A stretch of 43,569 bases of DNA, taken from assembly GCA_903920435.1 (NCBI GenBank), contig CAIXMB010000183.1, forward strand, positions 1 through 43,569. Reading direction: 5' to 3'. The notes beneath the pieces are model-generated. The model had not been told where the DNA came from. It saw only the letters and a program-made list of their open reading frames with translations, and made no database searches. This document shows positions 1-43,569 of the stretch, piece by piece (position 1 is the first letter of the stretch; each line of letters opens with the position of its first letter). The DNA is from an uncultured Actinomycetes bacterium. GTDB lineage: Bacteria > Actinomycetota > Actinomycetes > Actinomycetales > Microbacteriaceae. The position numbers and the translations under genes were made by a program.

Positions 1-817
1 CGTCGAAGAACGACTCGATGGTCCCCACATCCCGCCAGTAGTACTTGTCGCGGTCAGTCGAACCGGGCACGTCGTTGCGGTTGAGGTCGTAGACGCCCGC
101 GAGCCCGCGCGACACGAAGTCGGGCACGATGTCGCCGCCCATGTCGTGGTTGGAGTCGCTGCGCTCACCATCGCGCAGCACGGCGTCGATGAGCACGTCG
201 GCGTCGAAGATGTAGTTGCCCATCGACGCGAGCACCTCGCCGGGGGAGTCCGGCAGCCCGATGGGCTTCTGCGGCTTCTCGTGGAAGGCGGCGATACGGG
301 TCGGATCGGCAGAGTCGACCTCGATCACGCCGAACTGGTCGGCGAGCTCGATCGGCTGGCGGATCGCCGCGACCGTGAGCCCCAGGCCCGACGCGATGTG
401 CGCCTCGATCATCTGGCTGAAGTCCATGCGGTACACGTGATCGGCACCCACGACGATCACGATGTCGGGCTTCTCGTCGCGCAGGAGGTTCAGGCTCTGC
501 AGGATCGCGTCCGCCGAACCGCTGAACCAGCGCTTGCCGAGGCGCTGCTGCGCGGGCACGGATGCCACGTAGGCGTTGAGCAGGCCGCTCAGGCGCCACG
601 TCTGAGACACGTGCCGGTCGAGGCTGTGCGACTTGTACTGCGTGAGCACGACGATCTGGCGCAGCCCGGAGTTGATGAGGTTGCTGAGCGCGAAGTCGAT
701 GAGTCGGTAGCCCCCGCCGAAGGGCACCGCGGGCTTGGCCCGGTCGGCCGTGAGGGGCATGAGGCGCTTGCCTTCGCCGCCCGCGAGAACAATCCCGAAT
801 ATCTTCTTCGACGCCAT
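1..817 (-). CDS. glgC: Glucose-1-phosphate adenylyltransferase GlgC (3' part cut by window edge)
   Basis: The enzyme makes ADP-glucose from glucose-1-phosphate and ATP, the committed step of bacterial glucan synthesis, in the cytosol. The protein begins [18 protein letters not shown], the nucleotidyltransferase signature with the glycine-rich nucleotide-binding loop, followed by [15 protein letters not shown], typical of GlgC. About 272 codons are present; family members have about 400-415 residues, so the C-terminal beta-helix lies to the left of the window. The ATG at 817 is chosen because TACTGT (829-824) ends 7 nt upstream, the leaderless promoter pattern seen throughout the window. It is divergent from the glycogen/maltose-1-phosphate synthase gene 60 bp away, the same pairing known in mycobacteria. 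The family assignment is strong. Confidence 0.95.
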
Positions 818-876
818 ACCGCAACAGTAAGCGAGCGCGGCGCGCCACGATAGCGACAGGCTGTAGCGTCTTGGGA

Positions 877-2058
877 ATGCGAGTAGACGTAATCAGCCGG
901 GAATATCCACCAGAGGTGTACGGCGGTGCCGGCGTACATGTCGCCGAGCTCGTCCGCGCCCTGCGAGGCAGCCTCGACGTGACCGTGCGGTGCTTCGGGA
1001 TGCCCCGCGACGAGGCCGATGTCTACTCGTACCTCGTGCCCCCGCAGCTCACTGGCGCCAACCCCGCCCTGGCCACTCTGGGCGTCGACCTGCAGATCGC
1101 GCAGGACGTGCAGGGCGCCGACCTCGTGCACTCCCACACCTGGTACGCGAACGCGGCCGGGCAGCTCGCGTCGCTGCTGCACGGCATTCCGCACGTCGTC
1201 ACCGCCCACAGCCTTGAGCCCCTGCGCCCCTGGAAGGCCGAGCAGCTGGGCGGCGGGTACCGCGTCTCCAGCTGGATCGAGGCCACCGCGTTCACCGGCG
1301 CCGCCGCGATCATCGCGGTGAGCGACGGCATGCGCCGCGACATCCTGCGCTCGTACCCGTGGCTCGACGAGCAGAAGGTCGTGACCGTGCACAACGGCAT
1401 CGACCTCGAGCGCTGGAAGGCCGTGGACGACAAAGACCTGGTGCGCAGCCTCGGGATCGATCCGGATCGGCCATCCGTCGTCTTCGTCGGCCGCATCACG
1501 CGCCAGAAGGGGCTGCCGTACCTGCTGCGCGCCGCCGCGCTGCTGCCGCCCGACGTGCAGCTCGTGCTCTGCGCGGGCGCGCCCGACACCCCCGAGATCC
1601 TCGCCGAGGTGCAGGCGGGCGTCGCCGAACTCCAGAAGACGCGCTCGGGCGTCGTGTGGCTCGACAAGCTCCTGAGCCAGAACGAGCTCTCCGCGGTGCT
1701 CACGCAGGCGACCACGTTCGTCTGCCCGTCGGTGTACGAGCCGCTGGGAATCGTCAACCTCGAGGCCATGGCGTGCTCCGCGCCCGTGGTGGGCACCGCC
1801 ACCGGGGGCATCCCCGAGGTGGTCCAGGACGGCGTCACCGGCCGCCTCGTGCCGATCGAGCAGCTGCAGGACGGCACGGGAACCCCGACCGACCCTGACC
1901 GCTTCGTCAACGACCTCGCGCGCACCCTCACCGAGGTCGTCAGCGACCCGGTGGCGGCCAAGCGGATGGGGGAGGCGGGGCGCCTGCGCGCCGAAACCGA
2001 CTTCAGCTGGACGTCGATCGCCGCGCGCACCCGCGAGATCTACGCGAGTCTCGTCTAG
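877..2058 (+). CDS. glgA: GT4 glycogen synthase, GlgA/GlgM (alpha-maltose-1-phosphate synthase) type
   Basis: This is a 393-residue GT-B fold glycosyltransferase of the corynebacterial GlgA type. It starts [22 protein letters not shown] (first 20 residues diagnostic), has the HTWYANAAG acceptor region, the [10 protein letters not shown] hinge, the VGRITRQKG donor loop and the EX7E motif in [13 protein letters not shown]. Mycobacterial members of this family were shown to use ADP-glucose and glucose-1-phosphate to make maltose-1-phosphate (GlgM), so that reaction is as likely here as glycogen elongation; sequence alone does not separate them. A TTG two codons upstream (871) is possible, but TAGCGT at 864-869 ends 8 nt before ATG 877 and supports a leaderless ATG start. 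It is divergent from glgC, its likely ADP-glucose source. Confidence 0.9.
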
Positions 2059-2077
2059 CGCCTAGGCTGGAGGCACC

Positions 2078-2860
2078 ATGGCAAGTGTTCTCCAGTTCTC
2101 CGATGTCTCAGTCGTGCGCGACGGCAATCCCATCCTCAGGTCCGTCTCGTGGACCGTCGACGCCGCAGAGCGCTGGGTGATCCTCGGCCCGAACGGCGCC
2201 GGCAAGACCACGCTCCTGCAGCTCGCGGCCGCGCAGATGCACCCGACCTCCGGCCGCGTGCAGGTGCTCGACGACGCGCTGGGCAAGGCAGACGTCTTCG
2301 AGTTGAGGCCGCGCATCGGCTTCGCGTCGACGGCGCTCGCACGCAAGGTGCCCCGCGACGAGCGGGTGCTCGATGTCGTGCTCACCGCCGCCTACTCGGT
2401 CACCGGCCGCTGGAACGAGTCGTACGAGGAGGTCGACATCCGCCGCGCGCAGCGGGTGCTCGCCGAGTGGAAGCTCACCCACCTCGAAGACCGCCGGTTC
2501 GGCGACCTGAGCGACGGCGAGCAGAAGCGCGTGCAGATCGCGCGCTCGGTGATGACCGACCCCGAGTTGCTGCTGCTCGACGAGCCCGCCGCCAGCCTCG
2601 ACCTCGGTGCGCGGGAGGAGCTCGTGGGCCTGCTCGGCGGGTTCGCGCGCGAGGAGCGGTCGCCGGCGATCGTCATGGTGACGCACCACGTCGAAGAGAT
2701 CCCCTCGGGCTTCACCCACGCCCTCCTGCTCGCCGACGGCGAGGTGCAGGCGGCGGGCGTCATCGACGAGGTCATCACCTCCGAGAACCTGAGCGGGGCA
2801 TTCGGGCTGCCGCTCGAGGTCGCCAAGCACGACGGCCGATTCACCGCTCGCGCCGCCTGA
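2078..2860 (+). CDS. ABC transporter ATP-binding protein (ModF/COG1119-like, no permease nearby)
   Basis: A single 260-residue ABC ATPase domain. Walker A is GPNGAGKTT (about residues 38-46), the signature is LSDGEQKRVQIAR, Walker B is LLLLDEPAASLDLG and the switch histidine follows in VMVTHHVEEIP. The sequence around the signature (SDGEQKR rather than SGGQ) and the overall layout resemble the COG1119 group of stand-alone ATPases annotated as ModF-like. No membrane subunit or binding protein is adjacent, so the substrate is unknown and a non-transport role is possible. GGAGG at 2069-2073 precedes the ATG, so this gene, unlike many neighbours, has a Shine-Dalgarno. It follows glgA by 19 bp and may be co-transcribed. 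Confidence 0.85.
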   Translation: MASVLQFSDVSVVRDGNPILRSVSWTVDAAERWVILGPNGAGKTTLLQLAAAQMHPTSGRVQVLDDALGKADVFELRPRIGFASTALARKVPRDERVLDVVLTAAYSVTGRWNESYEEVDIRRAQRVLAEWKLTHLEDRRFGDLSDGEQKRVQIARSVMTDPELLLLDEPAASLDLGAREELVGLLGGFAREERSPAIVMVTHHVEEIPSGFTHALLLADGEVQAAGVIDEVITSENLSGAFGLPLEVAKHDGRFTARAA

Positions 2861-2929
2861 CCTTTCTGGTAGGCTTGCTAGCTGGCCCTCGGCCCACAAA
2901 CTTCCTTCCACATCACAGGGATTACCACT

Positions 2930-3187
2930 ATGAAGACCGACACTCACCCCGCTTACAACGCGATCGTGTTCCGCGACCTCGCGTCCGGCGCCACCTTCCT
3001 CACGCGCTCGACCGCGACGAGCGACAAGACCATCGAGCTCGACGGTGTTACGTACCCGGTCATCGACGTCGAGATCTCGTCGGAGTCGCACCCGTTCTAC
3101 ACGGGCAAGCAGCGCATCATGGACTCCGCGGGCCGCGTCGAGAAGTTCAACTCGCGCTACGCGGGCTTCGGCACCAAGAAGAACTAG
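2930..3187 (+). CDS. rpmE2: 50S ribosomal protein L31 type B
   Basis: 85 residues beginning [20 protein letters not shown] and ending [12 protein letters not shown], a clear L31 type B protein of the large ribosomal subunit. It lacks the CxxC pairs of zinc-binding L31 type A, so it is the zinc-independent form, which in many actinobacteria is induced under zinc limitation by Zur; no Zur box is obvious to me here. A TAGGCT hexamer at 2870-2875 may be the -10 element, leaving a leader of about 50 nt. A strong hairpin terminator follows directly. Confidence 0.97.
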
Positions 3188-3198
3188 TCTTCACACGC

Positions 3199-3224
3199 GA
3201 ATGGCCGCCTTCGGGCGGCCATTC
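3199..3224 (+). terminator. Hairpin terminator after rpmE2
   Basis: An 11-bp perfect stem (GAATGGCCGCC, 3199-3209, pairing with 3214-3224) is closed by a TTCG tetraloop. It sits 12 bp after the L31 stop and between convergent genes, so it probably works in both directions. No long T run follows, as is usual in actinobacteria. Confidence 0.85.
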
Positions 3225-3256
3225 TGCGGTTAACAGGTGATCGAGCGAAGCCGAGA

Positions 3257-4654
3257 TCAGAACAGCGTCGAGCGCCGCGACATCCACAGCGGCAGGACCG
3301 TGTCGCGCGTGAGTGGCGCGAGCTCGATGCCGAACGGCTCGTCGGTCTCGATCCAGATCACCTGCTCGATCTCCTCGCTGGGCACCACGATGCGGTCGAT
3401 GGACATGGCGAAGACCTCGGCACGGATGACCGTGTCTGGCTCGTTCGCGGCCTCGGCCCGGAAGCTGCCCAGGTACTCCGTCGTGTCGAGATCGACGTCG
3501 AGGCCGACCTCCTCCCGCAGCTCGCGGGTCAGGGCCTGGAGCGCGCTCTCGCCGGGCTCGATCTTGCCGCCGGCCTGCATGAACGCGGTGGTGCCGCGCT
3601 TGCGCACGAGGAGGGTGCGGCCCGTGGCATCCGTGATGATGGCCGCCGCGACGCGCAGCACCGTCTGCCGCTTGGGCGGCGGGGCCGTCGCATAGGCGGA
3701 GCCCGCCATCGGCGGCACGTAGACCTCCGCGGTCTCGCGGTTGTCCGGCGCTGTGTTGTCCGGCCCGGAGTTGTCCGGCCCGGAGCGGTCGTGCGCGGGG
3801 TTGTCGTGCGCGGGGGCGGCGGGAAGCTCGAAGCTGGGCAGTGCCATGGGCATGCCCTCGAGCTCGAGCACACCGGTGTTGAAGTCGAGGTGCGGCACCG
3901 TGCGGCTGGGCCGCGGTTCCGGCGCGGGGATGGGCTGGGTGTCGACAACGCTCGTCGGGTGCTCGCTCGTGCGCACGGGCCACGACTCGTCGGAGACGTA
4001 GGTGTCGTCGCCCTTGACGGTGCGGATGTAGTCGGCGAAGCTCGCTGCCTGCTCGGCGAACCAGATCTCCTGGCGGCCGTGCAGGTCGGCGGCCGGGATG
4101 TCGAGTTCCTCGGGGTAGGCGCGCGCGAGCGACTGCGCGACGCGCCCGGCCGCGATCGCGTCGGAGCCAGCGTCGTGCGCATCGTCGAGCGTGACGCCGT
4201 AGAGCTCGGCGGTGACCTCGAGGGTGCGCTTGCCCTTGCGGTAGCGGTCGACGGCCTTGTCGAGCACGAGCGGGTCGATGACGAGGGTGGGGGTGGCGAG
4301 TGGCACGCGGCCGTAGCGGCGGCACTCGCGGTCGAGCAGGCTCAGGTCGTACGGCGCGTTGTAGACGACGAGGGGGATGCCGAGGGCGAGCAGCACCCGC
4401 AGCGTCTGCGTGATCTCACCGACGACGTCGACCGCGGGCCGACCGAGGGTGCGTGCGCGCTCCGTGGTGATGCCGTGCACGGCCGAGGCGCCGTCGGGGA
4501 TCTCGACGCCCGGGTCGGCCAGCCAGTCCCAGCGCTCGACGACGGAACCGTCGGGCTCGAGGACCGCGACGCACGCGGAGACGATGCGCGCGGTCTCGAT
4601 GTCGACACCGGTCGTCTCCAGATCGAAGACTGCCAGCCGGCCCCACGTACTCAT
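3257..4654 (-). CDS. DEDDh 3'-5' exonuclease fused to a Nudix hydrolase
   Basis: 465 residues with two enzymatic modules. Residues 5-180 form a DnaQ-type DEDDh exonuclease: Exo I FDLETTG (D11, E13), Exo II NAPYD (N99, D103), Exo III HDAGSD (H160, D165). Residues 330-465 form a Nudix domain whose box runs from G362 to L384 with REL-REE at 377-382, intact by consensus. Between them lies a Pro/Asp-rich linker with about five pentapeptide units of the form xPDNx/AHDxx (about 282-305). The exonuclease would trim single-stranded or mismatched DNA; the Nudix part would hydrolyse a nucleoside diphosphate-linked substrate, perhaps damaged dNTPs. TAGCCT (4667-4662) lies 8 nt before the ATG. An in-frame ATG at codon 316 could allow a separate Nudix product. 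Confidence 0.9.
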   Translation of the reverse strand: MSTWGRLAVFDLETTGVDIETARIVSACVAVLEPDGSVVERWDWLADPGVEIPDGASAVHGITTERARTLGRPAVDVVGEITQTLRVLLALGIPLVVYNAPYDLSLLDRECRRYGRVPLATPTLVIDPLVLDKAVDRYRKGKRTLEVTAELYGVTLDDAHDAGSDAIAAGRVAQSLARAYPEELDIPAADLHGRQEIWFAEQAASFADYIRTVKGDDTYVSDESWPVRTSEHPTSVVDTQPIPAPEPRPSRTVPHLDFNTGVLELEGMPMALPSFELPAAPAHDNPAHDRSGPDNSGPDNTAPDNRETAEVYVPPMAGSAYATAPPPKRQTVLRVAAAIITDATGRTLLVRKRGTTAFMQAGGKIEPGESALQALTRELREEVGLDVDLDTTEYLGSFRAEAANEPDTVIRAEVFAMSIDRIVVPSEEIEQVIWIETDEPFGIELAPLTRDTVLPLWMSRRSTLF

Positions 4655-4720
4655 GACCTCAAGGCTAGGCGCCGCACCCGACAGCGGCCGGGAGGCTCGC
4701 TGCGCTGTGCAGGAGCTCTC

Positions 4721-6430
<1,710 letters not shown>

Positions 6431-6436
6431 CAATCG

Positions 6437-6465
6437 AGTCTAGGGCCGCGCTGCAAGCGCTTGTA
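6437..6465 (-). promoter_or_regulatory. treS promoter with LacI-family-type operator
   Basis: TGCAAGCGCTTGTA (6452-6465) contains the 10-bp perfect palindrome CAAGCGCTTG (6454-6463). This matches the TGNAANCGNTTNCA shape bound by LacI/GalR-family regulators, including actinobacterial maltose regulators. The treS -10 candidate TAGACT is at 6442-6437, so the operator overlaps the spacer and -35 region, a position suited to repression. The divergent hydrolase gene's -10 (6480-6485) lies only 15 bp away and could be co-regulated. Confidence 0.65.
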
Positions 6466-6492
6466 CAGTCGGCGAACCCTAAGATTGCGACC

Positions 6493-7392
6493 GTGCCCGT
6501 GGATTCACCGTACTCAGCACTGCTCGCCGGAATACCCGCGCGGCAGCACACGATCGAGGTGCTCGGCGGTGACACCCACTACTGGGAGTACGGCCCCACG
6601 GATGCCACAACCACCGTCGTCGTCGTGCACGGCTACCGGGGTGAGCACCACGGCCTCGAGCCCGTCGTCGCCCACCTGCGCGGCCTGCGCATCATCAGCC
6701 CGGACCTACCGGGATTCGGCGACTCGGGCCCGCTCCCGGGACGCACCCACGACATCACCGCCTACTCCGAGTGGCTCTCCGCCTTCGTCGAGGCGCTCGG
6801 CGTGCGGGGCACCGCCGTGATCCTCGGCCACTCCTTCGGCTCGATCGTGGCCTCCGCGGCGGTCGCCGGCGGGCTGCCGACCCCGAAGCTCATCCTCGTG
6901 AACCCGATTGCCGCGCCCGCCCTGGAGGGGCCCAACCGCATCGGCAGCCAGCTCACGCTCGGCTTCTACCGCGTCGCGCGGGCGCTGCCCGAGCGCATCG
7001 GCAGGGGGCTGCTCTCGCTGCCCGTCATCGTGCGCGGCATGAGCCTCGTCATGGTGCAGACCAAGGACAAGCGGCTGCGCCGGTGGATCCACGACCAGCA
7101 CGACACCTACTTCAGCCGCTACGCCAATCGCGACACGGTCGTGCAGGGCTTCGAGGCGTCGATCAGCAACGACGTGATCCAGGTGGCTCCGCGCATCGCC
7201 GTGCCGACGCTGCTCATCGGGGCCGACCGCGACCCGATCACCTCGGTCGCCGACCAGCGCCGGCTCGCGACCCTCTTCCCGGATGCCCGCCTCACGATCC
7301 TCGAAGGCGTCGGCCACCTCGTGCACTACGAGAAGCCGCGCGAGGCCGCCGCCGAGATCGTGGCGTTCTTGGGCGATGGCGAGCTCGCGTGA
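6493..7392 (+). CDS. Alpha/beta-fold hydrolase
   Basis: 299 residues with the alpha/beta-hydrolase layout: VVVVHGYRGEHHG oxyanion loop, nucleophile elbow GHSFGS (Ser in VILGHSFGSIV), acid in GADRDPIT and catalytic His in GVGHLVHYEKP. Substrate cannot be named; esterase or lipase activity on a small hydrophobic substrate is a family-level guess. The GTG start is supported by TAAGAT (6480-6485) ending 8 nt upstream. The stop overlaps the start of the glycosyltransferase gene by 4 nt (GTGA), so the two are translationally coupled, which hints at a shared role in lipid or glycan metabolism. Confidence 0.88.
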   Translation: MPVDSPYSALLAGIPARQHTIEVLGGDTHYWEYGPTDATTTVVVVHGYRGEHHGLEPVVAHLRGLRIISPDLPGFGDSGPLPGRTHDITAYSEWLSAFVEALGVRGTAVILGHSFGSIVASAAVAGGLPTPKLILVNPIAAPALEGPNRIGSQLTLGFYRVARALPERIGRGLLSLPVIVRGMSLVMVQTKDKRLRRWIHDQHDTYFSRYANRDTVVQGFEASISNDVIQVAPRIAVPTLLIGADRDPITSVADQRRLATLFPDARLTILEGVGHLVHYEKPREAAAEIVAFLGDGELA

Positions 7393-8480
7393 AGATCCTG
7401 TTCGATAGCCGCTACACCCGGCTGGGGCGCCACGACGGCATCAGCCGGTATGGAGCGCACCTCGTCGAGGAGCTCGCGAAGCTGCACCCCGTGACCATGC
7501 TCATCGAAGACGAGCGGCAGCTCGAGATGCTGCCCGACCTCCCGTGGGTGAAGGGTCCGTCGCACACGAGCATCCTCGAGCCGTGGGTGGCCCGCGTCGT
7601 CAACAAGTACGAGCCCGATGTCGTCTTCACTCCCATGCAGACCATGGGTCCGAGTGGCCGCGACTACGCCCTCGTCACGACCGTGCACGACCTCATCTAC
7701 TACTCCCAGCGAACGCCGCCACGTGACTTCAACCAGTTCGTGCGACTCATCTGGCGCATCTACCACCTGTGGTGGGGCTTCCAGCGGAGCCTGCTCAACA
7801 AGGCGGACGCGCACCTCGTGGACTCCGAGACGACCCGAGCGCTCCTCGAGCGCCACCGGCTCACGAAGAACCCGGTGCGCGTCGTGCTGCTCGGCACCGA
7901 GCATCCGGAGGCCGTCCCGACCCGCACAGCGCCCGCGTCGCGGGATCTCGTGTACATGGGTTCGTTCATGCCCTACAAGAACGTCGAGTTCCTGGCGCGG
8001 GCGATGGCGCAGCTCCCCGGCTACCGGTTGCAGCTCATGAGCCGCATCTCGGACGCGGATCGGGCCAGGTTGGAGGCGCTCGCGCCGGCGGGCTCGCTCG
8101 TGTTCCGCAACGGGGCGAGCGATGCCGAGTACTCCGAGGCACTGATCGGGGCGACGGCCCTCGTCTCGGCCTCGAAGGACGAGGGCTTCGGCCTGCCCGT
8201 CATCGAGGCCCAGGCGCTGGGCACCCCCGTGCTCGTGAGCGACATCCCCATCTTCCGTGAGATCGGCGGGCCCGACGCGGGCTACTTCGACCCGACGGAC
8301 ATCGCGTCGTTCGTCGCCGCGGTGCACGAGCTCGACGACCCCGCGGAGTGGGCGCGGCGGTCTGCGGCCTCGGTGCGCTGGGCGCGGCAGTACAACTGGC
8401 CGGACGCCGCCAAGGCCCTGCTCGAGGTGCTCACCGAGACCTACGAGCGCCGGAAACTCAGGACACGCGCGCGACGGTAG
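7389..8480 (+). CDS. GT4-type glycosyltransferase
   Basis: 363 residues, GT-B glycosyltransferase. The N-terminal acceptor domain starts VKILFDSRYTRLGRHDGISR; the C-terminal nucleotide-sugar domain has YMGSFMPYKNVEFLARAM and the EX7E-like element in SKDEGFGLPVIEAQALGTPV. Acceptor and sugar donor are unknown; mannosylation of lipid or cell-wall glycans would be an inference only. The GTG at 7389 overlaps the upstream stop (GTGA), fixing the start. The last 23 bp overlap the convergent YbaK gene. Confidence 0.88.
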   Translation: MKILFDSRYTRLGRHDGISRYGAHLVEELAKLHPVTMLIEDERQLEMLPDLPWVKGPSHTSILEPWVARVVNKYEPDVVFTPMQTMGPSGRDYALVTTVHDLIYYSQRTPPRDFNQFVRLIWRIYHLWWGFQRSLLNKADAHLVDSETTRALLERHRLTKNPVRVVLLGTEHPEAVPTRTAPASRDLVYMGSFMPYKNVEFLARAMAQLPGYRLQLMSRISDADRARLEALAPAGSLVFRNGASDAEYSEALIGATALVSASKDEGFGLPVIEAQALGTPVLVSDIPIFREIGGPDAGYFDPTDIASFVAAVHELDDPAEWARRSAASVRWARQYNWPDAAKALLEVLTETYERRKLRTRARR

Positions 8481-8922
8481 CCGCGGTGAGCTCGGCGAGC
8501 CGGCGGGGTTCGATCGGGAACACCGAGGTCGCCGAGGCGGCCGCCGCCCACACGACGGGCAGCTCGAGGAGCGTCTCGTCCATGACGGTGCGCAGCGGTT
8601 CCGGATGCCCGAGCGGGGGCACTCCGCCGATCGACGACCCCGTGGCGAGCTTGACCCGCTTCGCGTCCGCCATGGTCACCGGTGCTCCGAGCAGCGCCGA
8701 GAGGAGCGTCGTGTCTACCCGGTTCGGGCCGGACGCGAGCACGAGCAGCGGTTCGCCGTCGGAGACGAAGACGAGGCTCTTGACGATGGCGGCGTCACTG
8801 CAGCCGAGCGCGTCCGCCGCCTGCTGGGCGGTGTGGGTGCTCTCGTCCATCTCGCGCGGCTCGATGTCGATGCCCCGCTCGGCGAGGCGCTGCTGGAAGG
8901 CCGCGGCGCGGGCATCCGTCAT
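8458..8922 (-). CDS. YbaK/ProX-family aminoacyl-tRNA deacylase-like protein
   Basis: 154 residues of the YbaK/EbsC fold, with the N-terminal helix region, the KSLVFVSDGEPLLVLASG core with its lysine, and the GSSIGGVPPLGH loop near the C terminus that is characteristic of the family. Members clear mischarged tRNA such as Cys-tRNAPro, although many actinobacterial homologs are uncharacterised. It is the last gene of an operon sirtuin - histidine phosphatase - YbaK, 13 bp after the phosphatase. The 3' end overlaps the convergent glycosyltransferase. Confidence 0.85.
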   Translation of the reverse strand: MTDARAAAFQQRLAERGIDIEPREMDESTHTAQQAADALGCSDAAIVKSLVFVSDGEPLLVLASGPNRVDTTLLSALLGAPVTMADAKRVKLATGSSIGGVPPLGHPEPLRTVMDETLLELPVVWAAAASATSVFPIEPRRLAELTAATVARVS

Positions 8923-8935
8923 CGCTTCTGACCCG

Positions 8936-9550
8936 TCATCGCCGTGCCTCCATGGGGTTCTGCTCGCGCAGGTCCTCGCCCTCGACCGACTCCTCCTCGA
9001 TGGGGTCGTCGAACGCGATGAGGCTGAGCGCGCCGTCCTCGTAGCGGAAGCTGTGCACCGAGCCGTTGGTGATCATGCCGTGGTCGCCCTCGGGGTCGAC
9101 CTTGCGCAGCACCGAGCGGATGAGCCCGCCGTGGCTCACGACGACCACGGCCTCGTCGGGGTGGCCGTGGGCGATGTCCATGAGGGCCTCGATGGCCCGT
9201 GCGGCGACCGCCGACCGCTTCTCGCGCCCGGGCACGGGGGTGTCCTCGGGGAAGATGCGCTGCATCTCGGCGAAGTCGAGGCCCTCGGCCTCGCCGTAGT
9301 TGCGCTCCACCAGCCGATCGTCGGTGGTGGGCTCGGGCAGGCCGAGTTCGCCCGCGATGATGCTCGCGGTCTCGCGGGCGCGCGACAGCGGGCTCGCGAT
9401 CACGGCATCCCACGCGCGCCGGGCGAGCAACCGGCCCGTTCGGGCCGCCTGCTCGCGACCCGTGTCGTTGAGCGGAATGTCCGTCGTGCCCTGGATGCGC
9501 CGCTGGTTGTTCCAGTCGGTCTCGCCGTGGCGTACGAGGTAGAGCAGCAC
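8936..9550 (-). CDS. Histidine phosphatase family protein (phosphoglycerate mutase-like)
   Basis: 204 residues. The catalytic RHG motif is in LYLVRHGETDWNNQRR, followed by the helix with PLSRARETASII, the acidic ERNYGEAEG and the second catalytic histidine in VVVSHGGLIRSVL. This is branch 1 of the histidine phosphatase superfamily; substrate is unknown. It starts with GTG after a strong Shine-Dalgarno (GGGAGGG) that is partly inside a small TCCCT/AGGGA hairpin (9556-9571). It lies 27 bp after the sirtuin gene and is probably in the same transcript. Confidence 0.9.
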   Translation of the reverse strand: MLLYLVRHGETDWNNQRRIQGTTDIPLNDTGREQAARTGRLLARRAWDAVIASPLSRARETASIIAGELGLPEPTTDDRLVERNYGEAEGLDFAEMQRIFPEDTPVPGREKRSAVAARAIEALMDIAHGHPDEAVVVVSHGGLIRSVLRKVDPEGDHGMITNGSVHSFRYEDGALSLIAFDDPIEEESVEGEDLREQNPMEARR

Positions 9551-9577
9551 AGAATTCCCTCCCGGAAGGGAGCCCGG

Positions 9578-10411
9578 TCAGGCGCCGAGTCTCTCCAGGA
9601 GCGACACGAGCGTCTCCGAAGTCCCTGCATCGATCTTAACCGAGGCGCGGTTGTCGCCCTTGGTGATGCCGCGGTTGATGATGACGATCGGCACCTTGCG
9701 GCGGCTCGCCTGCTCGAGCAGACGGATGCCCGAGTTGACCACGAGCGACGATCCGGCGATGAGCAGCGCATCTGCGGACTGGAGGAGCGCCGTGGCCTCC
9801 CCGAACTTCTCCTTCGGCACGAACTCGCCGAAGAACACGACGTCGGGCTTGAGGATGCCGCCGCACACCGTGCACTCCGGGATGACGAAGGATGAGGCGT
9901 CCTTGACCTCGACATCGCCGTCGGGGGAGAGCTCGACGGCCTCCGGCGATTCGATCCACGGGTTGGCGGTGGTGATCTGGTCGGCGATGCCGCCGCGCGC
10001 GTAGTACTGGCCGCAGGTGAGGCACACCACGCGGTCCATGCTGCCGTGGAGGTCGACGACGCGCTGCGAACCGGCGCGCAGGTGGAGGCCATCGACGTTC
10101 TGCGTGACGATTCCATCGACGATGCCCGCGAGCTCGAGATCGGCGAGGGCCTTGTGCCCGGCGTTCGGCGAGGCCGCGGAGAACCGCTTCCAGCCCAAGT
10201 GGCTGCCCGCCCAGTACCGCTTGCGGTACTCGGTGTCGACGAGGAACTGCTGGAACGTCATGGGCGTGCGCACGGGGGCGCCCTCGCCGCGGTAGTCGGG
10301 GATGCCCGAGTCAGTGCTCACGCCGGCACCGGTCAGCACGGCGACCGTCTTGCCCCGCAGGGTGGCCACCGCCTGCTCGAACGCGGGGGTCTCCACAGCT
10401 GTCTGCGACAT
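9578..10411 (-). CDS. cobB: NAD-dependent protein deacetylase (Sir2/CobB family)
   Basis: 277 residues. The NAD-binding motif GAGVSTDSGIPDYRG is at about residues 28-42, TQNVDGLH and the catalytic histidine in VVDLHGSMD follow, and two Cys pairs (CLTC, CTVC) form the structural zinc site. It removes acyl groups from lysine using NAD, for example restoring acetyl-CoA synthetase activity. The frame is open to 10444, but the ATG at 10411 is preceded by AGGGAGGT, so I choose it. First gene of the operon with the histidine phosphatase and YbaK genes. Confidence 0.93.
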   Translation of the reverse strand: MSQTAVETPAFEQAVATLRGKTVAVLTGAGVSTDSGIPDYRGEGAPVRTPMTFQQFLVDTEYRKRYWAGSHLGWKRFSAASPNAGHKALADLELAGIVDGIVTQNVDGLHLRAGSQRVVDLHGSMDRVVCLTCGQYYARGGIADQITTANPWIESPEAVELSPDGDVEVKDASSFVIPECTVCGGILKPDVVFFGEFVPKEKFGEATALLQSADALLIAGSSLVVNSGIRLLEQASRRKVPIVIINRGITKGDNRASVKIDAGTSETLVSLLERLGA

Positions 10412-10491
10412 GGACCTCCCTCTCGTCTCTGAAAGACTAAACAACGGACGTTGCGGATATGTTTCCGTGACGCCCCGATCCGGAGGTTCGT

Positions 10492-11295
10492 ATGCAGGTT
10501 GTGACCATCACCGACCTCTCCGACGACCGGCTCGCCGACTACGCGAACCTTACCGACGTCGCCCTCCGCCGCCGCACCGAGCCCGAGGGCGGCCTGTACA
10601 TCGCCGAATCGGCCAAGGTCATCTCGCGCGCCCTCGCGGCCGGCCACCGGCCGAGATCCGTGCTCATGCTCGAGCGCTGGCTCGACGAGCTCGCGCCCCT
10701 GCTGGAGCCGTTCGACATCCCGGTGTTCGTCGGCGAGGGTCCGCTGCTCGAATCGCTCACCGGCTTCGACCTGCACCGCGGGGCACTCGCGTCGATGCAC
10801 AGGCCCGCGCTCGCGCCGGTAGCAGACCTCCTCAGGGATGCCCGCCGCGTCGTCGTGCTCGAGGACATCGTCGACCACACCAATGTCGGTGCCATCTTCC
10901 GCTCCGTCGCGGGTCTGGGCGCCGACGCGGTGCTCGTGACCCCGCGCTGTGCCGACCCGCTCTACCGGCGCAGCGTGCGCGTGAGCATGGGCACCGTGCT
11001 GCAGGTGCCGTGGACCCGGCTGCCCGACTGGCCGCTCGGGGCCGACGAGCTGCGCGCAGCGGGGTTCCATATCGCCGCCCTCGCCCTCGCTGACGACGCC
11101 GTGACACTCGACGAGTTCGCCGCCGACCCGCCCGAGCGCATCGCACTCGTGCTCGGCACCGAGGGTGATGGGCTCAGCGCCGCCGCGCTGCGGGCGGCCG
11201 ACACCGTCGTCACGATCCCGATGCTGCACGGCGTCGACTCGCTCAACGTCGCCGCCGCGAGCGCGGTGGGGATCTACACGCTCAGGGTGCGCTGA
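10492..11295 (+). CDS. TrmH/SpoU-family RNA 2'-O-ribose methyltransferase
   Basis: 267 residues. The C-terminal SPOUT domain has all three motifs: NVGAIFRSVAGLGADAVL, LVLGTEGDGLS and IPMLHGVDSLNVAAAS, which form the knotted SAM-binding fold. The N-terminal substrate-binding domain contains LYIAESAKVISRAL. It would methylate a ribose 2'-OH in rRNA or tRNA; which nucleotide cannot be said. GGAGG at 10481-10485 precedes the ATG. It overlaps the convergent APH gene by 14 bp. Confidence 0.92.
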   Translation: MQVVTITDLSDDRLADYANLTDVALRRRTEPEGGLYIAESAKVISRALAAGHRPRSVLMLERWLDELAPLLEPFDIPVFVGEGPLLESLTGFDLHRGALASMHRPALAPVADLLRDARRVVVLEDIVDHTNVGAIFRSVAGLGADAVLVTPRCADPLYRRSVRVSMGTVLQVPWTRLPDWPLGADELRAAGFHIAALALADDAVTLDEFAADPPERIALVLGTEGDGLSAAALRAADTVVTIPMLHGVDSLNVAAASAVGIYTLRVR

Positions 11296-12196
11296 CCCGC
11301 TGCCAGCTCCTTGCCTCGCGCAGAGCGGCGAGGGCGGCGCGGCCGTCCTGCTCGTCGAGGAACCAGCTGACGTTCAGCGCGGCGCGGGCGAAGCCCCAGC
11401 GGGCCGCCCGGTCGTAGTCGACGTCGGTGATGCCCGTGACGAGCCGTAGCTGGTCGGCGAGCACAGTCTCGGGGTGCGCCTGCGACCAGGGGCTGCCGAG
11501 CTGGCTCACCAGGGGCCACAGGTCGAACGCGGCATCCCCCCGCATCGGCTTGGGGTCGATGACGCGCCACCCCCGGTCGCTGCTGATGACGTTGCCCGGG
11601 TTGAAGTCGCCGTGCAGGAACGAGTCGCGCGGCGAGATCTCGAGCAGGGCCGCGAAGGTCTCGAGACCGGCCTCGAGCACGCCCCCGTTCTCGCCGAGGA
11701 GGGGCAGGTGCTGCCGCAAGCGCGAGAGCGCCTTGTCGAGGAAGGGCCGCATCGACTCCTGCAGCCGGGGGAGCCCCTCGGGAATCTGCCGCGTGGAGGT
11801 GACCTCGTAGAGGCGCGCGGCCGAGCGCAGCGCATCCTGCGCGGGCACCTGGTAGCGCAGCAGGGGGATGCCCGGCCGCACGTCCTCGAGGAGGAGGGCC
11901 CACGTCCACGCGTCCTGCCGCAGCACCCGGGGGGCGAGCGCGGGGCCCCAGCCCTCGAGCGCCACCGCCTCCCAGATGCCCTCGACGTGCGGGTACCCCA
12001 CCTTGAGCACGGCGGTGCCGCCGTCGTCGGTCGTCACGCGCAGCACCGAGGCCGCCTCACCGCCCACGAAGGCCTCACCGGCCGTCAGGTTCCAGCGTCT
12101 CAGCATCGTCGAGACGAGCTCGGCGGCCGCGGCATCCCACGCCGCCTTCGAGGGGTAGGCGTCGATCGCCGTCTCCTCGAACGGAACTGTCTGCAT
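11282..12196 (-). CDS. APH-type phosphotransferase (aminoglycoside/hydroxyurea phosphotransferase family)
   Basis: 304 residues with the kinase-like fold of the APH(6)/hydroxyurea phosphotransferase group. The catalytic loop is FLHGDFNPGN with D197, and the metal-binding aspartate is D214 in VIDPKPMRGDAAFD. The ATP-binding N lobe has VLKVGYPHVEG. Close relatives include streptomycin 6-kinase, but many chromosomal members have unknown small-molecule substrates, so antibiotic resistance should not be assumed. TAGTGT (12208-12203) ends 7 nt before the ATG. Confidence 0.85.
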   Translation of the reverse strand: MQTVPFEETAIDAYPSKAAWDAAAAELVSTMLRRWNLTAGEAFVGGEAASVLRVTTDDGGTAVLKVGYPHVEGIWEAVALEGWGPALAPRVLRQDAWTWALLLEDVRPGIPLLRYQVPAQDALRSAARLYEVTSTRQIPEGLPRLQESMRPFLDKALSRLRQHLPLLGENGGVLEAGLETFAALLEISPRDSFLHGDFNPGNVISSDRGWRVIDPKPMRGDAAFDLWPLVSQLGSPWSQAHPETVLADQLRLVTGITDVDYDRAARWGFARAALNVSWFLDEQDGRAALAALREARSWQRVSAP

Positions 12197-12234
12197 GCAC
12201 TGACACTAAACCTGCCTCGTTGTAGGCTCGCGCC

Positions 12235-13785
12235 ATGGCAGTCAAAGAAGACCCATCGCCCATCACCGAGCTCGGCGGCAAGGGGCTCGCGACCGGAACC
12301 CTCGGCCTGTTCGGCTCCACGGTCATCGGCCTCGCGTCCACGGCTCCCGTGTACTCGCTCGCGGCCACGCTCGGGTTCGTCGTGCTCGCCGTGGGGGCGC
12401 AGGCGCCCATCGCGTTCATCATCGCGTTCGTGCCCATGCTGCTCATCGCCTTCGCGTACCGCGAGCTGAACCGTGCGGTTCCGGACTGCGGTACGACCTT
12501 CACCTGGGCGACCAAGGCCTTCGGCCCCCGAGTCGGCTGGATGGGCGGGTGGGGCGTGGCCGTCGCCGGCATCGTGGTGCTCGCGAACCTCGCGCAGATC
12601 GGCGGCAAGTACTTCTGGCTGCTCGTCAACGCCGACCTCGCCGAGAACCCCGTCATCGTCACGGCGACGGGCGTCGTGTTCATCGCGCTCATGACCTTCA
12701 TCAGCTACCGCGGCACCGAGATCGGCGAGAAGCTGCAGAACGTGCTGCTGGGCATCCAGTACCTCGCACTGGGCATCTTCGTGGTCGCAGCGATCGTCGC
12801 CGTCGCCACGGGCACCGCCCCCGCCGGGGCAACCGCACCGGATATCTCGTGGTTCAACCCGTTCGCGTTCGAGTCGGCCTCGGGGTTCGTCGAGGCCATC
12901 CTGCTCGCCCTGTTCATCTACTGGGGCTGGGACACCTGCCTCGCCCTCAACGAGGAGACCAAGGACCCGCAGCGCACGCCCGGCCGCGCGGCGATCCTCT
13001 CCACCCTCATCCTGCTGGTCACCTACGTGGGCGTCACCGTCGCCGCCATGGCCTACGCGGGCCTCGGCTCGAGCGGGCTCGGCCTGGGCAACGAGAGCAA
13101 CGCCGAGGACGTCTTCTTCGCCCTCAAGGACGTACTGTTCGGGCCGTTCGCCTGGCTGCTGGTGATCGCGGTGCTCGTCTCCGCGGTGTCGTCGACGCAG
13201 ACCACGATCCTGCCCACGGCGCGCGGCACTCTCGCGATGGCCGCGTACAAGGCACTGCCGCGGCGGTTCGGGGTCGTGCACCCGAAGTACCACACCCCGG
13301 CCTTCTCGACGATCGTCATGGGCGTCGTCGCGACGGTCTTCTACGTGGGGCTCACGATCGTGAGCGAGGACTTCCTCTCCGACACGATCCTCTCGCTCGG
13401 CCTCGCTATCGCGTTCTACTACGCGATCACCGGGTACGCGTGCGTGTGGTTCTTCCGCCGTGAGCTGTTCAGTTCCGTGCACAACGTCTTCTTCAAGTTC
13501 CTGTTCCCGCTGCTCGGGGCGCTCATGCTCACCGCCGCGTTCGTGTTCTCCGCGATCGACATGTTCAACCCGGACTACGGCTACACCGTGCTGTTCGGGG
13601 TGGGCGGAGTGTTCGTCGTCGGCATCGGCTCGCTCGCCGTCGGCGTCGTGCTCATGATCGTGTGGTCGTTCTTCCGCGGGTCGAAGCCGTTCTTCCGCGG
13701 CGAGTCACTCAACGAGTCGACCGAGGTGCTGGTGCCCGAGGAATCGGTGCCGGTGCGCCGCTCGGTCGATGGAGGGCTCGCTTAG
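12235..13785 (+). CDS. APC-family amino acid permease
   Basis: 516 residues with about 12 hydrophobic segments. The opening GTLGLFGSTVIGLASTAPVY is the APC helix-1 region with its unwound glycine-rich substrate site, and ELNRAVPDCGTTFTWATKAFG is the conserved first loop. It should import or exchange an amino acid or amine at the cytoplasmic membrane; the substrate is unknown. TAGGCT (12223-12228) ends 7 nt before the ATG, so the message is probably leaderless. It is divergent from the APH gene 38 bp away. Confidence 0.92.
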   Translation: MAVKEDPSPITELGGKGLATGTLGLFGSTVIGLASTAPVYSLAATLGFVVLAVGAQAPIAFIIAFVPMLLIAFAYRELNRAVPDCGTTFTWATKAFGPRVGWMGGWGVAVAGIVVLANLAQIGGKYFWLLVNADLAENPVIVTATGVVFIALMTFISYRGTEIGEKLQNVLLGIQYLALGIFVVAAIVAVATGTAPAGATAPDISWFNPFAFESASGFVEAILLALFIYWGWDTCLALNEETKDPQRTPGRAAILSTLILLVTYVGVTVAAMAYAGLGSSGLGLGNESNAEDVFFALKDVLFGPFAWLLVIAVLVSAVSSTQTTILPTARGTLAMAAYKALPRRFGVVHPKYHTPAFSTIVMGVVATVFYVGLTIVSEDFLSDTILSLGLAIAFYYAITGYACVWFFRRELFSSVHNVFFKFLFPLLGALMLTAAFVFSAIDMFNPDYGYTVLFGVGGVFVVGIGSLAVGVVLMIVWSFFRGSKPFFRGESLNESTEVLVPEESVPVRRSVDGGLA

Positions 13786-13809
13786 GCTGCGGTGCTTATG
13801 CTTTAGGGC

Positions 13810-15036
13810 GTGCCGCTGACTCGACGCCAGATCTACCGACGTCGCCGCATCGCCGTGTTCGGCGGTGGGCTCGTCGCGCTCGCCACCGCGTTCTACCTGC
13901 CGCTCACGCTGCTCGCCCCGCTGCAGGCCGTCGAGCCCGCGGTGGCGGCCTACACGCCGCCCGCCGCAGTGCAGCCCGCCGTCACCTTCCCGGCCTACGG
14001 GGCCTCGGGAGTGGGCGCCGTCGGCTACCCGGGGGTGCTCGCGAGCGCGGGATCGACGGATGCCCTGCCCATCGCCTCCATCTCGAAGATCATCACGGCG
14101 CTCGTCGTGCTCGACGCCCATCCGCTGGCACTGGGGGAGCAGGGTCCCGACATCACCTTCGGCGATGTCGATCAGGGCTTCTACGACGCCCAGCTCGCCG
14201 ATGGCGGGGTCGTCGAGTCGGTGTATCCGGGCATGGTCATGTCGCAGCGCAATGCCATGAACGTCATGCTCATGGAGTCGGCGAACAACTACGCCGAGTC
14301 GCTCGCGACGTGGGGCTACGGCTCCGAGTCGGCATTCATCTCCGCGGCCGCGACCTGGCTCGCCGCGCACGGGCTCACGAGCACGAGCATCGAGGAACCG
14401 ACCGGGGTCTCGCCGGGCAACCGCAGCACTGTCGCAGATCTCATCGAGCTCGCGAAACTCGCCGAGGCGAACCCGGTGATCGCCGAGATCGTCTCGACCC
14501 AGGTCATGGACGTGCCCGAGATCGGCACCATCGAGAACCGCAACGGCCTGCTGGGCGTCGACGGGGTCGACGGTATCAAGACGGGCACCCTCGACGAGGC
14601 CGGCTCGTGCCTGCTGTTCTCGCAGGAGCACACGGTCGGCACCACCACCATCACCGTGGTGGGCGTCGTGCTCGGCGGGCCCGACCACGACACGATCGAC
14701 GCCGCGATCCGCTCCCTGCTCGCCGAGGTCGACGCGGGGTTCACCGAGGTCCCACTCGCCACGAAGGGCCAGGTGTACGCGAACTACACGACAGCGTGGG
14801 GGGATGCCGCGACCGCCGTCGCCGCCGAGGACGCGTCGATCGCGGTGTGGTCGGCGACCCCCGTGACCGCGGCGATCGACGTCGACCCGCTCCATCTCGC
14901 CGCGGTCGGCTCGGATGTCGGCGCCGTCACCTTCACCGTCGGAACACGCACGGTCACCGTGCCGCTCACCCTCTCGGCGACCATCGACGACCCCGGTCCG
15001 TGGTGGCGGCTGACGAATCCCGGCGAACTCTTTTAG
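13810..15036 (+). CDS. D-alanyl-D-alanine carboxypeptidase (peptidase S11)
   Basis: 408 residues. An Arg-rich N terminus and a hydrophobic segment (about residues 15-38) act as signal anchor, placing the enzyme outside the membrane. The penicillin-binding motifs are all present: SISK (S90, K93), SANN and KTGT. It would trim the terminal D-Ala from peptidoglycan stem peptides. The C-terminal 130 residues are a beta-rich extension ending near PWWRLTNPGELF. GTG is the start: TATGCT (13797-13802) ends 8 nt upstream and no Shine-Dalgarno is seen. Confidence 0.9.
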   Translation: MPLTRRQIYRRRRIAVFGGGLVALATAFYLPLTLLAPLQAVEPAVAAYTPPAAVQPAVTFPAYGASGVGAVGYPGVLASAGSTDALPIASISKIITALVVLDAHPLALGEQGPDITFGDVDQGFYDAQLADGGVVESVYPGMVMSQRNAMNVMLMESANNYAESLATWGYGSESAFISAAATWLAAHGLTSTSIEEPTGVSPGNRSTVADLIELAKLAEANPVIAEIVSTQVMDVPEIGTIENRNGLLGVDGVDGIKTGTLDEAGSCLLFSQEHTVGTTTITVVGVVLGGPDHDTIDAAIRSLLAEVDAGFTEVPLATKGQVYANYTTAWGDAATAVAAEDASIAVWSATPVTAAIDVDPLHLAAVGSDVGAVTFTVGTRTVTVPLTLSATIDDPGPWWRLTNPGELF

Positions 15037-15146
15037 ATGTTCGAGCAAGTCGCGGGCCGTTCACAGGCTCGCCCGCTACGCTTGCCGTATCTCGAGCACC
15101 TGCTCACCCGCTGTGGCTGTGAAGTCATCCGACCCGTTAGGGCCAC

Positions 15147-16244
15147 GTGACTACTGCTGCTGCCGAACCTACCCGCATCATCAAGACGGGTAACCGCGGA
15201 CTGGGCAATCCCCTCTCGGAGTTCTCGGCGCTGCTGCACACGGTGCGTGATGCGGGGCTCCTCCGCCGGCGCAAGCGGTTCTACGCGATCACGTTCGGCG
15301 TCATCACCACGGCCATGGTCGCGGCCTGGTTCGGCTTCGCGCTGCTGCACGACACGTGGTACCTGCTGCTGATCGCCGCGGTACTCGGCATCATCTTCAC
15401 CCAGTACGCCTTCATGGCCCACGAGCTCGCCCACCGCCAGGTGTTCGAGTCGGGCAAGGCAAACGACTTCGGCGGCCGCATCATGGCCGACCTCCTGGTG
15501 GGCATCAGCTACTCGTGGTGGATGACCAAGCACACGCGCCACCACGGCAACCCGAACACCGTGAGCAAAGACCCGGACATCGAGACCGACTTCATCATCT
15601 TCCAGGCCGAGGAGGCCAAGGGCCTCACCGGCCTGACGAAGTGGCTCGCCAACAAGCAGGGCTACTTGTTCTTCCCCGTGCTGCTGCTCGAGGGCATCAA
15701 CCTGCACCGCCACGCCTTCATCACCGTGTTCTCCAAGGGCAAGGTCGACAAGCGCGCCCTCGAGATCGTGCTGCTCGCCGTGCGCAACATCGTGTACATC
15801 TCGGTGCTGTTCACCTTCATGCCGCTCGGCATGGCGTTCGCCTTCCTGGGCGTCCAGCTCGCGATCTTCGGCCTCTACATGGGTGCGTCGTTCGCGCCCA
15901 ACCACATCGGCATGCCGATCCTGCCGAAGGGATCGAAGGTCGACTTCCTGCGCCGCCAGGTGCTCACCAGCCGCAACATCCGCGGTGGGCACGTCATGAA
16001 CCACTTCATGGGCGGCCTCAACTACCAGGTCGAGCACCACCTCTTCCCGAGCATGGCGCGGCCGAACCTGCGCCGCGCGGGGGAGATCACCAAGGAGTAC
16101 TGCGAGGCCAAGGGCATCGAGTACACCGAGGTCGGCCTCACCTCCGCCTACGGAACCGTCGTGCGTTACCTCAACGAGGTCGGGCGCTCGACCGACCCGT
16201 TCGACTGCCCCGCAGCCGGGCGCACGGGCTACGCCGGGATCTGA
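15147..16244 (+). CDS. Membrane fatty acid desaturase
   Basis: 365 residues, an integral-membrane di-iron desaturase. The three histidine boxes are HELAHR, HTRHHGNPN and QVEHHLFPSM; four hydrophobic segments flank them. It introduces a cis double bond into acyl chains for membrane fluidity; regioselectivity is not readable from sequence. The GTG start at 15147 gives VTTAAAEPTRIIKTG; no Shine-Dalgarno is obvious. The 110-bp region before it (15037-15146) holds a weak GCGGGC/GCCCGC hairpin (15052-15076) and otherwise nothing I can name. The stop codon sits in the loop of a terminator-like hairpin. Confidence 0.93.
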   Translation: MTTAAAEPTRIIKTGNRGLGNPLSEFSALLHTVRDAGLLRRRKRFYAITFGVITTAMVAAWFGFALLHDTWYLLLIAAVLGIIFTQYAFMAHELAHRQVFESGKANDFGGRIMADLLVGISYSWWMTKHTRHHGNPNTVSKDPDIETDFIIFQAEEAKGLTGLTKWLANKQGYLFFPVLLLEGINLHRHAFITVFSKGKVDKRALEIVLLAVRNIVYISVLFTFMPLGMAFAFLGVQLAIFGLYMGASFAPNHIGMPILPKGSKVDFLRRQVLTSRNIRGGHVMNHFMGGLNYQVEHHLFPSMARPNLRRAGEITKEYCEAKGIEYTEVGLTSAYGTVVRYLNEVGRSTDPFDCPAAGRTGYAGI

Positions 16245-16253
16245 TCCCGGCGT
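16231..16253. terminator. Bidirectional hairpin between convergent desaturase and SGNH genes
   Basis: ACGCCGGG (16231-16238) pairs perfectly with CCCGGCGT (16246-16253) around the 7-nt loop ATCTGAT, which contains the desaturase TGA (16242-16244). No T tract follows. Position between convergent genes suggests a shared terminator. Confidence 0.55.
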
Positions 16254-16260
16254 CGCTCGA

Positions 16261-17028
16261 TCACCGGTCGAATGCCGGTCGCTTGGGCGTGATGTTGTCG
16301 CCCGACGACTGGTGGCGCACGCGCCGCAGCACCCACGGCACGAGGTACTCCCGCGCCCAGCCGATGTCTTCCGCACGCGCCTGGCGCCAGCGCCGGGGCG
16401 GCAGCGGCTCCGGGTTGTAGGGCTCGAGCGCGTGATCGATGTTGAGCGCATCGAGCACCATCGCCGCGATCGTGTTGTGACCGATGGGGGAGAAGTGCAG
16501 GCGGTCGGGAGCCCACATCCGTGGGTCTGCCAGCTCGCGCAACGCCCACATGTCGGCGACGATGCAGTCGTGCCGCTGCGCTATCGCGCGCAGGTTCTCG
16601 TTGTAGATCGCGACCTTGCCGCGCACGCGGCCGAGCACCGGGGTCATGCCGATGTCCGGGCCGTTGAACATGACGACCGTCGCCCCGTCGCTGCGCAGGC
16701 GCTCGATCATCGACTCGAAGCGGCGTGACACGTCGTCGGCGTCCGTGCCGGGGCGGATGATGTCGTTGCCGCCCGCTGAGACGGTGATCAGGTCGGGCTT
16801 GAGCTCGAGCGCGGCGTCAACCTGTTCGTCGGAGATCTGCTGCAGGAGCCGCCCGCGGATCGCGAGGTTCGCGTAGGCGAAGTCGTCGGTCTGCGCGGCG
16901 AGCACCTCGGCGACGCGATCCGCCCAGCCGCGGTGCCCGCCCGGGCTCTGGGGCTCGGGGTCGCCGATGCCCTCCGTGAACGAATCGCCGATCGCGACGT
17001 ACCTGCTCCAGGGATGCTGCTGTGCCAT
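16261..17028 (-). CDS. SGNH/GDSL hydrolase
   Basis: 255 residues. Block I is YVAIGDSFTEGIGD with the nucleophilic serine, block II glycine is in NLAIRGR, block III is SAGGNDI and block V is DRLHFSPIGHN with the catalytic Asp-His pair. The enzyme should be an esterase or lipase acting on a small ester; no signal peptide is visible, so it is probably cytosolic. The start is supported by AATGCT (17040-17035) ending 7 nt before the ATG. Confidence 0.92.
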   Translation of the reverse strand: MAQQHPWSRYVAIGDSFTEGIGDPEPQSPGGHRGWADRVAEVLAAQTDDFAYANLAIRGRLLQQISDEQVDAALELKPDLITVSAGGNDIIRPGTDADDVSRRFESMIERLRSDGATVVMFNGPDIGMTPVLGRVRGKVAIYNENLRAIAQRHDCIVADMWALRELADPRMWAPDRLHFSPIGHNTIAAMVLDALNIDHALEPYNPEPLPPRRWRQARAEDIGWAREYLVPWVLRRVRHQSSGDNITPKRPAFDR

Positions 17029-17174
17029 GCCTCAAGCATTACTCACGCGATGCCCGCGCAACTACCAGACACGGCGCGCAACGGCAAGGGGCAGTCACGC
17101 ACCGGGCCCCCGTGGTTGTGTTGACGAGGCGCCGAGACCCGGTGCCGCAGTAAATGACCGACTGGGAGGTCGTC

Positions 17175-17441
17175 ATGGGAATCATCGGCTGGATCGTACT
17201 TGGACTTGTTGCCGGCGCCATCGCGAAGGCAATCCTGCCGGGCACTCAGGGTGGCGGATGGATCATCACGCTCGTCCTCGGTGTCGTGGGCGCCCTTCTG
17301 GGTGGCTTCATCGGCAGCGCCGTCTTCGGCATCGGCCTGGAGGGCTTCTTCTCCATTCAGACCTGGCTGCTCGCCATCGGAGGCGCCATCGTGGTGCTCC
17401 TGATCTACGGGCTCGTCACGCGCGGCAGTCGTCGGGCGTAA
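17175..17441 (+). CDS. GlsB/YeaQ/YmgE-family small membrane protein (copy 1)
   Basis: 88 residues, three hydrophobic glycine-rich segments: GIIGWIVLGLVAGAIAKAIL, IITLVLGVVGALLGGFIGSA and a C-terminal TM ending LVTRGSRRA. This transglycosylase-associated/stress-response family is of unknown biochemical role. The ATG at 17175 is chosen over 17154 because GGGAGG (17164-17169) lies just before it. It is followed by a terminator and then by a paralog, so the two are separate transcription units. Confidence 0.88.
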   Translation: MGIIGWIVLGLVAGAIAKAILPGTQGGGWIITLVLGVVGALLGGFIGSAVFGIGLEGFFSIQTWLLAIGGAIVVLLIYGLVTRGSRRA

Positions 17442-17456
17442 CTCCTCGACTCACGG

Positions 17457-17486
17457 AAGGGCGGCGTGCTTCGGCAGGCCGCCCTT
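17457..17486 (+). terminator. Terminator between the two GlsB-type genes
   Basis: AAGGGCGGC (17457-17465) pairs with GCCGCCCTT (17478-17486); inside it TGC-TTCG-GCA forms a second stem with one G:G mismatch between. The stem plus UUCG-type loop sits 16 bp after the stop. Confidence 0.85.
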
Positions 17487-17574
17487 CTACTGTTGCCGGG
17501 GGCGCCCGTACTGCCACACTGGGCCTGCACGTCGCAGTCGCGTGTGCATAACCATCACCCCTGGAGTATCCGAC

Positions 17575-17838
17575 ATGGGATTCATACCGTTCCTGATCCT
17601 CGGCATCATTGCCGGCGTCATCGCCAAGCTCGTCCTTCGCCAGAAGGTCGGCTGGTTCCTGACGATCATCCTGGGCGTGCTCGGCGCCATGCTCGGCGGC
17701 TGGGTCTCGGGCTTCTTCTTCCCCGACCTCTACGGCGATAACGGGTTCTGGTCGATCACGTCGTGGCTCTTCGCCATCGGCGGGGCGATCATCGTGCTGC
17801 TGGTCTTCGGCCTCATCTTCCGCCGCCGCCGCGCGTAG
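17575..17838 (+). CDS. GlsB/YeaQ/YmgE-family small membrane protein (copy 2)
   Basis: 87 residues with the same three-segment plan as the upstream gene: GFIPFLILGIIAGVIAKLVL, then FLTIILGVLGAMLGGWVSGF, then a final TM ending LIFRRRRA. It differs from copy 1 enough to be an old duplication. GGAG at 17562-17565 precedes ATG 17575, which is preferred over the in-frame ATG 17542. Role unknown beyond membrane stress association of the family. Confidence 0.88.
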   Translation: MGFIPFLILGIIAGVIAKLVLRQKVGWFLTIILGVLGAMLGGWVSGFFFPDLYGDNGFWSITSWLFAIGGAIIVLLVFGLIFRRRRA

Positions 17839-17848
17839 TGGCACCTCG

Positions 17849-17874
17849 GGCGGGCGCTCCTCGGGGCGCCCGCC
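17849..17874 (+). terminator. Terminator after second GlsB-type gene
   Basis: GGCGGGCGC (17849-17857) pairs with GCGCCCGCC (17866-17874) around an 8-nt loop, and TTT follows at 17875-17877. It lies 10 bp after the stop and before dinB. Confidence 0.85.
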
Positions 17875-17904
17875 TTTGTCATGCCCGGGTGGGAGGATTG
17901 GCGC

Positions 17905-19152
17905 ATGGGCAAGCAGGACGGCACGGGGCGCCACGTCACTCCGGCCGGCGTCGACGACAGCACGGCGACGATCCTGCACGTCGACATGGATGCGTTCTTC
18001 GCCTCCGTGGAGCTGCTCGATCATCCTGAGCTCAAGGGCAAGCCCGTCATCGTCGGCCACCGCTCCGCCCGCTCGATCGTCACCGCCGCGACGTACGAGG
18101 CTCGCAAGTTCGGGGTCAACTCCGCGCTGCCCATGTCGATAGCGCTGCGGCGCTGCCCCGACGCGATCGTGCTCGAGCCGCACTTCGAGCGGTACCAGCA
18201 CTTCTCCTCGATGGTCATGCAGATCTTCGACGAGGTCACCCCGATCGTGGAGCGACTCGGCATCGACGAGGCCTTCCTCGATGTGGCCGGTGCGCGCACG
18301 GTGTTCGGCTCGCCGCTGCGGGTCGCCGAGCTCATCCGCAGCCGCGTGCGGGCCGAGACGGGCCTCATCTGCTCGGTGGGCGCCGCCTCCACCAAGTTCG
18401 TCGCGAAGCTCGCCTCCGGCCTCTCCAAGCCCGACGGATTGCTCGTGGTGCCCGCCGATCAGACCATCGCCCTTCTGCATCCCCTTCCCATCGCCAAGCT
18501 GTGGGGCGTCGGGGGCAAGACCGAGGAGGTGCTGCGCGGTCGCGGCCTGCACACCATCGGCGACATCGCGCACGCCTCGCGCGACACCCTGCTGCGCGCC
18601 GTGGGCGAGGCGGGCGCCGACCGGCTGCACGACCTCTCCTGGGGCATCGACCCGCGCCGCGTGCACACCCGTGCTGAGGAGAAGAGCGTCGGCCACGAGA
18701 TGACCTTCGAGACGAACATCACCGACCCCACGGTCATCCGGGCCGAGCTGTTGCGCATGTCGAACATGGTCGCCGTGCGACTGCGGAAGGCGAACCTCGT
18801 CGGGCGCACCGTCGTACTCAAACTGCGGTTCGGCGACTTCACGACGATCACGCGCTCGCGCACGATCGCCGAGCCCACCGACCTCGGCAGGAAGATCTAC
18901 GAGGAGGTACGCGAGATCTACGAGGCACTCGGCAAGCAGGACGCCCCGATCCGACTCGTCGGGGTGCGCGCAGAGCAACTGCAAGACACGGCCTCCACCC
19001 AGTTCGGCCTGTGGGACGAGTCCGAGGGCTGGCGCGAGGCGGAGGATGTCATGGATGCCGCGAGCGCCAAGTTCGGGCGCGGTGCCGTGAAGCCCGCTCG
19101 CCTGCTCGGCCACAACGGGTACGAACGTCCGCGGATGGGCCAGCGCGACTGA
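17905..19152 (+). CDS. dinB: DNA polymerase IV (Y family)
   Basis: 415 residues, an intact translesion polymerase. The catalytic acidic residues are in HVDMDAFFASVE and RLGIDEAFLDVAG; the KFVAKLASGLSKPDG and GVGGKTEEVLRGRG thumb (helix-hairpin-helix) regions and the little-finger domain follow. TQFGLW near residue 367 resembles a beta-clamp-binding QxxLW/F motif. The frame opens at 17881, but GGGAGG at 17891-17896 fits the ATG at 17905. I see no LexA box upstream, unlike the imuA' operon. The catalytically competent enzyme contrasts with ImuB in this window. Confidence 0.95.
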   Translation: MGKQDGTGRHVTPAGVDDSTATILHVDMDAFFASVELLDHPELKGKPVIVGHRSARSIVTAATYEARKFGVNSALPMSIALRRCPDAIVLEPHFERYQHFSSMVMQIFDEVTPIVERLGIDEAFLDVAGARTVFGSPLRVAELIRSRVRAETGLICSVGAASTKFVAKLASGLSKPDGLLVVPADQTIALLHPLPIAKLWGVGGKTEEVLRGRGLHTIGDIAHASRDTLLRAVGEAGADRLHDLSWGIDPRRVHTRAEEKSVGHEMTFETNITDPTVIRAELLRMSNMVAVRLRKANLVGRTVVLKLRFGDFTTITRSRTIAEPTDLGRKIYEEVREIYEALGKQDAPIRLVGVRAEQLQDTASTQFGLWDESEGWREAEDVMDAASAKFGRGAVKPARLLGHNGYERPRMGQRD

Positions 19153-19186
19153 TCGGTGTCAGCGGGCTCGGGTAAAGTTCCATCAA

Positions 19187-20971
19187 GTGAGCACTCCCTT
19201 GCCCGGCCCTACGGTGTTCAACAGAACCGTCGGTACTTTCGCGGCCGAGCACCTCTCACCCTCCTACCCCGAGCGCGCCGCCCGCGGAACCGCGGACAAG
19301 CTGCGCGCCTGGCAGGCCGAGGCACTCGACGAGTACTTCCTCCGCGAGCCGAAGGACTTCCTGGCCGCAGCAACCCCGGGCGCCGGTAAGACCACGTTCG
19401 CGCTGCGGCTCGCGGTGGAACTCATCGCGCGCCGGGTAGTCGACCGGGTCACCGTCGTCGCCCCCACCGACCACCTCAAGCGGCAGTGGGCAGACGCGGC
19501 GCACAAGGTGGGCCTGCGCCTCAACCCCGAGTACAGCAACGGTGACGGGTACGGTGGGCGGCGGTTCCACGGCATGGCCGTCACCTACGCGCAGGTGGCC
19601 ATGCGGGCATCCCTGCACCGGGAGATCACCGAGTCGGCCCGCACCCTCGTGATTCTCGACGAGGTGCACCACGGCGGCGACGCGCTCAGCTGGGGAGACG
19701 CGATCCGCGAGGCGTTCGGCCCCGCCACGAGGCGCCTGTCGCTCACGGGCACGCCGTTCCGCAGCGACCTCGCCCCGATACCGTTCGTCACCTACGCGCC
19801 CGATGAGAAGGGCATCCGTACCTCGGTCACCGACTACAACTACGGGTACGGGCGGGCCCTCACCGACGCGGTGGTGCGGCCCGTGATCTTCATGTCGTAC
19901 GCGGGCAAGATGCGCTGGCGCACCCGCATGGGCGACGAGATGGAGGCTCGTCTCGGCGAGCCGGACACCAAGGACGTAACGGCCCAGGCTTGGCGCACCG
20001 CCCTCGACCCCAAGGGCGACTGGATGTCTGCCGTACTGCGCGCGGCCGACCGGCGGCTGACCGAGGTGCGGCACGCGGTGCCGGATGCCGGCGGGCTCGT
20101 GATCGCGACCGACCAGCAGTCGGCGCGCGCGTACGCGAAGCTGTTGCGCGACATCACGGGGGAGCCGGCGACGGTCGTGCTCTCGGACGAGAAGGAGGCC
20201 TCGGCCCGAATCGAGACGTTCTCCGCCGGGGAGACCCGGTGGATGGTCGCCGTGCGCATGGTGTCGGAGGGTGTCGACGTGCCGCGGCTCGCCGTCGGGG
20301 TCTACGCGACGTCGTCCTCGACGCCCCTGTTCTTCGCGCAGGCGGTGGGGCGCTTCGTGCGCGCGCGCCGCCGTGGCGAGACGGCCACGATCTTCCTGCC
20401 GAGCGTGCCGACCCTGGTGAATCTCGCGGGCCTGCTCGAGCTCGAGCGCGATCATGCCATCGACCGCCGGCAGCCCGAGAACGAACTGCTCGACGACAGC
20501 CTGCTCGACAAGGAGAACCGCGAGGAGGCCACCAGCGAGGAGCTCACCGAGGAATTCGTGTGGGAGGCGCTGGAGTCCGACGCGAACTTCGACCGCGTCT
20601 ACTTCGGTAAAGAGGAGTTCGGCTTCGCCGCCGAACCGGGAAGCGACGAGGAGCTCGACTTCATCGGGCTACCCGGCATCCTCGAGCCCGACCAGGTGCG
20701 GGAGCTGCTCTGGCACCGCCAGCAGCGCCAGTCGCGCCGCTCGGCGGCGAAGCCGAGCCAGGAGCAGGAGCCGGCCCTGTTCCGCAATCTCAAGGAGCAG
20801 CGCAAGCTGCTGAACGCGCTCGTGGGAATTCGCGCGAAGACCTCGGGGGAGCCGCACGCGCTCATCCACGCCGAACTGCGCCGGGTGTGCGGCGGCCCGG
20901 CGGTGGCCCAGGCGACGGTCACGCAACTCCAGTCGCGCATCGATTTCCTGCGCAAGGGCCTGCGGGCTTAA
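19187..20971 (+). CDS. Superfamily 2 DEAD/DEAH-type helicase
   Basis: 594 residues. Motif I is ATPGAGKTTFALR, motif Ia VVAPTDHLKRQW, motif II DEVHHGGD, motif III LTGTPFRS and motif VI QAVGRFVRARRRG, so both RecA-like domains are complete. The DEVH box and layout match the restriction-helicase-like SF2 group that actinobacteria carry as stand-alone genes; no nuclease or methylase partner is adjacent. A Glu-rich acidic segment (about 430-500) follows the motor. GTG is the start, with TAAAGT (19173-19178) 9 nt upstream. It lies in a DNA-repair neighbourhood, so a repair role is plausible but inferred. Confidence 0.9.
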   Translation: MSTPLPGPTVFNRTVGTFAAEHLSPSYPERAARGTADKLRAWQAEALDEYFLREPKDFLAAATPGAGKTTFALRLAVELIARRVVDRVTVVAPTDHLKRQWADAAHKVGLRLNPEYSNGDGYGGRRFHGMAVTYAQVAMRASLHREITESARTLVILDEVHHGGDALSWGDAIREAFGPATRRLSLTGTPFRSDLAPIPFVTYAPDEKGIRTSVTDYNYGYGRALTDAVVRPVIFMSYAGKMRWRTRMGDEMEARLGEPDTKDVTAQAWRTALDPKGDWMSAVLRAADRRLTEVRHAVPDAGGLVIATDQQSARAYAKLLRDITGEPATVVLSDEKEASARIETFSAGETRWMVAVRMVSEGVDVPRLAVGVYATSSSTPLFFAQAVGRFVRARRRGETATIFLPSVPTLVNLAGLLELERDHAIDRRQPENELLDDSLLDKENREEATSEELTEEFVWEALESDANFDRVYFGKEEFGFAAEPGSDEELDFIGLPGILEPDQVRELLWHRQQRQSRRSAAKPSQEQEPALFRNLKEQRKLLNALVGIRAKTSGEPHALIHAELRRVCGGPAVAQATVTQLQSRIDFLRKGLRA

Positions 20972-20993
20972 CGGAACTGCGGGCTTAACGGAA
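20960..20993. repeat. 17-bp tandem duplication over the helicase stop
   Basis: CTGCGGGCTTAACGGAA occurs twice head to tail (20960-20976 and 20977-20993). The first copy carries the TAA stop of the helicase gene (20969-20971), and the second ends in the terminator stem. It looks like a recent replication-slippage duplication. Confidence 0.9.
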
Positions 20994-21024
20994 AACGCCC
21001 CCAGCAACGGAGCTGGGGGCGTTT
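20993..21024. terminator. Strong bidirectional terminator between helicase and cold-shock genes
   Basis: AAACGCCCCCAGC (20993-21005) pairs perfectly over 13 bp with GCTGGGGGCGTTT (21012-21024), with loop AACGGA. A- and T-runs on either side allow use from both strands, serving the convergent helicase and csp genes. Confidence 0.93.
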
Positions 21025-21043
21025 CCTTACTGAGCTATCAAGA

Positions 21044-21247
21044 TCAGAGGGGGCGGATGTTCTCCGCCTGGGGACCCTTCGGTCCCTGAGTGATGTCGAA
21101 CTCGACCTTCTGGTTCTCGTCGAGAGACTTGTAACCACTGGTCGCGATCGCCGAGTAGTGGGCGAACACGTCAGGACTTCCATCCTCAGGGGCGATGAAA
21201 CCAAAGCCCTTTTCCGCGTTGAACCACTTGACGGTGCCTAATGCCAT
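21044..21247 (-). CDS. cspA: Cold-shock domain protein (CspA family)
   Basis: 67 residues, a single OB-fold RNA chaperone. It begins [20 protein letters not shown] with RNP1 KGFGFI and has RNP2-like VFAHYSAI. It would bind single-stranded RNA/DNA and melt RNA structure. GGAGGAG (21260-21254) is a strong Shine-Dalgarno. The upstream promoter candidate TAGCCT (21338-21333) leaves an untranslated leader of about 80 nt, unusual here where most genes seem leaderless. Confidence 0.97.
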
Positions 21248-21340
21248 TTAAAACTCCTCCAGGAGCGTTCTACTGGCCCCGACAGTCGAGGCCACATCGA
21301 CAACTCCCGAGGAAACTGCCGACGATGAGGCAAGGCTATA
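21248..21340 (-). promoter_or_regulatory. cspA promoter and untranslated leader with SD hairpin
   Basis: TATAGCCT (21340-21333 on the minus strand) offers a -10 element. The leader ends in CTCC-TGGA-GGAG (21265-21254), a short stem that pairs the Shine-Dalgarno with an upstream anti-SD. The rest of the 156-bp gap up to dnaE2 (to 21403) shows no gene. Confidence 0.45.
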
Positions 21341-21403
21341 GCAGGATGTACCCCATCACGCCATGTATTTCACAATCGGTGCGAGATGGTAACAATCGTT
21401 CAG

Positions 21404-24400
21404 CTATCGGAAGTCCCGTGACGCTGTCTTCGGGGCCATCGCCAGCACCTCGAATTTGTCGGCGATGACGTTGGTCACCCCCTCCGCGGTGCGCTCGAGA
21501 ATTCCCCGCACGATGAGCGCCGGCGACTCCCGCGCGATGCGCCGGTACCGCGTCCACACCCCGACGCTGCAGATGACGTTGATGAGCCCGGTCTCGTCCT
21601 CGATGTTGAGGAAGGTGATGCCGCTCGCCGTCGCCGGGCGCTGCCGGTGGGTGACGACGCCGCCGATCTCGATGCGCCTGCCGCTCTCGGTGGTCGCGAG
21701 CGACGCAGCGGTACGGATGCCCCTGCCCGCGAGCACACCGCGCAGGTGCTTCACGGGGTGGCTGTCGGTGGACATGCCCGTCGCCCACAAATCGGACATG
21801 AGCTCGTCGACCTCCGACGGCATGCTGAACAGCGGCGGCTGCACCGACACGATGCTGCCGGGCAGGTACTCCTCGCGGTCCTGGGCGGCGTTGCCCGCGT
21901 TCCACATCGCCTCGCGCCGTGCGAGCCCGAAGCAGTCGAACGCCCCGGCAGCGGCGAGCACCTCGAGCTGGGCGGTGGTGAGCCCCACTCGTCGCACGAG
22001 ATCGTTCATGTCACGGAACTCGCCGGCGCGGTCGCGCTCGGCGACGATCTTCAGCGCCACCTTCTCACCGATGCCGTTCACCTCGTCGAGCCCGAGGCGC
22101 ACGGCGAAATTGCCGTCGCGGCGGTGTTCGTCGGTGTCGAAGTGGGCCGTGCGGTCGAACACCTTGTCGACGGGAGGCTGGTCGCGGTCCAGGCAGCGAT
22201 CGCTCCCTGAGGCCGCCGAAGGGCGCCCTTCGAGGGCCTCAGGGTCCACAGCCTCGAGCCCGGCGTACGCCCCCGAGCGCTGGATGTCGGGCCTGAGCAC
22301 CTGCACACCGTGGCGGCGGGCATCCGCGACGAGGCTCTGGGGCGAGTAGAAGCCCATGGGCTGGGCGCGCAGCATCGAGGCCAGGAACGCCGCCGGGTAG
22401 TGCAGCCGCATCCACGCACTCGCGTAGACGAGCAGCCCGAAGCTCAGCGCGTGGCTCTCGGCGAACCCGAACCCGGCGAAGGCCTGGATCGCCCCGTAGA
22501 TCTTGTCGGCGTCCTCGCCGTGGATGTCGTGCGAGGCCATGCCCTCGTAGAGCTTGGCGCGCAGCTTCTCGATCTTCTCGATGCCGCGCTTGGAGCCCAT
22601 CGCCCTGCGCAGGTGGTCGGCGTCGTCGGGGGTGCAGCCGCCCACCGCCACGGCGACCTGCATGAGCTGCTCCTGGAAGATGGGGATTCCCAGCGTGCGC
22701 TCGAGCGGCTCCTTGAGCTTGGGGTGCAGGTAGGTGACCTCCTCGACGCCCATCTTGCGGCGGACGTACGGATGCACGGCACCGCCCTGGATCGGCCCGG
22801 GCCGCACCAGCGCGATCTCGACGACGAGGTGGTAGAACTCGCGGGGCTGCAACCGGGGCAGCAGCCCCATCTGCGCGCGGGACTCCACCTGGAACACCCC
22901 GACGGCGTCGGCCCGGCAGAGCTGGTCGTACACGCCCTGCTCCTCCGCGGGGATCGTCGCGAGCTCCCAGTGCTCCCCGAGCGTGGCGTCGACCATGTCG
23001 AAGGTGTACTGCAGGGCGGAGAGCATGCCGAGCCCGAGCAGGTCGAACTTGACGAGGCCCATCCAGGCGCAATCGTCTTTGTCCCACTGCACGACGGTGC
23101 GCTTCTCCATGCGCGCGTGCTCGATGGGCACAACCTCGCCCACGGGCCGCTTGGTGAGCACCATGCCGCCCGAGTGGATGCCGAGGTGCCGCGGGAACTT
23201 CATGACCTCGAGCGCGAGCCCCACGACGTTCTCGGGGATGTCGTGGTCGTCACTCGAGATCACGGCGCCCCAGCGCTCGACCTGCTTCGACCACGCATCC
23301 TGCTGGCCCGGGCTGTGGCCGAGCGCCTTCGCCATGTCGCGCACGGCGAACTTCGGCCGGTACTGGATGACGTTGGCGACCTGGGCCGCGTTCTCCCTGC
23401 CGTACTTGTCGAAGACGTACTGGATGACCTCCTCGCGGCGGTCGGAGTCGAAGTCGACGTCGATGTCGGGCTCCTCCTCGCGCATCGCCGAGATGAACCG
23501 CTCGAACGGCAGCCCGTACCTGATCGCGTCGATCGCCGTGATCATGAGCAGGTAGCAGACCGCGGAGTTCGCGGCAGAGCCGCGACCCTGGCAGAGGATG
23601 CCGCGGCTCCTCGCGAAGCGCACGATGTCCCACACGATCAGGAAGTAGCCGGCGAAGTGCTTCTCCTCGATGACCCGCAGCTCGTTCTCGATGCGCTCGC
23701 GCTTGGCGTCATCCATCACCATCTGCCGCTTCTCGACCCCCTCCCACACGAGCTGGCGCAGGAAGCTCATCGGGGTGTGGCCGTCGGGAACGTCCTGATC
23801 GGGCAGGTCGGGCTTCGCGGAGCGCAGCTCGAACCCCACCTCGTCGGCGATGACCACCGAATTCTCGACGGCGCCCGGGTAGCGCGCGAACCGCGCGGCC
23901 ATCTCCGCACCCGACCGCAGGTGGGCGGAGCCCGACGAGGGCAGCCAGCCGTCCATCTCGTCGAGGCTGCGCCGCGCGCGCACCGACGAGAGCGCGGTGT
24001 GCAGGTGGTGCTGCTGCGGGGTCGCGTAGTGCACGTTGCCGGTGGCGACGACGCGCAGCCCGCGCTCGAGAGCGAGGCCGTAGAGCACGTCGTTGCGCGA
24101 GCTGCCGAGCGGGTCGCCGTGGTCGAAGAGCTCGACCACGACGTTCTCGGCGCCGAAGAGCTCGACGAGGTGGTCGAGCTCGGCACCGGCGGTTCCGGTG
24201 GAGAGCCCCTGCCGCACCGCGCCCTTGCGGCAGCCGGTCAGCACCAGCCAGTGCCCGCCCGCCCATTCGGCGAGGCCCTCGAGGTCGTAGACGGGCCGAC
24301 CCTTCTCACCGCCGCGCAGTTGCGCCTCGGTGATGGCCGCCGCGAGCCGGTGGTAGCCCTCCTCCTTGCGCGCGAGCACGAGCAGGTGGACGCCCTCGGG

Positions 24401-24820
24401 GTCGGCGACGCCGTTCTGCGGTGCGCGCAGGCCGAGCGAGAGCTCGGCACCGAACACCGTGGCGACGCCGAGCTCCGCCGCGGCCTCCGCCATGCGGGCG
24501 ATGCCGTAGAAGCCGTCATGGTCGGTGAGGGCGAGGGAGTGCAGGCCCAGTCGTGCCGCCTCTTCCGCAAGCGATTCGGGCATGCTCGCCCCGTCGAGGA
24601 AGCTGAAACTCGAGTGGGCGTGCAGTTCGGCGTACGGCACGAGGGTGCCGGGGGCGGGTGCCGCGGCATCCGGCGGCGCCTGGTAGGCCTTGCGCTTGAG
24701 CGACCAGCCCGGGCTGTCGCCGCCGTCGGCGCCGAGCGGTGGCGCGGTGCCCGGGCGGGAGGCGTCGCTGAGCTTCTTCTCGAACTCCGACCACGGGATG
24801 GGCGGGTTGTTCCAGCCCAT
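21404..24820 (-). CDS. dnaE2: Error-prone DNA polymerase (C family)
   Basis: 1138 residues, the mutasome polymerase. A PHP domain lies at the N terminus (YAELHAHSSFSFLDGASMPE, about 63-82; TDHDGFYG near 100). The palm has GRGSAANS (about 412) and the catalytic PDIDVDFDSDRREEV with D452/D454, followed by helix-hairpin-helix and an OB fold near the C terminus (ITFLNIEDETGLINV). It extends damaged primer ends in SOS-induced mutagenesis together with ImuA' and ImuB. It starts 12 bp after the imuB stop and is the third gene of the LexA-controlled operon. Confidence 0.96.
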   Translation of the reverse strand: MGWNNPPIPWSEFEKKLSDASRPGTAPPLGADGGDSPGWSLKRKAYQAPPDAAAPAPGTLVPYAELHAHSSFSFLDGASMPESLAEEAARLGLHSLALTDHDGFYGIARMAEAAAELGVATVFGAELSLGLRAPQNGVADPEGVHLLVLARKEEGYHRLAAAITEAQLRGGEKGRPVYDLEGLAEWAGGHWLVLTGCRKGAVRQGLSTGTAGAELDHLVELFGAENVVVELFDHGDPLGSSRNDVLYGLALERGLRVVATGNVHYATPQQHHLHTALSSVRARRSLDEMDGWLPSSGSAHLRSGAEMAARFARYPGAVENSVVIADEVGFELRSAKPDLPDQDVPDGHTPMSFLRQLVWEGVEKRQMVMDDAKRERIENELRVIEEKHFAGYFLIVWDIVRFARSRGILCQGRGSAANSAVCYLLMITAIDAIRYGLPFERFISAMREEEPDIDVDFDSDRREEVIQYVFDKYGRENAAQVANVIQYRPKFAVRDMAKALGHSPGQQDAWSKQVERWGAVISSDDHDIPENVVGLALEVMKFPRHLGIHSGGMVLTKRPVGEVVPIEHARMEKRTVVQWDKDDCAWMGLVKFDLLGLGMLSALQYTFDMVDATLGEHWELATIPAEEQGVYDQLCRADAVGVFQVESRAQMGLLPRLQPREFYHLVVEIALVRPGPIQGGAVHPYVRRKMGVEEVTYLHPKLKEPLERTLGIPIFQEQLMQVAVAVGGCTPDDADHLRRAMGSKRGIEKIEKLRAKLYEGMASHDIHGEDADKIYGAIQAFAGFGFAESHALSFGLLVYASAWMRLHYPAAFLASMLRAQPMGFYSPQSLVADARRHGVQVLRPDIQRSGAYAGLEAVDPEALEGRPSAASGSDRCLDRDQPPVDKVFDRTAHFDTDEHRRDGNFAVRLGLDEVNGIGEKVALKIVAERDRAGEFRDMNDLVRRVGLTTAQLEVLAAAGAFDCFGLARREAMWNAGNAAQDREEYLPGSIVSVQPPLFSMPSEVDELMSDLWATGMSTDSHPVKHLRGVLAGRGIRTAASLATTESGRRIEIGGVVTHRQRPATASGITFLNIEDETGLINVICSVGVWTRYRRIARESPALIVRGILERTAEGVTNVIADKFEVLAMAPKTASRDFR

Positions 24821-24832
24821 CAGCGGGCCCGG

Positions 24833-26473
24833 TTAGTCATAGCGGGCCTCTGCCCACCAGCCGCTCGAGTCGAGCACGAGCAGCCACGCGCAGCCGGTCT
24901 CGTCGACGGCCTGGAAGCGCCAGGCGCTGCGCGCCCCCTCCGACCACCAGCGCTCGTCGAGCGGCCACGGGCCTGCCCACGCGATGATGCCGCGCACCTC
25001 GCTGCCCGTCGCCGAGAAGCGCGCGGGCGGCGCAGAGACCGCGCCGCGCTCGTCGACGGCGACGGTCGCCGAGTCGGCGGAGAAGACGTGCACCGGATGC
25101 CGCGGCAAGAACACCGTGCCGGGCAACGGGTTCGGCAGCCGGCCGGGCCACGGCTGCTCGACGGGCCGCGCGCCGACGGGTCGGTCGCCCCACGCCACGA
25201 GCTGCTGGCGGTCGGAGAGCGTGCGGCCGCCGCCCACGGCGGGCATGAGCACGGCGCCGTGGCCCAGCATGCTCTGCACGCGCGAGAGGCCGTGGTGGAT
25301 GCGCTCGTCGGGGCCGGCGCCCCACAGCCCGCTTTCGTGGTTGCCGATCGCGTCGACGGCCTCGGGGGAGATGCGCACGCGCGTGACCCCCGACCGCAGG
25401 CCGACATCGCCCGCGCCCTGCAGCTGCCAGCGCACGCGGTCGACGACATCCGCGGGCGTGAACGAGCGCGGGTGCAGCCACACCCGCTCCGACTCGTCGG
25501 TGCCGTCCTGGCGACCCGAATCGGAGCGCAGCTCGACGCGGATCGCCGTGCACACGAGCTTCGCGGCGGTGAGCGAGTCGACGAACTGCTCGGCGACAGC
25601 GCGCACGCCGAACGCGACCTGATCGACGCGGTCGAGCGCCGGCTCGAAGTCGACGACGACGTCGAGGTCGCGCGGGGGAGTGCGCGGCGTGATCGGCCAC
25701 GAGTCACGCCCGCTCGCGAGCGCGTGCAGTCGGGCACCGCCGTGCCCGAAGCGCGTGAAGACATCGTCGGCTCCCAGTTGTGCGAAGTCACCGAGAGTAC
25801 GGATGCCCAGCCTGCGCAGGAGCGTCACGAGCTGGGGATCGTCGAGGAGTCCGATGCCGAGGGGCTCGAGGAATCCGGCTGCGGCCCCGGGAGCGACGAT
25901 GCGCACGGAGTCGGTGCGCCGCGCCGCCTGGTCGGCCGTGAAGATACCGTCGGCGATACCGACGCGCGCGCCGCCAGCGCCCTCTTCGTCCGCACGGCCG
26001 GCGAGGAAGAGCCCCGCGGCCTTCTCGCCACCGTAGTAACGGGCGGCGCCGCGGATGCGCACGGCGCACAGCCCCGGGCGCAGTACCTGCACGCCCGGCA
26101 CGAGCGCCTCCATCGCCGCGATGACGGGCTCGAACGCCCGGCTGTCGAGGGCGGGATCGTGGTCGAGGACGATGAGCTCCGGATGCCTGGCCTGCGCCTC
26201 GCGCACGCGGAGCCCGCGTTGCACGCCCTGGGCGCGGGCGGTCGCAGAGCACGCGAACACGAGGTTCTTCGTGACGAGGGCGATCGCGGAATCCGGCGGC
26301 AGCTTCTCGTGCTGGAGTGCGGCAGTCACCGGCCAGTCGGGGCACCACAGCACGGCGACGCGCGGGGGCTCGGCGCCGGGGAGTTCGGCGCCGGGTTTTC
26401 GGTCAGCGGAGACGCTGGTGGAGCTCGTGCGCTCGAGCTGCAGGGCGGGAGCGCGCCGGGTGCGGGGGCTCAC
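24833..26473 (-). CDS. imuB: ImuB, catalytically inactive Y-family polymerase of the SOS mutasome
   Basis: 546 residues. The Y-family fold is recognisable (VAVLWCPDWPVTAAL, ADGIFTADQAAR, LGIRTLGDFAQLGADDVFTRFG), but the DxD metal-binding motif of DinB is replaced by WCPDW, and SIDEAF-like acidic residues are lacking, as in known ImuB. It is the hub that links DnaE2 and ImuA' to the sliding clamp; RQQLVAWGD near residue 425 is a possible degenerate clamp motif. The GTG start overlaps the imuA' stop (GTGA), so the two are translationally coupled. The frame stays open further upstream, but that part is shadow. Confidence 0.92.
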   Translation of the reverse strand: MSPRTRRAPALQLERTSSTSVSADRKPGAELPGAEPPRVAVLWCPDWPVTAALQHEKLPPDSAIALVTKNLVFACSATARAQGVQRGLRVREAQARHPELIVLDHDPALDSRAFEPVIAAMEALVPGVQVLRPGLCAVRIRGAARYYGGEKAAGLFLAGRADEEGAGGARVGIADGIFTADQAARRTDSVRIVAPGAAAGFLEPLGIGLLDDPQLVTLLRRLGIRTLGDFAQLGADDVFTRFGHGGARLHALASGRDSWPITPRTPPRDLDVVVDFEPALDRVDQVAFGVRAVAEQFVDSLTAAKLVCTAIRVELRSDSGRQDGTDESERVWLHPRSFTPADVVDRVRWQLQGAGDVGLRSGVTRVRISPEAVDAIGNHESGLWGAGPDERIHHGLSRVQSMLGHGAVLMPAVGGGRTLSDRQQLVAWGDRPVGARPVEQPWPGRLPNPLPGTVFLPRHPVHVFSADSATVAVDERGAVSAPPARFSATGSEVRGIIAWAGPWPLDERWWSEGARSAWRFQAVDETGCAWLLVLDSSGWWAEARYD

Positions 26474-27192
26474 GCGAACCGCCGCTGCTTGTCGTGACCG
26501 AGCTCGTCGTGCTGCACGTCGGAGCGCCGCACGGCCTCGCCCGCATCGGGCAGCCACAGCCGGGCGCTGCGCGGACGGGTGGCGGTGCGGCTCGTGACCG
26601 TGACGGTCACCTCGCGCGCGGAGAGGTGGCCGTGCCCCTCGCCGATGCCGTGCCACTCGCTGCGCGAGAGGGAGAGCATCGCCTCCGTCTGCGGCCACGG
26701 CCCGAGCACCAGCAGGGTGGTGCCGCGCTGCCGCAGCCGCGCGGCGAGTCTCGCGACGCTCGAATCGGTAGCGCGCCGTGGCGGGCGCGTGACGACGATG
26801 CCCATGACGTCGGCGATCGCGGCGGTCACCGCGAGCCACTGGTCGCCCGGATGCGGCACGAGCACGAGCCGGTCGAGGTCGACGCCGAAGTGCTGGGCGG
26901 CCTCGACGCCGAACTCGGGCATGCCCACGATGCCGCACCACGTACCCGCGGCGGAGGGCGCGGCGAGCAGGGTCATGAGCAGCATCGCCGAGCGGTCGAG
27001 CGAGTAGGCGGCCCCCTGCTGCAAACCGCCGCCGGGGAGGAGACCGGCGAGGGCGGGATGGGTGGGCAGGAGCTTCGAGTCGAGTTTGCGCGCCTGCATC
27101 GAATTGATGCGGGCCTTGAGTTCGGCTACCGTCTGCTGTTCCGGAGCGCGCTCGAGTACGGCAGTTGCCGTCAGCGAGGTTGCAGGGGACAC
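26470..27192 (-). CDS. imuA': ImuA' (RecA-like accessory protein of the SOS mutasome)
   Basis: About 240 residues. The region ALAGLLPGGGLQQGAAYSL resembles the RecA/SulA-like P-loop region but lacks a canonical GxxxxGKT, typical of actinobacterial ImuA'. GTWCGIVGMPEFGVEAAQ and LVLGPWPQTEAML complete the RecA-like core; the C-terminal tail is basic. Start choice: an ATG at 27210 lies inside the LexA box, upstream of the expected transcription start. GTG 27192 is exactly 7 nt after the -10 hexamer (27204-27199), so a leaderless GTG start is preferred. First gene of imuA'-imuB-dnaE2. Confidence 0.85.
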   Translation of the reverse strand: MSPATSLTATAVLERAPEQQTVAELKARINSMQARKLDSKLLPTHPALAGLLPGGGLQQGAAYSLDRSAMLLMTLLAAPSAAGTWCGIVGMPEFGVEAAQHFGVDLDRLVLVPHPGDQWLAVTAAIADVMGIVVTRPPRRATDSSVARLAARLRQRGTTLLVLGPWPQTEAMLSLSRSEWHGIGEGHGHLSAREVTVTVTSRTATRPRSARLWLPDAGEAVRRSDVQHDELGHDKQRRFA

Positions 27193-27198
27193 CTGTTC

Positions 27199-27227
27199 AT
27201 AGTCGAACATATGTTCGAGTGTGTCAA
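27199..27227 (-). promoter_or_regulatory. SOS promoter with perfect LexA box for imuA'-imuB-dnaE2
   Basis: TCGAACATATGTTCGA (27203-27218) is a perfect 16-bp palindrome matching the Gram-positive/actinobacterial SOS box GAAC-N4-GTTC. It lies between a consensus -35 TTGACA (27227-27222) and a -10 GACTAT (27204-27199) spaced by 17 bp, so LexA would occlude both elements. The predicted transcription start coincides with GTG 27192. Confidence 0.93.
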
Positions 27228-27256
27228 TTGCCGCCGACACTGAGCGGCGTGTCGCG

Positions 27257-27598
27257 CTACAGCGCTCCGAACGCTCCGAACGCCGCGGCGACGTACAGCA
27301 CGACGAGCACGGCGTCGATGGCGAGCACCACGAGGGCCGCGGCACCCAGCGCCCTGCCGCGACGGAGGAAGATCGCGAGGATGCCCAGCACGAGGGCGGC
27401 GAAGGCGGCGAGCGGCACGACGAACCAGCCGAACGCGGAGACGTTGGCGAGCACGGTCACGGCAGCGGGCGCGTCATCGCGCGTCGCGAGCAGCACGGAG
27501 TAGAACCCGCCGAACAGCCACACCGGCGCGAGGATGGCGCACACGAGGGCTCCGATGCCGAGGGCGCGGCGCGGCTGCGGTGATGCGACTGTCGACAT
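27257..27598 (-). CDS. Small membrane protein, DUF4190-like
   Basis: 113 residues with three or four hydrophobic segments (LGIGALVCAILAPVWLFGGF, VLANVSAFGWFVVPLAAFAA, LVLGILAIFLRRG, ALVVLAIDAVLVVLYVAAAF). The layout resembles DUF4190 proteins, function unknown; resemblance is weak. The frame opens at 27628, but TACCGT (27611-27606) ends 8 nt before the ATG at 27598. It is upstream of, and in the same direction as, the SOS operon, ending 30 bp before its promoter. Confidence 0.7.
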   Translation of the reverse strand: MSTVASPQPRRALGIGALVCAILAPVWLFGGFYSVLLATRDDAPAAVTVLANVSAFGWFVVPLAAFAALVLGILAIFLRRGRALGAAALVVLAIDAVLVVLYVAAAFGAFGAL

Positions 27599-27660
27599 GG
27601 GGTTCACGGTAGCGGGGCGGGCGGGCATCCGGACACAGGGAAAGCGCGCAACAATGCACC

Positions 27661-28002
27661 ATGACCAAGAATTGGACCCCGCTCGCCGTGATCTGGCTCT
27701 CCCTCGCGATCATCGGACTCATCGGCACCTGGACCTTCAACACCCTGGCGATCGTGCAGCTGCGCGACTTCATCGGCGACTGGGTGGGAAGCGGCCCGGC
27801 CGTCTCGTCGCTCACCGTCGACCTGCTCGTCGCGGCGGTCGCCGGCTGCATCCTCATCGTCGTCGAGTCACGCCGTCTCGGCATGAAGCGCGCCTGGCTC
27901 TACATCGTGCTCTCGGGGGTGACGGCGTTCGCGTTCACGTTCCCGCTCTGGCTCGCGATGCGCGAGCGGGCGCTGACCGCTGCCCGCTCCTCGGCCTCCT
28001 GA
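27661..28002 (+). CDS. Small membrane protein, DUF2834-like
   Basis: 113 residues with three hydrophobic segments: PLAVIWLSLAIIGLIGTWTF, DLLVAAVAGCILIVV and AWLYIVLSGVTAFAFTFPLW. The pattern, including the FNTLAI and ESRRLGMKRAWLY loops, fits DUF2834, a family of unknown function. Divergent from the DUF4190-like gene, 62 bp apart; AACAAT (27650-27655) may be its -10. Confidence 0.72.
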   Translation: MTKNWTPLAVIWLSLAIIGLIGTWTFNTLAIVQLRDFIGDWVGSGPAVSSLTVDLLVAAVAGCILIVVESRRLGMKRAWLYIVLSGVTAFAFTFPLWLAMRERALTAARSSAS

Positions 28003-28009
28003 ATCGGCC

Positions 28010-28366
28010 CTACTCCGAGTCCCGCCGGTCGTGGCGGTCGCCGTGCCCGAGCGATCTCGGGTGCTCGGCCCGCCGCAGGTGCAGCGGGAACACGTGGGCG
28101 ACGGGCGTGCCCATGAGCGGCTCCACGAACGAGCCCTCGATGATGCCGCGCACCTTGGGACCGCTCGTGGCGTAGTCGCGGTCCAAGGCCGCGAGCAGCG
28201 TGAGCACCGGGGCAGTCGGACCCTGCCGCACCGCCCAGCTGCTCACCATGCCGAGGAACACCTCGGCGTCGAGCCCGCCGTTCGCGCGCACGTGCGACTC
28301 GTAGTACGGCGTGAGCTCGGGCACCGCCGACACGAGCCCGAAGACCCACTGCTCGACGAGCCTCAC
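28010..28366 (-). CDS. Hypothetical protein, coupled to the proline-rich protein gene
   Basis: 118 residues beginning VRLVEQWVFGLVSAVPELTP. It is mostly helical with a conserved-looking ESHVRANGGLDAEVFLGMVSSW (part shown) that faintly recalls DUF7674, and a charged His/Arg tail. No catalytic motif is visible. The GTG start overlaps the upstream stop by 4 nt (GTGA), which fixes the start and makes co-expression with the proline-rich protein very likely. Confidence 0.75.
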   Translation of the reverse strand: MRLVEQWVFGLVSAVPELTPYYESHVRANGGLDAEVFLGMVSSWAVRQGPTAPVLTLLAALDRDYATSGPKVRGIIEGSFVEPLMGTPVAHVFPLHLRRAEHPRSLGHGDRHDRRDSE

Positions 28367-29883
28367 ACCGGGTCCGGGTCGCGGTAGCCGAACTGCACCT
28401 GGCCGCCGAGGGTCATCTGCGAGGGTACGTCGACCCAGCCCTCCTGCGTGCGCATGAGCGGGCGGCCGCTGAGCCGCGGCGACGGCGGCGTTCCGGTGAG
28501 CAGGTAGCGCTGGGCGACCGAGAACGACACGCGCGTCGCGTACTCCCACACCTCCACGATCACGGCGGTGACCGGTGCGCCGTCGACCGTCACGAAGCCG
28601 TCCACGGCGAAGGCGATGAACTCGGCATCGGTGCGCGAGCGCGCATACTCCCGCACGGATGCCGCGGCCCGCTCGAGGCTCGCATCCGTCATGGTCACCT
28701 GCTCCCAGGCGCCGTCCTTCTGCACGATCGCGAACGCGGGGAACGAGCGCGACTTGGTGGCGAGCTCCATGATGCCCGCGAACATCGCGCGGTTGCCCAG
28801 GGGAGTCTCGTTGCGCTGCAGCGGCACCGTCGGGTAGCTCGGGAGGGCGGCGGGCTTCGCCGGTACGTCGACGGGGTGCGCCGCCGTGGTCGGGGCGCTG
28901 TCGGCGATGGGCGCGCGAACGGGCGCAGCGACCGGCTCGGGACGAGCGACCGGCTCAGGCGCGGGAGGGGCGACCGGCTCTGGCTCTGGCGCTACCGGCT
29001 CGGGGTCGGCGGCGGGCACGAAGTTGGCCTGCGGCACCGGCGACCCGGGCGGCGGGAACCCGAGCACGGGCGCGGTCGTCGGCGGCGGCCCGAAGTCGGG
29101 CTGGGCGGGCGGTTCGGGGGTGACGGTCGTCGGGCCGACGGGCTCCGGGGGCGTGAGGGTGGGCGCGGGCCAGCTGGGCAGTTCGCGCGCCGGCATCGGC
29201 TCGGGCTCGGTCGTCGGCGGCGGGCCGAACTCCGTGGGCGGCGCGGAGAACACGCGGGGCAGCGCTGGCGGCTCGGCGGCCCGAGCCAGGGGAGGCGGCG
29301 GGGCGATGTCGGCGGGCGCGATGCTCTCGGGAGCGGGCGGGGGTCCGTAGCCCTCATCCACCACGGGCAGGTCCATGACGGGCAGCGCCACCGCCGGGGC
29401 GACGGGCACCGGGTCGGCCGCCGGCATCGGCACCGGCGCGCCCGCGACCTCGGGGAAGGTCGGCGCCTCGGCCGGCTCGCCCTCCTCGGGGTCGAACCAG
29501 CCCTCTCGACCCAGGTGCAGCGGGCTGCCGATGAGCGAGGGCTTCTTGCGGATGCCCTTCAGCTCGTACCGCAGGCCGACGCGCGCACCCCGGTTGGTCT
29601 GGAAATTCCATGCCTCGACGATGATGCCGTCGCTGCGGCTGCCGTTGTAAGTGATGTAGCCGTCGATCGCGTAGGCCGTGGCATCCGCACCGACCTCCTC
29701 CGCCGCCATCTGCTTGGCGGCAGCTGCGGCCTCCTCGACGCGGTCGGCGACGACGCGCCGCAACTCGATGGCGCCCGCCCGCTGCACCTGGACGATCGGC
29801 AGGAAGGGGGAGCCCATGACCATGAGCGAGTCGATGGCAGCGGCGAGGGTCTTCGTCGCGAGCTCGAGCGCCTGGGGGTCCAC
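28363..29883 (-). CDS. Proline-rich protein with two copies of an unknown domain
   Basis: 506 residues. Residues 1-140 and about 370-506 are homologous to each other: AIDGYIT / AVDGFVT, IIVEAW / VIVEVW, RYELKG / RYLLTG, SLIGSPL / RLSGRPL and EGWFD / EGWVD occur in the same order. The roughly 230 residues between are Pro/Ala/Glu-rich and probably disordered. I cannot name the domain; it has alternating beta-strands and amphipathic helices and no signal peptide or TM. GTG start, with TACTCT (29895-29890) 7 nt upstream. Coupled to a downstream hypothetical gene. Confidence 0.82.
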   Translation of the reverse strand: MDPQALELATKTLAAAIDSLMVMGSPFLPIVQVQRAGAIELRRVVADRVEEAAAAAKQMAAEEVGADATAYAIDGYITYNGSRSDGIIVEAWNFQTNRGARVGLRYELKGIRKKPSLIGSPLHLGREGWFDPEEGEPAEAPTFPEVAGAPVPMPAADPVPVAPAVALPVMDLPVVDEGYGPPPAPESIAPADIAPPPPLARAAEPPALPRVFSAPPTEFGPPPTTEPEPMPARELPSWPAPTLTPPEPVGPTTVTPEPPAQPDFGPPPTTAPVLGFPPPGSPVPQANFVPAADPEPVAPEPEPVAPPAPEPVARPEPVAAPVRAPIADSAPTTAAHPVDVPAKPAALPSYPTVPLQRNETPLGNRAMFAGIMELATKSRSFPAFAIVQKDGAWEQVTMTDASLERAAASVREYARSRTDAEFIAFAVDGFVTVDGAPVTAVIVEVWEYATRVSFSVAQRYLLTGTPPSPRLSGRPLMRTQEGWVDVPSQMTLGGQVQFGYRDPDPV

Positions 29884-29967
29884 GCTGCCAGAGTAGCCCG
29901 AGTGTCACACGGCACCGTGTAGCGCAACCCCCTCACGGGCATCCGGTCGCCGACGTAGCGTCGAAGT

Positions 29968-30426
29968 ATGTCGCAGATTATCCAGACCATCGACGTGGAC
30001 GTTCCCGTCACCGCCTCCTACAACCAGTGGACCCAGTTCGAGGAGTTCCCGAAGTTCCTCAGCTTCGTCAAGCAGATCACCCAGCAGGACGACACCCACA
30101 ACCACTGGGTGGTCAACGTCGCGGGCGGCGAGCGCGAGTTCGACACGGTGATCACCGAGCAGTTGCCCGAGGATCGCATCGCCTGGACGTCGACGGGCGG
30201 CGAGGTCGATCACGCCGGCGTCGTGACCTTCCACAAGCTCAGCGACACGTCGTCGCGCGTCGCCGTGCAGATCGACTGGGAGCCGGCGGGCTTCGTCGAG
30301 CGCGTGGGCGCCGCGCTCGATGTGCCCGACCGCGCGGTCAAGGCCGAACTGGAGAACTTCAAGCGGTTCATCGAAGAGCGCGGCGTCGCCGACGGCGCGT
30401 GGCGCGGCACCGTCGAGAACGGATGA
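29968..30426 (+). CDS. SRPBCC-family (polyketide cyclase/START-like) protein
   Basis: 152 residues: DVDVPVTASYNQWTQFEEFP, then FLSFVKQITQ, WTSTGG and a long C-terminal helix (DRAVKAELENFKRFIEER) are the signature of SRPBCC helix-grip proteins of the cyclase/dehydrase 2 type. These bind hydrophobic ligands in a cavity; the ligand is unknown. TAGCGT (29956-29961) ends 7 nt before the ATG. It is followed after 25 bp by the broken winged-helix gene, which has its own -10. Confidence 0.9.
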   Translation: MSQIIQTIDVDVPVTASYNQWTQFEEFPKFLSFVKQITQQDDTHNHWVVNVAGGEREFDTVITEQLPEDRIAWTSTGGEVDHAGVVTFHKLSDTSSRVAVQIDWEPAGFVERVGAALDVPDRAVKAELENFKRFIEERGVADGAWRGTVENG

Positions 30427-30451
30427 CACCGCCGAGAACTAACCTCGTGGG

Positions 30452-31552
30452 GTGACGATCACCTGGGCTGCCGTGACCGCCCGCCGGATGGCACGGCAGC
30501 ACCTCGTGGCGCCGGCCCCCTCCATCGACGCTGCCGTGACGGCAATGGTGAGCGCGCACGCCCAGGTGGCCTCGGCCGCCGAGATCGCGATCGGGATCCG
30601 CACGGCGGGCACCACCCGCGCCGACGTGCGCGCAGCGGTGGCTAGCGGCACCCTGACGAAGACAGTCGGCCTGCGCGGCACCGTGCACCTCCTGCCCACG
30701 CGCGATCTCGGGCTGTGGCTCGGCGCCCTCGACTCGCTCCCCGACACCACCGGGCTGCCCGTCGCCGCACGGCTCGAGCCCGACCAGCTCGCCGCGGTCA
30801 TCGAGGCGATCGGCGCGGCGCTCGACGGCGCCGACCTGACCGCCGACGAGCTCGACGAACTCGTGGTCGCGGCCACGGGTCCGTGGGCCGCCGACCCGGT
30901 GGTCCCCGCGTTCGGCGGCTGGTGGCCGCGCTGGCGCCAGGCCATCGCGCGAGCGGCGAGTGCGGGCGCCCTCGCCTACGGCGCCGGGCGCGGCCCCAAG
31001 GTCACCTACACGCGCCCGCCCGCGTTCGTCGTGCCGGACGACCCCGCTGTGCTGCTGCTGCAGTAGTACCTCCACAGCTACGGACCGGCCACGCAGCGCG
31101 AGTTCGCGCAGTGGCTCAACGCGCCGGCGGGGTGGGCGCAGTCCGTGTTCGCGCGGGCCGAGCTCGACACCGTCGAGGTCGAGGGTGAGGAGCGCTCGGT
31201 CAACCACGGAGACGCCGGGTTCACGGATGCACCGGCCAGCGGCATCCGTCTCCTGCCGTACTTCGACCCCTACGCCGTCGGATCGCACCCGCGCAGTGTC
31301 CTGTTCCCGGGGCGCGCCGCGGAGCGGGCGCTGGGCCGCGGCCAGGCGGGCGTGTTCCCGGTGGTGCTCGTCGACGGTGTCGTCGGGGGAGTGTGGCACC
31401 TGAAGCGCACGGGCGCGCGCGTCGCCCTGACCGTCGAGCCGCTGGTGGCGTTGCCCGACCGGCTGGACGAGTGCGTCGAGCGCATCGGCACCGTTCTCGA
31501 GGCCACGGCGTCGGTGACGATCGGCACGGTGACCGTGGGTCCGCACGCCTAG
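30452..31552 (+). pseudogene. Winged-helix DNA-binding protein (HTH_42/AlkZ-like family) with in-frame amber codon
   Basis: One reading frame of 366 codons is interrupted only by TAG at 31064-31066. The first part (204 codons, GTG start) gives MTITWAAVTARRMARQHLV and TVGLRGTVHLLPTRDLGLWL. After the stop the same frame continues YLHSYGPATQREFAQWL, then RLLPYFDPYAVGSHPR, both typical of the family's second half. A single C-to-T change (CAG to TAG) would explain it. Relatives include the DNA glycosylase AlkZ. The promoter looks intact: TAACCT (30440-30445) ends 7 nt before GTG. Either a recent pseudogene, a sequencing error, or readthrough. Confidence 0.85.
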
Positions 31553-31932
31553 GCGCGGTCGGGGTGCTTCTGCGACTTCCGCAGGTTGCCCTGCTTGTCG
31601 TAGTGCTTCCACTCGCCCGAGCGCTTGCCGTGCACCCAGAAGCCCTCGTCCATGAGCGCTCCGGTGTCGTGCCAGCGCTGCCAGAAGCCGTGCTGCTCGC
31701 CGTCGACGAACGCACCCTTCTGCAGCAGCTCGCCGTTGTCGCGCCACCACACCCAGTCGCCGGTGAAGGCGCCGCCTGCGAACGAGCCCTCCGCCTTCTT
31801 CTGGCCGTTGCGGTACCAGTACTCGCACGAGCCAGACTTGACCCCGTCGACGTAGTGCTCGACACCGTTGAGCCTGCCGTCGCTGAAGTGCACTTCGTGC
31901 CGCCCTGTCACGGGCGGTTGCGCATCGTTCAT
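31549..31932 (-). CDS. YwqK-family MORN-repeat protein
   Basis: 127 residues built of about five MORN-like units, each with a Gly-x-x-x-x-W/Y core: YVDGVKSGSCEYWYRNGQKK, FAGGAFTGDWVWWRDNG, FVDGEQHGFWQRWHDTG, WVHGKRSGEWKHYDKQG. Some members are annotated as toxin-antitoxin YwqK antitoxins, but no toxin is adjacent, so that label should not be trusted here. TACCGT (31944-31939) ends 7 nt before the ATG. Its stop and that of the convergent winged-helix gene share the same CTAG. Confidence 0.85.
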   Translation of the reverse strand: MNDAQPPVTGRHEVHFSDGRLNGVEHYVDGVKSGSCEYWYRNGQKKAEGSFAGGAFTGDWVWWRDNGELLQKGAFVDGEQHGFWQRWHDTGALMDEGFWVHGKRSGEWKHYDKQGNLRKSQKHPDRA

Positions 31933-31961
31933 AGACCGACGGTACCGAACCGGGCAGGCTG

Positions 31962-32801
31962 ATGGTTATGGACCACATGACTCTCGCCATCACAGGCTCC
32001 ACCGGACACGTCGGCGGAATGGTCGCCATCCACATGCGCGATCTCGATCCGCTGCTGCTGGTGCGCGACGTCGATCGCGCGCCCGACGGCTACCGCACCG
32101 CCGAGACCACCTACGCGGACGCGGCACGCACCCGATCGGCGCTGACGGGCATCGACGTGCTCTTCATGGTCTCGGCGTCGGAATCACCGCACCGCCGCGA
32201 GGAGCACCGCACGTTCATCCGCGCCGCCGCCGACGCGGGCGTCGCGCACATCGTCTACACGTCGTTCTTCGGCGCGGATCCCGGCGCGATCTTCACCCTC
32301 GGCCGCGATCACGCCGACGCCGAGGCGGCGATCCGCGAGTCGGGCATGCGCTTCACGTTCCTGCGCGACAACTTCTACTCCGACTTGCTCCCGTTCTTCG
32401 CGGACGAGTCCGGAGTCATCCGCGGCCCGGCGGGCGACGGCAGGGTGGCCGCGGTCGCTCGAGCCGACGTCGCGGATGTGGCGGCCGCCGTGCTGCGCCA
32501 GCCCGCACACCACGTCGACGCCGTGTACGAGCTGACCGGGCCGGAGGCCCTCACGCTCGACGAGGTCGCCGCTCGGGCCGGCGCCGTGATCGGCAAGCCG
32601 CTGCGCTACGAGCGGGAGACGCTCGCGGAGGCCTACGGTTCTCGCCGCCAGTACAGCGAGGAGCAGTGGCAGCTCGACGCCTGGGTGAGCACCTACACGG
32701 CCATCGCCGACGGCGAGGTCGCGCGGGTCACCGACGACGTGCAGCGGGTCGCGGGGCATCCGGCGCGCAGCATCGAGGAAGCGCTGCGCTCGACCGTATA
32801 G
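31962..32801 (+). CDS. NmrA-like NAD(P)-binding reductase
   Basis: 279 residues of the atypical short-chain dehydrogenase group. The dinucleotide-binding motif is AITGSTGHVGG (residues 8-18) and VYTSFFGADPG plus TFLRDNFYSDLLPFF match NmrA/QOR2-like quinone oxidoreductases. No YxxxK catalytic pair is evident, so it may be a redox sensor or reductase. ATGs at 31962, 31968 and 31977 are all possible; none has a clear Shine-Dalgarno and CAGGCT (31955-31960) slightly favours 31968. Confidence 0.87.
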   Translation: MVMDHMTLAITGSTGHVGGMVAIHMRDLDPLLLVRDVDRAPDGYRTAETTYADAARTRSALTGIDVLFMVSASESPHRREEHRTFIRAAADAGVAHIVYTSFFGADPGAIFTLGRDHADAEAAIRESGMRFTFLRDNFYSDLLPFFADESGVIRGPAGDGRVAAVARADVADVAAAVLRQPAHHVDAVYELTGPEALTLDEVAARAGAVIGKPLRYERETLAEAYGSRRQYSEEQWQLDAWVSTYTAIADGEVARVTDDVQRVAGHPARSIEEALRSTV

Positions 32802-32885
32802 CCATTCTGAGCGCGGCGATCAATCCCCCTCCCGCACGCAACCCGTTTGCCTATCCTGAAACGAACCAAGATCAGGAGGTGCATC

Positions 32886-34328
32886 GTGACTGACGGGTTG
32901 CAATCGAGGTACCGGCTGGGCGAACTGATCGCGAGCGGCGGGATGGCGCAGGTCTACCGCGCCCGTGACGAGTTCTTGGGCAGGGATGTCGCGGTCAAGA
33001 TCTTCCACGCGAGCGCGACCGCGGAGCTGGATTTCCGGCGTCAGGAGGACGAGGTCAACGTGCTCGCGCGCCTCAACCACCCCAACCTCGTGACGCTGCT
33101 GGATGCCGCAGTCGACAGGAGCGACCCCGCCGCCACCCGCATCTACTACGTCATGGAGCTCGTGGAGGGCACCGACCTCAAACGCCGACTCGACGAGGGG
33201 CCGCTCGGCGCGCGCCAGATCGCCCAGCTCGGGTACTACGCCGCCTCCGCGCTCGAGTACGTGCATGCGCAGGGGATCGTGCACCGCGACGTGAAGCCCG
33301 CGAACGTGCTCCTGAGCATCGACGAGGACGGATCGCGCCTCACAGCCAAGCTCGGGGACTTCGGGGTCGCGTCGATCGGACCGGCCGAGCCCATCTCCGA
33401 CGACGAGGTGGTCACCGGCACGGTGGCCTACCTGAGCCCGGAGCAGGCTCGCGGCGAGGAGGTCGGTGCCGCGAGCGACGTCTACTCCCTCGGTCTCGTA
33501 CTCCTGCAGTGCTTCACGGGCGAGCTCGCCTTCCCGGGCCCGCCCCAGCATTCCGCGATGGCGCGGCTGCTCGACGATCCGGTGATCGGCGATACGGTGC
33601 CGCAGGACTGGGCGCCGCTGCTGAGCGCGATGACGGCGCGCGAGCCGCGCGAGCGCCCTGACATCCACGACGTCGCGCTGGCGCTGCGGCAGATGTTCGC
33701 TGCGGAGACCGGCCGCCACAAGGCCGACCCCGAACGCCCGGAGAACGAGATCGAGCGCCTTGGCGCCGTGCGCCGGTACGACGTGCTCGACTCGCCGCCG
33801 GATGACGCGTTCGACCGCATCACGGCAATGGCGGCACGCGTGCTGCGGGTGCCCGTCTCGATCGTGAGCGTCGTGGACGACGACCGCATCTGGTTCACGT
33901 CTGCCCACGGCCTGGATGTGCGCGAGATCGCCCGTGACCCAGGGCTCTGCGCGTCCGCGATCCTGTACCACGAGCCGTGGGTCATCGAGGATGCCCGCCA
34001 CGACCCGCGCGCGGCAGCCAACCCGCTCGTGGCGGGGGAGTTCGGCCTGCAGTTCTACGCCGGCGTTCCCCTCACCACCCCCGACGGCTACAACCTCGGA
34101 ACGTTGTGCGTGCTCGACTTCGCGCCCCGCACGATCTCGCCCGACGAGCTCGCGACGCTCTCCGACCTGGCGTCGATGGTCATGCGCGAGCTCGAGCTGC
34201 GCCGGGAGGCGAGGGAGTTGCAGGCCAAGGAGGCGCTGCTCCTGAACTCGCCGGACACCGACGAATACGGGTCGCTCATCACGAACCGCTCATCCACCGG
34301 GCCCATCGAACTGGCCACCTCTCCGTGA
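32886..34328 (+). CDS. Serine/threonine protein kinase with C-terminal GAF domain
   Basis: 480 residues. The Hanks-type kinase (residues 9-270) is complete: Gly-rich loop IASGGMAQVY, K38 in VAVK, H133-R134-D135 in IVHRDVKPANVLL, DFG at 158-160, and SPEQARG in the activation segment. Residues 290-455 form a GAF domain (RRYDVLDSPPDDAFDRI, RIWFTSAHG, FYAGVPL, GTLCVLD). There is no TM segment and no PASTA repeat, so this is a soluble kinase that probably senses a small molecule, light or redox through GAF. AGGAGG (32874-32879) sets the GTG start at 32886. The next gene carries a related GAF, suggesting one signalling unit. Confidence 0.93.
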   Translation: MTDGLQSRYRLGELIASGGMAQVYRARDEFLGRDVAVKIFHASATAELDFRRQEDEVNVLARLNHPNLVTLLDAAVDRSDPAATRIYYVMELVEGTDLKRRLDEGPLGARQIAQLGYYAASALEYVHAQGIVHRDVKPANVLLSIDEDGSRLTAKLGDFGVASIGPAEPISDDEVVTGTVAYLSPEQARGEEVGAASDVYSLGLVLLQCFTGELAFPGPPQHSAMARLLDDPVIGDTVPQDWAPLLSAMTAREPRERPDIHDVALALRQMFAAETGRHKADPERPENEIERLGAVRRYDVLDSPPDDAFDRITAMAARVLRVPVSIVSVVDDDRIWFTSAHGLDVREIARDPGLCASAILYHEPWVIEDARHDPRAAANPLVAGEFGLQFYAGVPLTTPDGYNLGTLCVLDFAPRTISPDELATLSDLASMVMRELELRREARELQAKEALLLNSPDTDEYGSLITNRSSTGPIELATSP

Positions 34329-34428
34329 GTCGTGCCCCGGCCGCTCGGGGGCCCGCGGGTTAGAATTGGGGTACGCGCAACCCGCTCCATGGTTGGCGCC
34401 ATCCGGGTTCACCGTTCGAAGGGGAGCG

Positions 34429-35619
34429 ATGCTGGGGTACATCCTGCACGGTATCGCCAACCCCGTGGGCAGGCTCTGGATGGCCACATCGTCGCAGTCG
34501 TGGCGCCACCTGCCGACTCCGTCGGACGCGCCACTCGTGCACGCCCCCGGTTCCGACTCAGACCGGGTGCTCCTCGTCGGTTCGGGCGTCGCGGTGGGGT
34601 ACGGCGTGATGTCCCATGACCTCGCCCTGGGCGGGCACCTCGCACGCGCACTGAGCGCGCACACCGGGCGAGGGGCATCCGTCGACATCCTCGGTCGCCG
34701 CGACATGTCTCCCTCGAACACGAGCGCGTACCTCGCGAGCCTCGACCTCGCGCGCTTCGACGCCCTCGTGCTCATGCTGGGCGGGCTCGAGGGCTTCACC
34801 CTCATGCCCCCGACGCTGTGGCGCAGGCAGCTGCGGCAGCTGCTCGTCGACCTGCAGGCGATGGCGCCCGCGAGCCTGAAGATCTTCGCCGTGGAGATCG
34901 GCACGCCACTTCTCGGCGGCATTCCCCGCGGCTACCGCTCCCTCATCGCCCATCACGTGGCACGACTCAACGCCGAGACCCGGTCGCTGTGCGGGGAGTT
35001 CGACGGGGTGACCTTCGTCGCCTTCGCCCCTGCGCACGGCGACGTCAGCACCCTCACGGGCCGCACGACGTACCAGGGGTGGGCGGAACTGATCGCCCCC
35101 GTTGTCGCCGACGTGCTCGATGGCGAGGTGCGCACGCGCGCGTCGCTCTCCATCGATGAGCACGCGCGATCGGCGGCCATCGACTCGCTCGACCTCGACG
35201 CGCCGAACCCCGAGTTGGACGCGATTGTCGAGACTGCGCGCGACCTGTTCGGCGCCACCGGCGCGTCGGTGACCATCATCGACCACGATCTGCAGCGCAC
35301 GCGGGCCGCCGTGGGCATGCCCAGGCACCCCATCCCGCGCACAGAGGCGATCTGCGACCTCACCATCCGGGGTACCGGCGTCTTCGTCGTCGAGGACATC
35401 ACCACAGACGCCCGGCTTGCCGATTCGATGTGGGCGGATGGCACGCTCGCGCGCTTCTACGCGGGCTACCCGGTCGAGTCGCCGGACGGCCAGCGCATCG
35501 GCGCCCTGTGCATCGTCGACAGCACCCCGCGGACCTTCAGCGACACGGATGCCGCCCTGCTGCGCCAACTCGCACTGCGCGTGCAGTCCGCGCTCTGGGG
35601 AACCCGGGTCTTCCGCTAG
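34429..35619 (+). CDS. SGNH-like domain protein with C-terminal GAF domain
   Basis: 396 residues. Residues 45-235 look like an SGNH-type alpha/beta fold (DRVLLVGSGVAVGYG, then VLMLGGLEGF, then TYQGWAELIAPVV), but the GDS nucleophile is replaced by GSG, and the GGND and DxxH blocks are not intact, so esterase activity is doubtful. Residues 250-396 are a GAF domain homologous to that of the kinase upstream (FYAGYPVESPDGQRIGALC versus FYAGVPLTTPDGYNLGTLC). GGGGAG at 34420-34425 supports ATG 34429 over the open frame from 34366. A GAF-less paralog lies 1.1 kb downstream. Confidence 0.85.
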   Translation: MLGYILHGIANPVGRLWMATSSQSWRHLPTPSDAPLVHAPGSDSDRVLLVGSGVAVGYGVMSHDLALGGHLARALSAHTGRGASVDILGRRDMSPSNTSAYLASLDLARFDALVLMLGGLEGFTLMPPTLWRRQLRQLLVDLQAMAPASLKIFAVEIGTPLLGGIPRGYRSLIAHHVARLNAETRSLCGEFDGVTFVAFAPAHGDVSTLTGRTTYQGWAELIAPVVADVLDGEVRTRASLSIDEHARSAAIDSLDLDAPNPELDAIVETARDLFGATGASVTIIDHDLQRTRAAVGMPRHPIPRTEAICDLTIRGTGVFVVEDITTDARLADSMWADGTLARFYAGYPVESPDGQRIGALCIVDSTPRTFSDTDAALLRQLALRVQSALWGTRVFR

Positions 35620-36203
35620 CGCCGGCGCGGCCGCTTCTTCGGGGTGACAGCCCTGGGAGCGCGCGGAGGCTTGGGCGTCTTGGGGGTCGGCTCGCCGCGC
35701 GAGCTGTTCGCAGTGCGTCCGCGCACGATGCCGATGAACTCCTCGACCTCGGGGGTCGTCGTGAGCCAGACGAGGGCCACCTGCGTGTCGGGCGCGTCGA
35801 CGACGGGGCGCGCGACGACATCCTTGCGGCTGAGAGCGCGCGCGACGGACTGCGGCATGACGGCGACGCCCACGTTCGCGGCAACGAGCTCGACGTTCGC
35901 GGCCCAGTCGCCCTCGAGCACCCCCTCCAGCTCGGCCAGGTGCACGGAGTCGAGCGCCTCGACGACGTGGCCCTTGGGCACCACGACCACCGGCTTCTCC
36001 ACGTAGAGCGGTATCGAGCTGAGCGACTGGTCGTCCAGGGGGAGCCTGAGCAGCGCCACATCGGCGGCACCCGCCACGAGGGCGGCGACGGCGTCGGCGG
36101 AGGAGACCTGCGAGAGCGTGAGCGGATGCCGCGGCATCCGCTCGTTCCAGATGCCCGCCCACTTGCCGGGCGTCACGCCCAGCACGTAGGCGACGGTGAA
36201 CAT
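35616..36203 (-). CDS. LysR-type substrate-binding domain protein without HTH
   Basis: 195 residues. The protein begins directly in the effector-binding fold of LysR regulators (MFTVAYVLGVTPGKWAGIW, DVALLRLPLDDQSLSSIPLY, VAANVGVAVMPQSVARAL) and lacks the roughly 60-residue N-terminal winged helix. The C terminus is a Pro/Arg/Lys-rich basic tail ending KKRPRRR, which could contact nucleic acid. TAGCCT (36215-36210) ends 7 nt before the ATG. It is divergent from the DUF5997 gene, 23 bp apart, and its stop shares CTAG with the convergent SGNH-GAF gene. Confidence 0.88.
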   Translation of the reverse strand: MFTVAYVLGVTPGKWAGIWNERMPRHPLTLSQVSSADAVAALVAGAADVALLRLPLDDQSLSSIPLYVEKPVVVVPKGHVVEALDSVHLAELEGVLEGDWAANVELVAANVGVAVMPQSVARALSRKDVVARPVVDAPDTQVALVWLTTTPEVEEFIGIVRGRTANSSRGEPTPKTPKPPRAPRAVTPKKRPRRR

Positions 36204-36209
36204 GGCCTC

Positions 36210-36219
36210 AGGCTACCCT
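36210..36219. promoter_or_regulatory. Overlapping divergent -10 elements of LysR-domain and DUF5997 genes
   Basis: In the 23-bp gap, TAGCCT on the minus strand (36215-36210) and TACCCT on the plus strand (36214-36219) share the two base pairs TA at 36214-36215. They end 7 and 8 nt before the ATG (36203) and GTG (36227). The two promoters cannot be opened at the same time, giving a mutually exclusive switch. Confidence 0.6.
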
Positions 36220-36226
36220 TGACCCT

Positions 36227-36637
36227 GTGCCAGACCAGACCATGAAGCCCGCCACCGCGGCGAAGAAGCTCAACATCTACCTGCCGGCGACCCCGCAGGA
36301 GTTCCAGGACGGCGAGGTCACACGCAGCCAGTTCGTCGAACTGCAGGAGAACCCGCCCCAGTGGCTCCTCGACCTGCGCAAGAACGGGCCGCACCCGCGG
36401 CAGGAGGTCGCCCGCAAGCTCGGCATCTCGACGTCGGGCCTCGCCCGCGCCGGCGCCCCCGATGTGATGACCAGCGCCGAGATCAAGTCGCTGCTGGAGC
36501 AGAAGCCCGAATGGCTCGTCGTCGAGCGGGCCACGCACGCCGCGGTTCAGGAAGACAACGCGCGCATCAAGACCGAGCGCGCCGCGAAGGCGGAAGCGCG
36601 CGAGACGCGCGAGTCTGGCGGTGGCCGCGGGCGCTGA
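36227..36637 (+). CDS. DUF5997 family protein
   Basis: 136 residues starting MPDQTMKPATAAKKLNIYLP and containing FVELQENPPQWLLDLRKNGP, features of DUF5997, unknown function. QEVARKLGISTSGLARAG (about 62-79) looks like a helix-turn-helix, and the C terminus is a charged helix rich in Ala/Lys/Glu. GTG 36227 is used because of TACCCT (36214-36219); ATG 36242 is an alternative. The divergent HTH-less LysR domain gene makes a two-part regulator an attractive but unproven idea. Confidence 0.83.
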   Translation: MPDQTMKPATAAKKLNIYLPATPQEFQDGEVTRSQFVELQENPPQWLLDLRKNGPHPRQEVARKLGISTSGLARAGAPDVMTSAEIKSLLEQKPEWLVVERATHAAVQEDNARIKTERAAKAEARETRESGGGRGR

Positions 36638-36738
36638 GCCCGGCGGTCGTGCGCGGTACGGATCAGCGGCTCCCGCGTTCTGGGGGCAGTAAGTGATTGA
36701 TTCTCGCAATACACTGTCTTCCGAGGGGGAGGCAGACC

Positions 36739-37455
36739 ATGATGGAGTCGGTTCGCAAAGCGCTCATCGCGCCGCTGGTCGACCGGTGGTTGGCGACGTC
36801 CAGCCAGTCGTGGCGCACCCTTCCCGTTCCCTCGGGTCCGCCCGTCGCGCACACCGACGGCCCTGACCCCGACCGCGTGCTGCTCCTGGGAGCCGGCATC
36901 TCGATGGGCTACGGGATGAAGAGCCACGACCTCGCGCTGCCGGGCCAACTCGCGCGCCAGGTCTCGGACCTGACGGGTCGTGGAGTGCAGATCGATGTCG
37001 TGACGGGGGAGCACCTCACTCTCGACAACGCCTTCGCGAACCTCTCGGAGGCGCGGCTGCGCGAACTCGACGTCGTCATCGCGACCCCCGGCTCCCTGGA
37101 GAAGCTGCTACTCATGTCGGTGCCGGTCTGGCGCCAGCGGGTGGAGTTGCTGCTCGACCATTTCGCCACCAACGCGCCCGCGAGTCTGCGTGTGCTGTTC
37201 ATCGGCGTACCCGAGGTGTCGCACCTCGTCCGGATGCCCCGGCTCCTGGCCCTCATCGCCGACCGGTCCGCCCGCGCACTCAACACCTCGCTCGCGTCGG
37301 CCTGCGCCGCGCGTCCGTACGTGCAGTTCATCCCGTTCCGCCCCACGGAACCGGTGGGGCGCGACGGCACGGGGCGCACCTACGAGCGGTGGGCGTCACT
37401 GATCGCCCCGCAGGTCGCGGGCGCGCTCGACGAGCACCAGCGGGTTTCGCACTAG
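36739..37455 (+). CDS. SGNH-like domain protein, GAF-less paralog
   Basis: 238 residues, clearly paralogous to residues 1-240 of the SGNH-GAF protein: WLATSSQSWRTLP / WMATSSQSWRHLP, DRVLLLGAGISMGYGMKSHD / DRVLLVGSGVAVGYGVMSHD, TGRGVQIDVV / TGRGASVDIL, NAPASLRVLFI / MAPASLKIFAV. The GDS nucleophile is again missing (GAGIS), suggesting a binding rather than catalytic role. GGGGGAGG (36725-36732) supports ATG 36739 over the frame opening at 36697. No GAF follows; the gene ends in DEHQRVSH. Confidence 0.82.
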   Translation: MMESVRKALIAPLVDRWLATSSQSWRTLPVPSGPPVAHTDGPDPDRVLLLGAGISMGYGMKSHDLALPGQLARQVSDLTGRGVQIDVVTGEHLTLDNAFANLSEARLRELDVVIATPGSLEKLLLMSVPVWRQRVELLLDHFATNAPASLRVLFIGVPEVSHLVRMPRLLALIADRSARALNTSLASACAARPYVQFIPFRPTEPVGRDGTGRTYERWASLIAPQVAGALDEHQRVSH

Positions 37456-37471
37456 CTGTAGCGTTGAGGGT

Positions 37472-37485
37472 GGCGCACGTGCGCC
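37472..37485. promoter_or_regulatory. 14-bp perfect palindrome upstream of the DarT-like gene
   Basis: GGCGCACGTGCGCC is self-complementary over all 14 bases. TAGCGT (37459-37464) just upstream could be the -10 element, so the palindrome would sit at the transcription start, a repressor-like position. Hairpin formation is less likely since no loop remains. Confidence 0.5.
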
Positions 37486-37509
37486 GCGCAACACGAAGGA
37501 CGAACCCCA

Positions 37510-38232
37510 GTGCCAGAGTGCATCCACGGCCTCGAGATCCCGCTCTGCGATATCTGCTACCCCAAGACCCCACCGCCCAAGGTCGCTGTGGTGCGCGCGC
37601 CGCGGGTCTCTGCGCCCCGCCTCGCAGGGGCGGTGAAGACCTCCCGCACGTCGATCGATCCCGCGCGGCAGCGCGTGTACCACGTGACCCACATCCGCAA
37701 CCTCGAGGGCATCCTCGACACCGGCGCGATCAGCGCCGACACGCCACCCGTCGTCGACCTGAGCGCCGACCTCACGCGCGAGCTCAGGCTCACCGCCGAG
37801 GTCGCTCCCGGCAGCAGCGTGGCGCAGCACGTGCCCTTCTACCTCGCGCCGAGTGCGGCGCTGTGGGACGACCTGCGCCGGGGCGCGGACGACGAGACGC
37901 GGTGGTCCGCCGCCGCGCGGTCCGCGGCATCCGCCGACTTCGTGGTCCTCGTGACGACCGTGGCCCTGCTCGGCGAAGGCGCGGTGATCGCCGACGGCGA
38001 CGCTGCGGCGACCTTCACGCGCTTCGCTACGGGAGACGAGCTCGGCCGCGCGCTAACCCGCCTGCACGACTCGGAGGGCCTCGACGCCGCCGAGGTTCTC
38101 GTGCCGTCCGCGGTGCCCTACGACACGATCCAGCTCATCGGAGTCGCCAACGACCGGGTGCGCGACCGCGTGCGCGAACTCACGTCGACGAAGGTCGCCG
38201 TCTACCCGCCCTGGTTCATCGCCGAGCTGTAG
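37510..38232 (+). CDS. DarT-like (DUF4433) ADP-ribosyltransferase domain protein with N-terminal zinc motif
   Basis: 240 residues. The DarT hallmarks are YHVTHIRNLEGILDTG (57-72), an Arg-rich stretch LTRELRL (88-94), VPFYLAPSA (108-116) and AEVLVPSAVP with the presumed catalytic E195. Canonical DarT adds ADP-ribose to thymidine in single-stranded DNA and is a toxin held in check by the macrodomain protein DarG; no macrodomain gene is adjacent. An N-terminal C4-H6-C13-C16 cluster (CIHGLEIPLCDIC) probably binds zinc and is not part of classical DarT. GTG start with GAAGGA about 10 nt upstream. Either a solitary regulator or a toxin with an unlinked antidote. Confidence 0.82.
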   Translation: MPECIHGLEIPLCDICYPKTPPPKVAVVRAPRVSAPRLAGAVKTSRTSIDPARQRVYHVTHIRNLEGILDTGAISADTPPVVDLSADLTRELRLTAEVAPGSSVAQHVPFYLAPSAALWDDLRRGADDETRWSAAARSAASADFVVLVTTVALLGEGAVIADGDAAATFTRFATGDELGRALTRLHDSEGLDAAEVLVPSAVPYDTIQLIGVANDRVRDRVRELTSTKVAVYPPWFIAEL

Positions 38233-38235
38233 CGC

Positions 38236-38538
38236 CTAGGCGGCGAGCGTGCCGATCAGGCGCCATACCGTGCGAGTGAGTGGCGGATGTGCGAGTGCGA
38301 TCTGCCGGAGCACTCGGTACTCCCGGGTCGGGCTGGGGCGCGCACCGTCGTTGGCGCTGATGGCATCGGCGCGCAGCAGGTAGACCACGAGCTCGTCGAC
38401 GGTCGGAAGCTGCTCCATGAACTCCCACGGGTCCTCGCCCGCGAGGAGCCGCTCGTGGATGACGGTCTCGAGCTCCTGCGCGGCCTCGGCGCGCAGCACC
38501 TCGAGGCTCGCCCGTTCGAGCCCCCGGAATTCGCCCAC
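38236..38538 (-). CDS. Hypothetical protein
   Basis: 100 residues starting VGEFRGLERASLEVLRAEAA, mostly alpha-helical, with EDPWEFMEQLPTVDELVVYL in the middle and a basic C-terminal helix. I recognise no family. TAGGGT (38550-38545) ends 7 nt before the second of two adjacent GTG codons (38538), so that one is chosen. Convergent with the DarT-like gene, 3 bp between stops, and divergent from the Eis-like gene. Not macrodomain-like, so not a DarG. Confidence 0.75.
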   Translation of the reverse strand: MGEFRGLERASLEVLRAEAAQELETVIHERLLAGEDPWEFMEQLPTVDELVVYLLRADAISANDGARPSPTREYRVLRQIALAHPPLTRTVWRLIGTLAA

Positions 38539-38569
38539 CACTCGACCCTATGCGCCCTAGCCTTGGAGC

Positions 38570-39871
38570 ATGATCAACGCCACGAATGCCCCGCTCGATC
38601 CGGTCTCCGAGGCGACGCTCGCGTCGCGCGGGCTGCGCCTGGGGCTCGTCGACACGGCCGATCGCGCGGCCTTCACGACGTGGCTGCGCGCCGACCACCG
38701 CGGTTTCCACATGCCCGAGCAGAGCGACGAGGTCATCGAGGCGAACCTCGCGGGGCTTGCGTACCGCCGCACGACGGGGGTGTGGGACGGCAGCGCGAGC
38801 GACGCGGCATCCCCGGTTGCGACGGTCAACTCCTGGGTCGCCGACCTGACGGTTCCGGGCGGTCGGCACGTCGACGCCTGGGCGATCAGCTCGGTGACCG
38901 TTGCGCCCACCCACCGGCGCCGTGGCATCGCACGAGCGCTGCTCGAGGGCGAGCTGCGCACCGCGGCCGGCCTGGGAGTGCCGCTCGCGACCCTCACGGT
39001 CAGCGAATCGACGATCTACGGCCGGTTCGGGTTCGCCGCGGCGACGTTCTCCGCCGACGTCACCATCGACACGCGCCGAGCGACGTGGACGGGCCCGACG
39101 CCCGACGGGCGCCTGCACTTCATCACCCTCGCCGAGTTCCGCACGCTCGTCGAACGACTGCACGACCAGCAGCGGGCGACGGCGGCGGGCCAGCTCGACG
39201 GGTGGGCAGCGCGCTGGGACGCGCTCTCGGGCGCCGTCAACGACGACAAGGACCGCACGAAGAACCTCCGCGCGATCCGCTACGACGACGCGGCGGGCGT
39301 TGCCCAGGGCGTGGCCCTGTACCGGGTGTCGAACGGCGAGGTGGACTACGCGGCCCACACACTCACCCTCGAGCACCTCGTGAGCGTGACCGACGACGCC
39401 TACGCGGCCCTCTGGCGCTTCGTGCTCGAGGTGGATCTCGTGAGCACGGTCAAGACCTGGGACCGCCCGGTCGACGAGCCCGTGATCTGGCAGGTCGCCG
39501 ACCTCCGAGCCGTCAAGCTGCAGCCGTACGACCACGTCTGGACGCGCATCCTCGACATCCCGGCCGCCCTCACCGCGCGCGGCTACGCGGCCCCGCTCTC
39601 GACGGTACTCGAGGTGAGCGACGAATTGGGGTTCGCGTTCGGCACGTACACGGTGACCGTCGTCGACGGCTCCGCGACGGTCGACAGCACGGATGCCCCG
39701 GCCGGCCTCAGCCTGCGGATCAACGAACTCTCGGCGCTCTACCTGGGCGGGGTGTCGGCAGCGGCACTCGCGGCTGCCGGTCGCATCCACGAGCGGGAGC
39801 CCGGCGCGGCGGCAGCGGTGGACGCCGCGTTCCGCTCGGCACGCGCGCCGTGGTCGAGCATCTGGTTCTAG
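38570..39871 (+). CDS. Eis-like GNAT N-acetyltransferase
   Basis: 433 residues with the Eis plan: N-terminal GNAT domain with acetyl-CoA loop VTVAPTHRRRGIARALL, then STIYGRFGF, a second degenerate GNAT domain, and a sterol-carrier-protein-like C-terminal region. The chain ends SSIWF; in Eis the terminal Phe carboxylate is the catalytic base, so the exact end is meaningful. Mycobacterial Eis acetylates aminoglycosides at several amines, but physiological substrates here are unknown. TAGCCT (38558-38563) ends 7 nt before the ATG. Confidence 0.9.
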   Translation: MINATNAPLDPVSEATLASRGLRLGLVDTADRAAFTTWLRADHRGFHMPEQSDEVIEANLAGLAYRRTTGVWDGSASDAASPVATVNSWVADLTVPGGRHVDAWAISSVTVAPTHRRRGIARALLEGELRTAAGLGVPLATLTVSESTIYGRFGFAAATFSADVTIDTRRATWTGPTPDGRLHFITLAEFRTLVERLHDQQRATAAGQLDGWAARWDALSGAVNDDKDRTKNLRAIRYDDAAGVAQGVALYRVSNGEVDYAAHTLTLEHLVSVTDDAYAALWRFVLEVDLVSTVKTWDRPVDEPVIWQVADLRAVKLQPYDHVWTRILDIPAALTARGYAAPLSTVLEVSDELGFAFGTYTVTVVDGSATVDSTDAPAGLSLRINELSALYLGGVSAAALAAAGRIHEREPGAAAAVDAAFRSARAPWSSIWF

Positions 39872-39894
39872 CCCCGATGTTCTAGATTCTCCTC

Positions 39895-40449
39895 ATGACG
39901 TTCCAGGCCTACCTCGACACCATCAAGGCGAAGACGGGTCTCGGCCCCCAGGAGTTCCGCGAGCTCGCGGAGGCGAAGGGCTACCTGCAGCCCGGCGTGA
40001 AGACAGGCACCATCACGGCCTGGCTCAAGGAGGACTACGACCTCGGCTCCGGGCACGCGATGGCGATCGTCGCCACCTTCACGGAGCAGCCGTCTGACGA
40101 GGCGCGGCTGGCGAAGCAGTTCGCGGGGGCGAAGTCGGCCTGGCGGCCGACGTTCGACGCGCTCCTCGCCTCGGTGCGGGAGTTCGGCACCGTCGACACG
40201 GCCCCCACCGACACCTACATCAGCCTTGTGAAGCCGACAGCCAAGGGCGTCGCGAAGTTCGCGGTAGTAGCGGTCACCGCGGATCGGCTCGACGTGGGCA
40301 TCAAACTCACGACGGCGCAGGCCGAGGGCCGGTTCGAAGTAGCCGGCTCCTGGAACTCCATGGTCACCCACCGTGTGCGGGTCACGGACGCCGCCCAGGT
40401 CGACGCGGAGCTCCTCGACTGGCTGCACCGCGCGTACGACGCCGCCTAA
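39895..40449 (+). CDS. DUF4287 + DUF5655 protein
   Basis: 184 residues. The N-terminal half (FQAYLDTIKAKTGLGPQEFR, then TAWLKEDYDLGSGHAMAI) is DUF4287; the C-terminal half (SLVKPTAKGVAKFAVVAVTA) fits DUF5655, a possible nucleic-acid or nuclease-related fold. Function is unknown. TAGATT (39883-39888) ends 7 nt before the ATG. The stop TAA overlaps the convergent DksA-type gene's stop in CTAA. Confidence 0.87.
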   Translation: MTFQAYLDTIKAKTGLGPQEFRELAEAKGYLQPGVKTGTITAWLKEDYDLGSGHAMAIVATFTEQPSDEARLAKQFAGAKSAWRPTFDALLASVREFGTVDTAPTDTYISLVKPTAKGVAKFAVVAVTADRLDVGIKLTTAQAEGRFEVAGSWNSMVTHRVRVTDAAQVDAELLDWLHRAYDAA

Positions 40450-40775
40450 CCGCGGTTGGCGCACGCGACACACTGCCGCGCCGCCGGCCGCACCGCCAGG
40501 CGCTCGGGCGGGATCTGCCTGCCGCAGGTGACGCACACGCCGTAGGTACCGTCCGCTTCGCTCGCGAGCGCGGCGTCGGCGAGCTCCAGCTGCACGACGG
40601 CGTCCGCCCGCAGGCCGGTGAGGCGCGACCAGTCGCTGGAGAGGGTGGAGCCCTCCGGGTCGTGCTCGTCATCGGCCGGGTCGCTCGCGCGAGCGGTGCG
40701 CAGTGCTGCGAGCTCGTCGTCGAGGCGGGCGAGGCGTTCCACGACCTCCCGGCGGTGCTCGTCGAGCGAGCTCAT
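40446..40775 (-). CDS. TraR/DksA-family C4 zinc-finger protein
   Basis: 109 residues. An N-terminal coiled-coil (DEHRREVVERLARLDDELAAL) is followed by a C-terminal zinc finger CVTC-x17-CVAC (GVCVTCGRQIPPERL). DksA-type proteins enter the RNA polymerase secondary channel and modulate initiation; small actinobacterial members are less studied. The ATG overlaps the gamma-glutamyltransferase stop (ATGA), so it is translated as the second gene of that operon. Confidence 0.9.
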   Translation of the reverse strand: MSSLDEHRREVVERLARLDDELAALRTARASDPADDEHDPEGSTLSSDWSRLTGLRADAVVQLELADAALASEADGTYGVCVTCGRQIPPERLAVRPAARQCVACANRG

Positions 40776-42541
40776 CGGCCCGCGGCGTAGCCCTGCGCGC
40801 CGCGCGGGTTGGCTGCGCCGAACAGCAGGCCGTCACGGGTGACGCCCACCGCCGAGAGCCTGCCGAGCTCCCAGTCGCCCGCCACGGTCACGACATGACC
40901 GCGCGCCCGCAGTTCGTCGATGACGGATGCCCCGAGCCGCGCCTCGACCACTGCCCCGCCCGGCACCCACTCGCGCGGCCAGAACGAGTCGGGGAACGCG
41001 GTGGAGTGCAGCGCCGGCGCATCGATCGCCTGCTGGGGGCTGTAGCCGCCCACGATGGTGCGCAACAGGTAGAGCAGCTGCCAGGTGTCCTGCTGGTCGC
41101 CGCCGGGGGAGCCGAGCGCCGTGACGGGCCTGCCGTCGTGGAGCACGAGGGTGGGCGTGAGTGTGGTGCGCGGCCGCTTGCCCGGGGTGAGCGCGGAGGG
41201 TGCAGCGGGGTCGAGCCAGGTCATCTGCAGGCGGGTACCGAGGCAGAAGCCGAGACCCGGGATTGCGGGGGACGACTGCAGCCACCCGCCCGAGGGGGTT
41301 GCCGACACGATGTTGCCCCAGCGGTCCACCACGTCGAGGTGGCAGGTGTCGCCGCGCGACTCCCCGTTCGGCAGTACGGGCAGGACGCCGCCGGTCAGGC
41401 CCGAGGACTCCCCGGAGATCGAGGCGTGCAGGGGCGGGCGGAAGCCGCCGCGCTCGGCGAGACCGGGCCGGAACTCGTGGGACGCGGCATCCGTGATGAG
41501 GTCGCGGCGGAATGCCGCGTACCCGACGGAGAGCAGCACGTCGAGTGGGACGGCCGCGTCGCCGTACCACGCCTCGCGGTCGGCGAGGGCGAGCTTCTCG
41601 GCCTCGAGGATCGTGTGTGCCCCCAGGGCCGTCGACGGGTCGAGGTGGTCGTCGTCGAAGCCGTCGAGCAGCTGCAGCATCTGCAGCAGCGCGGGGCCCT
41701 GGCCCCACGCGCCGGACTTCGCGATGACGTGCCCGCGGAACTCGGCGGTGACCGCGGGCTCCCACGACGCGCTGAAGCGCTCGAGGTCGCTGCGACGGAT
41801 GACGCCCGCGTGGTCACCTCCCGTGGAGTGCCGGTGCGGGGTACGCACGAAGGAGTCGATGGCCTCGGCAACGAAACCCGAGCTCCACGAGGTGCGGGCC
41901 CCATCGATGCGATCCTCCCGGGTGGAGCCGCGCGCCGCGAGCACCAGCCGCTCGTAGGTGTGCGCGAGCTCGACATTGGTGCCGATGGCGCGCCCGTCGC
42001 CGTACGCGGACCAGAGAGCGCGCGAGGTGGGCCAGTGCTCCTCGAAGAGCGGCGCGACACGGGCGATCGTGGCGCGCACGCGCTCCAGCACCGGATGCCC
42101 GTCCCGCGCGTACCCGATGGCGAACCCGAGCACGTCCGCGAGTTCCCACGTGCCGTGGTCCCGTAGCAGCAGGAGCCACGCGTCGACCGCACCCGGGATC
42201 GCCGCGGCGAGAGCGCCCGCACCGGGCACGAGGTCGAGGCCCTCCGCGCGGTAGTGCTCGATCGTCGCTCCGGCCGGAGCGGGGCCCTGACCGACGAGCA
42301 CGCGCGGCTCAGCGCCGGCGACCGACACGATGCCGACCATGTCGCCGCCCGGCCCGTTGAGGTGCGGCTCGACCACGTGCAGCACGAAGGCTGCTGCCAC
42401 CGCCGCGTCGAAGGCATTGCCGCCCTGCTCGAGCACGGATTGCGCGGACGCCGTCGCGAGCCAGTGCGTGGAGGCGGCCATTCCGAAGCTGCCCTCGAGG
42501 GTCGGCCGCGTGGTGAACGCCGGCGGGGGAGTGAAAGTCAT
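40772..42541 (-). CDS. Gamma-glutamyltransferase family protein (Ntn hydrolase)
   Basis: 589 residues, the GGT proenzyme fold. The autoprocessing threonine is T399 in ESRGDTCHLDVVDRWGN, with downstream SATPSGGWLQSSPAI and GSPGGDQQ typical of the small subunit; NGPGGDMVGI occurs in the large subunit. It may cleave glutathione-like or other gamma-glutamyl amides, or be an acylase. No signal peptide is visible, so a cytosolic location is likely, unlike many GGTs. TAGCCT (42554-42549) ends 8 nt before the ATG. Coupled to the DksA-type gene. Confidence 0.88.
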   Translation of the reverse strand: MTFTPPPAFTTRPTLEGSFGMAASTHWLATASAQSVLEQGGNAFDAAVAAAFVLHVVEPHLNGPGGDMVGIVSVAGAEPRVLVGQGPAPAGATIEHYRAEGLDLVPGAGALAAAIPGAVDAWLLLLRDHGTWELADVLGFAIGYARDGHPVLERVRATIARVAPLFEEHWPTSRALWSAYGDGRAIGTNVELAHTYERLVLAARGSTREDRIDGARTSWSSGFVAEAIDSFVRTPHRHSTGGDHAGVIRRSDLERFSASWEPAVTAEFRGHVIAKSGAWGQGPALLQMLQLLDGFDDDHLDPSTALGAHTILEAEKLALADREAWYGDAAVPLDVLLSVGYAAFRRDLITDAASHEFRPGLAERGGFRPPLHASISGESSGLTGGVLPVLPNGESRGDTCHLDVVDRWGNIVSATPSGGWLQSSPAIPGLGFCLGTRLQMTWLDPAAPSALTPGKRPRTTLTPTLVLHDGRPVTALGSPGGDQQDTWQLLYLLRTIVGGYSPQQAIDAPALHSTAFPDSFWPREWVPGGAVVEARLGASVIDELRARGHVVTVAGDWELGRLSAVGVTRDGLLFGAANPRGAQGYAAGR

Positions 42542-42591
42542 CCCTTCGAGGCTAACCCAATCCGAAAACCGGGGTACAACGAACTACCTGC

Positions 42592-42717
42592 ATGCCCCGA
42601 CGCTCGCGCTACGCACGACACGTCGCCATCGTGCCCAAGGGGAAGGGCATCCTCGAGCGCCTGTTCGGCTTCACGCCCAAGCCCGAGCACCGCCGGGCCA
42701 CCTTCGTGAAGGCCTAG
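42592..42717 (+). CDS. Small basic protein, 41 residues
   Basis: An ORF of 41 codons starting MPRRSRYARHVAIVPKGKGI and ending PEHRRATFVKA, with the hydrophobic LERLFGF in the centre. It is strongly basic. Codon use is GC3-rich like real genes, and it fits exactly the gap between the GGT gene and the convergent glutaredoxin, sharing CTAG with the glutaredoxin stop. No family recognised. No Shine-Dalgarno seen; TACCTG (42585-42590) only 2 nt before the ATG is not a proper promoter. Confidence 0.55.
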   Translation: MPRRSRYARHVAIVPKGKGILERLFGFTPKPEHRRATFVKA

Positions 42718-42965
42718 GAGGCCAGCGAACGCAGCTTGGCCTCAAGGTCGGCGTTGCTCGGCTCCACCTGGTGGGTGCCGTCGGGGAACACGATGACGGG
42801 GATGTTCGTGCGCCCGCTGATCGCGAGCGCGTCGGCCGCGGCCTCGACCACGGCGTCCACGTCGATGTAGGTGTAGCCGACGCCGCTCGCGTCGAGCACG
42901 GTCTTCGCCCTGCGGCAGTCGCCGCACCAGTCGGCGCCGTACATGGTGATCTCGGGTGCAGTCAT
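42714..42965 (-). CDS. Glutaredoxin family protein (mycoredoxin-like)
   Basis: 83 residues, thioredoxin fold. The redox motif is CGDC in YGADWCGDCRRAKTVL, and TNIPVIVFPDG holds the cis-proline. It resembles actinobacterial mycoredoxin-type glutaredoxins that reduce mycothiol mixed disulfides, although the motif is CGDC rather than CGYC. The ATG overlaps the stop of the pyroglutamyl peptidase gene (ATGA), so both are in one operon. The longer open frame upstream is shadow. Confidence 0.9.
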   Translation of the reverse strand: MTAPEITMYGADWCGDCRRAKTVLDASGVGYTYIDVDAVVEAAADALAISGRTNIPVIVFPDGTHQVEPSNADLEAKLRSLAS

Positions 42966-43510
42966 CGTTCCAGCGTAACCGCGACGGCGATCGCGAGCCC
43001 GCGCGCGATCTCGTCGACCGGCAGGTCGCGCTCGCTCGGCACGTGGATGAACCCCGCAGTCACTCCGGGCCCGACGCTCGCGAGCAGCCGGTACATCACG
43101 GCGTTGCACACGTAGGCGCCGGCGCTGAGCGACACCTGGGCGGGGATTCCGGCGGCGGAGATCGCGTCCGCAATAGCGCGCACGGGCAGGCCGCTGAAGT
43201 ATGCGGCGGGGCCGTCGGGGTCGACCGGGAGGTCGCGCGGCTGGTCGCCCGCGTTGTCGGGGATGCGGGCATCCGTGAGGTTGATCGCGACGCGCTCGGG
43301 CGTGATGGCGGTGCGGCCGTCGGCGAGCCCCACGGCGATGACGACGTCGGGGCGGTGCTGGGCGATCAGGTCGGCGAGCACGACGGATGCGCGGCCGAAC
43401 TCGACCGGGAGCAGGCCCGTGACGACCCCATCGACCCGTTGCACGGCCTCCCACGACGAATTCGTCGCCGCGCCGTCGAACGGCTCGAAGCCCGTGAGGA
43501 GGGTTGTCAT
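42962..43510 (-). CDS. pcp: Pyroglutamyl-peptidase I
   Basis: 182 residues, peptidase family C15. It begins MTTLLTGFEPFDGAATNSSW, with catalytic E72 in PERVAINLTDARIPDN, C135 in GAYVCNAVMY and H156 in GFIHVP. It removes N-terminal pyroglutamate from peptides in the cytosol. At 182 residues it is slightly shorter than the usual 200-215, mostly at the C-terminal helix. TATCGT (43522-43517) ends 7 nt before the ATG. First gene of the operon with glutaredoxin. Confidence 0.93.
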   Translation of the reverse strand: MTTLLTGFEPFDGAATNSSWEAVQRVDGVVTGLLPVEFGRASVVLADLIAQHRPDVVIAVGLADGRTAITPERVAINLTDARIPDNAGDQPRDLPVDPDGPAAYFSGLPVRAIADAISAAGIPAQVSLSAGAYVCNAVMYRLLASVGPGVTAGFIHVPSERDLPVDEIARGLAIAVAVTLER

Positions 43511-43542
43511 CCCTTCACGATACGCACGTAGGGTGGTAGACC

Positions 43543-43569
43543 ATGGCTACCACCACCACGACACCCGCC
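43543..43569 (+). CDS. Start of a gene cut by the window end
   Basis: ATG at 43543 opens MATTTTTPA and runs off the window after 9 codons. TAGGGT (43529-43534) lies 9 nt upstream and could be its -10, divergent from pcp. Nothing can be said about the product. Confidence 0.4.

Follow-up and report, generated by a model that had tools for sequence, protein, structure and literature searches.

In the SGNH lipase SrL, substitution of Ala for Ser, Asn or His abolishes activity in each case, according to an extract of the original report (PMC10779480). Oskar, an insect germ-plasm protein, contains a domain (OSK, PF17182) that resembles an enzymatically inactive SGNH hydrolase and binds RNA (PMC4754038), and a second domain that dimerises (PMC6191285), as stated in the extracts cited. 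Of the domains attached to prokaryotic kinases, GAF is one of the commonest, as given in a portion of PMC2877116.

The window analysed here, a stretch of 43,569 nucleotides from an uncultured bacterium of the Microbacteriaceae, encodes two proteins that share the predicted fold and the ancestry of SGNH/GDSL hydrolases (PF13472, clan CL0264; canonical relatives with GDS are found by the same profile), but lack the nucleophile Ser, the block III Asn and the block V His. One of them, S-G, is fused to a GAF domain and resembles Oskar, as described in those extracts, in that a second domain accompanies a predicted, catalytically dead SGNH fold. Upstream lies K-G, which belongs to the GAF-bearing bacterial Ser/Thr kinases. 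No report of such a kinase linked to an SGNH-like partner was found in searches of open-access papers and, in line with the original prediction, neither was a described system matching the locus. The features are as follows (positions in the window).

32886..34328, forward strand: K-G, soluble Hanks-type Ser/Thr kinase with a C-terminal GAF, 480 aa (Pfam; GTG start at 32886 preceded by AGGAGG)
about 32910-33674, forward strand: kinase domain of K-G (Pfam)
about 33798-34190, forward strand: GAF domain of K-G (Pfam)
34429..35619, forward strand: S-G, predicted degenerate SGNH-fold domain plus C-terminal GAF, without output domain, 396 aa (Pfam, models, Foldseek; best start ATG 34429 behind AGGGGAG)
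about 34429-35136, forward strand: SGNH-like domain of S-G
34489..34506, forward strand: SSQSWR segment of S-G, aa 21-26 (sequence; clade-limited)
34579..34587, forward strand: aa 51-53 of S-G, GSG where the nucleophile block GDS would stand (alignment)
34612..34629, forward strand: SHDLAL motif of S-G, aa 62-67 (alignment; this His characterises the derived family, the 10 canonical relatives having Gln)
about 35215-35595, forward strand: GAF domain of S-G
35616-36203, reverse strand: LysR-substrate-binding-like protein (PF03466, 4e-21; neighbour conserved across the genus by synteny)
36227-36637, forward strand: DUF5997 gene (PF19460, 3.1e-49; neighbour conserved across the genus by synteny)
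36739..37455, forward strand: solo S, the SGNH-like paralog without GAF, 238 aa (ATG start at 36739, identity to S-G, model, Foldseek)
36799..36816, forward strand: SSQSWR segment of solo S (sequence)
36889..36897, forward strand: GAG replacing GDS in solo S (alignment)
36922..36939, forward strand: SHDLAL motif of solo S (sequence)
37510..38232, forward strand: DarT-like protein (PF14487, 1.6e-19; genus-conserved neighbour)

The genes named in the original prediction (K-G, S-G and the GAF-less paralog) are confirmed; the LysR-substrate-like and DUF5997 genes, which separate S-G from solo S, had not been mentioned there. K-G matches Pkinase (PF00069) at aa 9-263 (1.7e-43) and GAF at aa 305-435 (5.4e-15), and the presence of VAVK, HRDVKPAN and DFG identifies it as a Hanks-type Ser/Thr kinase. 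It is not a PknB/Stk1 PASTA kinase: it scores 219.9 bits against an NCBIfam cut-off of 450 and bears a GAF at its C-terminus. S-G matches GAF (2.5e-10), its N-terminal domain having no Pfam match at E<=1; neither does solo S, which is 44% identical to that domain. The same genome contains five matches to the SGNH-like family, and one of these is a canonical copy with GDS. An N-terminal amphipathic membrane helix was rejected as a common anchor of the two window proteins, the moment being 0.41 in S-G but 0.03 in solo S. Neither sigma-70-type promoters nor intrinsic terminators were found between 32780 and 38300. The DarT-like gene is probably not part of the system, since it is present in 59 of 120 family genomes and lies within 10.5 kb of an S gene (among the matches listed, down to near E 3e-39) in only 6 of the 33 genomes with both.

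The SGNH-like domain is predicted to have the alpha/beta/alpha SGNH fold, as had been proposed. Indeed, AlphaFold2 models of S-G and solo S reached pLDDT values of 82.7 and 86.5, and the best 15 Foldseek ranks for the solo S model were all GDSL esterases, lipases or TesA (E 3.8e-6 to 1.3e-4); small GTPases and further alpha/beta folds appeared at lower ranks (E 1.3e-4 and weaker). Pfam GDSL (PF13472, E<=0.1) was matched by 32 of the 42 family members scanned, and Pfam OSK weakly by 2 of the 42 (best E 0.025); the family profile gave only marginal matches to PDB sequences (best E 0.058).

Within this fold the catalytic residues are gone from both window copies, in agreement with the degraded nucleophile and missing catalytic block reported at the outset. 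Block I reads GSG in S-G and GAG in solo S where GDS is expected, block III lacks its Asn (GGLE, GSLE), and the block V His (DxxHPS), which the canonical sequences aligned with them retain, is absent. The two copies share the SSQSWR and YG-x2-SHDLAL motifs, as had been noticed. Judging by the alignment, loss of the catalytic Ser is a family trait: among 128 derived domains, Gly occupies the nucleophile position 119 times and Ser once, while the canonical relatives retain GDS in 10 of 10. The block III Asn persists in 46 of the 128. A His in [ST]H[DE] marks 111 of the 128 derived domains versus 0 of 10 canonical ones; two glycines of the derived Gly loop already occur in the canonical relatives. 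Since the 148 domains were drawn from loci selected by profile match, these shares describe the family as the profile finds it.

The family is large and, in our samples, confined to one lineage. It was found in 64 of 199 Microbacteriaceae genomes (profile, E<=1e-35), with up to nine matches in one genome among the matches listed, and two samples, one of 396 and one of 297 genomes, yielded no derived member outside the Microbacteriaceae at 1e-25. Counts were taken from stop-to-stop frames because gene callers missed S genes at several loci, and the canonical GDS relatives picked up by the same profile served to root the tree. In 97 S-G frames the GAF follows the SGNH-like domain at the protein end (median tail 4 aa, longest 56), and none has an output domain. 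In the GAF tree, 99 S-G rows fall together on one side (SH-aLRT 95); on this evidence the two domains seem to have been joined once. Solo copies nest among fused ones at several places. Clustering of 614 neighbour genes gave mainly genus synteny and tandem copies, with an AraC-family regulator at 6 loci, and a fixed operon with common neighbours was rejected. The one annotated copy seen (Frondihabitans) is named GAF domain-containing protein, and family proteins may be named in annotation by one part alone.

S-G is, by its substitution rates, under purifying selection: dN/dS is 0.02-0.12 in 15 ortholog pairs and higher, 0.29-0.46, in the window's clade; dS exceeds 1 in many of the pairs, which makes their estimates rough. 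That the SGNH-like genes are esterase copies in decay is therefore hardly credible: although the loss of catalytic residues and the weaker constraint in the window's own clade would fit, there are 97 S-G genes with open frames, dN/dS is well under 1 in all pairs tested, and genomes carry the several listed copies noted above. Selection, together with a signature that is conserved rather than random (Gly in place of the nucleophile and the His of [ST]H[DE]), would also suit a domain that acquired a different catalysis through the derived His and other residues. We consider this improbable, given the absence of Ser, Asn and His from the window copies, the retention of the block III Asn in only a minority of derived members, and the inactivity, in the extract cited, of each SrL variant with Ala at one of these positions.

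The C-terminal GAFs of K-G and S-G are homologous, as first proposed, both matching PF01590 above its gathering score of 22.4 bits (56.5 and 41.4 bits, respectively), and in the genome of the window the only proteins matched by the K-G GAF at E<=1e-3, apart from K-G, are two S-G proteins. As far as the tree can tell, however, the common GAF is no private link between them, because K-G and S-G GAFs form separate clades and the same type occurs in Microbacteriaceae on SpoIIE phosphatases and one histidine kinase. The best Foldseek match of S-G, and the closest solved relative of its GAF, is the GAF of DcsBis, a Pseudomonas aeruginosa diguanylate cyclase (4zmu, E 3.1e-14, 33% identity); unlike DcsBis, S-G has no GGDEF or any other output domain. 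The matches also include free-methionine sulfoxide reductase GAFs (3mmh, 4mmn), which would suit a protein whose GAF is the active, for instance reductase-like, part, merely positioned by the SGNH-like domain; with DcsBis at the top instead, we regard this as very unlikely.

The kinase is a looser partner of the S genes. The proposal of one module held in part: in 7 of the 27 genomes of the genus a kinase, GAF-less in one case and otherwise K-G, shares the locus with a family gene (no more than about 3.2 kb away), and in 4 the two adjoin directly. Across the 199 family genomes, with 8 candidates per genome scored and kinship uncorrected, S is present in 29 of 43 genomes with full-length K-G versus 35 of 156 without (odds ratio 7.2). 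Conversely, 14 of the 43 K-G genomes lack S (E<=1e-35) and 35 of the 64 S genomes lack K-G. These absences would be explained if the kinase and the SGNH-like genes did not cooperate, being neighbours through inherited synteny at the LysR/DUF5997/DarT-like locus, with the S-G partners elsewhere. The separate GAF clades agree with this, as do the 10 genomes of another clade within the genus, which have both solo and S-G genes at this locus but no GAF-covering K-G match, and 60 other family loci (no S gene called at 3), where the only kinase neighbour, at L166, is a different, membrane-type kinase. Against it stand the uncorrected odds ratio and one species, Salinibacterium metalliresistens, in which a kinase and an S gene lie 50 bases apart, both GAF-less; that genome also carries a GAF-bearing S-G elsewhere. 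On balance we find the absence of cooperation rather unlikely, though the strongest of the alternatives.

The suggestion that the SSQSWR segment is a kinase target is unsupported, because the motif is clade-limited (28 of the 128 derived domains have S-x-x-SWR) and because five genomes whose best K-G match ends before the GAF (G006, G010, G015, G017 and G020) retain it as SPHSWR in their solo copies.

Building on the modelled fold, residue loss, architecture, spread, selection and synteny described above, we propose, with about as much belief as doubt, that S-G proteins are pseudoenzymes serving as sensors or adaptors. An SGNH hydrolase copy would have lost its catalytic Ser, Asn and His while retaining the fold, and gained a conserved signature: a GxGxxxGxG loop with Gly in the nucleophile position, plus the His of [ST]H[DE]. 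As the trees suggest, a single fusion to a C-terminal GAF would have been followed by spread through duplication within the Microbacteriaceae. The SGNH-like part may bind a ligand, nucleic acid or partner without cleavage and the GAF may sense or, by pairing, dimerise; lacking an output domain, S-G would have to act through a partner protein. GAF-less copies probably arose several times and in several lineages adjoin an S-G gene, as if it were of use to have two proteins that bind alike but are regulated differently. A possible partner in the window's lineage is the neighbouring GAF-bearing Ser/Thr kinase. As a long shot, the glycine-rich beta1-alpha1 loop derived from the nucleophile elbow, with the derived His at the helix start, could bind RNA, a nucleotide or a second messenger; the S-G and solo proteins would then make up a large family, specific to the lineage and built on a dead esterase, that senses nucleotides or RNA inside the cell and in some lineages is paired with GAF kinases reading the same signal.

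Oskar already offers a precedent for dead SGNH domains that bind, but, from searches of open-access papers, a large family in bacteria joining such a domain to GAF seems to be undescribed. It provides a series from intact to degenerate active sites inside one bacterial family, and the kinase pairing is testable. Apparently, SGNH-like proteins have here become a family of regulatory binding proteins, at times encoded near a protein kinase gene.

The original prediction placed a kinase–GAF, an SGNH-like–GAF and a GAF-less SGNH-like paralog in the window, and all three proteins were confirmed, with starts slightly shifted and a purine-rich site ahead of each. With the gene that follows them, they are:

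32886-34328, forward strand: Hanks-type Ser/Thr kinase with C-terminal GAF (K-G); Pfam, kinase and GAF
34429-35619, forward strand: SGNH-like domain with C-terminal GAF (S-G); Pfam, GAF alone
36739-37455, forward strand: GAF-less paralog (solo); no Pfam match at E<=1
37510-38232, forward strand: DarT-like protein; PF14487, 70.9 bits; NCBIfam DarT, 55.1 bits (cut-off 150)

Between S-G and the solo, Pfam identified a LysR-substrate-like gene (opposite strand) and DUF5997. A second SGNH-looking protein (16261-17028, reverse strand), whose translation reads an intact GDSF motif, is a possible active control.

The SGNH-like fold was borne out by predicted structure and by independent profile matches. 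AlphaFold2 models built from alignments of 16 sequences (from the window and named loci) reached mean pLDDT values of 82.7 (S-G) and 86.5 (paralog). Foldseek aligned the paralog model with GDSL esterases/lipases (7e16, 8ik1, 6nkd), the M. smegmatis aryl esterase (2q0s) and TesA: ranks 1-15 were all of this kind, lower ranks including other alpha/beta folds, e.g. small GTPases. The GAF domain dominated the S-G search, whose top match was the diguanylate cyclase DcsBis (4zmu). Of the 42 members scanned, 32 matched the Pfam GDSL lipase family with E-values of 0.1 or below (lowest 1.5e-12); the first domain of the window was not among them. The family profile gave marginal matches alone against PDB sequences.

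We then compared catalytic residues across 148 distinct domains, defined as stop-to-stop frames matching the family profile in the sampled loci and sorted by tree and motif into 10 canonical, 10 intermediate and 128 derived (96 with GAF, 32 without). GDS is present in all 10 canonical members. The degraded nucleophile noted in the window proved general: the position is Gly in 119/128 derived domains and Ser in one, with some other residue in the remaining eight. The block III Asn is retained in 46/128, and the block V His is missing from the window copies. A His in the motif [ST]H[DE] is found in 111/128 derived, 7/10 intermediate and 0/10 canonical domains, the last having Gln there instead. 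The intermediate group (L081:5207-6139, L084:4912-5703, L087:5267-6079, L091:4586-5569 and six others) keeps the Asp of GDS in 9/10, the Ser in 3/10 and the block III Asn in 0/10. In the SGNH lipase SrL, according to PMC10779480, changing Ser, Asn or His to Ala abolishes activity. Taken with the residue losses, this makes it very unlikely that the derived domain works as an SGNH hydrolase; the change is specific, not random.

The window order (K-G, S-G, LysR, DUF5997, solo, DarT-like) reflects the genus locus, in which family genes lie on either side of the LysR/DUF5997 pair, upstream of the DarT-like gene; two genomes (G004, G019) have an additional S-G ahead of the solo and one (G013) is without K-G. 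A second clade of ten genomes has the order solo, LysR, DUF5997, S-G, DarT-like, so that fused and GAF-less copies accompany each other with their positions swapped between clades. A solo also adjoins S-G in genus g59 (L146, L153). The DarT-like gene, considered as a part of the system, is probably there by synteny, since it occurs in 59/120 Microbacteriaceae genomes (single copy in 58 of those 59) and lies near an SGNH-like gene in 6 of its 33 genomes with one, among the matches listed. In six loci of one SGNH-like subfamily (L007, L065, L069, L130, L131, L137), an AraC-family regulator gene, one copy of which was typed by Pfam, lies upstream on the opposite strand.

The window clade is under weaker constraint than the second clade. 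Its dN/dS values are 0.29-0.36 for S-G (3 pairs), 0.29-0.46 for the solo (3 pairs) and 0.23 for K-G (1 pair). Second-clade S-G gave 0.02-0.12 (15 pairs, six orthologs) and solo copies 0.12-0.24 (10 pairs, window-clade solos counted apart), dS exceeding 1 in many of these pairs. The dN of the two halves of second-clade S-G differs less than 2-fold, bar one near-identical pair.

In the 97 frames holding both domains, GAF sits at the protein end (tail median 4 residues, maximum 56); 93 passed a crude domain-order test, the other four having insignificant extra GAF matches or a small overlap. In a GAF tree of 119 rows and only 144 columns, 99 S-G rows formed one side (SH-aLRT 95) and ten K-G GAFs another (SH-aLRT 96), with ten further GAFs outside both groups. 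Among the proteins with the same GAF but neither a kinase nor an SGNH-like domain, six were typed by Pfam, as five GAF-SpoIIE phosphatases and a single GAF histidine kinase. Hence the SGNH-like–GAF fusion probably happened once, with a GAF type common to other signalling proteins. GAF-less copies are dispersed among fused ones, the SGNH tree requiring at least 14 GAF-state changes, and solos of the window type and of the second clade form separate clades. GAF-SpoIIE phosphatases of this GAF type occur in family genomes (e.g. L244, L245, L256). The N-terminal part of another GAF protein (L237:430-1893) resembles an even more diverged SGNH-like domain (FVGSGAV), with zero domain matches at 1e-3 and GAF alone in Pfam.

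Family matches at E<=1e-3 occur in 27/27 genus genomes; G021 has a canonical GDS copy alone, so a derived member is present in 26/27. Among Microbacteriaceae, with 7 to 14 candidates per genome scored in the surveys, 87/199 genomes matched at E<=1e-10 and 64/199 at 1e-35, a cut chosen to exclude canonical copies (that of the window's own genome scores 7.1e-31). In a phylum sample at 1e-25 only the own genome matched (1/396), and an order sample yielded 5/297: the own genome, three of Microbacteriaceae (one canonical) and one from another family, canonical, with GDS and HPS. Among named taxa, the family is carried by a Leifsonia sp. MAG, three Rhodoglobus MAGs, a Salinibacterium MAG, Salinibacterium metalliresistens, Lacisediminihabitans profunda and a Frondihabitans plasmid.

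The co-occurrence of kinase and SGNH-like genes held in part. SGNH-like genes are present in 29/43 genomes with K-G and 35/156 without (odds ratio 7.2; 199 family genomes, uncorrected for kinship), and in 7/27 genus genomes (G000, G003, G004, G009, G016, G019, G023) a kinase shares the locus, no more than ~3.2 kb from a family gene and directly adjoining it in G000, G003, G004 and G019; the G003 kinase is without GAF and the other six are K-G. G018, whose contig ends within a GAF fragment, was left unjudged. Besides K-G itself, the only GAFs of the own genome matching the K-G GAF at E<=1e-3 belong to the two S-G proteins. That K-G and S-G are not paired is favored by the other genera, where 1/60 loci has a kinase neighbor, and that of a different type, and by the 35/64 genomes with an SGNH-like gene but no K-G and the 14/43 with the reverse. 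In S. metalliresistens (L104:5036-6807), a kinase and an SGNH-like gene 50 bases apart are both without GAF, with zero GAF across the 12.7 kb examined; this looks as would be expected for a pair with joint GAF loss, but it is a single case, and a GAF-bearing S-G lies elsewhere in that genome (L045). The single kinase neighbor among the 60 loci of other genera is at L166:5082-8504, where a gene for a membrane-type Ser/Thr kinase lies 90 bases downstream of an S-G gene, in the same orientation. The proposal that SSQSWR is a kinase target fails on the distribution of that motif.

The parsimonious reading is that the SGNH-like proteins are pseudoenzymes. The SGNH-like domain would bind some target, perhaps via the former active site, while the GAF would sense or dimerise; as S-G has no output domain, it would act through partners, K-G being a candidate in the window's lineage. 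The OSK domain of Oskar offers a precedent, described in PMC4754038 as an inactive SGNH domain binding RNA (further sources on Oskar: PMC6191285, PMC7250577). That the system matches none described holds within the open-access literature searched, where no description of such a family was found, and we rate the family as an undescribed form of a known type, the pseudoenzyme. Its intermediate relatives provide a stepwise series of active-site loss and, the same GAF type being found on SpoIIE phosphatases, one sensor cassette is common to kinase, phosphatase and pseudo-SGNH proteins of Microbacteriaceae.
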